Below, one piece after another: positions 1 through 64,000 of a stretch of DNA of 64,000 nt (position 1 is the first letter of the stretch; each line of letters starts with the position of its first letter). The DNA lies in assembly GCA_021414245.1 (NCBI GenBank), contig JAIOOU010000007.1:62001-126000 (forward strand), in the 5' to 3' direction. The notes under the pieces were generated by a model. It saw nothing but the letters and a program-made list of their open reading frames with translations. It searched no databases and was not told where the DNA came from. The DNA is from Chloroflexota bacterium. Lineage in GTDB: Bacteria; Chloroflexota; Anaerolineae; Anaerolineales; Villigracilaceae. The position numbers were made by a program, and so were the translations under genes.

Positions 1-126
1 TCTCCTTTTTAAAGATAGTTCGATTATAGCAAAGATGGGAAAAGATGGCAGAGAAAGCCAGTGAGGTGGTCCGGTGACCCAACATTTTTGTACGGATAAA
101 AACATCGTTTTTCCATATGGCCCGTG

Positions 127-132
127 TATAAT
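127..132 (+). promoter_or_regulatory. extended -10 element upstream of the cytochrome c lipoprotein gene
   Basis: The sequence TGTATAAT (positions 125-132) is an extended -10 element 27 nt before the ATG at 160. A weak ribosome site (aggataa) lies in between. No good -35 hexamer is visible at the usual distance. Confidence 0.5.
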
Positions 133-159
133 CTGGCGACTCCAAAATCAGGATAAACC

Positions 160-540
160 ATGAAAAAGATCATTTCCGTTATTTCCGTCTTGCTGATGTT
201 TCTAATTGCCGCCTGTTCAGCCGGGACGAAGGCCGAGCCGACCCCCACCCCTGACCCGTTCGTAGTCAAAGGGCGGCAGGTCTTCAATGCGCGCTGCGCC
301 ACCTGCCATGCCCTTGAACCGAATACCACGATCATTGGCCCCTCGCTCGCCGGCGTTGCCACGCGTGCAGAGACCCGCGTACCCGGGCTGAGTGCAGACG
401 AATATATTCAAATATCCATTTTGCGGCCCGGTGATTATGTTGTGGAAGGTTACAACAATGTCATGATCACCAATTTTTCCAAGGAATTAACCAGTGAGGA
501 TATGAACGCCCTCGTTGCATTCCTGCTCACACTGAAATAG
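160..540 (+). CDS. cytochrome c lipoprotein (mono-heme, class I)
   Basis: A 126-residue electron carrier exported and tethered to the membrane. The N-terminus is a lipoprotein signal with lipobox LIAAC (Cys19). A Thr/Pro spacer follows, then one heme site CATCH at residues 46-50, and a Met in VMITNF near residue 102 that could be the distal ligand. Size and order fit a small class I cytochrome c. It sits 60 nt upstream of the di-heme peroxidase-like gene on the same strand, so it is probably that enzyme's electron donor or acceptor (inference). The start follows a weak ribosome site and an extended -10 element. Confidence 0.9.
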   Translation: MKKIISVISVLLMFLIAACSAGTKAEPTPTPDPFVVKGRQVFNARCATCHALEPNTTIIGPSLAGVATRAETRVPGLSADEYIQISILRPGDYVVEGYNNVMITNFSKELTSEDMNALVAFLLTLK

Positions 541-600
541 AGTGCCCATGCGCGGGTCGCATCAGGATGCCGCGGTCATAAAAATTTCGGAGGAGAGTGT

Positions 601-2847
601 ATGAAAATCTGGATGAAACGTGTTTTATCAATGTTGGGAATTTTGTTGCTGCTGGGCGTTCTATATGCCGCCTTTGCGCCGATCCCGCAGGATGAAGTGC
701 TGCCGCCGGAAAAGTGGGGGGCGGGATCAAGCAGTGTGGAACCAGCCTATAGCGGGCTTCAGCGGGATTTCCCGGCAGCCAATGAGACGGATGCGAATCC
801 CACCACGTCTGAAAAAGCGGAACTCGGCCGCCTGCTTTTCTTCGACCCGGTTCTGTCCCGAAACAATGACATGTCCTGCGCGACCTGCCACAATCCCGAC
901 CTTGGATTTAGTGATGGCATGCAGCAGGCCCTCGGAGCGAACGGTACAACGCTTCCACGCAGCACGATGAGTTTGTGGAATGTGGCCTACAACACGAATT
1001 TCTTTTGGGATGGAAGAACTGCCACGCTTGAAGAGCAGACGAATACCCCGATCACCAACGCGGACGAGATGGCTGCCACGCCCTCTGAAATTGAATCTGA
1101 GCTGAAGGCGATTCCCGCCTATGCTCCGTTATTTGAGAAAGCCTTCGGAAGCGCAGATTCCATCACGTATGCCAATGTGCAGAACGCGATCGCTGCCTTC
1201 GAGCGAACTCTGGTGACCAATAATTCCCCATTTGACCGTTACGCTGCGGGCGATGTGAATGCCCTCACCCCGGCCCAGCGCCGCGGACTGGCGACCTTCC
1301 GCTCGGCAGGCACACGCTGTTTCGAATGTCACTCCGCGCCGACCTTCGGGGATGATGACTTCTCCGTCACCGGTGTGCCCGATCTTCCCGGTCAGGCACA
1401 TGACCCGGGTCGTCTGCAGGTGGAGAGCACCAGTCTGGATGGCGCCTTCAAGGCTCCGTCCCTTCGTAACATCGCATTGTCCGCCCCTTATATGCATAAC
1501 GGCGCTTTCAGCACCCTGGAAGAAGTTGTGGACTTTTACGCGAAAGGCGGCGGCCGGGATGCAGGCGTTCAGAACGTGGATATTCATGTTCTGGGATTTG
1601 ACCTGACCGATCAGGAAAAATCCGATCTGGTTGCCTTTCTGTATGCATTGACCGATGAAACCAACCTGCCTGAATTTCCCGCGTCAGTTCCATCCGGTTT
1701 GCCTGTCGTCGAACATGTGGAGAATCCAGCGCGGACAACCGCCAGCCAGATGAATGCCGGGGGAACAGAAGCAGTTTCCACGTCCACGCATGAACCGGTG
1801 ACTTTGAGGGTTGAACCCGGCCAGACGATCCAGTCTGTTGTGGATCAGGCGCTTCCGGGCGACACCATTGAGGTCCCGTATGGGATCTACAAGGAGCATG
1901 TCATCATTGATATCAGCGATGTAAAGTTCCTCGGCATCCCAAATGACCAGGGCGAATGGCCAGTCATCGAGGGCGAAGGCAGCGGCTCCGATGGAGTGAT
2001 CGCATCCGGCAATAATTTCGAGATGGCTTATTTCGCGGTCAGGAATTTCACCAGCAACGGTGTGCTAGTGGAGGGCTCCAAGAACATTTACCTGCACGAT
2101 ATGTATATTGAAAATACGGGCGTATACGGCGTGTATCCCGTGCGCTGCACGGATGTGCTGATCGAACGTATCGAAGGTACGTTGATGAACGATGCCGCGA
2201 TCTACGCGGGTAAATCCGAAAATGTGGTCATTCGCGATACGCTGACCTACGGAAACGTGATCGGGATTGAATTGGAAAACACCGTCAATGGCGAAGTGTA
2301 CAACAATCATGCGCACGACAACACCATCGGCATTTTCATCGACCTGCTGCCGCAATTGCCGTCCAAGGTTTCGATGTATACCAAGGTCCACGATAATATC
2401 AGCGAGAACAACAACGGCGAGAACTTCGGCAAGCCCGGCTCGGCGGTGGCGCTCATCCCGCCCGGGACGGGCATGTTGATCCTCGCGGCAGACCATGTGG
2501 AGGTATATAACAACACCATCCGTGGAAATAAAACCGGCGGTCTGGCGGTGTTCAATTTGACGATCGGCTTTTCAGAAGAGGAGATCGATGTGGGCCCGAA
2601 TCCCGAGCATAATTACGCCCACGATAATATTTACGAGAATAACGGCTATGACGCCGATAAATTCGTGAAGAACATGCTCGGCAGGGGCTTTGACATCATC
2701 TGGGATGGCTCCGGCGTGGATAATCGTTTCGATGAACCCGGCGCAAAGACCTCCTTCCCGCCGGCTTTGCCTTCGAAGAGTTTGCCTTCTCCTTTGTATA
2801 ACCTGTATTGGCGTGTGTTGAATTTTGTGGTGGGGTTGGTGGGATAG
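601..2847 (+). CDS. di-heme cytochrome c peroxidase (MauG/CcpA type) fused to a right-handed beta-helix domain
   Basis: A 748-residue exported protein. An N-terminal hydrophobic segment (residues 9-27) precedes a CcpA/MauG-type module with two heme sites, CATCH (residues 93-97) and CFECH (240-244), and the family motif APYMHNGAFSTLEEVVDFY. After a linker, residues about 400-710 are a parallel beta-helix made of short repeats such as VEGSKNIYLHDMYIEN and SENVVIRDTLTYGN, like NosD/CASH-type solenoids. A hydrophobic C-terminus ends the protein. Peroxidase and beta-helix proteins are known as neighbours in other bacteria (the SO2930 family type); here they form one chain. The ribosome site ggaggaga supports the start. 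The substrate is unknown. Confidence 0.88.
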   Translation: MKIWMKRVLSMLGILLLLGVLYAAFAPIPQDEVLPPEKWGAGSSSVEPAYSGLQRDFPAANETDANPTTSEKAELGRLLFFDPVLSRNNDMSCATCHNPDLGFSDGMQQALGANGTTLPRSTMSLWNVAYNTNFFWDGRTATLEEQTNTPITNADEMAATPSEIESELKAIPAYAPLFEKAFGSADSITYANVQNAIAAFERTLVTNNSPFDRYAAGDVNALTPAQRRGLATFRSAGTRCFECHSAPTFGDDDFSVTGVPDLPGQAHDPGRLQVESTSLDGAFKAPSLRNIALSAPYMHNGAFSTLEEVVDFYAKGGGRDAGVQNVDIHVLGFDLTDQEKSDLVAFLYALTDETNLPEFPASVPSGLPVVEHVENPARTTASQMNAGGTEAVSTSTHEPVTLRVEPGQTIQSVVDQALPGDTIEVPYGIYKEHVIIDISDVKFLGIPNDQGEWPVIEGEGSGSDGVIASGNNFEMAYFAVRNFTSNGVLVEGSKNIYLHDMYIENTGVYGVYPVRCTDVLIERIEGTLMNDAAIYAGKSENVVIRDTLTYGNVIGIELENTVNGEVYNNHAHDNTIGIFIDLLPQLPSKVSMYTKVHDNISENNNGENFGKPGSAVALIPPGTGMLILAADHVEVYNNTIRGNKTGGLAVFNLTIGFSEEEIDVGPNPEHNYAHDNIYENNGYDADKFVKNMLGRGFDIIWDGSGVDNRFDEPGAKTSFPPALPSKSLPSPLYNLYWRVLNFVVGLVG

Positions 2848-2870
2848 CTGATGATAAATAACTGATTGCT

Positions 2871-2906
2871 AAAAAGGGACAGCGGTACACGCCGCTGTCC
2901 CTTTTT
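2871..2906. terminator. bidirectional rho-independent terminator
   Basis: A perfect 15-bp stem (2871-2885 with 2892-2906) has a 6-nt loop, an A run on the left and a T run on the right. It ends the peroxidase gene and can also serve the minus-strand operon that stops at 3028. Confidence 0.85.
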
Positions 2907-2922
2907 ATTTCATAAGGAATTT

Positions 2923-2967
2923 TTTGAAAGTGTCATCCTGAGCACAGTGAAGGATGACACTTTCAAA
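2923..2967. repeat. 17-bp perfect inverted repeat (REP-like palindrome)
   Basis: The arms at 2923-2939 and 2951-2967 are exact reverse complements around the 11-nt spacer gagcacagtga. The core TGTCATCCTGAGC resembles dispersed palindromic repeats common in several bacterial genomes. There is no T run, so it is not a classical terminator, although it lies between convergent genes. Confidence 0.7.
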
Positions 2968-3027
2968 TATAGTGAAGGTCTTCGGTCACAAAATACCCAT
3001 CCTCAGAGCGACACAGCAACGTTCTAC

Positions 3028-4053
3028 TCACGGATTGGAGATATTTGGCTCTTGTGATTTTAATACTTCCATGCTTGCCAGGAATTTTGTGCGTGGAGTA
3101 AAGTATAGGCGGCAATACAAGCCGTCCACCAGAACCTCATAGGTGCGCTCGGGGATTTGCATTTCAAAATCAAACCCTATGCCGAGATAGTAACGTGTTC
3201 TTCTCGACTTCCCTGATCCATCGGTTCTCGCAGTCACGCTGATGATGCCTTCCTTTTGGCCCAGTTTCCTTTCCAGCAGAGCCATCAAGGCTGTTGCATC
3301 CCACGAGCTGAGAAAGATCACGCCAATCACCAGGAGTGCCAATCCGCCCATGCATATCGTAAAGAAGATGGAGTCGCTCAGAAATGCAGGGTCGATCAGC
3401 ATGGGCAGGATTTGTGACAAGGCAAGGGCCAAAGTGAACAGTACGAGTAAAACGACCCACCAGCCCCTTTTCAGGATGGCCATCTTTTGACCGGGGGTTA
3501 ATTCGCCCGCACGATTCGCCTGAACATCCGTTTCGGTAAATCCAAGCAATTGCCCAAACAAGAGCATGAATTCGCGTGCTTGCTGTGCTTCACTTCCGGG
3601 CCGGAACAGATTTGCAGAAATAGCCTTCCTTGTACGGGGAAGGTAATATGTCTCATAGAGATTTCCTGCAAGCAAACCATTGTTCTTGTCACCGGGTAAC
3701 GAGAGGGTGATCTCTTCTGTTTGCAGCACATATCTTTTGTGAAAACCAACCTTGCTGGTTGCGAGGGTAATTCTATTTTCACGGACATCCGGTAATATCC
3801 GAAAATAATATTTGAATAGTGTGACCGAACGGATCAACATCCATAGCAGCGAAATGCCGGATGCGACCATCAAAGGAATTTTTATTGGCAGGCCGATGAT
3901 GAGCCGCGGCAGGTATCCCGCAAAAACAAAGATGCCTGCGATCAGCAGCAGGTCGAACCATATATTCGCTCCGCTTTTTAAGTAGGACTTTTGAGACTCT
4001 GTTACCCGCCCATTCTTATTCTCGACAAAATTGTTCTTATCCAATAGTTCCAT
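3028..4053 (-). CDS. uncharacterised membrane protein, about four TM segments
   Basis: A 341-residue protein I do not recognise. Residues about 30-85 hold two hydrophobic segments, including FDLLLIAGIFVFAGYL. A soluble stretch follows, then two more segments (WWVVLLVLFTLALAL and FFTICMGGLALLVIGVIFL), then a soluble C-terminal part. The start at 4053 has a strong ribosome site (aggaggag), 8 nt after the priA stop, so it is the last gene of a memo-like/priA operon. The palindrome and terminator at 2871-2967 lie beyond its stop. No catalytic motif is visible. Confidence 0.7.
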   Translation of the reverse strand: MELLDKNNFVENKNGRVTESQKSYLKSGANIWFDLLLIAGIFVFAGYLPRLIIGLPIKIPLMVASGISLLWMLIRSVTLFKYYFRILPDVRENRITLATSKVGFHKRYVLQTEEITLSLPGDKNNGLLAGNLYETYYLPRTRKAISANLFRPGSEAQQAREFMLLFGQLLGFTETDVQANRAGELTPGQKMAILKRGWWVVLLVLFTLALALSQILPMLIDPAFLSDSIFFTICMGGLALLVIGVIFLSSWDATALMALLERKLGQKEGIISVTARTDGSGKSRRTRYYLGIGFDFEMQIPERTYEVLVDGLYCRLYFTPRTKFLASMEVLKSQEPNISNP

Positions 4054-4061
4054 AACTCCTC

Positions 4062-6506
4062 CTATAACAAACTGATTGGGTCGATTTCAACTCTCCAGTC
4101 GTTTAATTTGATATCGCGCAGCAACGAAGCCGGGTCCGGGCCGCGGACGATGATCTGCCAGCGGTAGAGCCCGTCCACTTTGGCGAAGAAGGATGGGACA
4201 GGGCCGATCAAATCCGTTTGATGGCGGCCTTCCGCTTCCATTTTCGCTTTGAGTTTTCCCGCGGTTTTCCGTGACTCTTCCTCCGCTTTGACAGGGTCCG
4301 CGTGGCGATACTCGAGCCGCGCCAGTTTGCTGAACGGGGGATAGCCCAGCTGTTTACGATAATTCAATTCCTGTTCATAAAATCCATTCACATCATGCTT
4401 TGATGCGGCCTGGATCGCATAATGTTCGGGCATGAAGGTCTGCAAAACGACCTTGCCGCCCAGAGACGAACGTCCCGCACGGCCAGCGACCTGCGTAAGC
4501 GTTTGAAACACTCTTTCGCTTGCAAATGGATCCGGCAGATTAAGCCCCACGTCAGCGAGCACAATACCCACGAGAGTCACCAGGGGCAGGTCAAGGCCTT
4601 TGGCGAGCATTTGCGTGCCCACCAGCACGTCCGCCTGATGATTGGCAAAGTGGGTCAGGATCATCTCATGCGCATCTTTTTTACGCGTGGTCTCCCAATC
4701 CCAGCGCAGGGTCCGCACCTGCGGGAACATGGCTTGCAATTCCGTCTCAACTTTCTCACTCCCCAGCCCGAAGGCGCGGATGTTTTTGCCGTTGCAGTTC
4801 GGGCAGGTCTTTGGCATTTGGCGCTGGTATCCGCAGTGATGGCATAACAGTGTTTGAACGTTTGAACGACTGAACGTTTCATCGTGCAAAGTCAAAGGGG
4901 ATTCGCAGTTGGGACACTTTACTGCGTACCCACAGTCGCGGCAGAAGACATAGGTGGCCGTGCCGCGCCGGTTTAGAAAGAGGATGGCCTGCTCGCCGCG
5001 CGAAATTGTCCCCGCCAGTGACTCGGCCAGCACGTGAGAGAAGATCCCGCGATTGCCGGTCTTGAGCTCTTCGCGCATGTCCACGATCTGGACCGGAGGA
5101 AGGCCGGTTTCCACGATGCGGCGGGGAAGTTCCAACCGGCTGAATTGGTTATTCGCAGCTTTGAATTTCTGTTCAATGGTGGGAGTGGCCGAGCCCAACA
5201 CGCACACAGCCCCACATAAGCGTGCATATTCCTGGGCGGCGCTGACAGCGTGATAGTAAGGCTGTTCGCCTTGATAATAGGAATTGTCATGGCATTCATC
5301 CAAGACGATCAGCCCCACGTTCGGCAACGGGCTGAATAATGCCGAACGTGCGCCGATGATGACCTTTAATTTCCCGGAACGCGTCCGGCGCCAGGTGTCG
5401 TACCTTTCGCCTTCCGATAATTTCGAGTGGACCAGTCCCACCTGACCGGGAAAGCGCGACAGGAATCTTCGCACGGCCTGTGGGGTCAGGGCGATTTCAG
5501 GCACAAGAATGATGACTTGTTTGCCCTGTTTAACCGTTTCTTCGGCGGCGCGCAAGTAAATTTCGGTTTTTCCGGAACCGGTGATGCCGTCCAGAAGAAA
5601 TGGGATTCCATGTGCAGTACTTGAGATTGCCTTGTTGACCTCGCGCAATGCGGAAACTTGTTCAGGGGTAAGCTCAAGAGTTTGTAGGTTTGTTTCTTTA
5701 CTGATTTGCCTGCCGATGTTCTCCAGCGGGTCACGGAAGATCTCGCTTTCATACAAGCGGATCAAGCCGCGCTCTTCCAGTTCCTGCAGGTCTGCCAGAT
5801 TACAGCCTGTCTCTGCATAGACCCACGAAAGATTGATGGCTTCAGGCTGTTGGATGAGGAATCGCAAGGCTGCCTGGCGGCGTGCGAGGGTTTGCTTTGT
5901 GCCGAGGCGCGGCATTTCATTTTGCGCTTCCTCGGGCGGGACCGATAGCTGGGCCACGCGCAGGAACTTTGGTCTCACCCGGGGAGCGGGCAGAACATGT
6001 TTCGAAATAAGGGCGCCTTTTTTGACAAGGGAGGCGGCTGTTTTGCGCCAGTCCACCTTGGCGAAGTGCGAATCGATCTGGCGCCCGCGCAAGGGTCCGC
6101 GCTCGCGCAATAAATTCAACAGGCGGGTGGCGATGGAGGATGCTTTTTCCTCGTAATCTGAAATACGCAATTCATAAGTCACATCCGCCTGCTGGGACAA
6201 TCCCACCGGAAGCATGAGACTGACGATGGAGGCAAGCGGACTGAGAGTGGAATCCGCCAACAGGATCGCAAGGGCAAGCTGGGGCGGAGTCAGAACCGGG
6301 GCAGGGTCGAGCAGGTCAAGAATGGTCCTGGGATTCTCCACGGAGGGAGAGTCAAGCAATTGCACGACCACGCCCTGCACGATCTGATTTCCGAAAGGGG
6401 CAGTGACCAGACAGCCTGGCAGAATGTGCGGGGCAAGTTCGATTGGAATGGAATAGTCGAAAAGACCGGTGACGGTCGGAACGTTGACAGCGAGGCGGAC
6501 GAACAT
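4062..6506 (-). CDS. priA: primosomal protein N' (replication restart helicase PriA)
   Basis: An 814-residue 3'-5' DNA helicase that reloads the replisome at collapsed forks. The order is the N-terminal 3'BD domain (VNVPTVTGLFDYSIP start), then the helicase with Walker A GITGSGKTEIYLR near residue 310 and DEAH-type box LDECHD near 402. A zinc-binding cluster of paired cysteines (CRDCGYAVKCPNC, CHHCGY, CPNCNG) follows at about 520-572, then the C-terminal helicase lobe with QVAGRAGR. The length is normal. It starts 7 nt after the upstream stop, and a TATAAT lies 6 nt before its ATG (6513-6518), so a private leaderless promoter is possible as well as operon transcription. Confidence 0.95.
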   Translation of the reverse strand: MFVRLAVNVPTVTGLFDYSIPIELAPHILPGCLVTAPFGNQIVQGVVVQLLDSPSVENPRTILDLLDPAPVLTPPQLALAILLADSTLSPLASIVSLMLPVGLSQQADVTYELRISDYEEKASSIATRLLNLLRERGPLRGRQIDSHFAKVDWRKTAASLVKKGALISKHVLPAPRVRPKFLRVAQLSVPPEEAQNEMPRLGTKQTLARRQAALRFLIQQPEAINLSWVYAETGCNLADLQELEERGLIRLYESEIFRDPLENIGRQISKETNLQTLELTPEQVSALREVNKAISSTAHGIPFLLDGITGSGKTEIYLRAAEETVKQGKQVIILVPEIALTPQAVRRFLSRFPGQVGLVHSKLSEGERYDTWRRTRSGKLKVIIGARSALFSPLPNVGLIVLDECHDNSYYQGEQPYYHAVSAAQEYARLCGAVCVLGSATPTIEQKFKAANNQFSRLELPRRIVETGLPPVQIVDMREELKTGNRGIFSHVLAESLAGTISRGEQAILFLNRRGTATYVFCRDCGYAVKCPNCESPLTLHDETFSRSNVQTLLCHHCGYQRQMPKTCPNCNGKNIRAFGLGSEKVETELQAMFPQVRTLRWDWETTRKKDAHEMILTHFANHQADVLVGTQMLAKGLDLPLVTLVGIVLADVGLNLPDPFASERVFQTLTQVAGRAGRSSLGGKVVLQTFMPEHYAIQAASKHDVNGFYEQELNYRKQLGYPPFSKLARLEYRHADPVKAEEESRKTAGKLKAKMEAEGRHQTDLIGPVPSFFAKVDGLYRWQIIVRGPDPASLLRDIKLNDWRVEIDPISLL

Positions 6507-6513
6507 GAGTTGA

Positions 6514-7341
6514 TTATATCTTCTTCAAGACGGCTGCCGCGCCATACCCGACCACCGAGGCATGATCCCCTGTGACGTCGCCCGAGGTGGCGTACTTTAA
6601 AACTTGAACGGTATTTCCTCCGAGTTCCCGTGCCGCCCACAACATGGAAGCCACCGCAGCGTGGCCGCAGGCAAATCCTTTACCGGTGTACTCCGCTTCA
6701 AAAATGGATTCAGGTTTAAAGGATTCAAAACGTTTAAGCATCTCCTGATCGAGAAGCCTGGCAGTCTTTTGGTCGTAAAAATGAGACAGGTCCGTGGATG
6801 CAACCAGCAGGGCATTTTTATTTTTAAGGGTCTGCGCGAGGGCGTGGCCGAGAGCCTGAGCGACACCGGGTTCCTGCGCACGAACCATGATCGGCAGAAG
6901 TTTGAAATCGTTTTTCAAGGCCCGCTGTAAAAAAGGCAGTTCGATCTCCAGCGAATGCTCCCTGTCGTTGGCGATCGGGGTGATCGGAATATCGAGATGG
7001 GTTTGAAGGGCTGTCAATGCGGATTGGTCCACTTGAATATTGCCCAACGGCGTGGAGTAAGCCTGGTGCTTTGTGGTGATGAGTGGATATGGGGCGGGAT
7101 TGTGGAAGGGGGAGAGGATGACGACCAGGTTGGGAGCAAGGGAGGAAATGGCGGCGAACGCGTGCGCGGCGACCGCTCCGGAATAGCGGTGGCCCGCATG
7201 CGGCACGATCAGGGCCAGGATCCCCCCATTCAGTTTGGGTACATGCGCGTCGGCGAGGAATTTATCCACGCGGGAGGCAAGAATTTCCGGGTCCGCTTCA
7301 TACCAACTGCCTGCAATCGGGGACGGACGAAGATCAAGCAT
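6514..7341 (-). CDS. MEMO1-family protein (AmmeMemoRadiSam system protein B type)
   Basis: A 275-residue Memo-like protein related to class III extradiol dioxygenases. The histidine motifs IVPHAGHRYSG, ASTDLSHFYDQ and CGHAAVA match the conserved metal-pocket residues of this family. In many bacteria such genes sit beside AMMECR1 and radical-SAM genes; neither partner is present here, and the gene instead leads the priA operon. The biochemical role of bacterial members is not settled. TACAAT lies 5 nt before the ATG (7347-7352) with no Shine-Dalgarno site, suggesting a leaderless transcript. Confidence 0.88.
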   Translation of the reverse strand: MLDLRPSPIAGSWYEADPEILASRVDKFLADAHVPKLNGGILALIVPHAGHRYSGAVAAHAFAAISSLAPNLVVILSPFHNPAPYPLITTKHQAYSTPLGNIQVDQSALTALQTHLDIPITPIANDREHSLEIELPFLQRALKNDFKLLPIMVRAQEPGVAQALGHALAQTLKNKNALLVASTDLSHFYDQKTARLLDQEMLKRFESFKPESIFEAEYTGKGFACGHAAVASMLWAARELGGNTVQVLKYATSGDVTGDHASVVGYGAAAVLKKI

Positions 7342-7346
7342 AATTT

Positions 7347-7352
7347 ATTGTA
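7347..7352 (-). promoter_or_regulatory. -10 element for a leaderless memo-like/priA operon
   Basis: On the minus strand TACAAT is followed by 5 nt and the ATG. There is no ribosome-binding site between them, so transcription would start at or next to the start codon. Confidence 0.45.
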
Positions 7353-7370
7353 GCATTTTTACAGGTAAAT

Positions 7371-7408
7371 AAAAAGCAGGCCGGATTTATTTGTCCGGCC
7401 TGCTTTTT
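7371..7408 (-). terminator. rho-independent terminator of the 7428-8078 lipoprotein gene
   Basis: A 15-bp perfect stem (7371-7385 with 7394-7408) has an 8-nt loop and A/T tails on both sides. It lies directly beyond the minus-strand stop at 7428. Confidence 0.88.
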
Positions 7409-7427
7409 ATGATCAATTGAATTTATT

Positions 7428-8078
7428 TTATTGCGGGATGGCGTAGGATGCGATCGCGTTGTTGATCACATCCAGGGTCGCCTGATCAGAATCGTCGTCC
7501 CACCACGCGGTCAGCATCAGCCAGGTCTTTTTGTTGTTTCCGCGAAGTTCGAAGTAAGACACTCCGGAATATCCACCGCTCTTGGAAGTCCATTCAAAGC
7601 GTTCCGAGCCGTCCTGCATGATCTGGTCGCTGGAGATACGGATGTCACCGACCTTGCCGGTGGCGCTGTAGTATCTGTGCAGCAGATCCAATGCAGCGCC
7701 GGCACTTACTGAATTGTTGACGGTTTCATTGGCAAAGATGACCAGACTCTCCATTTTGGCGATCTCATCGGGCGATGTAAATGTATCGCTGTAGGCATTG
7801 GCATCCGAATATACCTTATCCCCAAGTTCGTTGTGTTCGTAGGTCCAGTCACCGGGCAGGTCAAAGGACAGGAGATTATTCTGATCAACGAAAGTGACCA
7901 GGCCTGAGCTGGAGCCGTTTGTGGACGGCTGCGGGGCATTTGCAGTCGGGGCGGAACTGGTGGCGATGGGCGCATTGGTGGACGGGGTGGACGGGGAAAT
8001 GTTGGTATTGCTGCAGAGACACCCCACAGCGAATAACAGGGCGAAAACCCCCAAAAGCATACGGTATTGCGATTTCAT
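7428..8078 (-). CDS. secreted lipoprotein of unknown function
   Basis: A 216-residue protein with a lipoprotein signal (lipobox LLFAVGC), a Ser/Thr/Pro/Ala-rich spacer and a globular domain starting near VTFVDQNNLLSFDLPGDW. That start resembles domains of the PsbP/DUF1795 type that begin with a description of simple beta-strand core, but I cannot assign a family firmly. I chose the ATG at 8078, preceded by gaggag, rather than an upstream start, because it begins the signal peptide. It is divergent from the clostripain gene, with the shared promoter region at 8079-8283. Confidence 0.75.
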   Translation of the reverse strand: MKSQYRMLLGVFALLFAVGCLCSNTNISPSTPSTNAPIATSSAPTANAPQPSTNGSSSGLVTFVDQNNLLSFDLPGDWTYEHNELGDKVYSDANAYSDTFTSPDEIAKMESLVIFANETVNNSVSAGAALDLLHRYYSATGKVGDIRISSDQIMQDGSERFEWTSKSGGYSGVSYFELRGNNKKTWLMLTAWWDDDSDQATLDVINNAIASYAIPQ

Positions 8079-8283
8079 AATGACACTCTCCTCTTTAATC
8101 ATTGGGCTGAAAATTTGTACGCAAGGATACTCCAAAAATATATAAAGCGGAAGTACCGAGGTCACCTTGACAAACACATTGAATTCAGAAATATTCTTTG
8201 TGGTGCCCCATTGTATTTATTTATCCGGTCGTGCTATTATGCAGGGAGATATTTGTTTTTATCGATCCATGTTGGAGGAAACC

Positions 8284-10449
8284 ATGAATAGATCAAATTC
8301 GAAGCTGGGTGTTCCGGCGATCCTCGCAGGGGTGGTCATCTGCCTGGCGTGTATATGTTGCACCGCGGCCCTGTTCTATTATTACAGCGACTCGCTCCTG
8401 AATGGGGTTGGAATTGAAAATCCCCTGAATACCACCCAGCCTTCCGAACCGGGCCAATCCATTGTCCCTGCGGATACATCCGGCCTGCCTGAATGGACTC
8501 TCATTTATTATTCCGATGCGGATGACGATATTCTCGAAGAGGATATGTGGTATGACGTCAATGAAATGGAGGCGGTGGGTTCGACCTCGCAGTTGAATAT
8601 TGTCGTGCAAATGGACCGTGCCGTGGGGGCCTTCAGCGGAGATGGCGATTGGACGGACACACGCCGATTTTATATCACGCAGGATTCGGATTTCGAACAT
8701 ATCACCTCTCCCGTGGTGGAAAACCTGGGCGAGGCGGACATGGGCAACCCGCAAACCCTGCTGGATTTCATCACCTGGACCATCCAAAAATATCCCGCCA
8801 AAAAATATGCGCTTGTCCTCTCGGACCATGGCGGGGGCTGGACCGGCGGGTTTTCAGACATGCAGGCGAACAGCAAGCTCTCCATGCCCCAGATCGTCTG
8901 GGCGGTTGACCAGGTGCAGCAACGAATGGGCGGACAAAAATTCGAGATTATCGGGTTTGATGCCTGTCTGATGGGCATGGCCGAGGTCTATGGTTCGTTC
9001 TATCCCTATTCCAATTACATGGTGGCCTCTGAAGAAGTGATCCCTTCAACGGGCTGGTCATATGCCGCCTGGTTGGGACAGCTGGCGCAAAACCCGGGCA
9101 TGACCGGACGCGAGGCCACCCAGGCGGTCGTATCCACTTATATTACGCAGGATGCCGCCTTCACGCGCGCATCGGATGCGGAGATCGCCGAGGTCGAGGC
9201 CGGGACCACCTTGAGCGCAATTGACAGTGCCCGCGTCCCGGATGTGATCGGGGCCATGAATCAGTTCATCTCCGTCATGGCTTCCATTGACCAAACCTAT
9301 GTGGCTCAGGCGCGCGAATACACGCGCAGCTATTACAGTCTCTTCGGTGAAGATGTCCCCTCTCCATTCATCGACCTGGGAAATTTTGCGGATGTGCTTG
9401 CAAACGAATCCGGCGATCCGGCTGTGGGTCAGGCGGCTGAACAATTAAAAATTGCCATCTCCTCGGCCGTCGTCTCTGAAAAACATGGAGATCGCATGGC
9501 CGGTTCAAACGGCATTTCCTTCTACTTCCCGATTTCGGATATTTACCAGTTCACGGAGATGAACAGCGATTTCCCGCCTTATTATGCGGATTCAGCCTCG
9601 GGTTTTCTCCAGCAATCCACCTGGGACGAATTCCTTGCCTTCCACTACACCGGTGAACAATTCTCCCCGCAGGATGGACAAGCCTTTGTTCCATCACGAA
9701 GCAGCACCGTGGTCGGCCCGGGCGCTTCCGAATTGACCATCGCCCCGATCCAGCTTTCGGACAATTTGATCACCGGTGATGAAACCCTCACGCTTTCCAC
9801 CACAGTCACGGGGAATGTCTCCTACATTTATTTCATCCTGTATTTTTACAACCAGGATGCCGATGTGACCTGGGTTGCGGATAATTCCTTCGTGATCGCG
9901 CCGGATACAACGACGGTCGACGGGGTCAACGTGCCCGACTTTGGCCCGAGTCCCATTCAGATCAATTATGAATGGAAACCCTACCTTTATCTTCTCAAGG
10001 ATGGGCAGCACGAAGCCTATGCATTATTCGAACCGGATGAATACCTGAGTGCGGACGGCATCACCACCTACTCGGTCTACGGGCAATACACTCCGGTCAA
10101 CGGTGCGCCTGTCGATGCCAAGCTGGTTTTTGATCCAGAAGGGACCCTTCTCCATATTTATGCCCTGCCCGATAGTGATGGCGATGGGATCAGCACCGCG
10201 GTGGCGATCTCGCCCCAGATTGGCGATCATTTCACGGATTATGTCCAGTACTACACCTTTGATGAAAGCGGAACCGCCACATATTCATACGAGTTGAGCG
10301 AGGACGTGTTCACCTATGGGGAGCAGGGATTCTGGTTCGAATCCTATATTCCCGTGGACGGCGAATATTCGATTGGTTTCTATGCAGTCGATTTCGACAA
10401 CAACATCACTTCGAGCTACGAAACAATCACCTATCAAAACCAGCCGTAA
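8284..10449 (+). CDS. clostripain-family cysteine peptidase (peptidase C11), membrane anchored
   Basis: A 721-residue protein. One N-terminal TM segment (VPAILAGVVICLACICC) places the rest outside the cell. The C11 catalytic pair is visible: His182 in LSDHGGGWTG and Cys228 in GFDACLMGMAEVYG. The peptidase domain runs to about residue 460. The remainder looks like beta-rich modules with Asp-rich turns such as PDSDGDGIS, which may bind calcium. The start at 8284 has a ttggagga ribosome site; upstream in-frame Met codons lack one. C11 enzymes cleave after basic residues and often self-activate (family knowledge); the target here is unknown. Confidence 0.9.
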   Translation: MNRSNSKLGVPAILAGVVICLACICCTAALFYYYSDSLLNGVGIENPLNTTQPSEPGQSIVPADTSGLPEWTLIYYSDADDDILEEDMWYDVNEMEAVGSTSQLNIVVQMDRAVGAFSGDGDWTDTRRFYITQDSDFEHITSPVVENLGEADMGNPQTLLDFITWTIQKYPAKKYALVLSDHGGGWTGGFSDMQANSKLSMPQIVWAVDQVQQRMGGQKFEIIGFDACLMGMAEVYGSFYPYSNYMVASEEVIPSTGWSYAAWLGQLAQNPGMTGREATQAVVSTYITQDAAFTRASDAEIAEVEAGTTLSAIDSARVPDVIGAMNQFISVMASIDQTYVAQAREYTRSYYSLFGEDVPSPFIDLGNFADVLANESGDPAVGQAAEQLKIAISSAVVSEKHGDRMAGSNGISFYFPISDIYQFTEMNSDFPPYYADSASGFLQQSTWDEFLAFHYTGEQFSPQDGQAFVPSRSSTVVGPGASELTIAPIQLSDNLITGDETLTLSTTVTGNVSYIYFILYFYNQDADVTWVADNSFVIAPDTTTVDGVNVPDFGPSPIQINYEWKPYLYLLKDGQHEAYALFEPDEYLSADGITTYSVYGQYTPVNGAPVDAKLVFDPEGTLLHIYALPDSDGDGISTAVAISPQIGDHFTDYVQYYTFDESGTATYSYELSEDVFTYGEQGFWFESYIPVDGEYSIGFYAVDFDNNITSSYETITYQNQP

Positions 10450-10466
10450 ACATAAATTTTGCCTAA

Positions 10467-10503
10467 AAAAAAGACATCAAGGCGCGACCTTGATGTCTTT
10501 TTT
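10467..10503. terminator. bidirectional terminator between convergent genes
   Basis: A perfect stem (arm AAGACATCAAGG and complement, extended by A/T pairs) has the 5-nt loop cgcga. The minus-strand NUDIX stop codon at 10502-10504 lies in the T run, so that gene ends inside its own terminator. Confidence 0.9.
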
Positions 10504-10987
10504 ATGCCAGAACCTTTTGGGTGGCCCTGAATGCCAGAGGCGGTAATTTTTCGCGTGCAAACCACTCCGCCGCATCTGCGTCATCGGCGGGCATTAAGCG
10601 GCCGCTGATGACTTCTGCAAAATACACGATGATGAAATCCGCGCCGCGCTCATGTTCCCTGCCCGCGATCACATCCAATACGCGGATGATCCGCACGGAC
10701 AAGCCGGTTTCTTCCAAACACTCCCGGGCCGCGGCTTCGGCCGGATCCTCGCCACCGTTGACGAAACCGGCCGGCAGAGTCCACAAACCGCGAAAGGGTT
10801 CGTTGACCCGCCGCACAAGCAGAACGCGGCCATCCTGTTCGATCAGGACAGCCGCTGCAACTTTTGGATCCTGAAAATAGATCCAGCCGCAGTGAGGGCA
10901 GACCGGCCGCACCATGTCGAACTTGTCGACATGTACAACTTCCGCCGCACAGCGCGGGCAATATTTGATGTGATTATTTCTCGACAT
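10502..10987 (-). CDS. NUDIX hydrolase with N-terminal zinc ribbon
   Basis: A 161-residue hydrolase of nucleoside-diphosphate-linked compounds. Residues about 7-40 form a four-cysteine ribbon (YCPRCAAE and CPHCGWIYF). The NUDIX box GX5EX7REUXEEXGU is complete, ending in RECLEETGL. The ribbon-plus-NUDIX order recalls NudC-like NAD pyrophosphatases, but the protein is shorter and lacks the NudC N-terminal domain, so the substrate is open. It is 18 nt downstream of the anti-sigma gene stop and probably the last gene of that operon. Confidence 0.88.
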   Translation of the reverse strand: MSRNNHIKYCPRCAAEVVHVDKFDMVRPVCPHCGWIYFQDPKVAAAVLIEQDGRVLLVRRVNEPFRGLWTLPAGFVNGGEDPAEAAARECLEETGLSVRIIRVLDVIAGREHERGADFIIVYFAEVISGRLMPADDADAAEWFAREKLPPLAFRATQKVLA

Positions 10988-11005
10988 GCACGCGGCCTGT
11001 CATGG

Positions 11006-11698
11006 TTAACTCCACTTTTTCCTTGCGTTTTGATGGATGGCAAAGGCGATCCCGGCACTTCCCAATCCGATGACCAGCAGGATGATCTGCCATGTCAATG
11101 GGATTAGCGCTTCAGCCCCGACCCGGGACTGGTCTTGCGGCGCTGATTCAGGTTCGGGCTCCTTTTGAAGCTGCGCTTCCGCCGTGGGAGCTTCCCCGAT
11201 TCGTGTTGAATCTGCGCTTGCTCCGGGTTCCGCCTGAGTTGGTGCAGGAACCAATTCCATCGAAGGAGCTTGAATTGCAGGTGCCTCTGTGGCAGCCGGT
11301 GCCCCGGTTGTATCAGAACCTCCGCCTCCGCAGGCATTACATGTGGCAAAAGATTGGACCGGAGCCGCTGCTCCACCCATGCCGATCCGTGGCAGAGAGT
11401 TTGCTGCGAATGTCAGCACCAACAGCACACTTGCGATCGCTGTGGAAAGCCTGAAGAAGGAATATGATTGGGGCAGGGGCGGTTTCAAACCGACCATTTT
11501 GCGGGTCAACGTGAAATTACGCGGAGCTCTGCGGGCGGGCATTTTACGAAGCAATCCGCGGGCGGCGCGCATTTCCTTTAAGACGGAACCCAGTTCGGGG
11601 TCCGAAGTGAGGCGTGATTCAAGTTGGGCGGATTCAGACAGGCTGAGTTGTCCGTCCAAATAAGATGAGATCTGTTCGATGTCGCGAAAATTTTTCAT
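11006..11698 (-). CDS. membrane anti-sigma factor
   Basis: A 230-residue protein. The N-terminal segment (ISSYLDGQLS, then LESRLTSDPEL and an Arg-rich helix) is the anti-sigma helical fold without the usual His/Cys zinc ligands. A TM segment follows near residues 78-97, then an extracytoplasmic region with CNACGGGG and a long Ala/Pro/Glu linker. A second hydrophobic stretch near the C-terminus is QIILLVIGLGSAGIAFAI. Its start overlaps the sigma-factor stop (ATGA, 11695-11698), so the two are translationally coupled. It presumably holds that sigma factor inactive at the membrane. Confidence 0.82.
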   Translation of the reverse strand: MKNFRDIEQISSYLDGQLSLSESAQLESRLTSDPELGSVLKEMRAARGLLRKMPARRAPRNFTLTRKMVGLKPPLPQSYSFFRLSTAIASVLLVLTFAANSLPRIGMGGAAAPVQSFATCNACGGGGSDTTGAPAATEAPAIQAPSMELVPAPTQAEPGASADSTRIGEAPTAEAQLQKEPEPESAPQDQSRVGAEALIPLTWQIILLVIGLGSAGIAFAIHQNARKKWS

Positions 11699-12303
11699 GA
11701 GTTTCTTTCCTCTTCCAGACGGAAAGATGAAGGTAAAAGTTCCTCAAAACCGCGCAGGCATTCGCGCAGCCGTAATCGTGCGCGGGCAAGCCGGCTCTTG
11801 ATCGTGCCCAGCGGAACACGGGCGGCGCTGGCGACCTCGCTGTAATCCATGCCTTGAATATCGGCGAGCACAACCACTGTGCGGAAGTCTGTCGGTAGTG
11901 CATCCAGGCAATGCTGAACGGCGTGTTCAAGCTCGTCCGCTTCAGAACGTTCGGCGGGGGTCATATTGGGGTCGGCCAGCCAGCGCGGGGAATCCATTTC
12001 GTCACCATCCTGGGTTTCCGGTTCGAGGGGGGTGGTGGGGCGGCGTTTTTGGCGGCGCAGTTCATCGTAACAGGCATTCGTTACCGTGCGCATCAGCCAG
12101 GCTTTGAATGAACCGCCACGAAAAGTGGAGAGGCTGCGGAAGGCGGAGATGAATGCCTCCTGAGCAGCATCTTCCGCGGGGTCTTCATCCCCCAGAATGC
12201 GGAGCGCGGTATGAAAAACGGCGTCTTGATAATGCAGAATTAAAGTGTTGAATGAATCAAGGTCGCCGTTTTGGGCTGCATGAATAAGAGCTGATTCGTC
12301 CAT
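11695..12303 (-). CDS. ECF-type RNA polymerase sigma factor
   Basis: A 202-residue sigma-70 family regulator. Region 2 (DAAQEAFISAFRSLSTF, then FKAWLMRTVTNACYDELRR) and region 4 (LPTDFRTVVVLADIQGMDY and PLGTIKSRLARARLRLRECL) are both present, joined by a short acidic linker as in ECF factors. It is coupled to the following anti-sigma gene. The start has TAAAAT 7 nt upstream (12311-12316) and no Shine-Dalgarno site, consistent with leaderless translation. The regulon is unknown. Confidence 0.93.
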   Translation of the reverse strand: MDESALIHAAQNGDLDSFNTLILHYQDAVFHTALRILGDEDPAEDAAQEAFISAFRSLSTFRGGSFKAWLMRTVTNACYDELRRQKRRPTTPLEPETQDGDEMDSPRWLADPNMTPAERSEADELEHAVQHCLDALPTDFRTVVVLADIQGMDYSEVASAARVPLGTIKSRLARARLRLRECLRGFEELLPSSFRLEEERNS

Positions 12304-12310
12304 GGAGAAT

Positions 12311-12316
12311 ATTTTA
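12311..12316 (-). promoter_or_regulatory. -10 element of the ECF sigma gene (leaderless start)
   Basis: On the minus strand TAAAAT is followed by a 7-nt spacer (attctcc) and the ATG. The spacer is pyrimidine-rich and cannot act as a ribosome-binding site. Confidence 0.4.
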
Positions 12317-12336
12317 CCCTCTTAATATAACGTGTG

Positions 12337-12723
12337 TTATTTGATGCTCTTCCTGAAAAGATAAATATAAATTGCCCTCCAGGCCAGCATTCCCAGGGCA
12401 TTCATCCCGCCGAGAACCAGCGCGAAAATTGGAAGGGCAGTGCTGTGCAAAAGAGCCGCGCGCAGAACGACCGCAAGAGGTGCGACGAAGAGCATGGCGG
12501 AGGGAATTCGCCACAGCATTTTTACATTTGATGTCACTGTTTCATCCAACAGGCCGAACCACGGTGCGATCAGGAACCAGCCCAACAGAAGCGGGAGGAA
12601 GGTGGTCCCCATGCGCGGGATGAAGGAGGCCCCGGTCTCGCCGTGGGTAGCGAAGCCAAAGATGGTCAACAGGGCAAAGAGCAGGATATCGCCGGTGATA
12701 AGAACGGACTTTTTTGCAGGCAT
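12337..12723 (-). CDS. DUF3054 family membrane protein
   Basis: A 128-residue protein with four hydrophobic segments. The family features include DILLFALLTIFGFATHG near the N-terminus and the central PRMGTTFLPLLLGWFLIAPWFG. DUF3054 proteins are small integral membrane proteins of unknown function, common in Actinobacteria and Chloroflexota. It starts 4 nt after the der stop, with agggaa as ribosome site, so it is in the der operon. Confidence 0.85.
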   Translation of the reverse strand: MPAKKSVLITGDILLFALLTIFGFATHGETGASFIPRMGTTFLPLLLGWFLIAPWFGLLDETVTSNVKMLWRIPSAMLFVAPLAVVLRAALLHSTALPIFALVLGGMNALGMLAWRAIYIYLFRKSIK

Positions 12724-12727
12724 GCTT

Positions 12728-14092
12728 TTATTCCCTGCGACCCTTGGTCACAATGCGGATCGGTGTGCCCAGGAATCCGTATTCCTTGCGGATCTGGTTC
12801 TCGAGATACCGGATATAGGTGAAGTGCATCAGCTTTGGATCGTTGACGTAGATCAGGAAGGTGGGCGGGTCGGAGCGGACCTGGGTGCCGTAGAACATCT
12901 TAAGCGCGCGGCCGGCATGGGTTGGGTGGGGATGGGCATCCTGGGCCTTGTGAATGATGTCGTTGATGGTGGAGGTGGTCAGGCGCGCGAGGCGCTCCTC
13001 CTGCACCCGCAGGGCCATCGGCAATACCTGATCCATGCGCTGTCCGGTCTTGGCGGAGATGAACAGGATTGGCACGTAATCCATGAAATTCAACTCGCGC
13101 TGGATCTTGGTTGTATATTCCTCCATGGTCTCATTGTTCTTTTCGATCGCATCCCATTTGTTGACCAGCACCACACAGGATTTCCACTCATCCAAAATAT
13201 ATCCTGCAATGTGGGTATCCTGGGCGGTAATGCCGGTGGTGGCGTCGATCATCAGCAGGGCTACGTCAGAACGCTCGATGGATTTAAAGGCACGCAGCAC
13301 ACTGTACTGCTCCACGCCGTGGTCGATTTTGCCGCGGCGGCGGATGCCGGCCGTATCGATCAATGTCAGTTTTAATCCGCCGAATTCCATTTTCGTGTCG
13401 ATGGAATCGCGTGTGGTCCCTGCGATCGGGCTGACGATCACGCGTTCCTCGCCGGTTAACTTGTTCAGTAAACTGGATTTGCCCGCGTTGGGTTTGCCCA
13501 CGATGGCGATCTTGATGCTGTCATCCTCCTCCTCCACTTCCGCGGGAGGAAAGGATGCCACCAGGGCGTCGAGGATGTCGCCGGTACTGGTGCCGTGAAT
13601 CGCGGAAATGGGGTATGGATCACCCAGGCCGAGTTCATAAAATTCCGCCGCCTGATCGCGGCGTTCCTTTGATTCACATTTATTGACCACCACAAAGATC
13701 GGGGGCCAGAAGGTGCCGTCGGGCAGTTTCTTCTGCGAACGGCGGAGAATCTCGGCCACTTCCCGGTCGGGAGCCGTAACGCCGGATTCGCCGTCGTTTA
13801 CAAAGAGCACGGCATCCGCTTCCAGGATTGCAACCTGGGCCTGCTTGCGAATATCATCAATGAATTCGGCGGAGCCGATCGAAAGCGGGGTCTTGCCGCC
13901 GTGGGTCGGGTCGATCCCGCCGGTGTCAACGATATTAAATATACGTCCATTCCATTCGGCCTGACCGAACAATCGGTCACGGGTGGTGCCGGCCACGTCA
14001 TCGACGATGGCCAGCCGTTCGCCTGCGAAGCGATTGAACAGGGTGGATTTGCCGACGTTTGGCCGGCCTACGAGAGCTACGATAGGTTTCAT
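12728..14092 (-). CDS. der: ribosome biogenesis GTPase Der (EngA)
   Basis: A 454-residue double GTPase needed for 50S subunit assembly. Two G domains are complete: G1 GRPNVGKSTLFN near residue 9 and GKPNAGKSSLLN near 185. Each has DTGGI/DTAGI (G3) and VNKCE/VNKWD (G4). A C-terminal KH-like domain follows (YGTQVRSDPPTFLIYVND). I start it at the ATG at 14092, which gives MKPIVALVGRPN; an in-frame TTG 18 nt upstream (14110) is the alternative. It is followed by the YbbR/cdaA genes on the same strand, upstream in transcription order. Confidence 0.96.
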   Translation of the reverse strand: MKPIVALVGRPNVGKSTLFNRFAGERLAIVDDVAGTTRDRLFGQAEWNGRIFNIVDTGGIDPTHGGKTPLSIGSAEFIDDIRKQAQVAILEADAVLFVNDGESGVTAPDREVAEILRRSQKKLPDGTFWPPIFVVVNKCESKERRDQAAEFYELGLGDPYPISAIHGTSTGDILDALVASFPPAEVEEEDDSIKIAIVGKPNAGKSSLLNKLTGEERVIVSPIAGTTRDSIDTKMEFGGLKLTLIDTAGIRRRGKIDHGVEQYSVLRAFKSIERSDVALLMIDATTGITAQDTHIAGYILDEWKSCVVLVNKWDAIEKNNETMEEYTTKIQRELNFMDYVPILFISAKTGQRMDQVLPMALRVQEERLARLTTSTINDIIHKAQDAHPHPTHAGRALKMFYGTQVRSDPPTFLIYVNDPKLMHFTYIRYLENQIRKEYGFLGTPIRIVTKGRRE

Positions 14093-14126
14093 TATGTTTC
14101 TATTTTCCAACTTGCTTGATTGAAGC

Positions 14127-15374
14127 TTATGGGGCCGGGGTTGCTGTCGGTGTATTCACCGCTCTGATCACTACTTCTATTGTATTCGGTAATATGGATT
14201 CCACAACCACATCCGAGATCAACACTTCCACCTTTGCGATGATCTGGTGGGTGCCGACGCCCAAGCCTGTCAGGTCCACAGTCACACGGACATCCTGGCG
14301 GGTAAGGGTATCCAGCAGGGGCAGGGGTCCGGAGACGATCACATCCACGGAGAGGGGTAAAACCTGAGCGGTCAGGCTGCTGTCCAAACCGATGATCTCC
14401 ACCTTTTCCCCAGCCAGTGTAACACTGCTTTCGATCGGTGAGACCCCGGCCTGGATCAGGACGGTTTGTTCACCGACAATGGAGATGCCTGGTGGGAGGT
14501 TAAGCGCGAGGCGGGTATTAATATCATCCTGGGCATTTTGGAGGTCAAGCAGCTGCGTTTCCACCACGCCGGGCAGGCTGGTCACGAGTTGCGGGTCTGC
14601 TGCAAAGACGGTCACGATGGGCGGGAAAACCGAGATGTCTGTCAGGCGGTACCCGCTTGCTACGCGGCCGGTGACGATGACCTTTACGGCCACATCACGA
14701 TATCCGCCCTGTTGACTGACGGGCAGAACCACGTGAATCGATTCAGGTGAAACCGTGATCCCTTCCACCTTTTGTCCCTTGTCATCCAGCACTTCGACCG
14801 GCAGGGTCTGGTCGATATTTTCCCGAATCCCATTTAGGTTGATCGAAACCCGGGCCCGCTTCACTTTCAGGACCTGGGACTGGGCACCGCCTACGATGAC
14901 TTTCAACGGGTCGAAAGATGCATCCCCCACCTGATATCCCACCGGAGTTTCGCCGGTCAGGCTCAGATCCACACTCAAGGTTTGGGTGGCGAGAGGCTCG
15001 AGAGTGAATGCGATCGTTCGAGGCGCAACAGAAACGATCTGAACCGGCCGGGCATTCACCTGGATTTTCAGATCCTGGGTGTGCTCGCCCGAGCTTAAAC
15101 CGGACAGGTCCAGAATGGCGCTTACGATCTCCGGATCTGAACTGATCATCTCCCAGATTGAACGGGGGGCCCGCAGCGTTACTTTAACTTCCTGCGGGAT
15201 GTCACCATTCAACACGAGGCCGGGATCCTGGCCGATGACTTGCACGGGAATCGGAGAAGTAAGCGCGCGTGTTTCGTCCGGGTCCGCAGAGGTGACAGCC
15301 GAAATCCATACAGCGATCGCGAGTGCGAATGCCCAAAGGAAGGTGCGGTAGTTTTCATAAATCCAGCGTAACAT
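14127..15374 (-). CDS. cdaR: YbbR-domain protein (CdaR-like regulator of diadenylate cyclase)
   Basis: A 415-residue protein. An N-terminal membrane segment (FLWAFALAIAVWISAVTS) is followed by repeated YbbR beta domains with the pattern VxVxGxxxxVxxLxxVxT (for example VEVIGLDSSLTAQ, and DLTGLGVGTH near the end), exposed outside the cell. In Firmicutes CdaR modulates the membrane cyclase CdaA. Here its start codon overlaps the cdaA stop at 15374, which supports the same partnership. The product ends in a Thr/Pro/Ala tail. Confidence 0.85.
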   Translation of the reverse strand: MLRWIYENYRTFLWAFALAIAVWISAVTSADPDETRALTSPIPVQVIGQDPGLVLNGDIPQEVKVTLRAPRSIWEMISSDPEIVSAILDLSGLSSGEHTQDLKIQVNARPVQIVSVAPRTIAFTLEPLATQTLSVDLSLTGETPVGYQVGDASFDPLKVIVGGAQSQVLKVKRARVSINLNGIRENIDQTLPVEVLDDKGQKVEGITVSPESIHVVLPVSQQGGYRDVAVKVIVTGRVASGYRLTDISVFPPIVTVFAADPQLVTSLPGVVETQLLDLQNAQDDINTRLALNLPPGISIVGEQTVLIQAGVSPIESSVTLAGEKVEIIGLDSSLTAQVLPLSVDVIVSGPLPLLDTLTRQDVRVTVDLTGLGVGTHQIIAKVEVLISDVVVESILPNTIEVVIRAVNTPTATPAP

Positions 15375-16246
15375 TATTTATCTTCTTTTCCGGCGAATAT
15401 TCCCGGGAACATTCTTTTCAACAGGTTGGTTTTTTGTTTTTCATTGTTCGGGCGAAAGAATGCGATCAGGATGTTTTCCAGCCGGTCGGGATCCAGGCGG
15501 CGCAGCATTCTGCCTGCGTGCGCAATGGAGATGGCTCCGGTCTCCTCGGAGACCACCACGGCGATCGCGTCACTGGCTTCCGAGGTGCCAAGGGCGGCGC
15601 GGTGGCGTAGTCCCATCTGGCGGTCAGGGGTGCGATTCAAAATTCCGCTTGCCGACAGCGGCAAGACGCAGGCCGCAGCGACGATCTGTGAGTCAACGAT
15701 GATCACGCCGCCATCATGAAGCGGGGTGTTCGGGTAAAAGATCTGGAGCAATAATTCCGGTGTGACACGGGCATTCAACTGCACGCCGGTTTGTGACAAT
15801 TCATCAAGGTTATCCAGGCGCTGCATGATAATCAACGCACCATGTTGACGGGCGGATAACCTGGCGGCGGCGCTCACCACGGAATGAATCGTCTGTTCAA
15901 AGGCCATATCGGCCTTTTTCGCGGTAACCGGCCAGACGGTCCCGGCCCGACCGAGGCGTTCCAAAGTTCGCCGAATTTCCGGGGCAAAGATCACGGGCAG
16001 AGCCAATAACAAAGCCGGGAGGGAGTTTTGTGCGAACCAGGAAAAGGCCGGCAAATCCACAAGGCTGGTGAGCAGAATGATCGCAACCACCAGAAGGATC
16101 ATTCCGCGCAGCAGAGCCATCGCCTGTGTGTCGCGCAGGGAATACAGCAACCCAAAGAAGATCAGCGTGACGAGTGAAATGTCAAAAACACTCAGCCAGC
16201 TGATGCGTTGAAAGATGAAGAAGAGGTTGTTGAGGAATTCAGTCAC
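15374..16246 (-). CDS. cdaA: membrane diadenylate cyclase CdaA (c-di-AMP synthase)
   Basis: A 290-residue enzyme that makes c-di-AMP from two ATP. It has three N-terminal membrane segments (for example FDISLVTLIFFGLLY and ALLRGMILLVVAIILL) and a DAC domain with GALIIMQR, NTPLHDGGVII and GLRHRAALGTSEASDA, ending with VVSEETGAISIAHAGRM. The DGA motif of most cyclases reads DGG here, a conservative change. The start is GTG. The gene order cdaA-cdaR is the classic arrangement. The ion-transport genes at 55.9-62 kb are likely c-di-AMP targets (inference). Confidence 0.93.
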   Translation of the reverse strand: MTEFLNNLFFIFQRISWLSVFDISLVTLIFFGLLYSLRDTQAMALLRGMILLVVAIILLTSLVDLPAFSWFAQNSLPALLLALPVIFAPEIRRTLERLGRAGTVWPVTAKKADMAFEQTIHSVVSAAARLSARQHGALIIMQRLDNLDELSQTGVQLNARVTPELLLQIFYPNTPLHDGGVIIVDSQIVAAACVLPLSASGILNRTPDRQMGLRHRAALGTSEASDAIAVVVSEETGAISIAHAGRMLRRLDPDRLENILIAFFRPNNEKQKTNLLKRMFPGIFAGKEDK

Positions 16247-16320
16247 AGTGTTGACAGTCAGCGATCAGGAACGAGCCATCTGGAACAAGGCAAACCGAAA
16301 CCCTGAACCCGGGCCCAGCC

Positions 16321-17475
16321 TTAGATGGGGCGCAGGATTCGATCCTGGCGCAATTGTTTGAAGAGCAGAGTGCTTTCCGCGGATAGTGATTCGGTTGCGG
16401 AATCCTGCCAGGCCTGCACTCCGAGTGTTTCAGGAGTGCGTTTTTCATACCCCAGGCGTTTCCATGTTTCTTCCTGGGCGGCCAGTTCCTTTATTGGGAA
16501 GACCAGGGAGGCCTCACTTTGAAGTTCCGCAGAAGCGCGTTCCACTTCCCTGATCAATGATTCAAGGGCCTTGTGTGGATCGACATGTTCCTCCAGGTAG
16601 ATATCGGTCGTGCGGGTCACCAGATTCTCAACCTGCCAGCCTGCCAGGCCCACCAGGTTGCCGTCCTGCTGCAGGAGCATGTAGGCCTTGTCGCCGAAAC
16701 TTTCCATGACATTATCGGCGCTCATTTTCCGATTGCCCTTGCTCAGGCGGGTAATCAGATCCGCGATGGCGGGGGAATTCCTGGGCTTGCCACGCTTCAC
16801 ACTATATTCCCCTTTGGGAGGTACTGTAAATTTGGGCAGGGCCGGTTCCGTATCCGCATAACCGGAATTCGCGCCGGGAACCACTTCCTTCCAGGCCGCA
16901 CTGACCTGATTCCACAGATCATCGTAGGAGCCTGTGTTGGTGATGACAATGTTCGCCATCGCCACTTTCGTGCTCTGTGCAGATTGCATGCGGACTCGTT
17001 CCAGGGCCCGTTCGCGGGTCAGGCCGCGTTTGCGGATCAATCTTTCCACTTGAACTTCCTCCGGGGCATTGGTGACCCAGATGGAATCGCAGACCTTGCG
17101 CAGGTCACCTTCGAGCAGTTTGATCGCTTCGATCACGACCACGGGCTGGGAGGCCCGTTGAATCAGCATTTCCGCAGCCTGTCGGACCAGGGGGTGGACA
17201 ATCGCCTCAAGCTGGTTCATGGCTTCGTTGTCATTGAAGACCAGATTGCCGAGTTTGCCTCGATCAATCTCTCCATCCTTGTTGACCAGCCATTTTCCGA
17301 ATTTTTCGATCACGGGTTGATAGCCTGGCGCACCTTTGGCATAGGTCCGATGGGTAAGCGCATCGGCATCTATGGTGTATGCGCCGAGGTGCTCAAACAT
17401 GCGGCGCACCACACTCTTTCCGGTGGCGATGTTGCCGGTAAGGCCGATCACGAATTTTCCAGACCAATTGCTCAC
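16321..17475 (-). CDS. coaE: dephospho-CoA kinase fused to a C-terminal acetyltransferase-like domain
   Basis: The last step of CoA synthesis: phosphorylation of dephospho-CoA. Residues 1-200 are CoaE: P-loop GLTGNIATGKS, DADALTHR, and a lid with RKRGLTRERALERVRMQ. CoaE proteins usually end near 200 residues; this one has 384. The extension (about 240-384) contains AYMLLQQDGNLVGLAGWQVE and WKRLGYEKR, which resemble the core strands and the end motif of GNAT domains. The start is GTG with aaaggga upstream. The extension may act on a CoA thioester (speculation). Confidence 0.88.
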   Translation of the reverse strand: MSNWSGKFVIGLTGNIATGKSVVRRMFEHLGAYTIDADALTHRTYAKGAPGYQPVIEKFGKWLVNKDGEIDRGKLGNLVFNDNEAMNQLEAIVHPLVRQAAEMLIQRASQPVVVIEAIKLLEGDLRKVCDSIWVTNAPEEVQVERLIRKRGLTRERALERVRMQSAQSTKVAMANIVITNTGSYDDLWNQVSAAWKEVVPGANSGYADTEPALPKFTVPPKGEYSVKRGKPRNSPAIADLITRLSKGNRKMSADNVMESFGDKAYMLLQQDGNLVGLAGWQVENLVTRTTDIYLEEHVDPHKALESLIREVERASAELQSEASLVFPIKELAAQEETWKRLGYEKRTPETLGVQAWQDSATESLSAESTLLFKQLRQDRILRPI

Positions 17476-17581
17476 TGTATGTCCCTTTGGATAAAAAATT
17501 AATCAGCTTCTATTTTAATGTCTTTTCTTGAAATGTCCACCTTTATGACTGAATGCTCCATACTCTTATCGCTGGTTAAGG

Positions 17582-17610
17582 TTGACTCTCCCTCCGCCAG
17601 CGTGTATGAT
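17582..17610 (+). promoter_or_regulatory. near-consensus sigma-70 promoter of rnpB
   Basis: TTGACT (17582-17587), a 17-nt spacer and TATGAT (17605-17610). The predicted start near 17617-17619 coincides with the 5' strand of the RNase P P1 helix. Confidence 0.8.
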
Positions 17611-17618
17611 GCAAATAC

Positions 17619-18041
17619 CTCAGGTCGGTTGGGCAGTCGCGGTTCCGCATTGTCGGGATCGAGGAAAGTCCGCACTCCATGGAGCACGGCGTCGGATAGC
17701 AACCGGGGCGGGGATAGCGTCGAGAGGCGTGAACCTGCCGGACAAGGGCCACAGAAACAAACAGCCCCGCATCCGAAAGGATGCCGGGGTCATGGTGAAA
17801 AGGTGGTGTAAGAGACCACCGGCGTTTGCAGTAATGCAGGCGGCCAGGTAACCCCCGCCGGGAGCAAGGCCAAGCAGGGGCGAAATCGTCTTCGGACGAT
17901 GGGAGACTGCTCGTCTCCGCATAGCCCCGGGTAGGCTGCAACGAGCAACGCGGTGACGCGTTGCCCAGAGAGATGACTGCACAGATGGATCGCTCGAAAG
18001 GGTGTCCATTGGACAGAATGCGGCTTATAGACCGGCCTGAG
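17619..18041 (+). ncRNA. rnpB: RNase P RNA (bacterial type A)
   Basis: The catalytic RNA that matures tRNA 5' ends. Its hallmarks are all present in order: gaggaaagtccgcactcc (CR-I) near 17660, the ggtggtgtaagagaccaccg segment near 17800-17820, and acagaatgcggcttatag near 18013-18030 (CR-V). The 5' segment 17619-17629 pairs with 18031-18041 to close P1 with one G-U pair, which fixes both ends within a few bases. The length of about 423 nt is normal for type A. Reading frames within this stretch are not genes. Confidence 0.96.
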
Positions 18042-18070
18042 GGTCCTATACGCCAGTCTTCAAATTTATC

Positions 18071-18403
18071 ATGCAAAAGATCCCGCGTTTAACAACCATT
18101 ATTGACCAGCTTCTTAAACAGCCTGTCCGCGCCGGCTCGGTAAATATTGCCGTGGGTGCGCTTGCCGCATGTACGGATTCTGAGATCCACGCCTGCTGGT
18201 CGTCCAACGTGCGGAATACCCCGCTTGTGAATGCTATATTGAAGATCCAGCGCATTCCGGCTGAACAGCAATGCATGGTATGTTTTCAAAAGTACAACCC
18301 CGTGAATCAGGAGACCTCCTGTCCATTTTGTGGAAGCGTGGGAGCCAAAATCCTGGTGGGGGAGGAGTTTTATCTGGAATCCGTTCAGGAGGAAAATGAA
18401 TAA
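18071..18403 (+). CDS. HypA-like zinc protein lacking the nickel-binding N-terminus
   Basis: A 110-residue protein. The second half matches HypA/HybF hydrogenase nickel chaperones: C-x2-C (CMVC), 12 residues further CPFCG, then GEEFYLESVQEEN, the family's C-terminal signature. The N-terminus starts MQKIPRLTTII instead of MHELSIAQ, so the Ni-ligating His2 and Glu3 are absent. No hydrogenase or other hyp gene is nearby. It starts 29 nt after rnpB and overlaps the next start (18396-18403). It may be a diverged HypA paralogue with a retained structural zinc site only. Confidence 0.7.
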   Translation: MQKIPRLTTIIDQLLKQPVRAGSVNIAVGALAACTDSEIHACWSSNVRNTPLVNAILKIQRIPAEQQCMVCFQKYNPVNQETSCPFCGSVGAKILVGEEFYLESVQEENE

Positions 18404-19445
18404 GCGCATTCTGATCTGGTGGACCGCCCTGATTTTTGTCCTGGCATGCAATGCGCCTTCATCCGCACCCACCCAGACCTCCAACCTGCTGGCCACCCTG
18501 TCTGCTTCCACGCCGCTGCCGGTGACTCCAGTCCTGGTTACAGGCCTGCCGCCAGCTCCAACTTCAGGAATAGGTTTTCCGTCCCCTCCCGTTGTTTTCA
18601 CATCTTCATCCATCAACCCGCCAGTCGGACATATCGTTTTCACCTGTCAAATATTCAAAGTGCAGGCTAGCAATCAGATCTGCATCATCAACGCAGATGG
18701 GACTGGATTTCGACGCCTGACCACCGATGACAGCCGCCAGCATTATTACCCGTCCCTCTCTCCGGATGGTAAGAGCGTAGTGTACGCCGCCTTTCGGGAG
18801 GAAAATGTTTATGAGATCTATGAAATGGGCCTTGCCACCGCGAATGTGACCCGGCTGACGAACCGGATCGGCATCCTGAACGCACCTGAAATATCCCCGA
18901 ATGGGAAGTACATTATTTTCAAGCATTCCTCCGGGTTCAATAATAAAAACAACGTCTGGATCATGGACCGCAACGGGGGGAACGTGAACAATGTCCCCCG
19001 CGCAGAGGGTTGGGATCCAACCTGGGCTCCGGATGGAAAACATGTCCTATTCGCGTCCGACAGGGATGGGACCGTTCAGCTCTACAGCATTCATATCGAT
19101 GGCGATGAACTGCATAAGATCAGCAACCTGCCGGCCATTCGCGGACGAAGCGACTGGTCATCGGATGGAAAATATATTGTCACGTACTCCGGCCAGCCAT
19201 GGAAACGTGAAGTCTATATCATGAATGCAGACGGCACGAATGCGCATGTCCTCTCGCCTGCGGGTGGAAATTCCCAGGGTCCGTCCTTTTCCCCCGACGG
19301 CCAGTGGGTGACCTTCACTGCCTATTACGATCACTTCAACGATGAGAATGGCTGTGAAATCTACATCATGAGGGTCGATGGAACCGACCTGCGCCGCCTG
19401 ACGGACAATGATTATTGCGATTATCAACCGCGCTGGGGACCATGA
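18396..19445 (+). CDS. TolB-like PD40 beta-propeller lipoprotein
   Basis: A 349-residue exported protein. The signal has lipobox FVLACN, then a Pro/Thr/Ser spacer. From about residue 75 there are repeated PD40 blades with motifs such as INADGTGFRRLTTDD, LSPDGKSVVYAAF, APDGKHVLFASDRDG, SSDGKYIVTYSG and FSPDGQWVTFTAY, about six in all, giving a TolB-type propeller. There are no Tol/Pal genes, as expected without an outer membrane. The ATG at 18396 has caggagg upstream and overlaps the HypA-like gene end. Confidence 0.88.
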   Translation: MNKRILIWWTALIFVLACNAPSSAPTQTSNLLATLSASTPLPVTPVLVTGLPPAPTSGIGFPSPPVVFTSSSINPPVGHIVFTCQIFKVQASNQICIINADGTGFRRLTTDDSRQHYYPSLSPDGKSVVYAAFREENVYEIYEMGLATANVTRLTNRIGILNAPEISPNGKYIIFKHSSGFNNKNNVWIMDRNGGNVNNVPRAEGWDPTWAPDGKHVLFASDRDGTVQLYSIHIDGDELHKISNLPAIRGRSDWSSDGKYIVTYSGQPWKREVYIMNADGTNAHVLSPAGGNSQGPSFSPDGQWVTFTAYYDHFNDENGCEIYIMRVDGTDLRRLTDNDYCDYQPRWGP

Positions 19446-19475
19446 TCCGCTGTGAAGATTGAGCAGGAGTAAAGC

Positions 19476-20300
19476 ATGGACATTAAAGGCAAGGTTATTG
19501 TTGTTACAGGTGCTTCATCCGGGATTGGTGAAGCCACATCACGTAAATTTGGAGCCGAAGGGGCGAAAGTGGTTCTTGCTGCAAGGCGGGTGGAAAAATT
19601 GCAGGCCCTGGCCGGGCAGATTGCCGCCATGGGGACGGGCGCGGAGACCCTGGTGGTGCAGGCAGATCTTTCCAGGTTGGATGATATTCAATCCTTGATC
19701 AGACAGACCCTTGAAAAGTTCGGCCGTATTGATGTGCTGGTAAACAACGCCGGGTTCGGACGCCTGGATTGGCTCGAGAAGCTGGACCCCGTTCAGGATA
19801 TCCAAGCTCAAATGGATGTGAATGTAATGGGAGTGATCCAGACCACCCGCCAGGTTTTACCGATCATGATCCAACAACGATCAGGCAGCATTATTAACAT
19901 GTGCTCGATGGCCGGCCTGGTAGGCACTCCGACCTATTCGATTTATGCCGCCACCAAGCACGCCGTGCATGGATTCTCGGAGGCGCTGCGACGCGAGGTC
20001 AAACCGTGGGGTATCGATGTTTCCATGGTTTATCCGGGCGGAGTGGTGACGGAATTTAGCCAGCATGCCGGCATCAAACGCAAGACCAACGCCGCCACCC
20101 CGAAATTCATGCTGCTCACCGCAGACCAGGTCGCTGACGCGGTCCTGAAACTGGTCCGCCGCCCGCGCCGCATGTTGATCATTCCCTGGTTGTGGAGTGT
20201 GACCGTGTTCATGAATAAATTCCTGCCCGGCCTGGTGGATTACACGACCATTCATCGTTTTACCATCCCCGAGCGCAAAGATGAGTTGAAGGCCGGATAA
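19476..20300 (+). CDS. short-chain dehydrogenase/reductase (SDR family)
   Basis: A 274-residue NAD(P)-dependent oxidoreductase. It has the Rossmann motif TGASSGIGE (residues 10-18), NNAG near 90, a catalytic Ser in NMCSMAGL and the Tyr157/Lys161 pair (YAATK). The basic residues in AARRVEKL after the second strand suggest NADP preference. The C-terminal third has a hydrophobic stretch (MLIIPWLWSVTVFMNKFLPGL), typical of the DltE/YqjQ-like classical SDRs acting on lipidic substrates. The substrate is not predictable. Confidence 0.92.
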   Translation: MDIKGKVIVVTGASSGIGEATSRKFGAEGAKVVLAARRVEKLQALAGQIAAMGTGAETLVVQADLSRLDDIQSLIRQTLEKFGRIDVLVNNAGFGRLDWLEKLDPVQDIQAQMDVNVMGVIQTTRQVLPIMIQQRSGSIINMCSMAGLVGTPTYSIYAATKHAVHGFSEALRREVKPWGIDVSMVYPGGVVTEFSQHAGIKRKTNAATPKFMLLTADQVADAVLKLVRRPRRMLIIPWLWSVTVFMNKFLPGLVDYTTIHRFTIPERKDELKAG

Positions 20301-20328
20301 AATTACTGATCTCAGATTTGGAGAAAAT

Positions 20329-20673
20329 ATGAGTTTCTTGTCGAAGTGGTTCGGATCTGCAATATCCACCCTGAATGCAGTTGAATTAAATGAGAAATTG
20401 AAATTTGGAAAACATCCCCTGGTGCTGGATGTGCGCCAGCCGCAGGAATATCAACAGGGGCATATCATCGGCGCGAAGTTGATTCCGCTTGGCGAGCTGC
20501 GTAAACATATGAAGGAACTGCCGCAGGGACGCGAGATCGTTTGTGTGTGCGCTTCGGGCAACCGCAGCAAGGCCGCTGCCCGGGTATTGGTGAAGGAAGG
20601 TTTTCCCGTTTCTGATCTGAAAGGCGGCATGCTTGCCTGGCGGCGTGCGAAGCTGCCTGTACAAAGGGGATGA
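20329..20673 (+). CDS. single-domain rhodanese-like sulfurtransferase
   Basis: A 114-residue protein. It has the rhodanese signature VLDVRQPQEYQQGHIIGA and the active-site loop CASGNRS with Cys74. The C-terminal DLKGGMLAWRRA is characteristic. There is no signal peptide, so it is cytoplasmic and probably moves sulfane sulfur. It lies 29 nt after the SDR gene and may be co-transcribed. Confidence 0.92.
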   Translation: MSFLSKWFGSAISTLNAVELNEKLKFGKHPLVLDVRQPQEYQQGHIIGAKLIPLGELRKHMKELPQGREIVCVCASGNRSKAAARVLVKEGFPVSDLKGGMLAWRRAKLPVQRG

Positions 20674-20706
20674 TATTTTAATGCGGGAGTCGCTTCCACA
20701 TGATTC

Positions 20707-22413
20707 TTAATCCGAAGCCCCGCCTTCCTTGATGTCCTTTAAATTCAACTGATAGCCAATCCGGCCGTTAAATTCATTAACTTCATAAGTAAAGAGAATA
20801 TCCACCCGCGGCGGCATGTTCTTGTGCCACTCCCCAAGCCTGAAGCCGATGGCATCATGAATGTATCCCTTTTCATCTTCCAACGATAATTTTAAATGCT
20901 TTGCGTCCGCGCCCACCGTGCGTGCACTCTTTACTTTGACATTGCGGGCCACAAAGGCGGCATTTGGATTTCCATACCCGGTGGGCTCCAGGTATTTTAG
21001 GGATTTCTCGAACAACTCCGCCCGAACATCTGTTAAGGAAACAACCGCATCCGCCGTGACCGTGGGCCTGAGGTCCTCTTTTGACAGTTTTTCCCTGGCG
21101 ATGGTTTTTAACCGTGCAACCAGCTCGGGCAGATTCTCATTCCGGACGGTGAAGCCGGCGGCGGCGGCATGACCTCCATGGCGAACCAGCAGGTCGGCGC
21201 ATTGATCGAGTGCTTCGGTGATGTGAAACTCCGGAATGGATCGGCATGAGCCGCGGGTTTCCTCCTCGCCCTGGGAGGCCACAACGGCAGGGCGGTAGTA
21301 TGTCTCGGTTAATCTGGAAGCTGCCAGGCCCACCACACCTGAATTGAAATCCTCCTGCGCGGCAAAAAGCAGGTAGGCATCCGGGTCCTCGGCCATGGCG
21401 ATCTCTTCGGCCCGTTTTTGCATTTCGCGTGTGATGCGCTGACGTTCACGATTCTGCATATCCAGCACCTGGGCAAGTTCGCCCGCGCGAAAAACGTCGG
21501 TGGTGGTTAATAGTTCAAAAGCTGCCAATGCTTCTTTTAATCGGCCGGCTGCATTGAGGCGCGGACCCAGGGAAAATCCAATATTACCGGCATTTACTTT
21601 ATTCAATACGATCTCGGAAACCGCCGCCAGCGAGAATAGTCCCTGCCTTGTGGTTTGTTTCATCTGCCGAAGGCCCCTGCGGACAAGCACCCGGTTTTCT
21701 CCAACGAGAGGGGCAAGGTCGGCAACGGTGCCCAAGGCAACCAGGTCGAGTAGAAAATCCAGCCCGGTTTGGATGGATTCCTGGCTGTACAGCGCTTCGG
21801 CGATCTTATAGGCAATTCCGACCCCTGCCAGATCCTTGTCTGGGTACGGATCGCCGTGCTGTTTGGGATTGATCACAGCCACAGCAGAAGGCAGGGGTCC
21901 CTCTGCAGGGTGGTGATGGTCGCTGATAATGAGATCCAGGCCAATGGTCCGGGCGTGAAGCGCTTCCTCGGGCGAGCGGATTCCGCAATCCACGGTAATG
22001 ACCAGGCTGACCCCGTCCGCTTTCAATTCATCCAGGGCGTTCTTATTAAGTCCGTAGCCTTCCTCAAACCGATTGGGGATGTAGCCGCGCACATTTGCAC
22101 TCAATGTTTGCAGGGCCTGAACCAGGAGCGCTGTGGATGTGACCCCATCGACATCGTAATCCCCGTAAATGGCAATGATTTCGCCGGTTTGGATCGCCAG
22201 ACGGATCCGGTCCGTCGCCGCCTGCATCCCGGTCAAGAGGAACGGGTCTGTGCTGAAGTTGGGTTTGGCGTTCAGGTAGGCGCGTGCATCGGCATCATTT
22301 GCATAGCCTCGATTAAAGAGGATCTGGCGCAAAACAGGCGGGAAGGCCTGAAGTGCGGAATCCGCTTCGGGGGTGATTAAGGGTGGGATAACCCAGCGTT
22401 TGGTTTGTGTCAT
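20707..22413 (-). CDS. recJ: single-stranded-DNA-specific exonuclease RecJ
   Basis: About 568 residues. A 5'-3' exonuclease of the DHH family used in recombination and mismatch repair. Motifs: YGDYDVDGVTSTALL (motif I), VITVDCGIRS (II), ISDHHHPAEG (III), ALGTVADLAPL (IV), and the DHHA1 motif VRHGGHAAAAGFT. A C-terminal OB-like domain follows. The start is uncertain: ATG at 22413 (MTQTKRWVIPP) or the in-frame ATG at 22425; neither has a clear ribosome site. It converges on the rhodanese gene. Confidence 0.94.
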   Translation of the reverse strand: MTQTKRWVIPPLITPEADSALQAFPPVLRQILFNRGYANDADARAYLNAKPNFSTDPFLLTGMQAATDRIRLAIQTGEIIAIYGDYDVDGVTSTALLVQALQTLSANVRGYIPNRFEEGYGLNKNALDELKADGVSLVITVDCGIRSPEEALHARTIGLDLIISDHHHPAEGPLPSAVAVINPKQHGDPYPDKDLAGVGIAYKIAEALYSQESIQTGLDFLLDLVALGTVADLAPLVGENRVLVRRGLRQMKQTTRQGLFSLAAVSEIVLNKVNAGNIGFSLGPRLNAAGRLKEALAAFELLTTTDVFRAGELAQVLDMQNRERQRITREMQKRAEEIAMAEDPDAYLLFAAQEDFNSGVVGLAASRLTETYYRPAVVASQGEEETRGSCRSIPEFHITEALDQCADLLVRHGGHAAAAGFTVRNENLPELVARLKTIAREKLSKEDLRPTVTADAVVSLTDVRAELFEKSLKYLEPTGYGNPNAAFVARNVKVKSARTVGADAKHLKLSLEDEKGYIHDAIGFRLGEWHKNMPPRVDILFTYEVNEFNGRIGYQLNLKDIKEGGASD

Positions 22414-22461
22414 GATGAATGTCATGAGTATAAGCGCGGATGAAACCCTGCGGAAGGGTGT

Positions 22462-22469
22462 TGTATAAT
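22462..22469 (+). promoter_or_regulatory. extended -10 (TGTATAAT) of the 22494 gene
   Basis: TGTATAAT lies 24 nt before the ATG, leaving a short leader that contains the ribosome site aaggag. No convincing -35. Confidence 0.5.
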
Positions 22470-22493
22470 TCCTTCATTCATGAAGGAGTACTT

Positions 22494-23009
22494 ATGAAAC
22501 CACTTGCATCCGATGAAAAAACTGCGATGGTGATGGTCTATACCCATAATGCACTCATACGCGGGGAAGTTGTCATTAAAGAAACACTGCGCGTCAGCAT
22601 CTGGCTGCGCACCCAGGGAGTCCCGAATTTCATTCATCTTCACAAACCACAAGTGATCCTGTTTGGGGGGACTCCACCCAAAACCCTTGGATATTCCGAG
22701 CTGTTCGTTCCCACGGTGGATGTGGTCGGTTTTCATATTGCACCGCCCGAGCATGACCCGTTGGATTATGACGCCACGGAGGTAAATCGCATGATGCAGC
22801 CGGTGGACATGATGGTCGGTTATTTCCTGCTGAAGGGCAAGATCCGCATGTCAACCCAGACCGATGTGGCGACCAATCTGGATGTGTCGCGCGCCGCCTG
22901 GATGTCCATTTATGAAGCGGACATCACCAATCCCTATCTGCCGCAATTCAATATCCATGTGCCCATGCTGCTCGTAAATCCCCTGCACGTAAATTTCGGC
23001 ATTTCGTAA
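22494..23009 (+). CDS. uncharacterised 171-residue protein
   Basis: I do not recognise the family. It is soluble, without signal peptide, and mostly beta-strand in pattern (VYTHNALIRGEVVIKE, VSIWLRTQGVPNFIHLHKPQVILFGG, MVGYFLLKGKIRMSTQTDV), as in a beta-barrel or PilZ-sized fold. The start at 22494 has aaggag 8 nt upstream and an extended -10 before it, so it is a separate transcription unit divergent from recJ. The next gene (DUF2721) is 25 nt downstream. Confidence 0.7.
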   Translation: MKPLASDEKTAMVMVYTHNALIRGEVVIKETLRVSIWLRTQGVPNFIHLHKPQVILFGGTPPKTLGYSELFVPTVDVVGFHIAPPEHDPLDYDATEVNRMMQPVDMMVGYFLLKGKIRMSTQTDVATNLDVSRAAWMSIYEADITNPYLPQFNIHVPMLLVNPLHVNFGIS

Positions 23010-23033
23010 CCGGACCGTTCCCAGGAAAATATC

Positions 23034-23438
23034 ATGGATATTTCCCTTACCACCCCGGCTTTGCTGTTCCCAACGGTCTCCCTGCTCATGCTGGCATATA
23101 CCAACCGGTTTCTGACACTGGCTTCCATCATTCGTGACCTGCATGCGCGCTATAAAACGGAGGAAGATCAGAATTTGCTGGGACAGATCACGAATTTACG
23201 CTACCGTGTCTACTTGATCCGCAATATGCAGATCTTTGGAGTGTTGAGCCTGCTCTTTTGTGTGATCAGCATGTTCGCGCTCTTTCAGGGCTGGACGACG
23301 GGCGGAAACTGGAGTTTTGCCCTGGCCCTGATCCTAATGATCGTTTCGATGCTCATCTCGCTGCGGGAATTGGTGATTTCGGTGGGCGCTCTGGATTTAT
23401 TGCTGCTTGATATGGAGGAGCACGAAAAACCGGATTAA
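23034..23438 (+). CDS. DUF2721 family membrane protein
   Basis: A 134-residue protein with three hydrophobic segments. The family features are LTTPALLFPTVSLLMLAYTNRF at the N-terminus (split here by frame-neutral variation), ITNLRYRVYLIRNMQIF, and two C-terminal TM segments ending in DLLLLDMEE. Its function is unknown. It is co-directional with the preceding 171-residue protein. Confidence 0.85.
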   Translation: MDISLTTPALLFPTVSLLMLAYTNRFLTLASIIRDLHARYKTEEDQNLLGQITNLRYRVYLIRNMQIFGVLSLLFCVISMFALFQGWTTGGNWSFALALILMIVSMLISLRELVISVGALDLLLLDMEEHEKPD

Positions 23439-23499
23439 ATCCGGATGATAGAAACAACGTATACCTTGTCAAAGGCCGGTTTTTGTGTAAGAATATATT

Positions 23500-23544
23500 T
23501 GCTCCAGCTAGGGTGCCCCCCTCACCCTGACTGGAGCATTTTTT
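23500..23544 (+). terminator. rho-independent terminator with two-part stem
   Basis: TGCTCCAG (23500-23507) pairs with CTGGAGCA (23531-23538), and inside it AGGGTG pairs with CACCCT. TTTTTTATTT follows. Confidence 0.8.
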
Positions 23545-23570
23545 ATTTAAAAAGATCAGTCTTCAAAAAA

Positions 23571-23599
23571 GCCGCAGGCATATTACCTGCGGCTTTTTT
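23571..23599 (+). terminator. rho-independent terminator
   Basis: GCCGCAGG (23571-23578) pairs with CCTGCGGC (23586-23593), loop catatta, flanked by an A run and a T run, so it can work in both directions. Confidence 0.85.
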
Positions 23600-23741
23600 G
23601 TTTTCCCTATACCGTTCCCTTCCTCCCCCAAGTGGCGGAGTTGCGTTCTCCCCGGCTGACGGATGGAGGTGACGGCTTCCTCCTGTATGATTTATATGTG
23701 CCCTGGTTCCTTGTTCACATTAAAAATTGAGGAGTTTGAAA

Positions 23742-24092
23742 ATGAAGAAAATATTAATTATCGTTTTATCTGCTCTATTCCTTGTCACGTTGACAGCTTG
23801 TGCCCCCGGTTCGAATGTAAGCCTGGATAAGAACAATTCACAAATGCTGTTTACGATGCCGGGTGCAAACCCGGAACTCGATACACCGGTCGAAGGGGGC
23901 AGCGTCGCCGGTCTCGGTACGGGACTTTGGCACGGATTGATCTCCATTGTGACCTTGATCATCTCCTTTTTCAACCCCGAGATTCAGATGTATGAAGTCC
24001 ATAATACCGGACCTTTATATAACCTGGGCTTCCTGATTGGGGCCGTGGTCTTGTTCGCCCTGATCGGTTTTTCGGGCGGCAGACGTCGGTAA
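23742..24092 (+). CDS. small lipoprotein with C-terminal membrane segments
   Basis: A 116-residue protein. It has a lipoprotein signal with lipobox LTACAP, a short soluble loop, a hydrophobic stretch (LWHGLISIVTLIISFF), the sequence NPEIQMYEVHNTGPLYNLGF and a final TM segment (LIGAVVLFALIGFSGG) with an Arg-rich end. The start has ttgaggag upstream. It is a single-gene unit between terminators. No function is known to me. Confidence 0.75.
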   Translation: MKKILIIVLSALFLVTLTACAPGSNVSLDKNNSQMLFTMPGANPELDTPVEGGSVAGLGTGLWHGLISIVTLIISFFNPEIQMYEVHNTGPLYNLGFLIGAVVLFALIGFSGGRRR

Positions 24093-24116
24093 AAACTTTT
24101 TTGGATCGATATTGGC

Positions 24117-24143
24117 AAACCGCAGGCCGATCGCCTGCGGTTT
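24117..24143. terminator. terminator between convergent genes
   Basis: An 11-bp perfect stem AAACCGCAGGC (24117-24127) with 24133-24143, 5-nt loop, T-rich tail. The stem sequence closely resembles the one at 23571. Confidence 0.85.
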
Positions 24144-24182
24144 TGTTGTTAATCCCACACAATGCTTGGAAATAGCATAATT

Positions 24183-26946
<2,764 letters not shown>

Positions 26947-26963
26947 CAAGTAAAGGAAAAATA

Positions 26964-27392
26964 ATGAATAAACCGATCGTTGTCCCATCCCCTGATAAAA
27001 AACGCAGGGCGGCCTTGACCTTGCTGGGAAAGATTCAGTCCGGCCGGGAATATTACTCTTTAAGCATCGATGGGGTCCCGTTGTCGTTGCAGAATCGGGT
27101 CTTCGGACATGTTTGTCTATGGTCACATGATTCGCGTTTCCTCTCTGTTCAGGAATGGAAGGAATTTGATCCGGCAGCCCCTCCAAAATCCTATTTGCTC
27201 ATGATCCTTGATCTGCTGACCCGCAGGGAATGTGTGGTCACTGAAGTCGAAGGCGCAAAAAGCGAGGTCAATCCCCAGGGATTTATCGGGGACAGTTTGA
27301 TGTACACCGTGGTGTATGACGGCCAGTTTGGAACCACGAAAAATTTTGAATGTAATTTCCAGTATCTTGCTGGATGGCAAACGCTAAAATAA
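26964..27392 (+). CDS. uncharacterised 142-residue protein
   Basis: Not recognised. It is soluble and beta-rich with the segment HVCLWSHDSRFLSVQEW, which looks like one blade of a WD/PD40-type propeller (compare SPDGKFLAV patterns), but only one or two such units fit. It is tucked between tgt (17 nt upstream) and uppP (1 nt downstream) in one apparent operon. A weak aaagg precedes the ATG. Confidence 0.65.
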   Translation: MNKPIVVPSPDKKRRAALTLLGKIQSGREYYSLSIDGVPLSLQNRVFGHVCLWSHDSRFLSVQEWKEFDPAAPPKSYLLMILDLLTRRECVVTEVEGAKSEVNPQGFIGDSLMYTVVYDGQFGTTKNFECNFQYLAGWQTLK

Positions 27393-27393
27393 C

Positions 27394-28215
27394 ATGACTA
27401 TTTTCCACGCCTTTTTGCTCGGTATTGTCCAGGGATTGACAGAATTCATCCCTGTCTCATCGACTGCACATTTGCTCATTGCAGAAAAACTCCTCGGACT
27501 TCCTTCGGATGACAGGACTTTTTCATTCTCCATCATCATCCAACTTGGGACTGTTTTTGCGCTGCTCTTGTATTTTTGGAGGGATTTCCGGCATATCACG
27601 GAAGCTTTTTTTCTTGGAATCCGGAATCGGAAACCTTTTGAGGACCTGCAGGCACGTCTGGGGTGGCTGATCATTGTGGCAACTCTACCGGCGTTGATCG
27701 CAGGATTCTTGTTAAAGGATGTCATCCAAACGATGTTCCACGATCCCCTGGTCTTATCGGGTATCAGGCTTTTGATTACAGCTGTCATGCTGACCGCGGT
27801 GGAATATTTTGACCGCCGCGAAAGGACCCTTGACTCAGCCACCTGGCTGGATGCCTGGTCGGTGGGATTCTTTCAAGTGTTGGCAATTTTCCCCGGGGCC
27901 TCCCGTTCCGGCTCAACGATCGCAGGCGGAATGGTGCGCGGGTTTGACCGCCCCTCAGCTGCCCGGCTGGCTTTTCTGATGTCCGCGCCGATCATGCTGG
28001 CCGCGGGTGCATACGAAACATTAAAGGTCATTGGCCTGCCTGGCACGTATGCCTTCCTGCCTTATCTTATTACCGGTTTTCTCACAGCGGCAGTGGTAGG
28101 GTGGTTTTCCATTAAATGGCTGATCTCCTTTCTGGGCAGTCACTCATTGTATATTTTTTCGATCTATTGCGCCGTTCTGGGCATTGCGGTATTGATTGCC
28201 AAATATTATCTATGA
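27394..28215 (+). CDS. uppP: undecaprenyl-diphosphatase UppP (BacA)
   Basis: A 273-residue membrane enzyme that recycles the undecaprenyl lipid carrier for cell-wall synthesis. Motifs: GIVQGLTEFIPVSSTAHLL at the N-terminus and FPGASRSGSTIAGG in the middle, with Glu and Arg/Ser residues needed for catalysis. About eight TM segments and normal length. It begins 1 nt after the preceding stop and overlaps the next start (ATGA). Confidence 0.95.
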   Translation: MTIFHAFLLGIVQGLTEFIPVSSTAHLLIAEKLLGLPSDDRTFSFSIIIQLGTVFALLLYFWRDFRHITEAFFLGIRNRKPFEDLQARLGWLIIVATLPALIAGFLLKDVIQTMFHDPLVLSGIRLLITAVMLTAVEYFDRRERTLDSATWLDAWSVGFFQVLAIFPGASRSGSTIAGGMVRGFDRPSAARLAFLMSAPIMLAAGAYETLKVIGLPGTYAFLPYLITGFLTAAVVGWFSIKWLISFLGSHSLYIFSIYCAVLGIAVLIAKYYL

Positions 28216-28838
28216 AGCAAGTTTTGACTTTTCTGGTTTCATCATTGCTTCTTTTCTCCTGCGCTCCAGCCTCAAATGAAACACCGGTTGGGGTCGTTAA
28301 AGTATATGCCACGTCCGCTGCCAGGCCCTGGCTGACCGAACTTTATGGCTGCGCGGAAAAATCAGCAACGGTATTGACCGTCAATACACAGGAACCGGAT
28401 ATTTCTTTGCGGTTGGGGGAATCTGAAGACATGATTTCTCCCGCTTATCAAATCGATGAGGAGGAACTCCTGATCGTGACCAATCGCGAAAGTCCGGTGC
28501 AGAATCTCTCCCTTGAGGAGGCTCAGAGTCTTTTTGCAGCGGGGAATCCCTCCGTGCAGGTTTGGGTGTATCCGTCCGGGGAGGATGTGCAGATGGCCTT
28601 TGACCAGCTCGTGATGAAAGGAAGACCCGTCACTTCCTTTGCGCAGGTGGCCGTCAACGAGCAGGAGATGTCTGATTTGTTAAATGCCGGCTCCAATCTG
28701 GTGGGAATCCTGCCGCGACACTGGAAGACGGGCACGGTCCGTGATGTATTTTCGGCAGGCAAAGTGCCTGTCCTGGCCATCACCCGGGGGGAGGCGCAGG
28801 GGGTGATACTGGATCTGCTCAGCTGCCTGCAGAAATAG
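28212..28838 (+). CDS. PstS/PBP-like lipoprotein
   Basis: A 208-residue exported protein. It has lipobox LLLFSCAP. The rest resembles a shortened type II periplasmic binding fold: KVYATSAARPWLTELYGCAE at the start, SLEEAQSLFAAGNPSVQVWVYPSGEDVQMAFDQL (in pieces) as in phosphate-binding-like proteins, and VGILPRHW. It is shorter than PstS (about 300). The ATG at 28212 overlaps the uppP stop. The ligand is unknown. Confidence 0.72.
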   Translation: MKQVLTFLVSSLLLFSCAPASNETPVGVVKVYATSAARPWLTELYGCAEKSATVLTVNTQEPDISLRLGESEDMISPAYQIDEEELLIVTNRESPVQNLSLEEAQSLFAAGNPSVQVWVYPSGEDVQMAFDQLVMKGRPVTSFAQVAVNEQEMSDLLNAGSNLVGILPRHWKTGTVRDVFSAGKVPVLAITRGEAQGVILDLLSCLQK

Positions 28839-28842
28839 CACT

Positions 28843-28869
28843 GGGTCCGTGAAGAGACGGACCCTTTTT
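28843..28869 (+). terminator. rho-independent terminator ending the tgt-uppP operon
   Basis: GGGTCCGT (28843-28850) pairs with ACGGACCC (28857-28864), loop gaagag, followed by TTTTTG. Confidence 0.88.
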
Positions 28870-28876
28870 GATTCCC

Positions 28877-28905
28877 TTGACATCCAATTGCAACCGGAGT
28901 ATTAT
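28877..28905 (+). promoter_or_regulatory. consensus-like sigma-70 promoter
   Basis: TTGACA (28877-28882), 17-nt spacer, TATTAT (28900-28905). It drives the membrane-protein/winged-helix operon beginning at 28953. Confidence 0.85.
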
Positions 28906-28912
28906 CCTGTAA

Positions 28913-28938
28913 ACTGGTTTGTACTGCAGACTGGTTTG
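28913..28938 (+). promoter_or_regulatory. direct repeats downstream of the promoter, candidate operator
   Basis: Two copies of ACTGGTTTG (28913-28921 and 28930-28938) lie 17 bp apart, at about +2 to +27. They are well placed to let a repressor, perhaps the winged-helix protein encoded in the operon, block transcription. Confidence 0.5.
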
Positions 28939-28952
28939 CAAAAGGAGAAACG

Positions 28953-29597
28953 ATGGGCAACGAGACAGCGCAGGTTGAACAGCGCATACGGCGCTATTGG
29001 TACGTCGATGGATTTGGTGAACTTGTCGGGGGTGGAGGCATGTGCCTGATTCTGGCATTGTATTTTTCCGCCGAACAGTATTATGCCGAAAACACCCTGA
29101 TCGGTGGGATTCTGCAGGCAGGGCTGGTTTTGGTTCTGATTGGTGGAATGATCCTGGCCCGGCGGTTGATTGCAGTTCTAAAGATACGTGTGACCTACCC
29201 GCGGACTGGTTTTGTTGAATATCGCATGGACCGGCGCAATCGGATTTTTATGAGCGTCCTGTCCTTTGCTGCTGCGGGGATCCTGGCAGCCGGAATTGTC
29301 TTTGTAGTCCGCAGGTTTGATTTCATTGATGCGATGGTTGCCATGACAGGCCTTGTCATGGGTGCCATTCTAATTCTCAAGCAGGCCTGGTCTACAAAGG
29401 TGGCGCGCTTCTATTTTCTAAGTGCGTTTTCTCTGATCCTGGGAAGTGCGTTGTCTGTCAGCGGATTTGCGCGCGGATATAACCTTGCCTTGTTCTATGG
29501 ATTAATGGGTATTGCCTTCGGAATTTCAGGCGGACTGACGCTTGCTCGTTATTTACGCGAGAACCCCATGTCAACGGTGGCTGGCAATGGGGGATGA
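28953..29597 (+). CDS. uncharacterised membrane protein, about six TM segments
   Basis: A 214-residue protein with the N-terminal segment RRYWYVDGFGELVGGGGMCLILALY, TM pairs separated by a basic loop (ILARRLIAVLKIRVTYPRTGFVEYR), and Gly-rich C-terminal helices. Such proteins are often encoded directly before a small winged-helix regulator, as here, but no function is established. The ribosome site aaggagaaa precedes the ATG. The last codons overlap the regulator's start. Confidence 0.75.
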   Translation: MGNETAQVEQRIRRYWYVDGFGELVGGGGMCLILALYFSAEQYYAENTLIGGILQAGLVLVLIGGMILARRLIAVLKIRVTYPRTGFVEYRMDRRNRIFMSVLSFAAAGILAAGIVFVVRRFDFIDAMVAMTGLVMGAILILKQAWSTKVARFYFLSAFSLILGSALSVSGFARGYNLALFYGLMGIAFGISGGLTLARYLRENPMSTVAGNGG

Positions 29598-29895
29598 ATT
29601 GCGCGGTCTGGCCGACCTTGACCGGATTATTCATGAACCGGCTCGGCTGTTGATCGTCACTATTCTCTCGACCGTGGAAAGCGCGGATTTTCTTTTTCTG
29701 CAGCGTGAGGCGGGTCTGACCAAGGGAAATCTGTCCGCCCATCTTGGTAAATTGGAGGAGGCAGGGTATGTGGAGATCAAAAAGACTTTTAAGGGGAAAT
29801 TGCCGCTTACGGTCTGTAAATTAACGAAAGCTGGCAGCAAAGCATTGACTCTATACCGCCAGCAAATGGCCAGGTTTATCGATTCGACCGGATGA
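29587..29895 (+). CDS. winged-helix transcriptional regulator (MarR/ArsR-like, small)
   Basis: A 102-residue DNA-binding protein. The pattern IIHEPARLLIVTILSTVESADFLFLQ, LTKGNLSAHLGKLEEAGYVEI and KTFKGKLPLTVCKLTKAG matches the winged helix_DNA-binding family of small transcriptional regulators (helix 3 is KGNLSAHLGKLE, wing is FKGKLPLT). The ATG at 29587 lies inside the end of the upstream gene, so the two are coupled. It probably regulates its own operon through the repeats at 28913-28938 (inference). Confidence 0.85.
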   Translation: MGDELRGLADLDRIIHEPARLLIVTILSTVESADFLFLQREAGLTKGNLSAHLGKLEEAGYVEIKKTFKGKLPLTVCKLTKAGSKALTLYRQQMARFIDSTG

Positions 29896-29929
29896 CTTGT
29901 TCGGAATATTTTATTTAGAGGAGTGTTCC

Positions 29930-30103
29930 ATGAAATCAAATAATGCACTGCTTGGGATGGCGATCCTTTTTCTGGTGATGGCGGTTTCCGCATCTGTCGT
30001 TTTCTGGGCGGACGTTTCCTCAGCCGCAAAGATCGGGATGTTTGCCTCGGGATTTGGATGTGGAGTGGCTGCAGGTACTCTGATCGCCAGACGACGATCA
30101 TAA
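29930..30103 (+). CDS. small membrane protein
   Basis: A 57-residue protein with two hydrophobic helices (ALLGMAILFLVMAVSASVVFWA and AAKIGMFASGFGCGVAAGTLIA) joined by a short turn and ending in RRRS. A good ribosome site (gaggag) precedes the ATG. It is the third gene of the operon and is followed at once by a strong terminator. Confidence 0.75.
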   Translation: MKSNNALLGMAILFLVMAVSASVVFWADVSSAAKIGMFASGFGCGVAAGTLIARRRS

Positions 30104-30135
30104 GGGTCAAAACCCATTCACAAGGTTTTCTTTCG

Positions 30136-30176
30136 CAGGAAGAGGACGGCCAATCGGCCGTCCTCTTCCTGTTTTT
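30136..30176. terminator. strong rho-independent terminator
   Basis: A 16-bp perfect stem (30136-30151 with 30156-30171), 4-nt loop aatc, then TTTTT. Confidence 0.92.
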
Positions 30177-30218
30177 AAGGCAGATTTTGAATCTGAAAAC
30201 CGTTTGCAAGTCCGTACT

Positions 30219-30248
30219 TTGCTACAAATTGCACAATGGCGGTAAAAT
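30219..30248 (+). promoter_or_regulatory. possible promoter of the MacB-like ABC/kinase cluster
   Basis: TTGCTA (30219-30224), 18-nt spacer, TAAAAT (30243-30248), 11 nt before the ATG at 30260. The leader would be only a few bases, again without a ribosome site. Confidence 0.4.
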
Positions 30249-30259
30249 CAATATTAATT

Positions 30260-30997
30260 ATGTCAACCCATCTCATCGAATTACGAAATGTATCCAAAAC
30301 ATATTCCACTGCGGCGGGGGACTTCCCCGCGTTAAGGGAAGTAAATCTCACCATTCAGGCCGGGGAATTTATTGGCATCGTCGGCAAATCCGGGGCGGGC
30401 AAATCCACCCTGCTGAACATGATCAACGGTGTGGATCAGCTCTCCAGCGGCGAAGTGATCGTCAACGATAACGGGAATTGGATCTCGATCCATAAAATGA
30501 GCGAAGACCAGCGTGCCCTATGGCGTGGAAAGTCCATGGGGGTGGTCTACCAATCCTTCCAACTTCTGCCGATGCTGTCGCTGATCGAAAACATCACCCT
30601 GCCCATGGACCTTTCTGAGAATTTCCATCCGCGCCGGTCGCGTGAACGCGCCATGGAGCTGCTCAAGCTGGTCGAGCTCGAGGAGCACGCTGAAAAATTA
30701 CCCGCTTTTATTTCCGGCGGACAGCAGCAGCGGGTGGCGATTGCGCGCGCGCTCGCCAATGACCCCGCCATCCTCGTGGCCGATGAGCCGACAGGCAGCC
30801 TGGATTCCGTAACCGCTGATCACATCTTCGATGTGTTCGAGCATCTGGTCAGTGAACAGGGCAAGACCATTATCATGGTCACTCATGATATGGGGCTTGC
30901 CGGAAAATTTTCGCGTAATATGACAATTGCCGATGGCGAATTATTAAACTCGGAAACGGAAACTTCCGCCGACCGGACCATTCGGAGGCGGAAATGA
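30260..30997 (+). CDS. ABC transporter ATP-binding protein (MacB/LolD family)
   Basis: A 245-residue ATPase of the type that powers FtsX/MacB permeases. Walker A GKSGAGKSTLLN, Q-loop VVYQSFQLLP, signature ISGGQQQRVAIARAL, Walker [13 protein letters not shown] and the H-loop MVTHD are all intact. The start at 30260 gives the family-like N-terminus MSTHLIELRNVSKTY; an ATG at 30236 would add 8 residues. It overlaps the next ATPase (ATGA). Two different ATPases in the cluster with one permease gene suggest a heterodimeric nucleotide-binding pair. Confidence 0.93.
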   Translation: MSTHLIELRNVSKTYSTAAGDFPALREVNLTIQAGEFIGIVGKSGAGKSTLLNMINGVDQLSSGEVIVNDNGNWISIHKMSEDQRALWRGKSMGVVYQSFQLLPMLSLIENITLPMDLSENFHPRRSRERAMELLKLVELEEHAEKLPAFISGGQQQRVAIARALANDPAILVADEPTGSLDSVTADHIFDVFEHLVSEQGKTIIMVTHDMGLAGKFSRNMTIADGELLNSETETSADRTIRRRK

Positions 30998-32151
30998 ACA
31001 AACCCGCGCTTCGCACCAGACGGAAATCCGGTCCCGTCCAAGTGGCGGATTTTGCGCCTGAATCCATGATCGAACTACGCGGTGTCGTCAAGCGTTTCAG
31101 CAATGCAGCCGGCGAGTTTACCGTGCTCAAAGGCGTGGACCTGACGATCAATCGCGGCGAATTTGTTTCCATTGTGGGAAAATCGGGCAGCGGCAAATCC
31201 ACGCTCTTGAACATGGTCACCGGCATCGATCATCCCACCGAAGGCATGGCCGTGGTCAATGGCACGGATATCTATACCGGCGTGACCGAGAGCCAGCGTT
31301 CCAAATGGCGTGGAAAGAACCTGGGCATTGTCTTTCAATTCTTTCAGTTGCTGCCCATGCTGACCCTGTTGGAAAACGTGATGCTGCCCATGGATTACGT
31401 CAACTTGTATGATTTTGATGAGCGTCCCGCGCGCGCCATGGAATTGCTGAAACTGGTCGGTCTGGAAAAATTTGCCAATAAACTGCCTGTGCTTGTTTCC
31501 ACCGGCCAGCAGCAATTGGCGGCCATTGCCCGCGCCATGGCCTGCGACCCGCCGCTTCTGGTGGCGGATGAACCCACGGGCAATCTCGACACCCGTTCCG
31601 CGGACGCCATCATTAATTTGTTCGAACAATTTGTCTCCCAGGGAAAGACCATTGTCATGGTGACTCATGATCCCTCGCTGACCTCGCGCACGCATCGCAA
31701 CATCATCCTTTCGGATGGCGAACTGATCAATGAGACCATTTCCAAATCCCTGCCGAAGTTACGGCACCGTCACATGCTGGAGTTCACCAAGCTGGCCCAG
31801 GAACGCAGATACCAGCCGAACGAGACCATCATCTCGCGTGATGAAAGTGTGGATTATTTCTTTATGATCCGCAAAGGCGAGGTGGAGGTCATCCTGCAGG
31901 ATAGGGAAAAACAGGAGTATGTCGTTTCGCGTCTGCAGCCGGGCGAATTCTTCGGTGAAGCAGAATTGCTGCGCGGCGGCCGGTCCATCGGCAATGTGCG
32001 GGCGGGAAGTAAACCTGTCGAGACGATTGTCATCCCGCGGGCGGACTTTGTACGTGTGATGAATGAATCGCCCATCACCGTCGAAGCCATTTCAAAGGCT
32101 GTCCAGAAGCGCCTGGAAGCTCACAAGATAGAAGATCACCGTACCGGCTGA
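30994..32151 (+). CDS. ABC ATPase with C-terminal cyclic-nucleotide-binding domain
   Basis: A 385-residue protein. Residues about 25-250 are a MacB-type ATPase with Walker [14 protein letters not shown]-loop VFQFFQLLP, Walker [13 protein letters not shown] and MVTHD. The signature reads [14 protein letters not shown]: the first Gly of SGG is replaced by Thr and the Arg after QQQ by Leu, so one composite ATP site may be weak. Residues about 265-385 are a CAP-type cNMP-binding domain, with a phosphate cassette [13 protein letters not shown] and RSIGNVRA holding the Glu and Arg. The fusion suggests transport gated by a nucleotide ligand or by an unliganded scaffold. Confidence 0.9.
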
Positions 32152-32175
32152 TGCCGTCCGGTATTCAAACTTTTT

Positions 32176-34071
32176 ATGTCCATGCAGGACCCGCGCAAGC
32201 TCCCACAGATCCTTTATATAGAAGACAGCGACGAATCCCGTTCGCTCGTGCGGCGTTTGCTTGCAAACCGGTATGTCATTCTCGAAGCCTCCGACCCGTT
32301 GGATGGCTTGCAGCTGGCCGAGGAGACGCATCCCGGTCTGGTTCTGCTAGATCACAACCTGCCGAATATGTCGGGGAGCGAGGCTGCCACGCGCTTGCGC
32401 CAGATGCTTCCCAATACTCCGGTCGTGATCCTGTCTGCTGACACCAGCCCGGGTGCCCGCGAACGGGCTCTCGCGGCAGGTGCGGTGGGTTTTATCTCCA
32501 AACCCCTTGATGATCATTTTGTGGAGCAGGTCGATGCGTATCTTAATGGAAAAGTCGAGCATCTTGAGGGTGCCGTTGTCCACTTGCAGGCTTATCAGCA
32601 GGAGCTGGTGCATCGGCTCGAAGACAGCATCCGCCATTTAAGCAGTACGGTTGAAAAGAACAAACATTTGCTGCAACAGAATCAGAAAATGTTCTCCATG
32701 TTGGAGCGCAGGCATAAACTGCTCGAGACCTCTGCGCGTGTGGGACAGATGGTCACCTCCATTTTGGACCTGGATGACCTGTTGAAGTACACCGTAAACA
32801 TCATCTGCAGTGAATTTGACCTGTATTACTCCGGGATCTTTTTACTGACCGAGGATGGGCAGTGGGCTGTCTTGCGCGCGGGATATGCCCTGGCGGGACG
32901 GCAGATGCTTGCTGAAAACTACCGCCTGCCGGTGGATGAGAAGTCCATGATCGGGAACGCCATCCTGAGCCAGCAGGCCCAGATCGCCCTCGGGACGGGT
33001 GGGGACGATGTTCGTTTCAAAAATCCCTATTTACCCAACACACGTTCCGAGATCGCCCTGCCGTTGGTGTCCAAATCCCAGTCTTTTGGCGCAGTGACTG
33101 TGCAAAGTAACGAGTTGAATGCCTTTACTGAGGAGGACATTACCTCCCTGCAAATGATGGCCGATCAGATCGCGATCGCGATCAATAATGCCCAGTCCAT
33201 GCACAAACTCGAAGCGGCCAGTGCGGAACTGTTGCGAACCAAAACATACGAGGCCATTGCCACGGCTACGGGCGAGGCCATTCATTGGGTGGGGAACAAG
33301 GCTGCTCCGATTCCCGGCAGTGTCCGGCGTGTGCGTGAAGACCTGCCATATCTGCTTGCCCTGACGGCGCTTCTGGATGTGTCAGAGTTGAAAAATGAAT
33401 CGGTCCAGGCGGCAGTCCAAACGGTCAGGCAGGAGGCGCAGGCAATGGGCATTGACCTGAAGGATGTCCTCGCGAAGATGTCCGCCATGAAGCCGAACCG
33501 TTTGCAGGCTTTGGTCAGTCCCGAATCCATTTTCGAGGACCTGGATATCGTTGAAAACAGCGCAGTCACCATCCTTGATATTAAGGAAGGGCTGATCGGC
33601 CCTGCCCGCCAGCGCAACGATGAAGCGGTTTCCCTGCCTGACATGATCTCGAGCACCGTGGCGGGCATGAATTTGCCGGAAGGCGTGGTGGAGATGGAGT
33701 GGGACCGGAACATGCCGGATGTGCATGTGGATGCAAGGCAGATGGAGCAGGTCTTTAATAATTTGATCAAAAATGCCTGGGAGGCGTTGTCACAATCTTT
33801 GGACCCGAAGATTCAGGTCAAAGGCCGCCGTGCGGACGACCCGGATTTTGTGCTGGTAACCATTAAGGATAACGGCCCCGGCATTCCGAGGGAGATTCAG
33901 GAAAAGATCTGGGTTTCGTTCTTTACCACAAAGGGTGGCAGCGGCGGAACAGGGCTGGGACTTTCCTCGGTCATGCAGATCGTCAACCAGCACGGCGGAA
34001 GTATTTCGTTGGAAAGTGAAGCAGGCCAGGGCGCGTTATTTTCGGTAAAACTGCCTGCGGAGAAAAAATAA
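32176..34071 (+). CDS. hybrid sensor histidine kinase: REC-GAF-H box-HATPase
   Basis: A 631-residue soluble protein. An N-terminal receiver (residues 10-130) has LVLLDHNLPNMSG as phosphoacceptor and FISKPLD at the end. A coiled-coil linker follows, then a GAF domain (about 175-345, from LLETSARVGQMV to ADQIAIAINNA). The phosphoacceptor region is unusual: GEAIHWVGNKAAPIPG near residue 372 rather than a standard HisKA H box. The HATPase has the N box FNNLIKNAWEAL, DNGPGIP and GTGLGLSSV. No TM segment, so the signal is internal. It sits inside the ABC cluster, 24 nt after the cNMP-ATPase. Confidence 0.88.
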   Translation: MSMQDPRKLPQILYIEDSDESRSLVRRLLANRYVILEASDPLDGLQLAEETHPGLVLLDHNLPNMSGSEAATRLRQMLPNTPVVILSADTSPGARERALAAGAVGFISKPLDDHFVEQVDAYLNGKVEHLEGAVVHLQAYQQELVHRLEDSIRHLSSTVEKNKHLLQQNQKMFSMLERRHKLLETSARVGQMVTSILDLDDLLKYTVNIICSEFDLYYSGIFLLTEDGQWAVLRAGYALAGRQMLAENYRLPVDEKSMIGNAILSQQAQIALGTGGDDVRFKNPYLPNTRSEIALPLVSKSQSFGAVTVQSNELNAFTEEDITSLQMMADQIAIAINNAQSMHKLEAASAELLRTKTYEAIATATGEAIHWVGNKAAPIPGSVRRVREDLPYLLALTALLDVSELKNESVQAAVQTVRQEAQAMGIDLKDVLAKMSAMKPNRLQALVSPESIFEDLDIVENSAVTILDIKEGLIGPARQRNDEAVSLPDMISSTVAGMNLPEGVVEMEWDRNMPDVHVDARQMEQVFNNLIKNAWEALSQSLDPKIQVKGRRADDPDFVLVTIKDNGPGIPREIQEKIWVSFFTTKGGSGGTGLGLSSVMQIVNQHGGSISLESEAGQGALFSVKLPAEKK

Positions 34072-34083
34072 GATGGAGGTCGA

Positions 34084-34470
34084 ATGACGACGGTTCTTTT
34101 GGTGGATGATGAAAAATTGATCCAGCGCAGTTTGGAGAAGACCCTTTTGCGCGCAGGATTTGATGTGATTACGGCCCCGGATTGCATCAGCGGAAGTGAA
34201 TTGTTTATGCAAAACCCCGATGAGATCAGCATTGCAGTTTTGGACCTCAATATGCCTGGTTTTGATGGCACTCCGAAAAGCGGTGCGGGGCTGGACCTGT
34301 TGGATGATCTGAAAAAGAAAAAAGCGGATCTGCCCGTTGTGATCCTGACGGCGTATGATGAAGTCAGCCGCGCCAAGGATGCTGTTTCACGCGGCGCGAA
34401 TGCCTTCTTTGTAAAAGGGCGTGAACAGGGTCTGGTGGAATTGATCCAAAAAATATTGGCAGGAAAATAA
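34084..34470 (+). CDS. single-domain response regulator
   Basis: A 128-residue receiver without an output domain. It has LLVDDEKLI (acidic pocket), AVLDLNMPGFDG (phosphoacceptor Asp), VILTAYDE and FFVKGREQ with the conserved Lys. A short insertion (GTPKSGAGLD) follows the active-site loop. Placed between two kinases, it probably shuttles phosphate between them or to a distant protein. Confidence 0.9.
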   Translation: MTTVLLVDDEKLIQRSLEKTLLRAGFDVITAPDCISGSELFMQNPDEISIAVLDLNMPGFDGTPKSGAGLDLLDDLKKKKADLPVVILTAYDEVSRAKDAVSRGANAFFVKGREQGLVELIQKILAGK

Positions 34471-34479
34471 GAGGCAGGC

Positions 34480-36549
34480 ATGACAAACGAACCCCAACGA
34501 CAGACGATTTTATTGAGAGCCGCGGCCCGCGCTGCCAAGAACATCACGACCATTCTGGATCCCTATGAATTGCTGCAACACACGGTGGACATCATTTGTG
34601 ACGAGTTCGGCTTTTATTATGCCGGTGTTTTCTTTCTGGATGAGACCAAACAGTACGCCGTCCTGAAGGCAGGGCGCGGCGCTGCCGGCAAGTCCATGAT
34701 CAATGCGGGACACAAACTGGCCGTGGGCGGCAACTCGATGATCGGCGCCTGCATCGCCAATCGCCAGGGACGCATTGCGTTGGATGTGGGAGCCGAGGCG
34801 GTCTTCTTTGAGAATCCCGACCTGCCGGAGACGCGTTCCGAAATGGCGCTCCCCTTGATTATGGGGGAGGAGGTGATCGGTGCCCTGACCGTTCAATCCA
34901 CCGAGGAGGCTGCCTTCCATGAGGAGGATATTGCCGCCCTGCAGACCATGGCGGATCAGCTTGCGATCGCAATTCAAAATTCCAACCTGCACCGCCAGGC
35001 CGAACGCCGCTCGCGTTTATTGAAGGCCGCCAACCGTGTGGGACGGGAGGTCACCTCGATCCTTGACCTGGAGAAATTACTGCCTCAAACCGTCAACATT
35101 ATTTGTGAAGCATATGGTTTGTATTATGCGGGTGTATTTTTATTGGACGAAAAGGGCGAATATGCCGTGCTGCGCGCAGGTTATGGCAAGGCGGGCAAAG
35201 CCATGGTGGCTGAAGGTCACAAGCTGAAGGTCGGCACTGACTCGATGATCGGCGCCTGCATTGCGATGGGCGAAGCCCGGATCGCCCTGGATGTGGGCGA
35301 GGAGCGGGCGCACTTCAAGAATCCGCATTTGCCGCATACCCGTTCAGAAATGGCCCTGCCTTTGATCTATGGCGGCAAGGCTTTGGGCGCGGTGACCATT
35401 CAAAGCTCGGAGGAGCAGGCTTTTGGCGAGGATGACATCACCACCCTGCAGACCATGGCCGAACATCTGGCGGTGGGCATCAACAATGCGCATTTGATCG
35501 ATGAACTCAAGGAGGCGCATAATGAGATTCTGCGCAACAGCGTCTTTGAAGCGCTGACCACGGCTTCCACGGAGGCCATCCACTGGATCGGCAACAAGAC
35601 CCTTCCGATCTCGCTGACGGTGGCGCGCCTGCGGGAGGAAATCGCGGATGGACAGGTGGATCTCGAGTCGCTTAAGGAAGACCTGGATATGATCGCTGAA
35701 AGCGCTGCCATGATCATTCAGGTGAAGGAGCAATTGATCGGCGCAGTGCGTGAACAAAAGCCGCGCCCCGTTCTAATCGCAGACGTGCTCAAGACGGCCG
35801 CCCACCTGCGTGATATTTCAGAGGATCTGTTACAAATCAAAATTGACCCTTCCGCTGCTTATGTCATGGCCGATAGCACCCAGCTCACGCGGGCCTTTGG
35901 CAATATTTTGCAGAATGCAGTCGAAGCCGGGGCAAAAACGGTCAAGGTCAGTGCACACCCCACGGAGGATCGCGGGATGCTTGAGATCAGGATCGAGGAT
36001 GACGGCCAGGGGATGACCGATGAAGTGATGCAGAAGGTCTGGTCCCCGTTTTATTCAACACGCGGGGTGACTCATCACGGCCTTGGCCTGCCGGCTGCCA
36101 TGCATGTTATTTCGCAATCACAGGGACATATCGCCCTGGTCAGCAAACCTGGTGCAGGCACAACGGTGGCCCTGTTCATGCCCCAGGGGCGCCCAGGTGC
36201 AGGGAAGGTCGAAACGGGCAGCGTCAATAATATTCTGTTAATCGATGATATGGATGACTGGGCAGCTCTCTTTGCGGATTTGCTCAAAGATACAAAGGTG
36301 AAATTAACCCGCTCCACTGATCTCAAGAAGCTGCCGGCCGCAGATCTTATTCTTGTCGATCAGAATATCGCTTCGGTGCCCCTGATCGAGGTGCTATCTG
36401 CGCTTTCAAAGGCCGGACTCGACTCAAGGACCGTAATTGTGACTTCCGCAATCAATCCTGAACGAGTTACGCAATTCCTGCGCGGCGGGGTCCGTGATGT
36501 GACTGTAAAACCCTACTCTGTAGGCGAAATAAGCGAGTTATTAAAGTAG
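34480..36549 (+). CDS. hybrid sensor histidine kinase: GAF-GAF-H box-HATPase-REC
   Basis: A 689-residue soluble protein. Two GAF domains (about 8-168 and 180-340) are close copies of each other, both with YYAGVF, DSMIGACIA or NSMIGACIA and LPxTRSEMALPLI, showing an internal duplication. The H box GTEAIHW-type region reads TEAIHWIGNKTLPI near residue 365, as in the other kinase of the cluster. The HATPase has LQNAVEAG, EDDGQGM and HGLGLPAAM. The C-terminal receiver (about 585-689) begins ILLIDDMDDW, with ILVDQNIA as the acceptor loop. It ends directly before the permease gene. Confidence 0.87.
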   Translation: MTNEPQRQTILLRAAARAAKNITTILDPYELLQHTVDIICDEFGFYYAGVFFLDETKQYAVLKAGRGAAGKSMINAGHKLAVGGNSMIGACIANRQGRIALDVGAEAVFFENPDLPETRSEMALPLIMGEEVIGALTVQSTEEAAFHEEDIAALQTMADQLAIAIQNSNLHRQAERRSRLLKAANRVGREVTSILDLEKLLPQTVNIICEAYGLYYAGVFLLDEKGEYAVLRAGYGKAGKAMVAEGHKLKVGTDSMIGACIAMGEARIALDVGEERAHFKNPHLPHTRSEMALPLIYGGKALGAVTIQSSEEQAFGEDDITTLQTMAEHLAVGINNAHLIDELKEAHNEILRNSVFEALTTASTEAIHWIGNKTLPISLTVARLREEIADGQVDLESLKEDLDMIAESAAMIIQVKEQLIGAVREQKPRPVLIADVLKTAAHLRDISEDLLQIKIDPSAAYVMADSTQLTRAFGNILQNAVEAGAKTVKVSAHPTEDRGMLEIRIEDDGQGMTDEVMQKVWSPFYSTRGVTHHGLGLPAAMHVISQSQGHIALVSKPGAGTTVALFMPQGRPGAGKVETGSVNNILLIDDMDDWAALFADLLKDTKVKLTRSTDLKKLPAADLILVDQNIASVPLIEVLSALSKAGLDSRTVIVTSAINPERVTQFLRGGVRDVTVKPYSVGEISELLK

Positions 36550-36602
36550 AAAGGTGACCATCCCTGCGATGCGTTTACAGCCCGCCGGGAAATAGGGAAA
36601 TT

Positions 36603-39035
36603 ATGCGACCAAGATGGCGTAAGGTATTTCACGATCTGTTTGACAATAAGGCCCGCACCCTGCTGGTGGTCTTTTCCATTGCAGTGGGTGTATTTTCCAT
36701 TGGGGTGATCTCCGGGGCCTATGAGATCATTTCCAACGACATGAGTGCTTCATATGCTTTGAACCAGCCTGCAAACATCGAGCTTCGGACCGCCAATTAC
36801 AACGACGATGTGTTGACCTCGATTCATAATGCGCATGGGGTCCAGGAGGCGGAGGGCCGGCGCGTGATCAACTTCCGGGTGCATCCCGTCAACAGCGATC
36901 AATGGGTGTCCATTGATCTGGTTGCGATGGAGGACTTCAGCACGAACCAGGTCAATTTGCTGGTGCCGGTTTCTGGCGCAAAAGAGGCGCAAAAGGATGA
37001 GATCCTTCTGGAGAAGGATGCGCTTGAAAAAATGAATGTCGCAGTCGGCGACTATCTGGTTTTTGAATTGCCGGACGGCACGCTTAAGAACCTGCAGGTG
37101 GTCGGTATTGTCCAGGATGTAAGCACAGGGGCGGGGGATTTTCTTGCTCCACCCTTTGGATATACGGTCATGAAGACCATGCCGACCCTGCGCCAGCCCG
37201 AACTGTTCAACCGCGCGTATGTGATCATTTCGGAAGGGCAGGATGATATCGCCCGCATTCGTGAGGTGGGTACGGAATTGAAGGACCGCCTGGAAAAAAA
37301 CGGCACGTCTGTAATACGCACCCGCTTTTCTGAAACCCACAAGCATCCCATGGCAGACACCCTGAATGCCGTTCTTGGCATTTTGTTGGCGCTTGGAATC
37401 CTGATCGTTTTCCTGTCGAGTTCCCTGATCGCGAACACTTTAAGCGCACTGATGAGTCAACACCTGCGCCACATTGGTGTCATCAAACTGGTGGGCGGCA
37501 GGAATAAACAGGTCTTCGTGATGTACCTGACTCTCATGATGGCTTTTGGTGTGTTGGCCTTGTTGATCGCCGTCCCCCTGGGTGGGCAGGGAGCCTACGG
37601 CCTGGCGTTGTTCATTGCAACCAAATTGCGCTTTAACCTGCTGGGTTATCGCATTGTCCCGATGGCTTTTGCGGTTCAGATTGCGGTTGGGCTGCTGGTT
37701 CCTCTTGTTGCCGGACTTGCCCCGGTGCTGAATGGTTCGCGTATTACGGTTCTGCGGGCATTGAGCGGGGACCTGGCTGGTGATGAGAACAAACCCCAGA
37801 AAGGTCAGCCCGATCGTTTACCCTGGTTCGATTACATGCTTGTACGCGTGACAAGGATTCTGGCTGTTCGCGGCATTCACATCCCGCGGCCCTTTATCAT
37901 TTCCCTGCGGAATACCTTCCGGCGCCGCGGCCGGCTGGTGTTGACCCTCTTTACCTTGACCATGGGCGGGGCGATCTTCATTGCTGTGTTCAACGTGCGC
38001 GTGACCTTGCACGATTATGTTGAGCAGATCGGCAGTTATTTCCGTGCCGATGTCACCATGGATTTTGACCAGCCCTATCGCCTGCGCGAGGTGGAACAAT
38101 ATGCCCTGCAGGTGGATGGTATCGAACGTGTGGAAGGCTGGCAGTTTATCGGCACTGAATTGTTGTACCCGGATGGTCTGGTCGCGGAGAACATCAACCT
38201 GCTGGCCCCGCCTGCGGAAAGTGAACTGATCAATCCGATCCTGGCTTCCGGACGTTGGATCCGCAAGGACGACGTCCGCAAGCTTGCAATCAGTGAAAAA
38301 GTGCTTGATTACTATCCCGGTTTGAAGCCTGGTGATCATTTAACCATCAAGATCAAGGGCCGAAAGGAATCCTGGGAGGTGGTCGGGATCTTCAAATTCG
38401 TCGGTAATGAAGGGATTCTTGCATATGCACCCTATGAGTACATTTCGCAGATCTCTGATCTGGCAAACCGCTCATATTCGTTCCGCATGGTGACTGCGGG
38501 ACACAGCCGTGCGGAACAAGACCTCATGGCCGAGAAACTTGACCATTTCTTCCGCGATCAGGGATTTAAAGTACGCAAATCCGAATCAGGCCTGGCTTCA
38601 CTGGATACCGCTTCGGAGAGTCTCGATATTCTGGTGGTCTTCCTGCTGATCATGGCCATCCTGACCGCCATCGTCGGGGCCATGGGGTTGACCGGAACGA
38701 TGGGAATGAATGTGCTGGAACGAACGCGTGAGATCGGGATCATGCGCGCGATCGGCGCCGATGACCGGGTTGTCATGCGGACCATTATTGCGGAAGGCTT
38801 CGTGATTGGTACAATTTCGTTTGTTCTGGCAATTGGTATTTCCATACCGTTCACTTACGGGCTTTCCTATATTGTCAGTCTGGCTGTGTTTGAAACTCCC
38901 ATTGACGTGGTTTTTACGTATTTGGGATATGCCATTTGGTTTGGTTTGGTGCTGATTCTCTCAGTGGTGGGGTCCATTTTGCCGGCCCGCAATGCGGCCC
39001 GCCTCACGATCCGTGAAGTGCTGGCGTACGAGTAA
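36603..39035 (+). CDS. ABC transporter permease, FtsX/MacB family (double FtsX unit)
   Basis: An 810-residue permease. TM1 near residues 18-38 is followed by a MacB-type periplasmic domain. Next comes an FtsX block (about 255-395, with LGILLALGILIVFLSSSLIANTL), a second unit starting near 435 (TLFTLTMGGAIFIAVF), a second outer domain, and a final FtsX block (about 685-805) with TGTMGMNVLERTREIGIMRAIGA, the family signature. This is a fused long-form permease. Together with the two ATPases and the adaptor gene it forms a tripartite-like exporter. With no outer membrane expected, the substrate may be a lipid, peptide or lipoprotein. Confidence 0.92.
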   Translation: MRPRWRKVFHDLFDNKARTLLVVFSIAVGVFSIGVISGAYEIISNDMSASYALNQPANIELRTANYNDDVLTSIHNAHGVQEAEGRRVINFRVHPVNSDQWVSIDLVAMEDFSTNQVNLLVPVSGAKEAQKDEILLEKDALEKMNVAVGDYLVFELPDGTLKNLQVVGIVQDVSTGAGDFLAPPFGYTVMKTMPTLRQPELFNRAYVIISEGQDDIARIREVGTELKDRLEKNGTSVIRTRFSETHKHPMADTLNAVLGILLALGILIVFLSSSLIANTLSALMSQHLRHIGVIKLVGGRNKQVFVMYLTLMMAFGVLALLIAVPLGGQGAYGLALFIATKLRFNLLGYRIVPMAFAVQIAVGLLVPLVAGLAPVLNGSRITVLRALSGDLAGDENKPQKGQPDRLPWFDYMLVRVTRILAVRGIHIPRPFIISLRNTFRRRGRLVLTLFTLTMGGAIFIAVFNVRVTLHDYVEQIGSYFRADVTMDFDQPYRLREVEQYALQVDGIERVEGWQFIGTELLYPDGLVAENINLLAPPAESELINPILASGRWIRKDDVRKLAISEKVLDYYPGLKPGDHLTIKIKGRKESWEVVGIFKFVGNEGILAYAPYEYISQISDLANRSYSFRMVTAGHSRAEQDLMAEKLDHFFRDQGFKVRKSESGLASLDTASESLDILVVFLLIMAILTAIVGAMGLTGTMGMNVLERTREIGIMRAIGADDRVVMRTIIAEGFVIGTISFVLAIGISIPFTYGLSYIVSLAVFETPIDVVFTYLGYAIWFGLVLILSVVGSILPARNAARLTIREVLAYE

Positions 39036-39063
39036 AAAGTCCTATATTATAAAAAGGTAAAAA

Positions 39064-40185
39064 ATGAAAAAACTTACATTACATATCATTGCAACACTGA
39101 TCATCCTGTCCCTTGCGCTTTCCGCCTGCGGGACCCAGCCGCCAGCTGCCGCTGTCTCTGAAAACGTGGTCTCCACAAATGAAGTGGTTGCTGAAGGCCG
39201 TCTGGAACCCATTCACGCCACGAGCCTTTCCTTCCAGGCCCGCGGTGTGGTCGAAAAAGTATTGGTTAAAGCCGGAGACACCGTCAAGCAGGGCGATGTT
39301 CTGGTGCGCCTCGCAAATGCGGGTGGGGCTGAGGCGCAGCTGGTCATTGCTCAAAACGCGTATGATTCCCTCCTTCGCATGGAAAATGGTGACCGGGCGA
39401 AACTCTGGCAGGTCTACATGGACGCGCAGATTGCGCGTGCCGCTGCCGAAAAGAAATGGGAGGACGTGAATGTCGATACCATCGAGGACAATATTGAGGA
39501 CGACAAGGCCGCAGTCGAGGATCGTCAGCAGGACCTGAAGGATGCCCAGGAGGAATTTGATAAATATAAGGACCTGGACAAGGATAATGCCAAGCGCAAA
39601 ACCGCAAAGGATGACCTTGAAAACGCCCAGGAGGATTTGAATCAGGCGATCCGCGATCTGGAAGCCACCATGCGGGATCGTGATGAATTCAAGGCTGCCT
39701 ACGATGCTGCGCTCGGTGCGGAAGCGGAAGCCAAATATCAATATGAGATCAGTCTCGATGGTCCGAACGCCGATCAGCTTTCCATGGCCAGGGCCAATCT
39801 TGAGGCTGCGAAGGACGCACTTTCCAGTTACGTATTGACCGCTCCGTTTGACGGTATCGTGGCCGAGGTCAATGTAAAAGTGGGTGAACAGGTTGGCACA
39901 GACACCCGCGCAGTCAGTGTCGCCGATTTCAGCTCGTGGATCGTGGAGACCACGGATGTCACCGAGCTGGAAGTGGTGAAATTAAGCGCCGGTCAAAAGG
40001 TCTCACTGGTACCCGATGCCCTGCCGGGCCTGACTCTCAAGGGAACGATCACGGACATCAGCCAGGCTTATACCCAGCAGGGTGGAGATATTCTGTACAC
40101 CGTAAAAGTGCGGATTGAAAACCCCGATCCCGCATTGCGCTGGGGCATGACCGTTGAGGCCACGTTTTTGGATGCGAGCCAGTAA
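39064..40185 (+). CDS. HlyD/MacA-like adaptor lipoprotein
   Basis: A 373-residue membrane-fusion-type adaptor. It has lipobox LALSACGTQ. A lipoyl-like beta half (residues 45-90, with GVVEKVLVKAGDTVKQGDVL) is followed by a long helical hairpin (about 110-235, rich in Glu, Asp, Lys and Gln), the second lipoyl half (APFDGIVAEVNVKVGEQVG) and a beta-barrel. This order matches MacA/HlyD. It partners the FtsX permease upstream. Monoderm bacteria use such adaptors without an outer-membrane channel, for example in lipid or bacteriocin export (family knowledge). Confidence 0.92.
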   Translation: MKKLTLHIIATLIILSLALSACGTQPPAAAVSENVVSTNEVVAEGRLEPIHATSLSFQARGVVEKVLVKAGDTVKQGDVLVRLANAGGAEAQLVIAQNAYDSLLRMENGDRAKLWQVYMDAQIARAAAEKKWEDVNVDTIEDNIEDDKAAVEDRQQDLKDAQEEFDKYKDLDKDNAKRKTAKDDLENAQEDLNQAIRDLEATMRDRDEFKAAYDAALGAEAEAKYQYEISLDGPNADQLSMARANLEAAKDALSSYVLTAPFDGIVAEVNVKVGEQVGTDTRAVSVADFSSWIVETTDVTELEVVKLSAGQKVSLVPDALPGLTLKGTITDISQAYTQQGGDILYTVKVRIENPDPALRWGMTVEATFLDASQ

Positions 40186-40214
40186 GCCTGTGTTTTCATA
40201 GAACATCTGTGTGA

Positions 40215-40243
40215 TTGAAAACAAAAATAAAAAGTGCAATAAT
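40215..40243 (+). promoter_or_regulatory. candidate promoter of the riboswitch array
   Basis: TTGAAA (40215-40220), 17-nt spacer and AATAAT (40238-40243), 10 nt before the first aptamer. It lies 30 nt after the adaptor stop. A moderate match only. Confidence 0.5.
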
Positions 40244-40252
40244 AAAATTGCT

Positions 40253-40337
40253 CCGAGAAAGAGCAAAACCGGGCAAACCCGGTGACGCAAAGCCATGGGC
40301 CTAAAGCTGAACTGAGTCAAGGCCGCCAGGCTGCCGA
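40253..40337 (+). promoter_or_regulatory. c-di-GMP-I (GEMM) type riboswitch aptamer 1 of 3
   Basis: The GEMM core is present: GAGCAAAACC at 40261, a stem with loop (CCGGG/CCCGG), GACGCAAAG (40284-40292), CCATGGGCCTA and a closing segment ending GGCTGCCGA. It matches the family order GCAAA-hairpin-GACGCAAAGCC-GGG-CUA-hairpin-GCCGA. The position matching G20 of the V. cholerae Vc2 aptamer is A (40262), by eye alignment, while A18 is kept. Unit length is 81 nt to the next CCGA. Confidence 0.85.
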
Positions 40338-40424
40338 CAAAAGCAAAACCGCCAAAAGACGGCGACGCAAAGCCAGAGCGTCTAAAATCACAAATCTTGT
40401 GGTCAGGACCGACCGGCTTTCCGA
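40334..40424 (+). promoter_or_regulatory. c-di-GMP-I (GEMM) type riboswitch aptamer 2 of 3
   Basis: The core repeats: AAGCAAAACC at 40341, a short irregular stem (CCG/CGG), GACGCAAAG (40364-40372), CCAGAGCGTCTA, a stem CACAA/TTGTG, GACC and the end TTTCCGA. The first hairpin has lost its compact tetraloop. The G20-equivalent is A (40342). This is the most diverged of the three units. Confidence 0.78.
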
Positions 40425-40509
40425 AAGGCAAAATCAGGGAAACCTGGTGACGCAAAGTCATGGGTCTACGGTCATCTTATTTTTTTGGCCATGATTGCCA
40501 GACTGCCGA
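40421..40509 (+). promoter_or_regulatory. c-di-GMP-I (GEMM) type riboswitch aptamer 3 of 3
   Basis: The most canonical unit: AAAGGCAAAATC at 40424, the stem ATCAGG/CCTGGT around a GAAA tetraloop, GACGCAAAG (40449-40457), TCATGGGTCTACGG, a stem GGTCAT/ATGATT and the end GACTGCCGAA. The G20-equivalent is G (40427), as expected for c-di-GMP. A terminator hairpin begins 17 nt downstream. Confidence 0.87.
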
Positions 40510-40525
40510 AGAGCAAATCTTTTCC

Positions 40526-40559
40526 CAGGGATGACCGCATGTTGTGTCATCCCTGTTTT
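40526..40559 (+). terminator. terminator downstream of the riboswitch array
   Basis: CAGGGATGAC (40526-40535) pairs perfectly with 40546-40555 around a 10-nt loop, followed by TTTTA. It could be the expression platform of aptamer 3 or simply the end of a regulatory RNA. Confidence 0.82.
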
Positions 40560-40564
40560 AATAG

Positions 40565-40604
40565 ACCGCCGGTTCAAGCTTAACCGAAAGCTGGCCGGCG
40601 GTTT
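40565..40604 (+). terminator. second hairpin before ruvB, terminator-like
   Basis: ACCGCCGG (40565-40572) pairs with CCGGCGGT (40595-40602), with an inner 5-bp AGCTT/AAGCT stem. TTTATTGTT follows. It insulates ruvB from upstream transcription. Confidence 0.7.
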
Positions 40605-40607
40605 ATT

Positions 40608-40615
40608 GTTATAAT
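40608..40615 (+). promoter_or_regulatory. -10 element of ruvB (leaderless start)
   Basis: TGTTATAAT (an extended -10, hexamer 40610-40615) is followed by exactly 7 nt (cgccctc) and the ATG of ruvB. The spacer has no ribosome-binding site. Confidence 0.6.
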
Positions 40616-40622
40616 CGCCCTC

Positions 40623-41645
40623 ATGAGCAAACCCCTCCGCCCCCTCGACCCCGAAGCCAAACCCGATGACCGCATCGACAATGCTCTTCGTCCCGAGAAA
40701 TTAAATGATCTGATCGGACAGGATCAGGTGAAGGAGAATCTATCCATTTTGATCGATGCTGCCCGCAAACGCGGCGAGGCTTTGGATCATGTTCTTTTTT
40801 ACGGACCCCCAGGACTGGGAAAAACAACACTCGCGCATGTGCTTGCCAACGAAATGGGAGTCAACGTCAAGGTTACGGCTGGACCGGTGATTGAGCGCGC
40901 AGGCGACCTGGCCGCGATCCTCACCAACCTGCGCGCCGGGGACGTGCTCTTCATCGATGAGGTCCACCGCCTGGGCCGCGCAGTGGAGGAAGTGCTTTAT
41001 CCCGCCATGGAGGATTTTGCGCTGGATATTGTCATCGGCAAGGGGCCTTCGGCCCGTTCGATTCGATTGAAGCTGCCGCGTTTTACCATTGTGGGTGCCA
41101 CGACCCGCCTTGCCCTGGTGACAGCCCCCTTGCGGGCGCGCTTCGGTGCGGTCTACCGTCTTGATTATTACGATCCCGCAGCCATGCAATCCATTGTGAC
41201 ACGGGCCGCAGGTATGTTAAAGGTGGAAGCTGAAAAGGATGGCATCATGGAAATGGCGCGCCGTGCGCGCGGTACGCCGCGCGTGGCCTTGCGTTTGCTG
41301 CGGCGCGTGCGTGACTTTGCCCAGGTCCGCGCGAACGGCGTGATTACGAAGAATGTTGCCAAGGAAGCGCTGGACCTGCTGCAGGTCGATCCGCTCGGCC
41401 TGGATGATGTGGACCGCCGCGTACTGCGCACCATTATTGAAAAATACAACGGCGGACCGGTTGGCTTGAACACCATCGCCGCCTCCATCAGCGAGGAACA
41501 GGATACGATCATGGATGTGGTCGAGCCGTATCTTTTGCAGCTTGGTTTTCTGGATCGTACCCCCCAGGGCCGTGTCGCCACAAAGTCCGCGTATGAACAT
41601 TTGGGATATGCGTACACCGAGCAGGGGCAGGCGCGTTTGTTATAA
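40623..41645 (+). CDS. ruvB: Holliday junction branch-migration ATPase RuvB
   Basis: A 340-residue AAA+ motor. It has [19 protein letters not shown], Walker [12 protein letters not shown], Walker B FIDEVHRL, sensor 1 FTIVGATTR, arginine finger in TAPLRARFG and a winged-helix C-terminal domain with [12 protein letters not shown]. The length is normal. ruvA and ruvC are not in this window. An apparent leaderless promoter sits between the hairpins and the ATG. It is first in a run of co-directional genes including queA. Confidence 0.97.
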
Positions 41646-41678
41646 AGTTGGAAGGTTTGCACGTTCAAGCATATCGTT

Positions 41679-41906
41679 ATGGAAAACATTGCCCGACACC
41701 TGATGTTTGGTGGGATTATTTTATTTCTCATTGGCGGGGGAGTTTACCTTGCCGCTAAATTCGGTATTCCATTTGGAAGATTGCCCGGTGATATTCGCAT
41801 CGAAGGGGAAAATGGAAGTTTTTATTTTCCGCTTACAAGTTCGATTTTGGTTTCGATTCTGATCACCATTATCCTGAATTTGCTCTCGAAATTTATGAAT
41901 AAATAA
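41679..41906 (+). CDS. DUF2905 family small membrane protein
   Basis: A 75-residue protein with two TM segments flanking the family core FGRLPGDIRIEGENGSFYFP. DUF2905 genes are regularly found next to ruvB or queA in Firmicutes and Chloroflexota, as here, but their role is unknown. Confidence 0.9.
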   Translation: MENIARHLMFGGIILFLIGGGVYLAAKFGIPFGRLPGDIRIEGENGSFYFPLTSSILVSILITIILNLLSKFMNK

Positions 41907-41918
41907 AAGTAAATCCTA

Positions 41919-42944
41919 TTGAAAACATCCGACTTCGACTACCATCTTCCTGAGTCCTCCATTGCGCAGACTCCCGCCGAGCCGCGTGATTCTTCACGCC
42001 TGCTGGTCCTTCATCGGGATTCCGGTGCGCTCGAACACAAAATATTCCGCAATATCATTGATCACCTAAGACCGGGGGATCTGTTGGTCGTAAACCGTAC
42101 ACGCGTTATTCCGGCCCGCATATTTGCCAAAAAAGATACGGGCGGCCAGGTGGAATTGCTGCTACTCCGGCAGCGTGATGAATTGACCTGGGAAGCTCTG
42201 GTGGGCGGCAAAGGTCTGCGCGTAGGCAGGAAGATGCGAGTCGAGAATGGACCTGAAGCTGAGATCGCAGAGATCCTCGAAGGTTCTGAGCGGCTGATAA
42301 AATTTTCCGAACCCATCGAGCCTTATTTTTCAAAAGTGGGAAATGTGCCGCTCCCGCCATATATTCACGAAAAGTTAGGCGACCCCGAACGTTATCAAAC
42401 CGTCTATTCGCGGGATGCGGGTTCGGCAGCCGCACCAACGGCAGGCTTACATTTCACATCGGAATTACTCGATGAACTAAAGAGTAAAGGGGTGAAGATC
42501 GCTTATGTCACCCTGCATGTCGGTTTGGATACATTTGCGCCTGTGACAGAGGAAGATCCTGAAGAACACAAAATCCACACCGAATGGTGCGAACTCCCGC
42601 AGGAAACTGCGGACCTGATCCATGAAACCAAAAATTCGAGGGGACGGGTGGTTGCAGTAGGTACGACCTCGGTTCGGACCCTGGAGAGCGCTGCCAGCCA
42701 ATCTTCCATTAACCGTCAATCGAAGATCGGGGCATTCCGCGGCCCAACCTCCATTTATATTCTGCCCGGCTATCAATTCAAAGTGGTGGATGCGATGATC
42801 ACGAATTTCCATCTGCCAAAATCCACGCTGATCATGCTGGTCAGCGCATTTGCTGGGCGCGAAAGAATCCTGCAGACTTACGAGACAGCCATCAAAGAAG
42901 GTTATCGTTTTTATTCCTTCGGGGATGCGATGTTGATTGATTAA
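41919..42944 (+). CDS. queA: S-adenosylmethionine:tRNA ribosyltransferase-isomerase QueA
   Basis: A 341-residue queuosine-pathway enzyme that makes epoxyqueuosine from preQ1-tRNA and SAM. Motifs: FDYHLPESSIAQTPAEPRD, GDLLVVNRTRVIPARI, AAPTAGLHFT, VTLHVGLDTFAPV, and TNFHLPKSTLIMLVSAF near the end. The start codon is TTG. It works with tgt at 25822-26946. It is 12 nt after the DUF2905 gene. Confidence 0.96.
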   Translation: MKTSDFDYHLPESSIAQTPAEPRDSSRLLVLHRDSGALEHKIFRNIIDHLRPGDLLVVNRTRVIPARIFAKKDTGGQVELLLLRQRDELTWEALVGGKGLRVGRKMRVENGPEAEIAEILEGSERLIKFSEPIEPYFSKVGNVPLPPYIHEKLGDPERYQTVYSRDAGSAAAPTAGLHFTSELLDELKSKGVKIAYVTLHVGLDTFAPVTEEDPEEHKIHTEWCELPQETADLIHETKNSRGRVVAVGTTSVRTLESAASQSSINRQSKIGAFRGPTSIYILPGYQFKVVDAMITNFHLPKSTLIMLVSAFAGRERILQTYETAIKEGYRFYSFGDAMLID

Positions 42945-42982
42945 ACGTTCGATCTTTCCGACTTAAGCTATGTAAATGCATC

Positions 42983-43657
42983 ATGATGAAAACCCTGGAA
43001 ACTCTTAATAAAGAAATCATTGCCTGTCGCAAATGCCCGCGCCTCGTCGAATGGCGGGAGGAAGTTGCGCGCGTCAAGCGCAAGGCCTACCAAGACGAAG
43101 AGTATTGGGGCAAACCCGTCCCGGGATTTGGGGATCCAAAGGCGCGTGTGCTCGTGGTTGGGCTTGCCCCCGGAGCGCACGGTTCAAACCGTACCGGCCG
43201 TCAATTTACAGGCGATGCCTCGGGCGGATTCCTTTTCCCGGCGTTGTATCGGTCCGGGTTCGCGAACCAGCCCGGGGCGGAGTCCCGAAGCGATGGTCTT
43301 ATCCTCAAGGATTTGTACATCACCGCGTCAGGCCGTTGCGCTCCGCCGGATAACAAGCCCAGTCCCGGGGAATTATCCAACTGTCAGCCATATTTGGAGC
43401 GGGAGCTGGAAATTCTTCAACCGAAAGTGATCGTCTGTCTGGGTCGGATAGCATTTGAGAGGATCCTGCGCATATATTCTGCGCGCAATTCGGTATATAA
43501 ATTTGGTCACGGGGCGTCTTATCTCCTGCAAAATAAGGTCCAGGTATTGTGCTCCTATCACCCCAGCCAGCAAAACACCCTGACCGGAAAACTCACTGTT
43601 GAGATGTTTGACCAAATTTGGAAAAAAGCGAGAAACCTCATTCATGAAAATAGTTAA
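42983..43657 (+). CDS. uracil-DNA glycosylase, family 5 (UdgB type)
   Basis: A 224-residue Fe-S uracil/base glycosylase. The motif GLAPGAHGSNRTGRQFTGD (motif A of family 5, without the catalytic Asp of family 1) and CSYHPSQQNTLTGKLT (motif B) are diagnostic. Cysteines in CRKCPRLVEWREE, RCAPPDNKPSP and NCQPYLERE are placed for the 4Fe-4S cluster. It removes uracil and related deaminated bases from DNA. Confidence 0.93.
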   Translation: MMKTLETLNKEIIACRKCPRLVEWREEVARVKRKAYQDEEYWGKPVPGFGDPKARVLVVGLAPGAHGSNRTGRQFTGDASGGFLFPALYRSGFANQPGAESRSDGLILKDLYITASGRCAPPDNKPSPGELSNCQPYLERELEILQPKVIVCLGRIAFERILRIYSARNSVYKFGHGASYLLQNKVQVLCSYHPSQQNTLTGKLTVEMFDQIWKKARNLIHENS

Positions 43658-44375
43658 ACGAATCCTTCTTGGCCTTTTGGCTGTTATTGTCGCATCCATC
43701 CTGGGATTTGCAGGCTGGGCGGAAACTCCGATGGGTCCGCGGACCGAAGCCTTGGCTGCCCTGAAATCCGATCCCTCGGTCATTGTTCAGGTTGGCGATT
43801 TTATTACCTTCCAGCCCGCGGACAAACAGCCCGATACCGGTTTCATCTTTTATCCGGGCGGCCGGGTGGACTACCGGTCTTACGCAGCACCCCTGCATGC
43901 CATAGCGGAACAGGGATATCTGGTTGTGCTGGTGCCGGTACGTTTGAACCTGGCCTTCTTTGATATTAATGCGGGTGCCCCGGCCTTTTCGCAATTTCCG
44001 GAAATTAATCATTGGGCAGCAGGTGGACATTCGCTTGGGGGAGTGGCCTCGGCCTTGTTTGCGAAAGATCACCCTGAGATCGAGGGCCTGATCTTCTGGG
44101 CTTCCTATCCTGCCGATGATTCATTGAAGAACAGCGACTTGAAGATGTTGTCCATTTATGGGACGAACGATATGGCTGGCATGGTGAAATTCGATGAGAC
44201 CAAACCACTTCTGACATCAGACGCACGTTATGTCGTCATTCAAGGCGGCAATCATGCGCAATTTGGCGATTACGGTCCGCAGCCCGGAGATAATGAAGCG
44301 ACGATCTCCAGGTCGGAACAACAGGCCCAGGTCGTCAGTGCCACGGTTGAATTTCTGCAGGAATTAAGAAAATAA
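43644..44375 (+). CDS. membrane-anchored alpha/beta hydrolase (dienelactone hydrolase-like)
   Basis: A 243-residue protein. An N-terminal TM/signal segment (ILLGLLAVIVASILGFAGW) is followed by an alpha/beta fold: oxyanion region FYPGGRVDYRSYA, nucleophile GGHSLGGVAS, an acid in SIYGTNDMAG and a His in IQGGNHAQFGDYG. This is the Abhydrolase_5 type. It overlaps the glycosylase end by 14 nt. The substrate is unknown. Confidence 0.85.
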   Translation: MKIVKRILLGLLAVIVASILGFAGWAETPMGPRTEALAALKSDPSVIVQVGDFITFQPADKQPDTGFIFYPGGRVDYRSYAAPLHAIAEQGYLVVLVPVRLNLAFFDINAGAPAFSQFPEINHWAAGGHSLGGVASALFAKDHPEIEGLIFWASYPADDSLKNSDLKMLSIYGTNDMAGMVKFDETKPLLTSDARYVVIQGGNHAQFGDYGPQPGDNEATISRSEQQAQVVSATVEFLQELRK

Positions 44376-44386
44376 AAGTCAAACAA

Positions 44387-45355
44387 ATGAAACGTTGGCA
44401 AAAGATTATTATCTGGATCGTCGTTTTTGTGTTGGCCTCGGTCATGATCGGGCCTTTTCTGATCCCTGTTCCCGCTCTCGAAGGGCTTGTCCCTGAATCA
44501 GCGATTGCCGACCCGGACAGTAAATTTATAGAGATTAACCATGTCACTGTCCATTACAAGCAGGAGGGCGCAGGGAAAACCACCTTCATTCTTTTACATG
44601 GGTTTGGCGCGAGTGTGTATTCCTGGCGTGAGGTGATGGATGATTTCGCGATGCGCGGACGGGTGATCGCATATGACCGCCCGGCCTTTGGATTGACTGA
44701 ACGCCCCATGCCTGAGACCTGGGCGGCGAATCCATATGGCATGGATGCCAACATTGAATTGTTGCACGGATTGATGGATGCATTGGAAGTTGAAAAGGCG
44801 GTTCTGGTGGGGAATTCCGCCGGCGGCGGGGTCTCGGTTGCTTTTGCATTGAAATATCCGGAACGGGTTGAGTCCCTGATTCTGGTTGACCCCGGTCTGG
44901 GCGGAGGACGGGGTCCGCAGTTTCCGGAATGGGCGTTGCCCTTGATGCGTACTCCTCAAATGCGGCATCTCGGTCCCTTGCTGGTGCGGAACATTGCTGA
45001 AACGGGAAATGAGACGATCCTGCGCGCATGGTCGGACCCGGCTTTGGTCACGGATGAAATTATTGCAGGGTATCGCAAACCTTTGCGTGCGGATAATTGG
45101 GATCGCGCCCTTTACGAATTGACTTTTGCGCCGCCCTTTCCTGAGCTGCGGCCCCAATTGCCTGATCTGACGGTTCCCAGCTTGATCATTGGCGGGGAAG
45201 ATGATCGGATCATCCGTCCCTGGTATTTTGAAGCTGTCTCGAAGGAGATTCCCGGCGCAGAATTGGTCTTGCTGCCGAAATGCGGACATGTTCCACATGA
45301 AGAATGCCCTGACCGTTTCATGGAAAATGTAATAAAGTTCCTGGATCAAAAATGA
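44387..45355 (+). CDS. alpha/beta hydrolase with N-terminal membrane anchor
   Basis: A 322-residue hydrolase of the classic Abhydrolase_1 type. An N-terminal TM segment (IIIWIVVFVLASVMIGPFLI) precedes the domain. Oxyanion loop FILLHGFGASVYSW, nucleophile elbow VLVGNSAGGGVS, Asp in IIGGEDDRIIRP and His in PKCGHVPHEECP are all present. The end overlaps the start of the following selenoprotein gene (ATGA), so they are co-translated. Confidence 0.9.
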   Translation: MKRWQKIIIWIVVFVLASVMIGPFLIPVPALEGLVPESAIADPDSKFIEINHVTVHYKQEGAGKTTFILLHGFGASVYSWREVMDDFAMRGRVIAYDRPAFGLTERPMPETWAANPYGMDANIELLHGLMDALEVEKAVLVGNSAGGGVSVAFALKYPERVESLILVDPGLGGGRGPQFPEWALPLMRTPQMRHLGPLLVRNIAETGNETILRAWSDPALVTDEIIAGYRKPLRADNWDRALYELTFAPPFPELRPQLPDLTVPSLIIGGEDDRIIRPWYFEAVSKEIPGAELVLLPKCGHVPHEECPDRFMENVIKFLDQK

Positions 45356-45834
45356 TTTCAAACCTGATTACACCGGGGGAACTTGCCCCGGATTTTGAAA
45401 TGAAGGACCTGGCTGGCAATATTGTTCGACTTTCTTCATATAGGAGAAGCAAGCCAGTCGTGCTTGCTTTCTTGCGTGGATTCCTCTGACCCTACTGCCG
45501 CGCGCAGCTGGCGCGCATGCGGGATAGTTATTCCGCTTTCACGGAGCGGGGAGCCCAAGTAATCGCCATCGGGCCGGACACCCTGACCTCTTTTCAAAGT
45601 TACTGGGCAAAGGAAAATATTCCCTTTATCGGCCTGCCAGATCCCGATCATCTGGTGTCAAATTTATACCGTCAGGAGGTAAATTTATTTAAGCTTGGCC
45701 GCATGCCGTTGAATTGCGTCGTGGATGTGATGGGACGCATTCGATTTGTTCACTACGGTGCCTCCATGAGGGATATTCCCGATAACCAGGAATTCCTTAA
45801 CGTAATAGACCAACTTAACGACTCATCCAATTAA
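45352..45834 (+). CDS. peroxiredoxin-like selenoprotein (in-frame UGA, UPYC motif)
   Basis: A 160-residue AhpC/TSA-like protein if TGA at 45487-45489 is read as selenocysteine. The frame from ATG 45352 runs unbroken except for this codon (residue 46). Before it: TPGELAPDFEMKDLAGN and VVLAFLRGFL. After it: PYCRAQLARM, then VIAIGPDTLTSF and IPFIGLPDPDHLVSNLY, all peroxiredoxin features. The TGA falls exactly on the redox-active cysteine of the RGxxCPxC motif, giving U46-P-Y-C49. A GC-rich hairpin (45500-45516, loop AGCTG) follows 16 nt after the TGA, where a bacterial SECIS is expected. Alternative: a point nonsense mutation or sequencing error. Confidence 0.8.
45494..45522 (+). promoter_or_regulatory. 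candidate bacterial SECIS hairpin
   Basis: GCGCGC (45500-45505) pairs with GCGCGC (45511-45516) around the loop AGCTG, with possible extension of the stem to 45498 and 45522. The apical loop begins 16 nt after the TGA and has G at its second position, in agreement with bacterial SECIS rules. Confidence 0.55.
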
Positions 45835-45835
45835 C

Positions 45836-46876
45836 ATGACTTTAGGACGCATTGCCTTTCTTGGTTCCGGTGAAACCTCCCTCGCAGGAGGGCGGATTTT
45901 CGAGTCCCTTGCCCGTCAGATTCCGGACCCCCTGCGGGTCGCCGTGATGGAAACGACGGCCGGCTTCGAATTGAATTCTGCACAGGTGGCTGGCAAGGTG
46001 GGTGAATTTCTCAAAACGCGCCTGCAGAATTACAAGCCGCTTGTGGACATCATCCCTGCCCGCAAGCAAGGGACTGTTTTCAGCCCTGACAACCCGGAAA
46101 TTTTACAGCCTTTGTTACAGGCAAACATGATCTTTATGGGACCGGGCAGCCCAAGCTATGCGGTCCGGCAGTTGAAAGGCACCCTTGCCTGGGATATCAT
46201 CCGTGCACGCCATCGGATGGGAGCCACGTTGATATTCGCATCGGCCGCCACGATATCGGTCGGGGCATGGGCTCTGCCTGTATATGAAATTTACAAAGTG
46301 GGTGAGGAGGTCCATACCAAGCTTGGGTTGGACCTGTTTGCGGATTTTGGGATGAATGTCTCTTTTGTACCGCATTGGAACAATGCCGAAGGCGGCATCG
46401 ATCTGGATACCAGCCGTTGTTTTGTGGGCATTGAACGCTTCGAGCAGTGGCGTAAATTATTGCCGCCGGAAAATATTTTGATCGGTTTGGATGAACATTC
46501 GGGCATCATTGTGGATTTTGATAAGGCGGTCTGCGAAGTCAGCGGAGTAAGTTCGGTTTCCATTCTTAAGCAGAACAGTATGGAGATGCACCCGTCTGGT
46601 GTGAAATTTCCCCTGACGGAACTTGGACGGTTCACCCCGCCTTCTTCCCTTGAACAGGGACTTCACCCCGATGCATGGAAACTCGTGATGAGCACTCCCG
46701 CCCAGGCGGACGAGGCCGACACGCCTCCAGCCGAAACCCTGGAACTGCTTGAGCAACGACAGGCTGCCCGTACCCGCAAGGATTTTGCCGAATCCGACCG
46801 CCTGAGGGATTTGATCTCCTCCCAGGGCTGGACCGTGCAGGATGGGAAAGACGGTCAAAAACTGGTCAAACGCTGA
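45836..46876 (+). CDS. class I glutamine amidotransferase-like (peptidase S51/cyanophycinase fold) with cysteinyl-tRNA synthetase C-terminal tail
   Basis: A 346-residue protein. The N-terminal part (residues 5-275) has the S51-like pattern AFLGSGETSLAGG, IFMGPGSPSYAVRQL and LIFASAATISVGAWALP, but the usual nucleophile motif GTSAGA is replaced by ASAATISVG, so peptidase activity is doubtful. The last about 45 residues (QRQAARTRKDFAESDRLRDL and GWTVQDGKDGQKL) match the helical end of cysteinyl-tRNA synthetase. There is no synthetase core. It starts 1 nt after the selenoprotein stop, so the two may act together. Confidence 0.8.
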   Translation: MTLGRIAFLGSGETSLAGGRIFESLARQIPDPLRVAVMETTAGFELNSAQVAGKVGEFLKTRLQNYKPLVDIIPARKQGTVFSPDNPEILQPLLQANMIFMGPGSPSYAVRQLKGTLAWDIIRARHRMGATLIFASAATISVGAWALPVYEIYKVGEEVHTKLGLDLFADFGMNVSFVPHWNNAEGGIDLDTSRCFVGIERFEQWRKLLPPENILIGLDEHSGIIVDFDKAVCEVSGVSSVSILKQNSMEMHPSGVKFPLTELGRFTPPSSLEQGLHPDAWKLVMSTPAQADEADTPPAETLELLEQRQAARTRKDFAESDRLRDLISSQGWTVQDGKDGQKLVKR

Positions 46877-46895
46877 CCCACGCAACACGGAATGC

Positions 46896-46929
46896 ACCGC
46901 AAATATGAAAAATGTTTGCGGTTTTTTTT
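46896..46929 (+). terminator. rho-independent terminator
   Basis: ACCGCAAA (46896-46903) pairs with TTTGCGGT (46915-46922), then a run of seven T. It ends the hydrolase/selenoprotein operon. Confidence 0.88.
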
Positions 46930-46999
46930 ATTCCCGGCGTCTGCCTCCCGCGTCCTTTCGCCATTTGCGATAAAATAGAATTCATACAAGGAGATTTAC

Positions 47000-48295
47000 A
47001 TGCGCGCGGTCGACATCATCATCAAAAAACGCGATAGGAAGGAATTAACCTCCCAGGAAATCGATTTTTTCGTACACGGATTTACCAACGGGGACATTCC
47101 CGATTATCAGGCTTCCGCTTTTGCCATGGCTGTATTATTGAACGGCATGACCCCCTTTGAAACTGCGGACCTGACACTGGCGATGGCCCGTTCCGGACAG
47201 GTCCTTGACCTTTCCAAGGTGGTCGATATCGCCGTCGATAAGCACTCCTCCGGCGGCGTGGGGGATAAGACCAGCATCTCGGTTATGCCGATGGTGGCGG
47301 CCTGCGGGCTGCCCGTGGGGAAGATGTCCGGCCGCGGACTTGGCTTTAGCGGCGGGACCCTTGATAAGTTGGAATCCATTCCCGGTTATCGCGTGGACCT
47401 GACGACAGATGAATTTAAGAAACAATTAAAGGAAAAGGGCATAGTTCTGACCGGGCAATCGCTTGATCTGGCCCCGGCGGATGGGAAGATGTATGCGCTC
47501 CGGGATGTGACCGGGACGGTTCCCTCGATGCCCTTGATTGCCTCTTCCATTATGTGCAAAAAGATCGCCGGAGGCGCGCAGGCCATTGTCCTGGATGTAA
47601 AGGTGGGTCTGGGTGCTTTCATGGAAACCCTTGATCAAGGCCGCGAACTGGCCGAACTTATGGTGGATATCGGCCGCCTGGCCGGGCGCAAGACTGTGGC
47701 TCTGCTTTCCGACATGAACCAGCCGCTTGGGTCTGCAGTGGGCAATGCGCTCGAGATGATCGAGGCCATTGAGTTGCTGCGCGGGCGCGGCCCGAAGGAT
47801 TATTATGAACACTGCCTGCATGTGGCTGCACACGTGCTCGCGTTGGGTCAGCGCGCAAAGGATTTGGAGGAAGGCCGGACAATGGCGGAAAAGTCCATTA
47901 CAGACGGCAGTGCCCTGGAGACCTTCCGCACGCTGGTCAAGGCGCAGGGCGGGGATGCCGCTTATGTGGACGATATGTCCAAATTTGCGCGGGCAAAATA
48001 TGTGGAGGTGGTCAATTCTCCTCGAAGCGGTTTCATTTCACAGGTCCATGCTCGAATCGTAGGCGAAGCATCGGTGGCGTTGGGGGCCGGACGGGCCAAA
48101 AAGGGCGATCCGATCGACCATGCCGTTGGGTTCCTCATCCACAAGAAGGTGGGGGACAAGGTGGAGGCCGGGGAGCCGCTATTCGAGATACATGCCAACG
48201 ATCAGGCAAAATTGACGGAAGCCCGCCAGGCCGTGTTGTCTGCGCATGCTTTTAGCGATGAATTTGTATCGTCATTACCCCTGTTTTACGAGTAA
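47000..48295 (+). CDS. pyrimidine-nucleoside (thymidine) phosphorylase
   Basis: A 431-residue enzyme that cleaves pyrimidine nucleosides with phosphate. The signature DKHSSGGVGDKTSISVMP binds phosphate; GRGLGFSGGTLDKLESIPG and KKIAGGAQAIVLDVKVGLGAF contribute to the active site. The C-terminal domain ends with the barrel-sandwich hybrid region (GFLIHKKVGDKVEAGEPL). The length is typical of the pdp/deoA family; whether it accepts uridine cannot be told. A strong ribosome site aaggag precedes the ATG. Confidence 0.95.
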   Translation: MRAVDIIIKKRDRKELTSQEIDFFVHGFTNGDIPDYQASAFAMAVLLNGMTPFETADLTLAMARSGQVLDLSKVVDIAVDKHSSGGVGDKTSISVMPMVAACGLPVGKMSGRGLGFSGGTLDKLESIPGYRVDLTTDEFKKQLKEKGIVLTGQSLDLAPADGKMYALRDVTGTVPSMPLIASSIMCKKIAGGAQAIVLDVKVGLGAFMETLDQGRELAELMVDIGRLAGRKTVALLSDMNQPLGSAVGNALEMIEAIELLRGRGPKDYYEHCLHVAAHVLALGQRAKDLEEGRTMAEKSITDGSALETFRTLVKAQGGDAAYVDDMSKFARAKYVEVVNSPRSGFISQVHARIVGEASVALGAGRAKKGDPIDHAVGFLIHKKVGDKVEAGEPLFEIHANDQAKLTEARQAVLSAHAFSDEFVSSLPLFYE

Positions 48296-48357
48296 AATAG
48301 CGTATAGTCTTGCAAATTTTTTATGAATCGGGCATACTTGACCTCAGGAAACCGGTA

Positions 48358-51300
48358 ATGGCAAAAGTATCGTTAAGAATTTACAATCGTGAAATTGAAG
48401 GAATGATCGATCAGGGCAGAACCGAGGAGGCCATTGCCCACTGTCATCATATCCTGAAATCCTTCCCGAAACACCTGGAAACCTACCGTTTACTGGGCAA
48501 GTCCTATCTTGAATCGAAGCGATACAACGAAGCGGTTGATATTTTTGGCCGTGTTTTGATGTCAGTACCCGATGATTTTGTGGCGCATGTGGGGATGAGC
48601 ATTATCCGGGACGAGGAAAACAAGCTGGATGATGCCATCTGGCACATGGAACGCGCCTTCGAGGCCAAATCCGCGAATGCCGCCATTCAAGGTGAATTAC
48701 AAAGGCTGTATGGCCGCCGGGATGGAATGGAACCGCCGAAGATCCGAATGACCCGTGGTGCTCTCGCGCACATGTATGTTCAGGGCGAGTTATATCCGCA
48801 GGCCATCGCCGAGATTCGGGCCGTTCTCGCCCAGGATCCACAGCGCGGTGACATGCAGGTGTTGCTGGCTCTTTCCTATTTTAAGGCCGGTCAAAAAGCC
48901 GATGCCTCGGATATGTGTACACAATTATTGAAACGATATCCATACTCGTTCGATGCGAATCGAATTATGGTTGAATTGCTTCCGGCCACGCCTGGCGCGG
49001 CGGAAAACACCCAGGCTTATCGTACCCGTGTGGGCGAGCTCGATCCCTATTCCACCTTTGCGAAGGGATCTGTATTTCAATCGAATGAGGTTGCGGATGC
49101 GGCCATCAATCTGGACCGGCTCGACTATACTGGAAATGAAGTACCCATGGGTCAGGAGTGGGGCAGATCACTTGGCATTGGCCTCGGTTCATCATCAGCT
49201 GTTCCGTCCCTCTCTGCGTCCATCCCGGATGAACAACCGGATTGGTTAAGGTCCGGCGGATTTGCCGAACCTTCAAAACAATCTGCGGATTCAATTCCTG
49301 TCTCGCAATCCAATGACGAGATCCCTGATTTCCTGCGTGCAGCAGGTTGGGGAGAATCCAATACCCCCGAACAACCCACTTCGATTTTCGATCAGGAACC
49401 GGTTGCCGGAGGTCTTGCGCCGGCCGAGATGCCGGACTGGCTAAAAGGGCAGATGCCGGCTGGATCCTCCGAACCTGCGCAATCCCAGGCCCCATCTCAG
49501 TCCATTGAGACTCCGGATTGGTTGCGCGGATTAACCGACTCGACTACAGCCGCTCCCTTTGATTCTTTCAAATCCGAACCCGCCCAAGCCGGCGAAACCC
49601 CGGATTGGTTGAGTGGACTGGGCGGTGTACAGGCTGCTTCTGAGCCATTGCCTTCGGCAAATGTTCCCGATTGGTTGAGCGGACTGGGCGATAATTCCCA
49701 GACTTCTGCTCCAGGTCAATCGGTGGAAGCTCCGGATTGGTTAAGTGGTCTTGGTGGGTCACAGCAATCACAGACTCAACCTGAACCTGTCCAATCTGGC
49801 AATGCTCCGGATTGGTTGCGAGGACTTGAAGACCCCGCCATTTCCGAATCTATGACTCCTGGAAATGCCCCGGACTGGCTAAACGGTCTTGATGACAGAT
49901 CGCAAACAATTGAACCTGAACCAGCCCAACCAGCCAAACTTCCTGATTGGTTGAGCAGTTTGGAAGGGAATACGCCGTCCCAGCCTGCTGCATCCGTTCA
50001 AGATCTGGGCACCTCTGCTCACGAGCAGGATGATGCGGTTGCATGGCTTGAATCCCTGGCCGCCAAACATGGCGCCAAACCGGAAGAACTGGTTACCGAC
50101 CCGAATAAACGCAGTGACATTCCCCCCGATTGGGTTTCGCAAGCTCAGAATCTCAGTCTGCAGGGAGGTGGAACTTCATCTGTTACACCTTCTGTTGACA
50201 GCCTTGGTTCCAGCGCACAGGAACAGGACGATGCGGTTGCCTGGCTCGAGTCTTTGGCGGCCAAGCATGGTGCCAAGCCCGAAGAACTGGTCACTGATCC
50301 GAATAAACGATTCGAAACGCCCCCAGAGTGGGTCTCGCAGGCCCAAACGTTAGGTCAGCAGGAACCGGCGGTTCAAACACCAGCTCCGAATGCAGACCAC
50401 CTGGGATCGACCGCACAGGAACAAGACGATGCCGTCGCCTGGTTGGAGTCCCTGGCCGCCAAGCATGGTGCCAAACCTGAAGAATTGGTCACCGATCCAA
50501 GCAAACGATTCGAGACGCCCCCGGAATGGGTCTCGCAGGCCCAATCCATTGGTGAAGCCCAGGCTGCCTCCAATGCGTTGGAAACACAGAATCAAAAACC
50601 GGAAGCGGTTGAAAATGCGCTTAATATCGGCGAACAATTCTTTGCCGAATTTGAAGATACATCTTCAGCCGGCTCTGCCAATGATGAAACCGGCATGTGG
50701 CTGCGTAATCTTGAAAAGCAGGAATTGGAATCCTCCCCGGCGGCCAAACCTGCCGACCTGCCTGACTGGTTGAGCGGTTTACAGGCTGAAGAAGCAGGGA
50801 CCGTTGATCATCAAGATACTCCTCGCGCCGGCAAACCCTCCTGGTTAAATGAAGCACCGACTCCAACAGATAATGTTCCCGAACAAAAATCGGCTGCCCC
50901 AGGTTCCGACTTGCCTGCCTGGTTAAGCGGCATTGAAGATGAAACCGTTTCGCAAGCTTCATTAAATGACCAAAGTCTGTCAACCAGTGATCTCTCAAAC
51001 TGGCTGAGCGGATTGGATGAAGAACCCAGTCTTCCTTTTGATGCCCTCCCAACTCCTGATTCAATTTTGGCTGCAAAGAAAGCCCAGGAAGTTTCGGACA
51101 AGACAAAGGATAAACTTTCCAGCTCAAGCCTCCCGGATTGGATGATCGACGCCGAGGACCAGCAAGCCAGCCTCGAGGATGATCTGTGGAAAAAATCCTT
51201 TGGTCAGGAACCCATTCCCGCCGCTTCCGTCCGGACCGAGAAGCCTGCTCCAGCCAACCAGCCGGCTGATCTGCCTGATTGGCTGCAAGGTGCGGATGCA

Positions 51301-51831
51301 AAAGCCCCAGAAGCTCAGGAAAATGTCGAGCAGGGTGAGGATACCCCCCCCTGGCAGCATCGGGAGAAGTGGGAGGCCGAGGATGTGCAACAGCCCAAGC
51401 CGACTTCGCCTTCCGATTGGCATCCATTGACCCCCGATATGATCCAAAAGCAGCCTGCTGCACAATTTTCGCAGCAAAAACCCGTTGCCCTTGAAAAGAG
51501 TCAACCAGAGGTGGAGATGCAGGTTTCAAAGAAAAAAGCTGCCATGCCGGTCAGGGCCCGCCAAGCCGAATCAATGGCAGGCGATACTGTCCTGATCCAG
51601 GCAAAGGGAGAGCTCGATCGCGGTGATATTCCGGCCGCATTGGACCATTACGGAAAATTGATTAAAAAAGGAAGGCAGCTCGAGGAGACCATTCGGGATC
51701 TGACCGAGTCTTTATATCGCTATCCGGTCGAGGTGGGGATCTGGCAAACCCTCGGTGATGCTTATATGCGCGCCAATCGTTTGAAGGAAGCCCTGGAATC
51801 CTACAACAAGGCTGAAGAATTAATTCGTTAA
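48358..51831 (+). CDS. large TPR protein with PDWL repeat region
   Basis: A 1157-residue protein without signal peptide. Residues 1-210 are TPR helices ([25 protein letters not shown] and similar). A long disordered Pro/Gln/Ser region holds about 15 copies of a short motif of the form (A/T/V/L)PDWLxGL. Within it, three tandem 66-residue repeats (50023-50616) have the core [20 protein letters not shown]. The last about 90 residues return to TPR ([17 protein letters not shown] and [18 protein letters not shown]). I start at the ATG at 48358 with aggaa upstream. The architecture suggests a scaffold whose PDWL motifs are repeated docking sites. Confidence 0.85.
50023..50616 (+). repeat. three in-frame 198-bp tandem repeats
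   Basis: Units begin at 50023, 50221 and 50419, an exact 198-bp period (66 codons). The first about 125 bp of each are highly conserved and the rest diverged. They encode the [20 protein letters not shown] segment of the TPR/PDWL protein. Confidence 0.9.
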
Positions 51832-51835
51832 TCTG

Positions 51836-51861
51836 AAAAGGCGGCCTCCGGGCTGCCTTTT
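51836..51861 (+). terminator. rho-independent terminator
   Basis: AAAAGGCGGCC (51836-51846) pairs with GGCTGCCTTTT (51851-51861) with one G-U pair, loop tccg. Confidence 0.82.
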
Positions 51862-51870
51862 AGGGTCAAT

Positions 51871-51890
51871 GGCGGGGGAGGACCCCCGCC
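51871..51890 (+). promoter_or_regulatory. perfect GC hairpin in the ndk leader
   Basis: GGCGGGGG (51871-51878) pairs exactly with CCCCCGCC (51883-51890), loop agga, 26 nt before the GTG start. Its role is unknown; it could be part of a leader structure. Confidence 0.5.
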
Positions 51891-51916
51891 GCATATTTTG
51901 TTTTGGAGGATTTTCC

Positions 51917-52369
51917 GTGGAAAGAACGCTCGTACTTGTAAAGCCCGATGGTGTGCAACGTGGGTTGATCGGTGAAGTGATCGCACGCTTTGAACGCCGC
52001 GGCCTGAGGCTTGTGGCCGCGAAATTTATTCAGGTCAGCCCCTCGCTGGCAGAGACACACTATGCTGAGCACAAAGGCAAACCATTCTATGAGGGGTTGA
52101 TCTCCTATATTACCTCCGCGCCCGTGATGGCCATGGTGTGGGAGGGGTCCAATGCCGTGGCGGCGGTTCGCCAGACGGTTGGTTCGACCAAACCGGTCGA
52201 GTCCGCGCCGGGTACCATTCGCCATGATTTCGCCCTCGAGGTTGGCCGTAATTTGATCCACGCCTCGGACAAACCCGAGACCGGTGAACGTGAAGTCGCC
52301 CTGTGGTTCAAGAAGGATGAACTGGTCGATTGGAAGCGTGCAGTAGATCAGTGGATATTTGAGAAGTAA
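51917..52369 (+). CDS. ndk: nucleoside-diphosphate kinase
   Basis: A 150-residue enzyme that balances NTP pools. It has [20 protein letters not shown] at the start, [17 protein letters not shown], and the active-site region GTIRHDFA with NLIHASD carrying the phosphorylated His. The start is GTG at 51917, preceded by ggagga; upstream frames add 16 unrelated residues. A terminator and a GC hairpin lie between it and the TPR gene. Confidence 0.96.
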
Positions 52370-52390
52370 GAGATTCTATATCGAGTGGTA

Positions 52391-52424
52391 AAACATCCCA
52401 AAGGCCTTTGACTTTGGGATGTTT
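52391..52424. terminator. bidirectional terminator between convergent genes
   Basis: A 13-bp perfect stem AAACATCCCAAAG (52391-52403) with 52412-52424, loop of 8 nt. It serves ndk and the minus-strand operon ending at 52441. Confidence 0.9.
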
Positions 52425-52440
52425 CTTTAGCAGAAACTAA

Positions 52441-52830
52441 TTAGCTATTCCACAACTGACGCAAAGAATCCCAGATGCCACGCAATCCGCCAATAATGAT
52501 TCCCGCTCCAAGTATGATGTAGAATACATTGCCCAATCCCGGCACAGGAAAGACCCGCAAGGTGATGATTGTGCCTCCTAGAGTTTTCAATATGGTCGAG
52601 GCTAAGATAATCAAACCCAACAAGATTATTGCTAAGCCCGTAAAGAGGATTAAGGGACTCTGACGAGTGGAGATTGTTTTTAGGTTTTGCTGTCTTACCA
52701 GGAAGATGAATTTTTCCGCTTCTTTCCAATTCATTCCGGTTTTTTCACAAACGGCCTGAATGATTTGACTTCGTGATTGATGTCTAACCAATGCGTGTAT
52801 TATGAAATCTTTTGTCTCTTGTTCATCCAT
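52441..52830 (-). CDS. uncharacterised protein with two TM segments
   Basis: A 129-residue protein I do not recognise. The N-terminal 50 residues (KDFIIHALVRHQSRSQIIQAVCEKTGM, then WKEAEKFIFLVRQQN) look like a helical, HTH-like soluble part. Two membrane helices follow (LILFTGLAIILLGLIILAS and LGNVFYIILGAGIIIGGLRG). The gene is slightly AT-richer than its neighbours. It is the last gene after rsfS. Confidence 0.7.
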   Translation of the reverse strand: MDEQETKDFIIHALVRHQSRSQIIQAVCEKTGMNWKEAEKFIFLVRQQNLKTISTRQSPLILFTGLAIILLGLIILASTILKTLGGTIITLRVFPVPGLGNVFYIILGAGIIIGGLRGIWDSLRQLWNS

Positions 52831-52870
52831 AATAAACTCCCATGATGAATGTTTTTATTGCCTGTCAGGG

Positions 52871-53206
52871 TTATTGTAACCTGAGCAGTACTTTGCCGTC
52901 TTCCCAGAGCTCTTCGAGATTGTAGAAGTCGCGTTGATCGGGGGAGAATAAATGCACCACGACATCACCATAATCAACCACCACCCAGCCGTCCCGGGCA
53001 AAGCCCTGCTGCCTGCCTTTCTTTTTGTGTTTCGAACGAATATCCTCGATCGTGGCCTTGGCCAGGGCATCGATCATTCGGTCGCTGGTGCCGGTGCAGA
53101 TCACGAAATAATCAGTAAAAGAAACGATATCTTTGATATCGATCAGGACTATATCTTCCGCTTTCTTGTCTTCCAGGGAGTTCACAATTTCGCGTGCAAG
53201 TTCCAA
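52871..53206 (-). CDS. rsfS: ribosomal silencing factor RsfS
   Basis: A 111-residue protein that binds uL14 and blocks subunit joining when nutrients are scarce. It has AEDIVLIDIKDIVSFTDYFVI, the family core, and GWVVVDYGDVVVHLF near the end. The start appears to be TTG at 53206 with gaggtga upstream. It lies 17 nt after the thpR stop. Confidence 0.93.
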   Translation of the reverse strand: MELAREIVNSLEDKKAEDIVLIDIKDIVSFTDYFVICTGTSDRMIDALAKATIEDIRSKHKKKGRQQGFARDGWVVVDYGDVVVHLFSPDQRDFYNLEELWEDGKVLLRLQ

Positions 53207-53223
53207 TGCGTTCAGATTTCACC

Positions 53224-53808
53224 TCAGGGTTTGGATAATGGTGCCGAGAATAATTTGGTGTAAACGGGACCGTCAGGATGCAGGTCGCTTTTAATAAGAT
53301 GGACGGAGTCTACTCTGGTTGTGCCGATATTGCCAAGTTGAATCGTGTCCAGGGCAGCCCGGATTTTTTGCATATCCATCTCGGTGATGTTCTGTCTTAC
53401 CCTCCCAAGGGTAAGGTGGGGAGAGAACGGACGTTCCTGCCTGTCATATCCCAGCCGCGCTGTGCCCATTTCAATTCCATTTTGCAGGGAGACCAGGTCG
53501 GCCGGGGCGTGGAGGCCGGCCCATAAAATGCGTGGCCGGCGCGGGGTCGGAAAGGAACCGAGGCCGCCGATTTGCAGGTCAAACTGCGGATGGGATGCTG
53601 CCTCCTGCGCAATCAGTTGTTTCAGGAAGTCAACATGCGAAGTGGAGATGTCCCCGATGAATTTCAAGGTCAAATGCATGTTGTGGGTGGGAACCCATCG
53701 AATGACCTGATCCCCCAGGGTTTGGTGAAGCCGGGCGGTCTGTTTTTCGATCGAAACCTGAAGATGTTGGGGAAGTTCGATGGCGATGAAGGCGCGCAGC
53801 AGACCCAT
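53224..53808 (-). CDS. thpR: RNA 2',3'-cyclic phosphodiesterase (2H/LigT family)
   Basis: A 194-residue enzyme with the two HxT motifs of the 2H family: HLTLKFIGD (about residue 45) and HLTLGRV (about 135). The N-terminus RAFIAIELP is characteristic. It hydrolyses 2',3'-cyclic phosphate ends of RNA (family knowledge). It is 8 nt after the response regulator gene and shares its operon. Confidence 0.93.
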   Translation of the reverse strand: MGLLRAFIAIELPQHLQVSIEKQTARLHQTLGDQVIRWVPTHNMHLTLKFIGDISTSHVDFLKQLIAQEAASHPQFDLQIGGLGSFPTPRRPRILWAGLHAPADLVSLQNGIEMGTARLGYDRQERPFSPHLTLGRVRQNITEMDMQKIRAALDTIQLGNIGTTRVDSVHLIKSDLHPDGPVYTKLFSAPLSKP

Positions 53809-53816
53809 GCGATAAG

Positions 53817-54197
53817 TTACACCTTTTGTAAAACCTGTTCCACGGCCTGCTTCAACTCGAGGAAACCGACGGGCTTTGTGAGATATTTGGACGCACCTGC
53901 CTCGAGGCCGATCTTAATGTCTCCCGGCATGCTTTTGGCGGAAACAACAATGACGGGAATCGATGCAAGCCCGGGTTCGCGACGCATAAACCGGAGAACC
54001 TCAAGACCGGAAATGTCCGGCATCATGATATCGAGGATGATCACATCCGGCTTTTCCTGTATGATCATGGGGATGGCGGGTGCACTTGAAAACATTTTCA
54101 GCACTCTAAAGCCATTCAGGCGCATCATTTCCCCGAATAATTCGGCTGCTTCCGGTTCATCTTCGATGATCATGACGGTTTTCTGCGATGTAGACAT
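53817..54197 (-). CDS. single-domain response regulator
   Basis: A 126-residue receiver. Acidic pocket VMIIEDEPEAAELF, phosphoacceptor VIILDIMMPDISG, VIVVSAKS, and KYLTKPVGFLEL with the conserved Lys. No output domain. I start at the ATG at 54197 (aaagga upstream). There is no kinase next to it; it leads the thpR-rsfS operon. Confidence 0.92.
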   Translation of the reverse strand: MSTSQKTVMIIEDEPEAAELFGEMMRLNGFRVLKMFSSAPAIPMIIQEKPDVIILDIMMPDISGLEVLRFMRREPGLASIPVIVVSAKSMPGDIKIGLEAGASKYLTKPVGFLELKQAVEQVLQKV

Positions 54198-54328
54198 TGT
54201 ATAATCCTTTGGATTAAAAATAGCATAATACAGTTGAATTGGCAAGGGACCGAAATTGAGTCCGGCGTTGTTCGGAATTTGTAAGAATATTAATCGTCCG
54301 ACAGTCTAGTACTCATATAGGAGGAACC

Positions 54329-54835
54329 ATGACAGAGTTGGATAATTTTCGCGCTGAAAAGGATGAGTTTTTTGGAAGCCATCCGCAGAGCCCCCTGAAC
54401 CGCGAGCAAAGAAAGGAATTCAAGGGATTAAACTATTTCCCTGAAGATGATTCATTGCGCCTTGAGGTAAAGGTGGAGGAATTCCCGGTCCGCGAGAGAT
54501 TTGAAATGCAAACTTCGACCGGGGACGTGCAGTCCTACGAGAAATTCGGTAAATTTTATTTTGTTGTGGATGGAGAGCAGGCTGAATTAACCATTTACCA
54601 GAGCGAGCACGGCTTCTTTATGCCCTTTGTGGATGCCCTGGCCGGGAAGGAGACATACCCGGCGGGTCGCTACCTCGAACCCGAGCCTCTGCCCGGGGGC
54701 CGTTTTCTTGTGGATTTCAACATTGCCTACAATCCCTACTGTGCCTACAATGAAATGTGGTCCTGCCCGATCACCCCGGCGGAAAACAGATTAAAGGTGG
54801 CAATCCGTGCGGGGGAAAAGCTTTTCCATGATTGA
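54329..54835 (+). CDS. DUF1684 family protein
   Basis: A 168-residue soluble protein. The family features are FRAEKDEFFGSHPQSPL at the N-terminus, GLNYFPEDDSLRL, and the C-terminal DFNIAYNPYCAYNEMWSCP, which carries the conserved Tyr/Cys residues. The function of DUF1684 is unknown, although its strands resemble a lipocalin-like barrel. A strong ribosome site (aggagga) precedes the start. Confidence 0.92.
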   Translation: MTELDNFRAEKDEFFGSHPQSPLNREQRKEFKGLNYFPEDDSLRLEVKVEEFPVRERFEMQTSTGDVQSYEKFGKFYFVVDGEQAELTIYQSEHGFFMPFVDALAGKETYPAGRYLEPEPLPGGRFLVDFNIAYNPYCAYNEMWSCPITPAENRLKVAIRAGEKLFHD

Positions 54836-54856
54836 AAAATTTCGGGAAACAGGCAT

Positions 54857-54886
54857 AAAAAATGACGGGATATCCCGTCATTTTTT
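54857..54886. terminator. bidirectional terminator
   Basis: A near-perfect palindrome (AAAAAATGACGGGA and its complement) with T run, ending DUF1684 on the plus strand. The minus-strand stop of the anti-sigma gene at 54885 lies at its edge. Confidence 0.9.
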
Positions 54887-55175
54887 ATTTTTCAATGGTA
54901 TTTTCCAATACTGCAAGCAGTGCCTCGTATTCATCGCAGCAATCCGGACACATATCGAGATGCTCCCGAACCAGGGGAGTGATCTTGCCTGCGTCTTTGG
55001 CCTGCACTTCCGTTTCGACAAACTCGTCCAGGCGGGCAAACATGTCGCCACAGGATAATTCCTCGGCCCGGGCATGTTCGAGAACGTGCAGGAATTTAAT
55101 TACGACTTCATCCTGCAATTCGGCTTGCGGGCGGAAACTATTTTTAATCCGTTTAAAAAGGGCTGAGATATTCAT
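54885..55175 (-). CDS. zinc-finger anti-sigma factor, soluble
   Basis: A 96-residue protein. Its second half is a zf-HC2-type fold with CGDMFARLDEFVE and HLDMCPDCCDEY (His and Cys ligands). There is no membrane segment, so it would act in the cytoplasm, perhaps as a redox sensor like ZAS-type proteins. It follows the sigma factor gene by 33 nt on the same strand and should be its partner. Confidence 0.82.
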   Translation of the reverse strand: MNISALFKRIKNSFRPQAELQDEVVIKFLHVLEHARAEELSCGDMFARLDEFVETEVQAKDAGKITPLVREHLDMCPDCCDEYEALLAVLENTIEK

Positions 55176-55208
55176 GCTACCAATTTGACGATTAATAAAA
55201 TATTAATC

Positions 55209-55847
55209 TTACTTTTGTTCGAAAGACATTAATAAATCCTGTGGGGTGATGTCTTCAAGGGCCAGTCGCCGTTTCAACCTTAATCGGGCATCATGCAAAA
55301 GCTTGTAGAGCGCATTCCGGTTGGTTTTCATGCGTTTGGCGGCTTCCTCCATGGGCATATCCTGCAGCCCGAGCAGGACCAATGCCTCACGCTGTTTTGG
55401 GGTGAGTTCCTCCTCCAAAATGCGGCGTACACGCACGAGCATATCAGAGCGTTCCGCCGATGTTTCCGGTGAGGCCTGGGAATCAGCAAGCAGGCCGGGC
55501 GGCGGGGGAACGTCCTCGTTTTCCGTCAGTTCATCAAGGGAGGCGTCCCGCCAGCGTTTGCGGCGAAGCTCTGTTAAGGCGATGCGGATGGCGATCTTAT
55601 GGACCCAGGTGGTAAACAGGCTGCGGCCTTCAAATGTGTCGAGCTGATCGAGGACGCGCAGGAGGGACTCCTGTGTAACCTCTTCGACCAAAGGTTGAAA
55701 AAGCGGATTATCCGAGGACAGCCAGCGGGAAAGAGCATAGGGCAGGCCCTTTTGGATGATTTCACGCAGGTCGTTCAGTGCTGCTTCATGTTTTTCGCCC
55801 GAGTCTTTAAGATCTGCAAGCCATTCTTCATTGGTGCGTGTGGTCAT
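55209..55847 (-). CDS. sigma-70 family (ECF-like) sigma factor
   Basis: A 212-residue factor. Region 2: EVTQESLLRVLDQLDTFEG and FTTWVHKIAIRIALTELRR. Region 4: LTPKQREALVLLGLQDMPMEEAA with the recognition helix KTNRNALYKLLHDARLRLK. A short acidic linker joins them. I start at the ATG at 55847; TATAAT lies 9 nt before it, suggesting a leaderless or short leader. The zinc-finger anti-sigma gene follows. Confidence 0.9.
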   Translation of the reverse strand: MTTRTNEEWLADLKDSGEKHEAALNDLREIIQKGLPYALSRWLSSDNPLFQPLVEEVTQESLLRVLDQLDTFEGRSLFTTWVHKIAIRIALTELRRKRWRDASLDELTENEDVPPPPGLLADSQASPETSAERSDMLVRVRRILEEELTPKQREALVLLGLQDMPMEEAAKRMKTNRNALYKLLHDARLRLKRRLALEDITPQDLLMSFEQK

Positions 55848-55957
55848 GATGGGGTGATTATAAGAGAAAATCAGGCCGGAATCGGAATTCTTATGAAACG
55901 CTGAGACTTTTTGATAGTCGGAAATCAAGGATTGCTGCATTCGCAAGACTCCCGTCA

Positions 55958-56629
55958 TTAATCCCCGGGCCGGCCCAGTAATTTGGCCAGCTGCGCACGG
56001 GCCGCATCATCGACGAGCGCAAGGATTTCATCCCCTTCTTCGAGGATGGTCGTTCCCCGCGGCAGAACTATTTCACCCTGGCGGATGATCCCCGATATTA
56101 CGCAGTTGTTTGGTAAAACCAGGTCTTTCAACGCATAACCCACTGCGAGCGCGGAAGGAGCGATTTTTTCCTCGACAATGGAATATTTTCCGCGCCGGAT
56201 CTTCAACATGGTCATCATATCACCCATGGACATTTCCTCCGCGGTCAGGCGCGCAAGGATTTCCGCTTGATTGAGGGAGACGTCCACCCCCATTTCCGGA
56301 GTGAACAACCAGGCGTTCTTGGAATTATTAATTCTCGCGATCACACGCGAAACATTGAACTCGAATCGTCCCAATGAAGTGATTACCAGATTGGTTTCAT
56401 CGGAACCCGTGACCGCAGCAAGGACCTGGGCTTGTTGGATGCCCGCGGTTTCCAATACCGTCGGTGAGCTTCCATCCCCATTAATGACCATGTCGTTCGG
56501 GATCTCAGCCGCCAGTTTTTTCAATACATTCGGACGCTCTTCAACGACCCGGACAGTGTGGCCGGCCTCAATCAGGAATTTTGAAAGTTGGGAGCCGGTG
56601 TTCCCACCGCCAACTACTATGACAAACAT
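55958..56629 (-). CDS. TrkA-type NAD-binding RCK protein
   Basis: A 223-residue cytosolic gating subunit of potassium transport. Rossmann start VVGGGNTGSQLSKFLIEAG, acidic ribose-binding VVEERP, and INGDGSSPTVLETAGI (TrkA-N). From about residue 135 a TrkA-C domain follows (LPNNCVISGIIRQGEIVLPRG), a known c-di-AMP binding fold in other species. The ribosome site aggagg precedes it. A second, related gene is 2 nt upstream in transcription order. Confidence 0.92.
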   Translation of the reverse strand: MFVIVVGGGNTGSQLSKFLIEAGHTVRVVEERPNVLKKLAAEIPNDMVINGDGSSPTVLETAGIQQAQVLAAVTGSDETNLVITSLGRFEFNVSRVIARINNSKNAWLFTPEMGVDVSLNQAEILARLTAEEMSMGDMMTMLKIRRGKYSIVEEKIAPSALAVGYALKDLVLPNNCVISGIIRQGEIVLPRGTTILEEGDEILALVDDAARAQLAKLLGRPGD

Positions 56630-56631
56630 AA

Positions 56632-57288
56632 TTACCTCCTTTCAATTCCAAGCATTTCCTCCAGCCGAACCATGGCTGAAGGGAGAACTGCAAGGTAGAT
56701 CGTGTCGCCCTCTTGAAACTCCGTGCCCGAAACAGGGATGAATGTCCGATCATTGCGGGTAATGGCGGTGACTGCGATTTCTCCGGCTATGTTCATTTGG
56801 GAGACTCGGACTTTATGCAAATGCGCAGGGCTTTCGATTCTTACCAGGGTTGTGCCACCATCCCTGAAGATATGCAGCACATCCAGATCTGAGTGAGTGA
56901 CAACTTCCACGATTCTTTCCGCGCCCCAGGCTGTACTGGATATTGTTGTCAACCCCAGCCGCTGATAGATTTCCGCTCGCACCGGGTCGTAAAGACGCGC
57001 CACGACCCGCGGCACATGAAAGATGTTGCGCGCGATTCGCGCAGCTACGATATTCGCATTGTCCGAGGCGCTGGCCGAAACAAAACCTTCGGTGGTTTCA
57101 ATGCCCGCTTCGATCAAAACGTTTCGATCAAAACCAAGTCCATGGACGATCTTGCCTTTGAAGTCTACGCCCAACTTTGAAAGCGCGTTGGCATCATGGT
57201 CAATGACCGTAACTTCATGCCCATGTTTAGCAAGCAACAGGCTGACTTGTGTACCAACCCGTCCGCAACCCATTATAATGATTTTCAT
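56632..57288 (-). CDS. TrkA-type NAD-binding RCK protein (second copy)
   Basis: A 218-residue paralogue of the next gene. TrkA-N with IIIMGCGRVGTQVSLLLAKHG, VIDHDANAL and VHGLGFDRNVLIEAGI; TrkA-C with VSQMNIAGEIAVTAITRNDR. Only one TrkH-like or Ktr-like channel would normally pair with it, but none is in the window. The start overlaps the ATPase stop by one base, with ggagg upstream. It probably forms a heteromeric regulator with its neighbour. Confidence 0.92.
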   Translation of the reverse strand: MKIIIMGCGRVGTQVSLLLAKHGHEVTVIDHDANALSKLGVDFKGKIVHGLGFDRNVLIEAGIETTEGFVSASASDNANIVAARIARNIFHVPRVVARLYDPVRAEIYQRLGLTTISSTAWGAERIVEVVTHSDLDVLHIFRDGGTTLVRIESPAHLHKVRVSQMNIAGEIAVTAITRNDRTFIPVSGTEFQEGDTIYLAVLPSAMVRLEEMLGIERR

Positions 57289-60116
57289 TACACAACCTCC
57301 TGAAGAGTCAACCTGGAAGGCTTTTCAGTACGATATTTTTGGATACCGCGCTTGATCAATTTGCGTACCCATTCCACCGAATAAATAACGAGTGCATTCA
57401 TCGCCAGACCGCCCCACATCCAAATGGGTAGGGAAACGTGATTGAAAACTTTGGCGAGGAATGGAATGTAGATCATACCCGTGATGCCAAGCAGTTCAAT
57501 GATAATCCCCAACCACAAATATTTGTTGCTCAACCATCCCAGTGACGAGTTGCGCATCCGGTCAGAACGGCAGGCAAGCACGTTACCGATTTGCGCAGTC
57601 ACGACACCGGCGTGATACACCGTGGTCGCCAGCAGGATCGTTTGATTGAACGGAAGTGAGAATCTCCAATTGGTAGGAATGGACAAACCAGCCAGGAATG
57701 GCAGACCAATCTCGGCGGTATGTCCGGTAAGTACAAAGACCGTTAGGAATCCCGCAAAGCATAATGCGGCTTCCATCAATCCCAGCCAGCCGAATGCGCG
57801 CCATAACAAACCGCTATCGATCAAGGGCTGGTTGCGCGGACGTGGTGGACGGTTCATCACATCCGGCTCCGGCTTTTCCATACCCAGTGCAAGTGCGGGG
57901 AACATATCTGTGCCAAGATCAATGGCAAGGATTTGGCGCACACTCAAAGCAAGAGGTATTAGTGGGAAATTTGCCTTGACTATGAAAGGCATTAATTCAG
58001 GAATATTACTTGAAAAAATATAGGTAATGAACTTGCGGATATTGTCGTATACGCCGCGTCCCTCTTCAATGGCAGTCGTAATCGCGCCGAAATCGTCTTG
58101 AGTCAAAATAATATCCGCGGCTTCTTTGGCTACATCTGTGCCAACGATGCCCATTGAAATACCCACGTCCGCTTTGCGCAGAGCAGGTGCGTCGTTCACT
58201 CCATCACCCGTGACCGCCACTACTTCGCCGCGTTGTTGAAAGGCAGAGACGAGTCGCATTTTATGTTCGGGAGCCATGCGGGCAAACAACACTTCTTTAT
58301 CCAGAAGTTCCTGCAAGGCAACATCGGATAACTCATCCAACTCTGCACCTGTCAGGATGATCGAGTTCTTTGTAGTCAACATCCCAACACGCCGTGCGAG
58401 CGATTCTGCCGTCAAACCATAATCGCCGGTAATCATCACAATGCGGATATTTGCCTGCCTGCATGTTTGAATTGCTTTTTCAACTTGCGGTCGCGGCGGG
58501 TCCATCATCGCCATCAAACCCATGAAGGTCAATTCGCATTCAATATTTTCTGAAGTGTACGAGCCCGAACGGGGAGGTAAATCCCGCCGCGCCAATGCCA
58601 GCACGCGCAATGCGCCGCGCGCATAATCGTCATTGACGTTGAGAATCTCAGTACGCAGTTCATTCGTTAATGTGACAGCCACGCCATTCATGAAAATTTT
58701 CGTGCACAGTTGCAGCACTTCACGTGGTGCGCCTTTCACGAACGCGATCTCTTGATTCGTTTCACGATGGATCGTGGTCATGCGTTTGCGCCGCGCATCA
58801 AACGGGAGTTCATGCACGCGCGGGATAATTTGATTGAGAGCAGCCTCCAGGATACCCGCTTTCATGGCAGCCACTTTCATCGCGGCTTCAGTCTGGTCGC
58901 CCAAACTCGTCCACATTGGGTGCTCCGCCGAAGGCGCATTGATGCGCGCATTATTACAACTTGCGGCAACTTCAAGCAGGCACAGCAAATCTTTTTCCCA
59001 ACTTTGTCCTTTTGGATCAGGGCTGAAACTTCCTTGTGGTTCGTAACCAACCCCAGTGACTTTGATGCGTCTGCGCGCCACCCAAATATCGCGCACCGTC
59101 ATTTGATTTTGTGTCAACGTGCCGCTCTTATCGGTGCAGATGACGGATACCAGCCCGAGCCGCTCCACCGTGGACAGTTTTTTCGCCAGCACGCCTCTTT
59201 GCGCGAGACGTTGAACTGCTACTGCCAAAGACAGCGTTAACGTGGCGACGAGTCCTTCGGGTATCACGGCAACCACAATGCCCAATGCAAGTAGAGTCAC
59301 TTCGCGGATTGGGAAACCCAGCGAAAAATATCCAACCGCCGCAACGATGCCGCCAATCAACAATGCCACCCAGGCACTGACTTTACTGAGCTTATTCAAT
59401 TCCTTTTGAAATGGGGTCGGTTCTTCGGCAATGGATTGGGTCAGATGGGCGATGCGTCCGAATTGAGTCATCATCCCTGTGGAGTAAACAACTGCCCGTC
59501 CAGTACCCGAAGCGATGGATGTCCCTGCGAAAATCAAATTGGGTCGATCCAGCTCACTGATCCCGGTTTGATGCGATGAGTCTGCCGTCTTGCGCGCGGG
59601 AATTGCTTCGCCGGTTAGTGTCGCATTATTGGTTCTTAATCCGTATTCTTCGATGACACGCGCATCGGCGGGGATGTTATCACCCTCTGCCAACACCAAC
59701 ACATCACCGGGCACGATGCTGCTGGACGGGATATAATTTTCCACGCCCTCGCGGACCACGTGCGCAAACGACGGCAGAATCTCGCGCAGTTTTTCAATGG
59801 CTTGTTCAGCGCGATGTTCCCGCCAAAGCGAGAGAACCATGTTTACAACAATAATGCTCCAAATGATTCCAGCCAGAATCCATTCGCCCTGAAGCAAGGC
59901 GATCAGTCCCGCGATCATCAAGACCAGCGCGGGGGGATGCACGAGTTCGTGAAAAAGCTTCTCCCAGAGCGGCGTCTTCTTTTCTTGCGAGAGAAGATTA
60001 TGCCCATACAGGGAGAGGCGGGTTTCAATTTCAGCAGTTGTGAGACCCTTGGCGGAGGTTTCAAGCGCCTCATACACTTCAAGGACACGCAAACTGTAGA
60101 TCGGGGTGGTTGTCAT
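57288..60116 (-). CDS. cation-transporting P-type ATPase (P2, Na,K/H,K-like)
   Basis: A 942-residue ion pump. Actuator TLTGEAIPARKT, TM4 PEGL (VIPEGLVATLTLSL), phosphorylation site DKSGTLTQNQMTV, hinge MTGDYGLTAES and TGDGVNDAPALRKADVGISMG are intact. TM5 NIPELMPF and TM6 AIDLGTDMFPALALG align with the Na,K-ATPase alpha subunit (including both Asp of DLGTD) better than with SERCA, which points to subtype IIC-like transport of Na or K. I start at the ATG at 60116 (MTTTPIYSLRVLE). Two TrkA-type genes follow in the operon. Confidence 0.93.
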   Translation of the reverse strand: MTTTPIYSLRVLEVYEALETSAKGLTTAEIETRLSLYGHNLLSQEKKTPLWEKLFHELVHPPALVLMIAGLIALLQGEWILAGIIWSIIVVNMVLSLWREHRAEQAIEKLREILPSFAHVVREGVENYIPSSSIVPGDVLVLAEGDNIPADARVIEEYGLRTNNATLTGEAIPARKTADSSHQTGISELDRPNLIFAGTSIASGTGRAVVYSTGMMTQFGRIAHLTQSIAEEPTPFQKELNKLSKVSAWVALLIGGIVAAVGYFSLGFPIREVTLLALGIVVAVIPEGLVATLTLSLAVAVQRLAQRGVLAKKLSTVERLGLVSVICTDKSGTLTQNQMTVRDIWVARRRIKVTGVGYEPQGSFSPDPKGQSWEKDLLCLLEVAASCNNARINAPSAEHPMWTSLGDQTEAAMKVAAMKAGILEAALNQIIPRVHELPFDARRKRMTTIHRETNQEIAFVKGAPREVLQLCTKIFMNGVAVTLTNELRTEILNVNDDYARGALRVLALARRDLPPRSGSYTSENIECELTFMGLMAMMDPPRPQVEKAIQTCRQANIRIVMITGDYGLTAESLARRVGMLTTKNSIILTGAELDELSDVALQELLDKEVLFARMAPEHKMRLVSAFQQRGEVVAVTGDGVNDAPALRKADVGISMGIVGTDVAKEAADIILTQDDFGAITTAIEEGRGVYDNIRKFITYIFSSNIPELMPFIVKANFPLIPLALSVRQILAIDLGTDMFPALALGMEKPEPDVMNRPPRPRNQPLIDSGLLWRAFGWLGLMEAALCFAGFLTVFVLTGHTAEIGLPFLAGLSIPTNWRFSLPFNQTILLATTVYHAGVVTAQIGNVLACRSDRMRNSSLGWLSNKYLWLGIIIELLGITGMIYIPFLAKVFNHVSLPIWMWGGLAMNALVIYSVEWVRKLIKRGIQKYRTEKPSRLTLQEVV

Positions 60117-60134
60117 GGGACAAATAAGAAATTT

Positions 60135-60231
60135 CATGTCATTGCGAGGGCGTTCTTGCTTTTGCCCGAAGCAATCTCCAGTTACAAGGAGATTGCTTCG
60201 CCGCTAAAGAACAGCGGCGCGCAACGACATG
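60135..60231. repeat. palindromic REP/MITE-like element
   Basis: A 97-bp imperfect palindrome. The termini CATGTCATTGCG and CGCAACGACATG match at 11 of 12 positions; inside are a perfect 11-bp pair AAGCAATCTCC/GGAGATTGCTT and a CCGC/GCGG pair. It fills the gap between the APC permease stop (60234) and the ATPase start. Elements of this kind (core TCATTGCGAGG) are dispersed in several bacterial phyla. Confidence 0.75.
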
Positions 60232-60233
60232 GT

Positions 60234-62051
60234 TTACAAATCTTCCTCGCCAGGCGCAGTTTCTTTCGGACCGCCACCAATTTTCGGAGCGGGGTGATCG
60301 AGATATTGTTCCAGCAGTGAAGGTGCTTCGGGATGATCGACATGCAGGGCGTGATCATAATCACCTGCAACTGCCGGCATTTCATATCGAACAGGGCGGC
60401 GGACACCGAAAAGTTCAAAGAGACGGGTGATGCCAATCAATAGATCGTAGCGATATTCCTGCATTTTAAGAGATTGCCATTCGACAATGGAAGCCATCGC
60501 GCCTTGAACACGCGCCTTATCACGCACGATGCGATGGATTTGTTTGGGTTCACGGAAACCTAGAGGAGAGAGTAACATCATGTGTGCGGCAATTGCTAGA
60601 AGGGTGAAAGAGACTAATACCGCCCAGCCTCCTTCGCTCCACTTTCCAACAAGCTGACCAATAAACACTACAAAAGCTAGAGCAGCGGCAAATGACGCGC
60701 CAAATGCCCCCCAGGTGCGAGTTCGTCCGGTAAATGTCTCAAGAATATTCTTACGAACAGCAAGCCCCATAATCATGATTGGCATGAACACCCCGACACC
60801 ATAGAACGGGACTGCTACAGAAGTCTGCCCGCGTACAAAGAACATGATTAATACCGAAAGCCCAAAGGTAATCGTCACAGAACGCGTAAAAGTTCCACGT
60901 GGATCGCGATATACGATGGCTTCGGGAATTTCACCAATCGCCACGTCGCGCCATTCAGTAGCTTGTGCATCCTGGAATGCGGTCATGGAAGCCGCTGCCA
61001 GCATCAGCACAGCCAATATTTGATATGCCCAAAACAGAATAACGCCGCCAGGAATTTGCGAAAAGCCAATAAAAGCCAGGTTCCCAATTAACGTGCGGCC
61101 GAGCGTCCCATCGAAAACATTGAACCGAAGCGAGAAGTAGGTCAAGAAAAGAGTAGTCAATCCACCGTAGAATAGGAAGGAGGTTTGCACGAAACGACCG
61201 ACCCCGGACTTGCCACTATAGAAGCTCCATAATTTTTCCCAGCGTGGCATGTGTTTCTTGCCCCACTTTACAAGAGTCACATCTTCATTGATAAAGAATT
61301 GAACGCCATTGGAAACCGCCTCCAACCCTGTGAGTGCAACCATGCCCTTCATGGAAGCTGTCAACATGTGCAGGAACGCCTGACCCAGCGTGACGGTCGC
61401 GGCAGTTGTTTGAGCAGCTTCAGCAGTCACACCTTTCAAATGTGCGATTACCAAGCCAATTCCCATGGTTACAGTTAGCAATAGGAACACACCAAGCATA
61501 GTAAATACCACGCGGGATGACTCGCCGCGTCCGCGAATTGTCAGAAACCAGGTTATTGCTGCAAGCGTCGCGCCAATCGCGAAATGCCATATCCAGTGGG
61601 CATCATAGGCATTGATAATGGACAGGAGTTGATCACCGCCTGAAAGCGCTGAAACTACAATCGTAAGCACGTAATCCTGAATCAATGTGACAGCCACGAT
61701 CAGACTTAACGTTGGCTTGAGATAGCGCATCGAGGCCGTGTAGGAGCCGCCGCCTTCGTTGAATGGTCCAAGCGAATACATATAAAGTACGCCAAAGACA
61801 AAGTTGGCAAAAGCAATGACCGTAACCGCAATGTAGCCGTACTTTTGCAAACCATAAGGATGAAGCGCGCTCATCATTTCGCCAGTGGCATAGTAGTACG
61901 ATGTGAAATAATCCACACCGAACAAGGCAATCGCCGCCAGTACGCCGATCTGTCCAGCGCCGTGGATGTGAGCATCCTCCTGACTTTCTTTCGGCGCGGC
62001 GCGCAGAGAGATAACGATAACAACAATTAATAGAGCAATTGATAAAAACAT
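60234..62051 (-). CDS. APC-superfamily permease, KimA-like (putative potassium importer)
   Basis: A 605-residue transporter with about 12 TM segments and a cytosolic C-terminal region. The TM1 region (IALFGVDYFTSYYYATGEM) and the TM3 segment (FNEGGGSYTASMRYL, then LIQDYVLTIVVSALSGGDQLL) resemble KimA/YdaO-type transporters (consensus PQGGGAY, LVDYILTVAVSISAG). Amino-acid permease is the other possibility. The location next to TrkA proteins and an Na,K-like ATPase favours K import. In Firmicutes kimA is c-di-AMP controlled; cdaA is in this window. No riboswitch precedes it here. Confidence 0.8.
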   Translation of the reverse strand: MFLSIALLIVVIVISLRAAPKESQEDAHIHGAGQIGVLAAIALFGVDYFTSYYYATGEMMSALHPYGLQKYGYIAVTVIAFANFVFGVLYMYSLGPFNEGGGSYTASMRYLKPTLSLIVAVTLIQDYVLTIVVSALSGGDQLLSIINAYDAHWIWHFAIGATLAAITWFLTIRGRGESSRVVFTMLGVFLLLTVTMGIGLVIAHLKGVTAEAAQTTAATVTLGQAFLHMLTASMKGMVALTGLEAVSNGVQFFINEDVTLVKWGKKHMPRWEKLWSFYSGKSGVGRFVQTSFLFYGGLTTLFLTYFSLRFNVFDGTLGRTLIGNLAFIGFSQIPGGVILFWAYQILAVLMLAAASMTAFQDAQATEWRDVAIGEIPEAIVYRDPRGTFTRSVTITFGLSVLIMFFVRGQTSVAVPFYGVGVFMPIMIMGLAVRKNILETFTGRTRTWGAFGASFAAALAFVVFIGQLVGKWSEGGWAVLVSFTLLAIAAHMMLLSPLGFREPKQIHRIVRDKARVQGAMASIVEWQSLKMQEYRYDLLIGITRLFELFGVRRPVRYEMPAVAGDYDHALHVDHPEAPSLLEQYLDHPAPKIGGGPKETAPGEEDL

Positions 62052-62066
62052 GATGGCAACCTTGGG

Positions 62067-63176
62067 TTATGCATTCTCAAATGCTTGTTCTAACAGCTCA
62101 AGCAGATGAAGCAGATGCTTACGAGTGGATGGGTTAAGGCGCGTGTCCTGGCTGACCTTCATTTCCTCTTGACGAACGGCGCGCACAACAAAGGCAGGTA
62201 CAAACATGATCCGTCCCGCGGGAATGACCTCAAACTTCGTAATATCAACGCGAAGTTCCTGATCGTCGAAATACGGCAGGCTCAGGCTGAGTCCGCGGTT
62301 CAAGTTGCCGGAGTTGGCCCGCTCCTTGATGCGGGCAATGATCTCCTTTGTCTGAAAGATCGCCAGTGCACGCCCCTGATTGACCAGTTGCCCGAGCATG
62401 CCGTAACGTTTCTTGGCGTATTCTTCATCAGCTGAAATATAAGGAGCGAGTGCCACAGCAAGGAATAAGACTTCCATAAACCTTTGCATCGACTTCAAAT
62501 GTGCCCTGGCTTCTTCCACTGACTTAACCAGCAGCTCACCGTTTTGATCGAAGACCACCCATTGAGGCAGGAAGAACTTTCTTGCAAATGGGACAAACGG
62601 TACCAGGAGATCACCGCGTCCATCTTCAGTTTTCCCATCTTCAGCAATCGCATCTGTTGACGCGGTGATGGCTGATTCTGCTTCGAGAGAATCAGTTTCA
62701 GGGACAAAGGGAATCGTTTCGCCTTCATCTGCAAGTTTGTAGGTGACTGTTCGCCCTGCGGGTAACATGTTGTAAACCATGTGTGTCACAGCGGCGTGAT
62801 GCAGCAAGCTTGTTGCAACAGAGACCGCCCGGTCGGGCGATTGCTCCAGCTCGGTTAATGAATGGCGAAGTTCCTTGTAAAGCTCCACTTTGCGAAGACG
62901 GTTCATGAAACCGCCTGCTGTATACGAGCGTTGATTCTGCGGAATGGTCACCGGGGCGGGTTGATCCACGTTTTCGATCGTGCAAATGATTCGATCTGGA
63001 AGTGAAAAGCGGACTTGCGTACCGCCCTCAACAATGGCTTCAGCGATTTGTTTTCCCTGGGCTTCAAGAAATCGCTGGATGATGGCAGGTTGTGCAGAGA
63101 ACAAAGCCTGTTGGCGTTTGTATTCCTCTGCCAGGTGATCTGATAATGATGCCTGTTTTGATTTGGTTTCTGACAT
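62067..63176 (-). CDS. uncharacterised 369-residue soluble protein
   Basis: I do not recognise the family. No signal peptide or TM helix. The N-terminus is helical and charged (DHLAEEYKRQQALF), followed by a beta-rich part (QVRFSLPDRIICTIENV), an acidic linker and a C-terminal helical domain with RIMFVPAFVVRAVRQEE. It sits 15 nt upstream of the KimA-like permease and 30 nt after the next gene, so it belongs to the ion-homeostasis operon. Confidence 0.65.
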   Translation of the reverse strand: MSETKSKQASLSDHLAEEYKRQQALFSAQPAIIQRFLEAQGKQIAEAIVEGGTQVRFSLPDRIICTIENVDQPAPVTIPQNQRSYTAGGFMNRLRKVELYKELRHSLTELEQSPDRAVSVATSLLHHAAVTHMVYNMLPAGRTVTYKLADEGETIPFVPETDSLEAESAITASTDAIAEDGKTEDGRGDLLVPFVPFARKFFLPQWVVFDQNGELLVKSVEEARAHLKSMQRFMEVLFLAVALAPYISADEEYAKKRYGMLGQLVNQGRALAIFQTKEIIARIKERANSGNLNRGLSLSLPYFDDQELRVDITKFEVIPAGRIMFVPAFVVRAVRQEEMKVSQDTRLNPSTRKHLLHLLELLEQAFENA

Positions 63177-63206
63177 TCTTTACCTTTTGAAATAATGGAT
63201 TTGATC

Positions 63207-63863
63207 TTACGTAAACAGTGAATTCCACAACCAGATCAGGGCAACCTCAACAAAGATGCAGACATAGATCAGGGTTGTATGTGTCCATTCCTCTGGCAGC
63301 TGAACAATGTTCATTTCAGCCCAAAGAAATCCACCGATAATCGCCATGGACCCCAGCCAAAAAAATGCTCGGGATATGAATGTTGATTTTGGATTATTTA
63401 CCGTCCGATAGTCTGAAAGAATGTAGATGGGTGTTTCAAGGCTCGACCTAAGAACTTGATCCAGTGACTTGCGGATAAAACCCACCTTTTGTCCTGCATA
63501 ACAGGCAACGATGTCACCTTTCCGCCATGTTTTTTGGACATACTTTATCCAATCATTTCCATGCTCGATCATGATTTCGGCGGACACGTTCGGATCCTTG
63601 ATAATGGCGGCCATGGTAACCAGCTTGCGCCGAAGCTGAGATTCCTCTTCATAATCAGTGGTAAGGCTGAGGAGTAAAACGTTTAATTGCATGGACCGCG
63701 CAATTTCCCAGATTCGATGTTCAAGATCTGGCGTTTCCTTTTCAGAGGAAGGGAAAAGAACAATTAGACGGGGGGCAGGTTCTGACTCAGAATAGACCGG
63801 AGGTTCCGAATTCGACACGGGGGATAAAGTGAAGGATGGTGGGCTTACGTCAAGTTTGTTCAT
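63207..63863 (-). CDS. USP-like N-terminal domain with two TM helices
   Basis: A 218-residue protein. The N-terminal part (PRLIVLFPSSEKETPDLEHRI in pieces, then MQLNVLLLSLTTDYEE and DIVACYAGQKVG) resembles the alpha/beta universal-stress-protein or nucleotide-binding fold. The C-terminal 55 residues have two hydrophobic helices (FFWLGSMAIIGGFLWAEM and LIYVCIFVEVALIWLW). The start at 63863 has gaggtga upstream. It is the first gene of the minus-strand ion operon. Confidence 0.7.
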   Translation of the reverse strand: MNKLDVSPPSFTLSPVSNSEPPVYSESEPAPRLIVLFPSSEKETPDLEHRIWEIARSMQLNVLLLSLTTDYEEESQLRRKLVTMAAIIKDPNVSAEIMIEHGNDWIKYVQKTWRKGDIVACYAGQKVGFIRKSLDQVLRSSLETPIYILSDYRTVNNPKSTFISRAFFWLGSMAIIGGFLWAEMNIVQLPEEWTHTTLIYVCIFVEVALIWLWNSLFT

Positions 63864-63946
63864 GTCACCTCGTATATAGAACAATCTTAGCCACCTCCCA
63901 TAAAACGGCGACAAAGAATTGCACCAATCGCATAAAGAACAAATAA

Positions 63947-63971
63947 AAAACGCCCCGTTAGTGGGGCGTTT
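63947..63971 (-). terminator. minus-strand terminator at the window edge
   Basis: CGCCCC (63951-63956) pairs with GGGGCG (63963-63968), extended by A/T pairs. On the minus strand the stem is followed by TTTTTTATTT. It ends a transcript coming from beyond the window. Confidence 0.82.
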
Positions 63972-64000
63972 AAGAAAAACGTCACTGTTAGAATCATGAC

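Follow-up and report, generated by a model that had tools for sequence, protein, structure and literature searches.

Three back-to-back aptamers of the c-di-GMP-I (GEMM-I) riboswitch class occupy a single intergenic gap in the window, the whole 64,000-nucleotide stretch of DNA analysed here. In related genomes the same three aptamers recur in a conserved build, with no conserved next gene and no pairing between aptamer and terminator. This suggests that they form a small RNA which is conserved and self-contained, and not a switch leading a gene. The reading that we favour, with about as much confidence as doubt, is that of a free-standing noncoding RNA that binds cyclic dinucleotides and likely serves as a stable reservoir or buffer of c-di-GMP, and not as a switch in cis.

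Three GEMM-I aptamers in one intergenic region

The gap between the end of an HlyD-type gene at 40185 and the start of ruvB at 40623 is taken up by three GEMM-I units, all on the forward strand. Unit 1 (40253–40333, 81 nt) has the GEMM-I fold, an A at position 20 (A20) and a CAAA loop, and matches the Rfam c-di-GMP-I model (RF01051) with 72.2 bits at 40252–40338. Unit 3 (40421–40505, 85 nt) is canonical, with G20, a GAAA loop and 74.0 bits at 40417–40510. Unit 2, between them (40334–40420, 87 nt), is divergent, with A20, an AAAA loop and an altered internal loop in P2; in a search of the whole genome it scores 43.6 bits (E 4.5e-7, 40332–40424), and all three units exceed the RF01051 gathering cut-off of 35 bits. 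In cmscan unit 2 falls below the gathering list, as a trimmed 19.8-bit match whose flanks overlap the neighbouring units, and against model R1 it reaches 100.8 bits, unit 2 itself being among the sequences used to build R1. The initial annotation had proposed three units with exactly these lengths, and the covariance search, which could have returned none or only one of them, returns all three.

Adjacent units have one CCGA motif in common at each of the two joints. The intercalating base A47 of the GNCGCAAAG-type core, described as important in c-di-GMP-I aptamers (PMC9049102), is present in all three units of the window and in 158 of the 159 units of 53 aligned arrays, the exception being a G in unit 2 of one array. 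A chance origin of the triple is excluded, because the array recurs in 54 genomes, that of the window included. In two loci (L124 and L134) unit 1 resembles unit 3 in sequence, as though there had been copying from one unit to another. The same genome has two further GEMM aptamers, both single, and elsewhere in the window a bacterial RNase P class A RNA is found on the forward strand at 17621–18043 (234 bits).

In the cmscan alignments all model pairs are standard in unit 3, and all but one in unit 1. The fold of unit 2 is also kept, with P2 partly swapped for an internal loop and a changed tetraloop; over 12 sequences 95% of 240 cells are paired and 6 of 20 pairs are changed on both sides, and shifted registers give at most 46% paired cells. 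Over the whole array, 46 of the 68 consensus pairs of the three aptamers are changed in a compensatory way in one sequence or more. When each unit is folded alone and ligand-free, the model's fold is recovered for unit 1 (z -2.19) and in part for unit 2 (z -1.73), and the minimum of unit 3 differs from the model (z -0.72). The apparent P1 of every aptamer is CG/CG, and adjacent units may therefore compete for the CCGA joint that they share.

The array is conserved within one family

The covariance model used to search relatives was built on the middle unit, from 12 sequences. One high-scoring compact triple per genome is found in 41 of the 57 genomes of the genus, at 84.7 bits or more, and the next best matches, which are ordinary aptamers, reach at most 77.5. 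Among the genus genomes with a completeness of 90% or more and a contamination of 5% or less, 26 of 32 have the array. With the middle-unit model 16 of the 57 gave no array, though GGDEF domains are encoded in all 57. The family, with 152 genomes searched, adds 13 further arrays, and 8 of its 26 genera have matches at E 1e-13; the weaker of these matches overlap ordinary aptamers in score, and their status as triples was settled by reading the sequences.

Beyond the family no triple stood out by score in a sample of 396 genomes of the class, taken with stricter filters and ten candidates per genome. An exact compact-pair pattern occurs in 15 of 400 genomes of the phylum, 5 of them in the array's own family; in the other 10 the places listed are by eye unrelated repeats, and the pattern is insensitive, missing for example G021, G025 and G052, whose arrays differ in their core letters. 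Tandems of the genus spaced by 158–216 nt were considered as triples with a missed middle unit; among those listed they are aptamer-terminator-aptamer pairs instead. Tandems of this kind recur in the genus (L116–L155, for example L120 and L130), and several of them precede genes whose starts share ATGGCATCCAG.

Exactly three cores are present in each of the 53 arrays that were aligned (one of the 54, G019, has its 5' end cut off and was omitted). Their common build is a promoter-like sequence, three CCGA-joined aptamers, a short helix joining the ends and a hairpin. Over 40 genus genomes the column identity averages 88% in the array (267 columns) versus 42% past the hairpin (10 columns).

Promoter-like region, closing helix and hairpin

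The region upstream of unit 1 (40199–40243) is promoter-like, with TAGAACA at 40199–40205, a candidate -35 element TTGAAA at 40215–40220 and an extended -10 element, TGCAATAAT, ending at 40243. In a promoter scan of the window it has 10 of 12 matches with a spacer of 17; one such site against a mean of 0.6 in shuffled sequence is weak when taken alone. The motifs are kept in an alignment of 12 loci (L006 is cut off before the promoter). In the 53 arrays with flanking sequence TAGAAC is present 49 times and NATAAT 47 times; TTGAA is found in all 53, but as a loose pattern anywhere within 95 nt. Judged from the -10 element, the transcript probably starts near 40249–40250.

The putative closing helix P0 would pair the 5' end of this transcript (40248–40253, core GCUC at 40250–40253) with the sequence right after unit 3 (40511–40516, core GAGC at 40511–40514). 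Including its CG/CG extension, P0 is 95.3% paired over the 53 arrays. Its predicted probability has a mean of 0.64 in 49 arrays and a value of 0.52 for the window, and RNAalifold predicts the CG/CG part only. In the MAFFT alignment, which loses the register at P0 for the four most divergent arrays, no pair of the helix is changed on both sides. Compensations appear when these four, three of them from one genus, are registered by hand: the core GCUC/GAGC becomes GCAC/GUGC in G527, G533 and G534, and ACUCG/CGAGU in G496. Shuffled sequences gave a pairing at least as long in 1442 (G527), 18 (G533), 62 (G534) and 235 (G496) of 4000 cases, so that each compensation, taken singly, argues weakly to moderately for the helix.

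Downstream, a terminator-like hairpin, CAGGGATGAC...GTCATCCCTG plus TTTT, is located at 40526–40559 (z -3.57). Six of its nine pairs are changed on both sides and 97.7% of the cells are paired, and in the predicted ensemble its mean probability is 0.99 and its lowest 0.88 (49 arrays, the four out-of-register ones dropped). A simple terminator scan misses the hairpin of the window, whose loop is longer and whose T-run is shorter than the rule of the scan, and in many relatives the T-tract is short, often TTTG; read-through is therefore possible. Before ruvB comes another strong hairpin (40560–40607, z -5.08), which lies outside the conserved RNA. It abuts the TATAAT of ruvB, and by eye a similar inverted repeat is present in some relatives.

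Neighbouring genes and control in cis

What follows the array varies among the 54 genomes: ruvB in 32, an MBOAT gene in 8, another gene on the same strand in 6, a gene on the opposite strand in 6 and the end of the contig in 2. The six other same-strand genes are response-regulator/BcsQ-like (4), an OmpR-type regulator and an ABC1-kinase, and the six on the opposite strand are DnaJ-domain (2), molybdopterin-binding (2), adenylosuccinate synthetase and a 112-aa ORF without a Pfam match. These counts were corrected by hand for ORF artefacts (G036, antisense of ruvB; G518, ruvB; G037 and G538, a short opposite-strand ORF dropped; G002, by Pfam), the raw script giving 30 ruvB, 7 MBOAT and 9 on the opposite strand. 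In every group one gene or more was named by Pfam and the rest by BLAST cluster, with G518 and G036 named from their translations. No gene is conserved behind the array among the 54.

MBOAT acyltransferases and regulators like BcsQ would make plausible targets of c-di-GMP. With a terminator-like hairpin after unit 3 and a same-strand next gene in 46 of 54 arrays, one could thus picture a cis-acting riboswitch whose three aptamers govern the hairpin as a terminator, and hence ruvB or whichever gene comes next. We consider this improbable, as the next genes vary, being on the opposite strand in 6 of 54, and ruvB seems to have a promoter of its own. Its TATAAT is at 40610–40615 on the forward strand, 7 nt before the ATG, and in all 36 of the RuvB ORFs read, of 37, a TATAAT is followed by the start codon within 14 nt. 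A TATAAT so few bases before the start codon, here (40610–40623) and in the relatives, suggests that the ruvB mRNA is nearly leaderless.

The ordinary riboswitches of the clade provide a second argument against cis control. There, base pairing joins the aptamer's 3' end to the 5' half of the terminator, and in 36 of 40 cases it reaches -10 kcal/mol or lower. The median is -17.6 kcal/mol over 41, a set that includes one mis-sorted triple (L210) and that remained after 17 of 58 had been dropped for lack of a hairpin followed by four or more T within seven bases. The triples, which did not pass through this T filter, lack the pairing, with a median of -5.6 kcal/mol and values of -10 or lower in 2 of 53; an expression platform of the pairing type, competing with the 3' end of the aptamer, is thus not found in them. 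An antiterminator was also considered for the window, in which GGUCAUC of the unit 3 P3 would pair with GAUGACC in the 5' strand of the hairpin, and was rejected, since by eye it is not generally kept in relatives. With variable next genes, a TATAAT belonging to ruvB and no aptamer-terminator pairing, control of ruvB, the next gene in the window, was dropped. The initial annotation had suggested that three stacked sensors could respond steeply or to several inputs. As the response of a controlled gene this is not supported: the array has a single hairpin, unpaired with the aptamer, and no conserved gene behind it.

On the other side of the array, HlyD is immediately upstream and on the same strand in most members of the genus. 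The array could then be a 3' UTR element that ends or stabilises the mRNA of an HlyD/MacB transporter operon. That explanation is very improbable, given the promoter-like sequence of the array itself, an upstream gene from another cluster in G387 (IMP dehydrogenase by Pfam), G325 and G523, and an upstream called ORF on the other strand in G527. Although the neighbours have changed, the promoter-like sequence, the closing helix and the hairpin have been kept, a pattern that speaks for selection acting on the RNA.

Differences between the units and the choice of ligand

Position 20 reads A, A and G in units 1, 2 and 3 of the window and of 33 of the 53 arrays. Unit 1 has A in 41 arrays and G in 9 (the remaining three are by eye two A and one G), unit 2 has A in 51, G in 1 and C in 1, and unit 3 has G in 39, C in 10 and A in 4. 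The remaining GEMM cores of the loci that were retrieved, counted by a regular-expression scan from which three T hits resembling coding sequence were excluded, have G in 44, A in 14 and C in 12 of 70; C20 thus also occurs in ordinary GEMM cores, including L130, L132, L135 and L138. The P1b tetraloop is GAAA in 23, 16 and 50 of the 53 arrays for units 1, 2 and 3, respectively.

In a Geobacter riboswitch, an A to G change at position 20 switched the selectivity from cGAMP to c-di-GMP (PMC6456294). As position 20 differs by unit, the sites of the array may therefore differ in ligand or affinity, and a multi-input behaviour in the sense of ligands is conceivable. The cGAMP-selective GEMM-Ib riboswitches of Geobacter have A20, as do units 1 and 2 in most arrays, and are described as single or tandem cis switches, unlike the array (PMC6456294). 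In the window, units 1 and 2 have this A and unit 3 does not.

The enzymes of the genome bear on which ligand is available. The specificity site has Asp, and not Ser, in all 13 readable of its 17 GGDEF domains, and a search for a SMODS cyclase gave no match. We take this specificity site of GGDEF domains to be the mark that tells Hypr enzymes apart. A D226S change is listed for WspR (PMC6456294). With no cGAMP synthase among the 13 of 17 readable domains and no SMODS match, the enzymes give no support to cGAMP as the ligand of units 1 and 2. Weaker binding of c-di-GMP by these two units may therefore be considered as likely as binding of cGAMP.

Comparison with known systems

The closest precedent, the merRNA of Bdellovibrio bacteriovorus, is 445 nt long, includes a c-di-GMP riboswitch and was proposed as a store of c-di-GMP (PMC3627812). 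Both merRNA (PMC3627812) and the array are noncoding, carry c-di-GMP riboswitch aptamers and have no conserved ORF downstream; for the array, the commonest next gene is ruvB (32 of 54), but with its own TATAAT. merRNA is described as having a riboswitch, and no conservation was found outside Bdellovibrio (PMC3627812), whereas the array has three fused aptamers and an end-closing helix and is present in 8 genera of one Anaerolineae family.

Triplets of c-di-GMP-I aptamers as such are already known. A survey lists 12 of them and 347 doublets (PMC9481103), which makes the remark of the initial annotation that triples are rare a fair one; they are not new, as Bc3-5 of B. thuringiensis, a triple-tandem c-di-GMP-I riboswitch, has been tested (PMC4759541). 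Bc3-5 also has three GEMM-I aptamers per RNA, described as three independent elements, each with terminator action, in the 5' UTR of cspABCDE (PMC4759541). The array, in contrast, has one hairpin, shared joints and no fixed gene. The glycine dual-aptamer riboswitch, which the survey also lists (PMC9481103), likewise combines several aptamers in a compact RNA; it differs in ligand and fold and has an expression platform acting on a gene. The unusual part is the compact stand-alone build, for which no report was found in open-licence papers; arrays of this kind could be among the 12 triplets of the survey.

A possible function of the RNA

In the stand-alone reading, an RNA of about 0.31 kb would be transcribed from its own promoter and consist of the three CCGA-joined aptamers, closed by P0 and ended by a constitutive terminator hairpin. 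Its 5' end would be held in P0 and its 3' end in the hairpin, as expected of a stable RNA. Each molecule could bind up to three ligands and so act as a store or buffer of c-di-GMP. Unit 3, with G20 and the GAAA loop, would be the high-affinity site for c-di-GMP; units 1 and 2, with mostly A20 and often an AAAA loop, would be weaker or differently selective sites. A sponge RNA must be abundant. The evidence favours a stand-alone RNA, for which buffering of c-di-GMP would be the simplest function and a role in trans the main rival.

In the latter case, binding of a cyclic dinucleotide would alter the exposure of a segment that pairs with an mRNA or binds a protein. The stand-alone build also fits this, and two segments are possible binding sites: the P3 hairpin of unit 1, GCUGAACUGAGC, which lies outside the core aptamer and is conserved in the genus, and a conserved U-rich linker before the hairpin. 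Trans-acting riboswitches have also been mentioned elsewhere (PMC3627812). Beyond the genus, however, the P3 hairpin of unit 1 is by eye kept in only part of the arrays, and we regard a ligand-gated RNA in trans as a possible but tentative reading. It can also be speculated, although we find it rather unlikely, that the arrays form a family of signalling RNAs whose three aptamers differ from the outset in ligand or affinity (A20, A20, G20), with P0 tying them into a ring and with shared, mutually exclusive joints between them. Together the aptamers would then count cyclic dinucleotides, or compare them, and would act in trans.

Aptamers are usually regarded as components of mRNAs. In this case, an RNA that is conserved and single-copy appears to consist almost wholly of three second-messenger aptamers, around which the neighbouring genes have changed, and such an RNA may itself soak up or read out the signal. 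Should the array buffer c-di-GMP, it would join merRNA as a second case, and an RNA with three sites would allow the idea of an RNA sponge to be tested. A difference in ligand between the A20 and the G20 units would make the array a natural multi-input RNA sensor.
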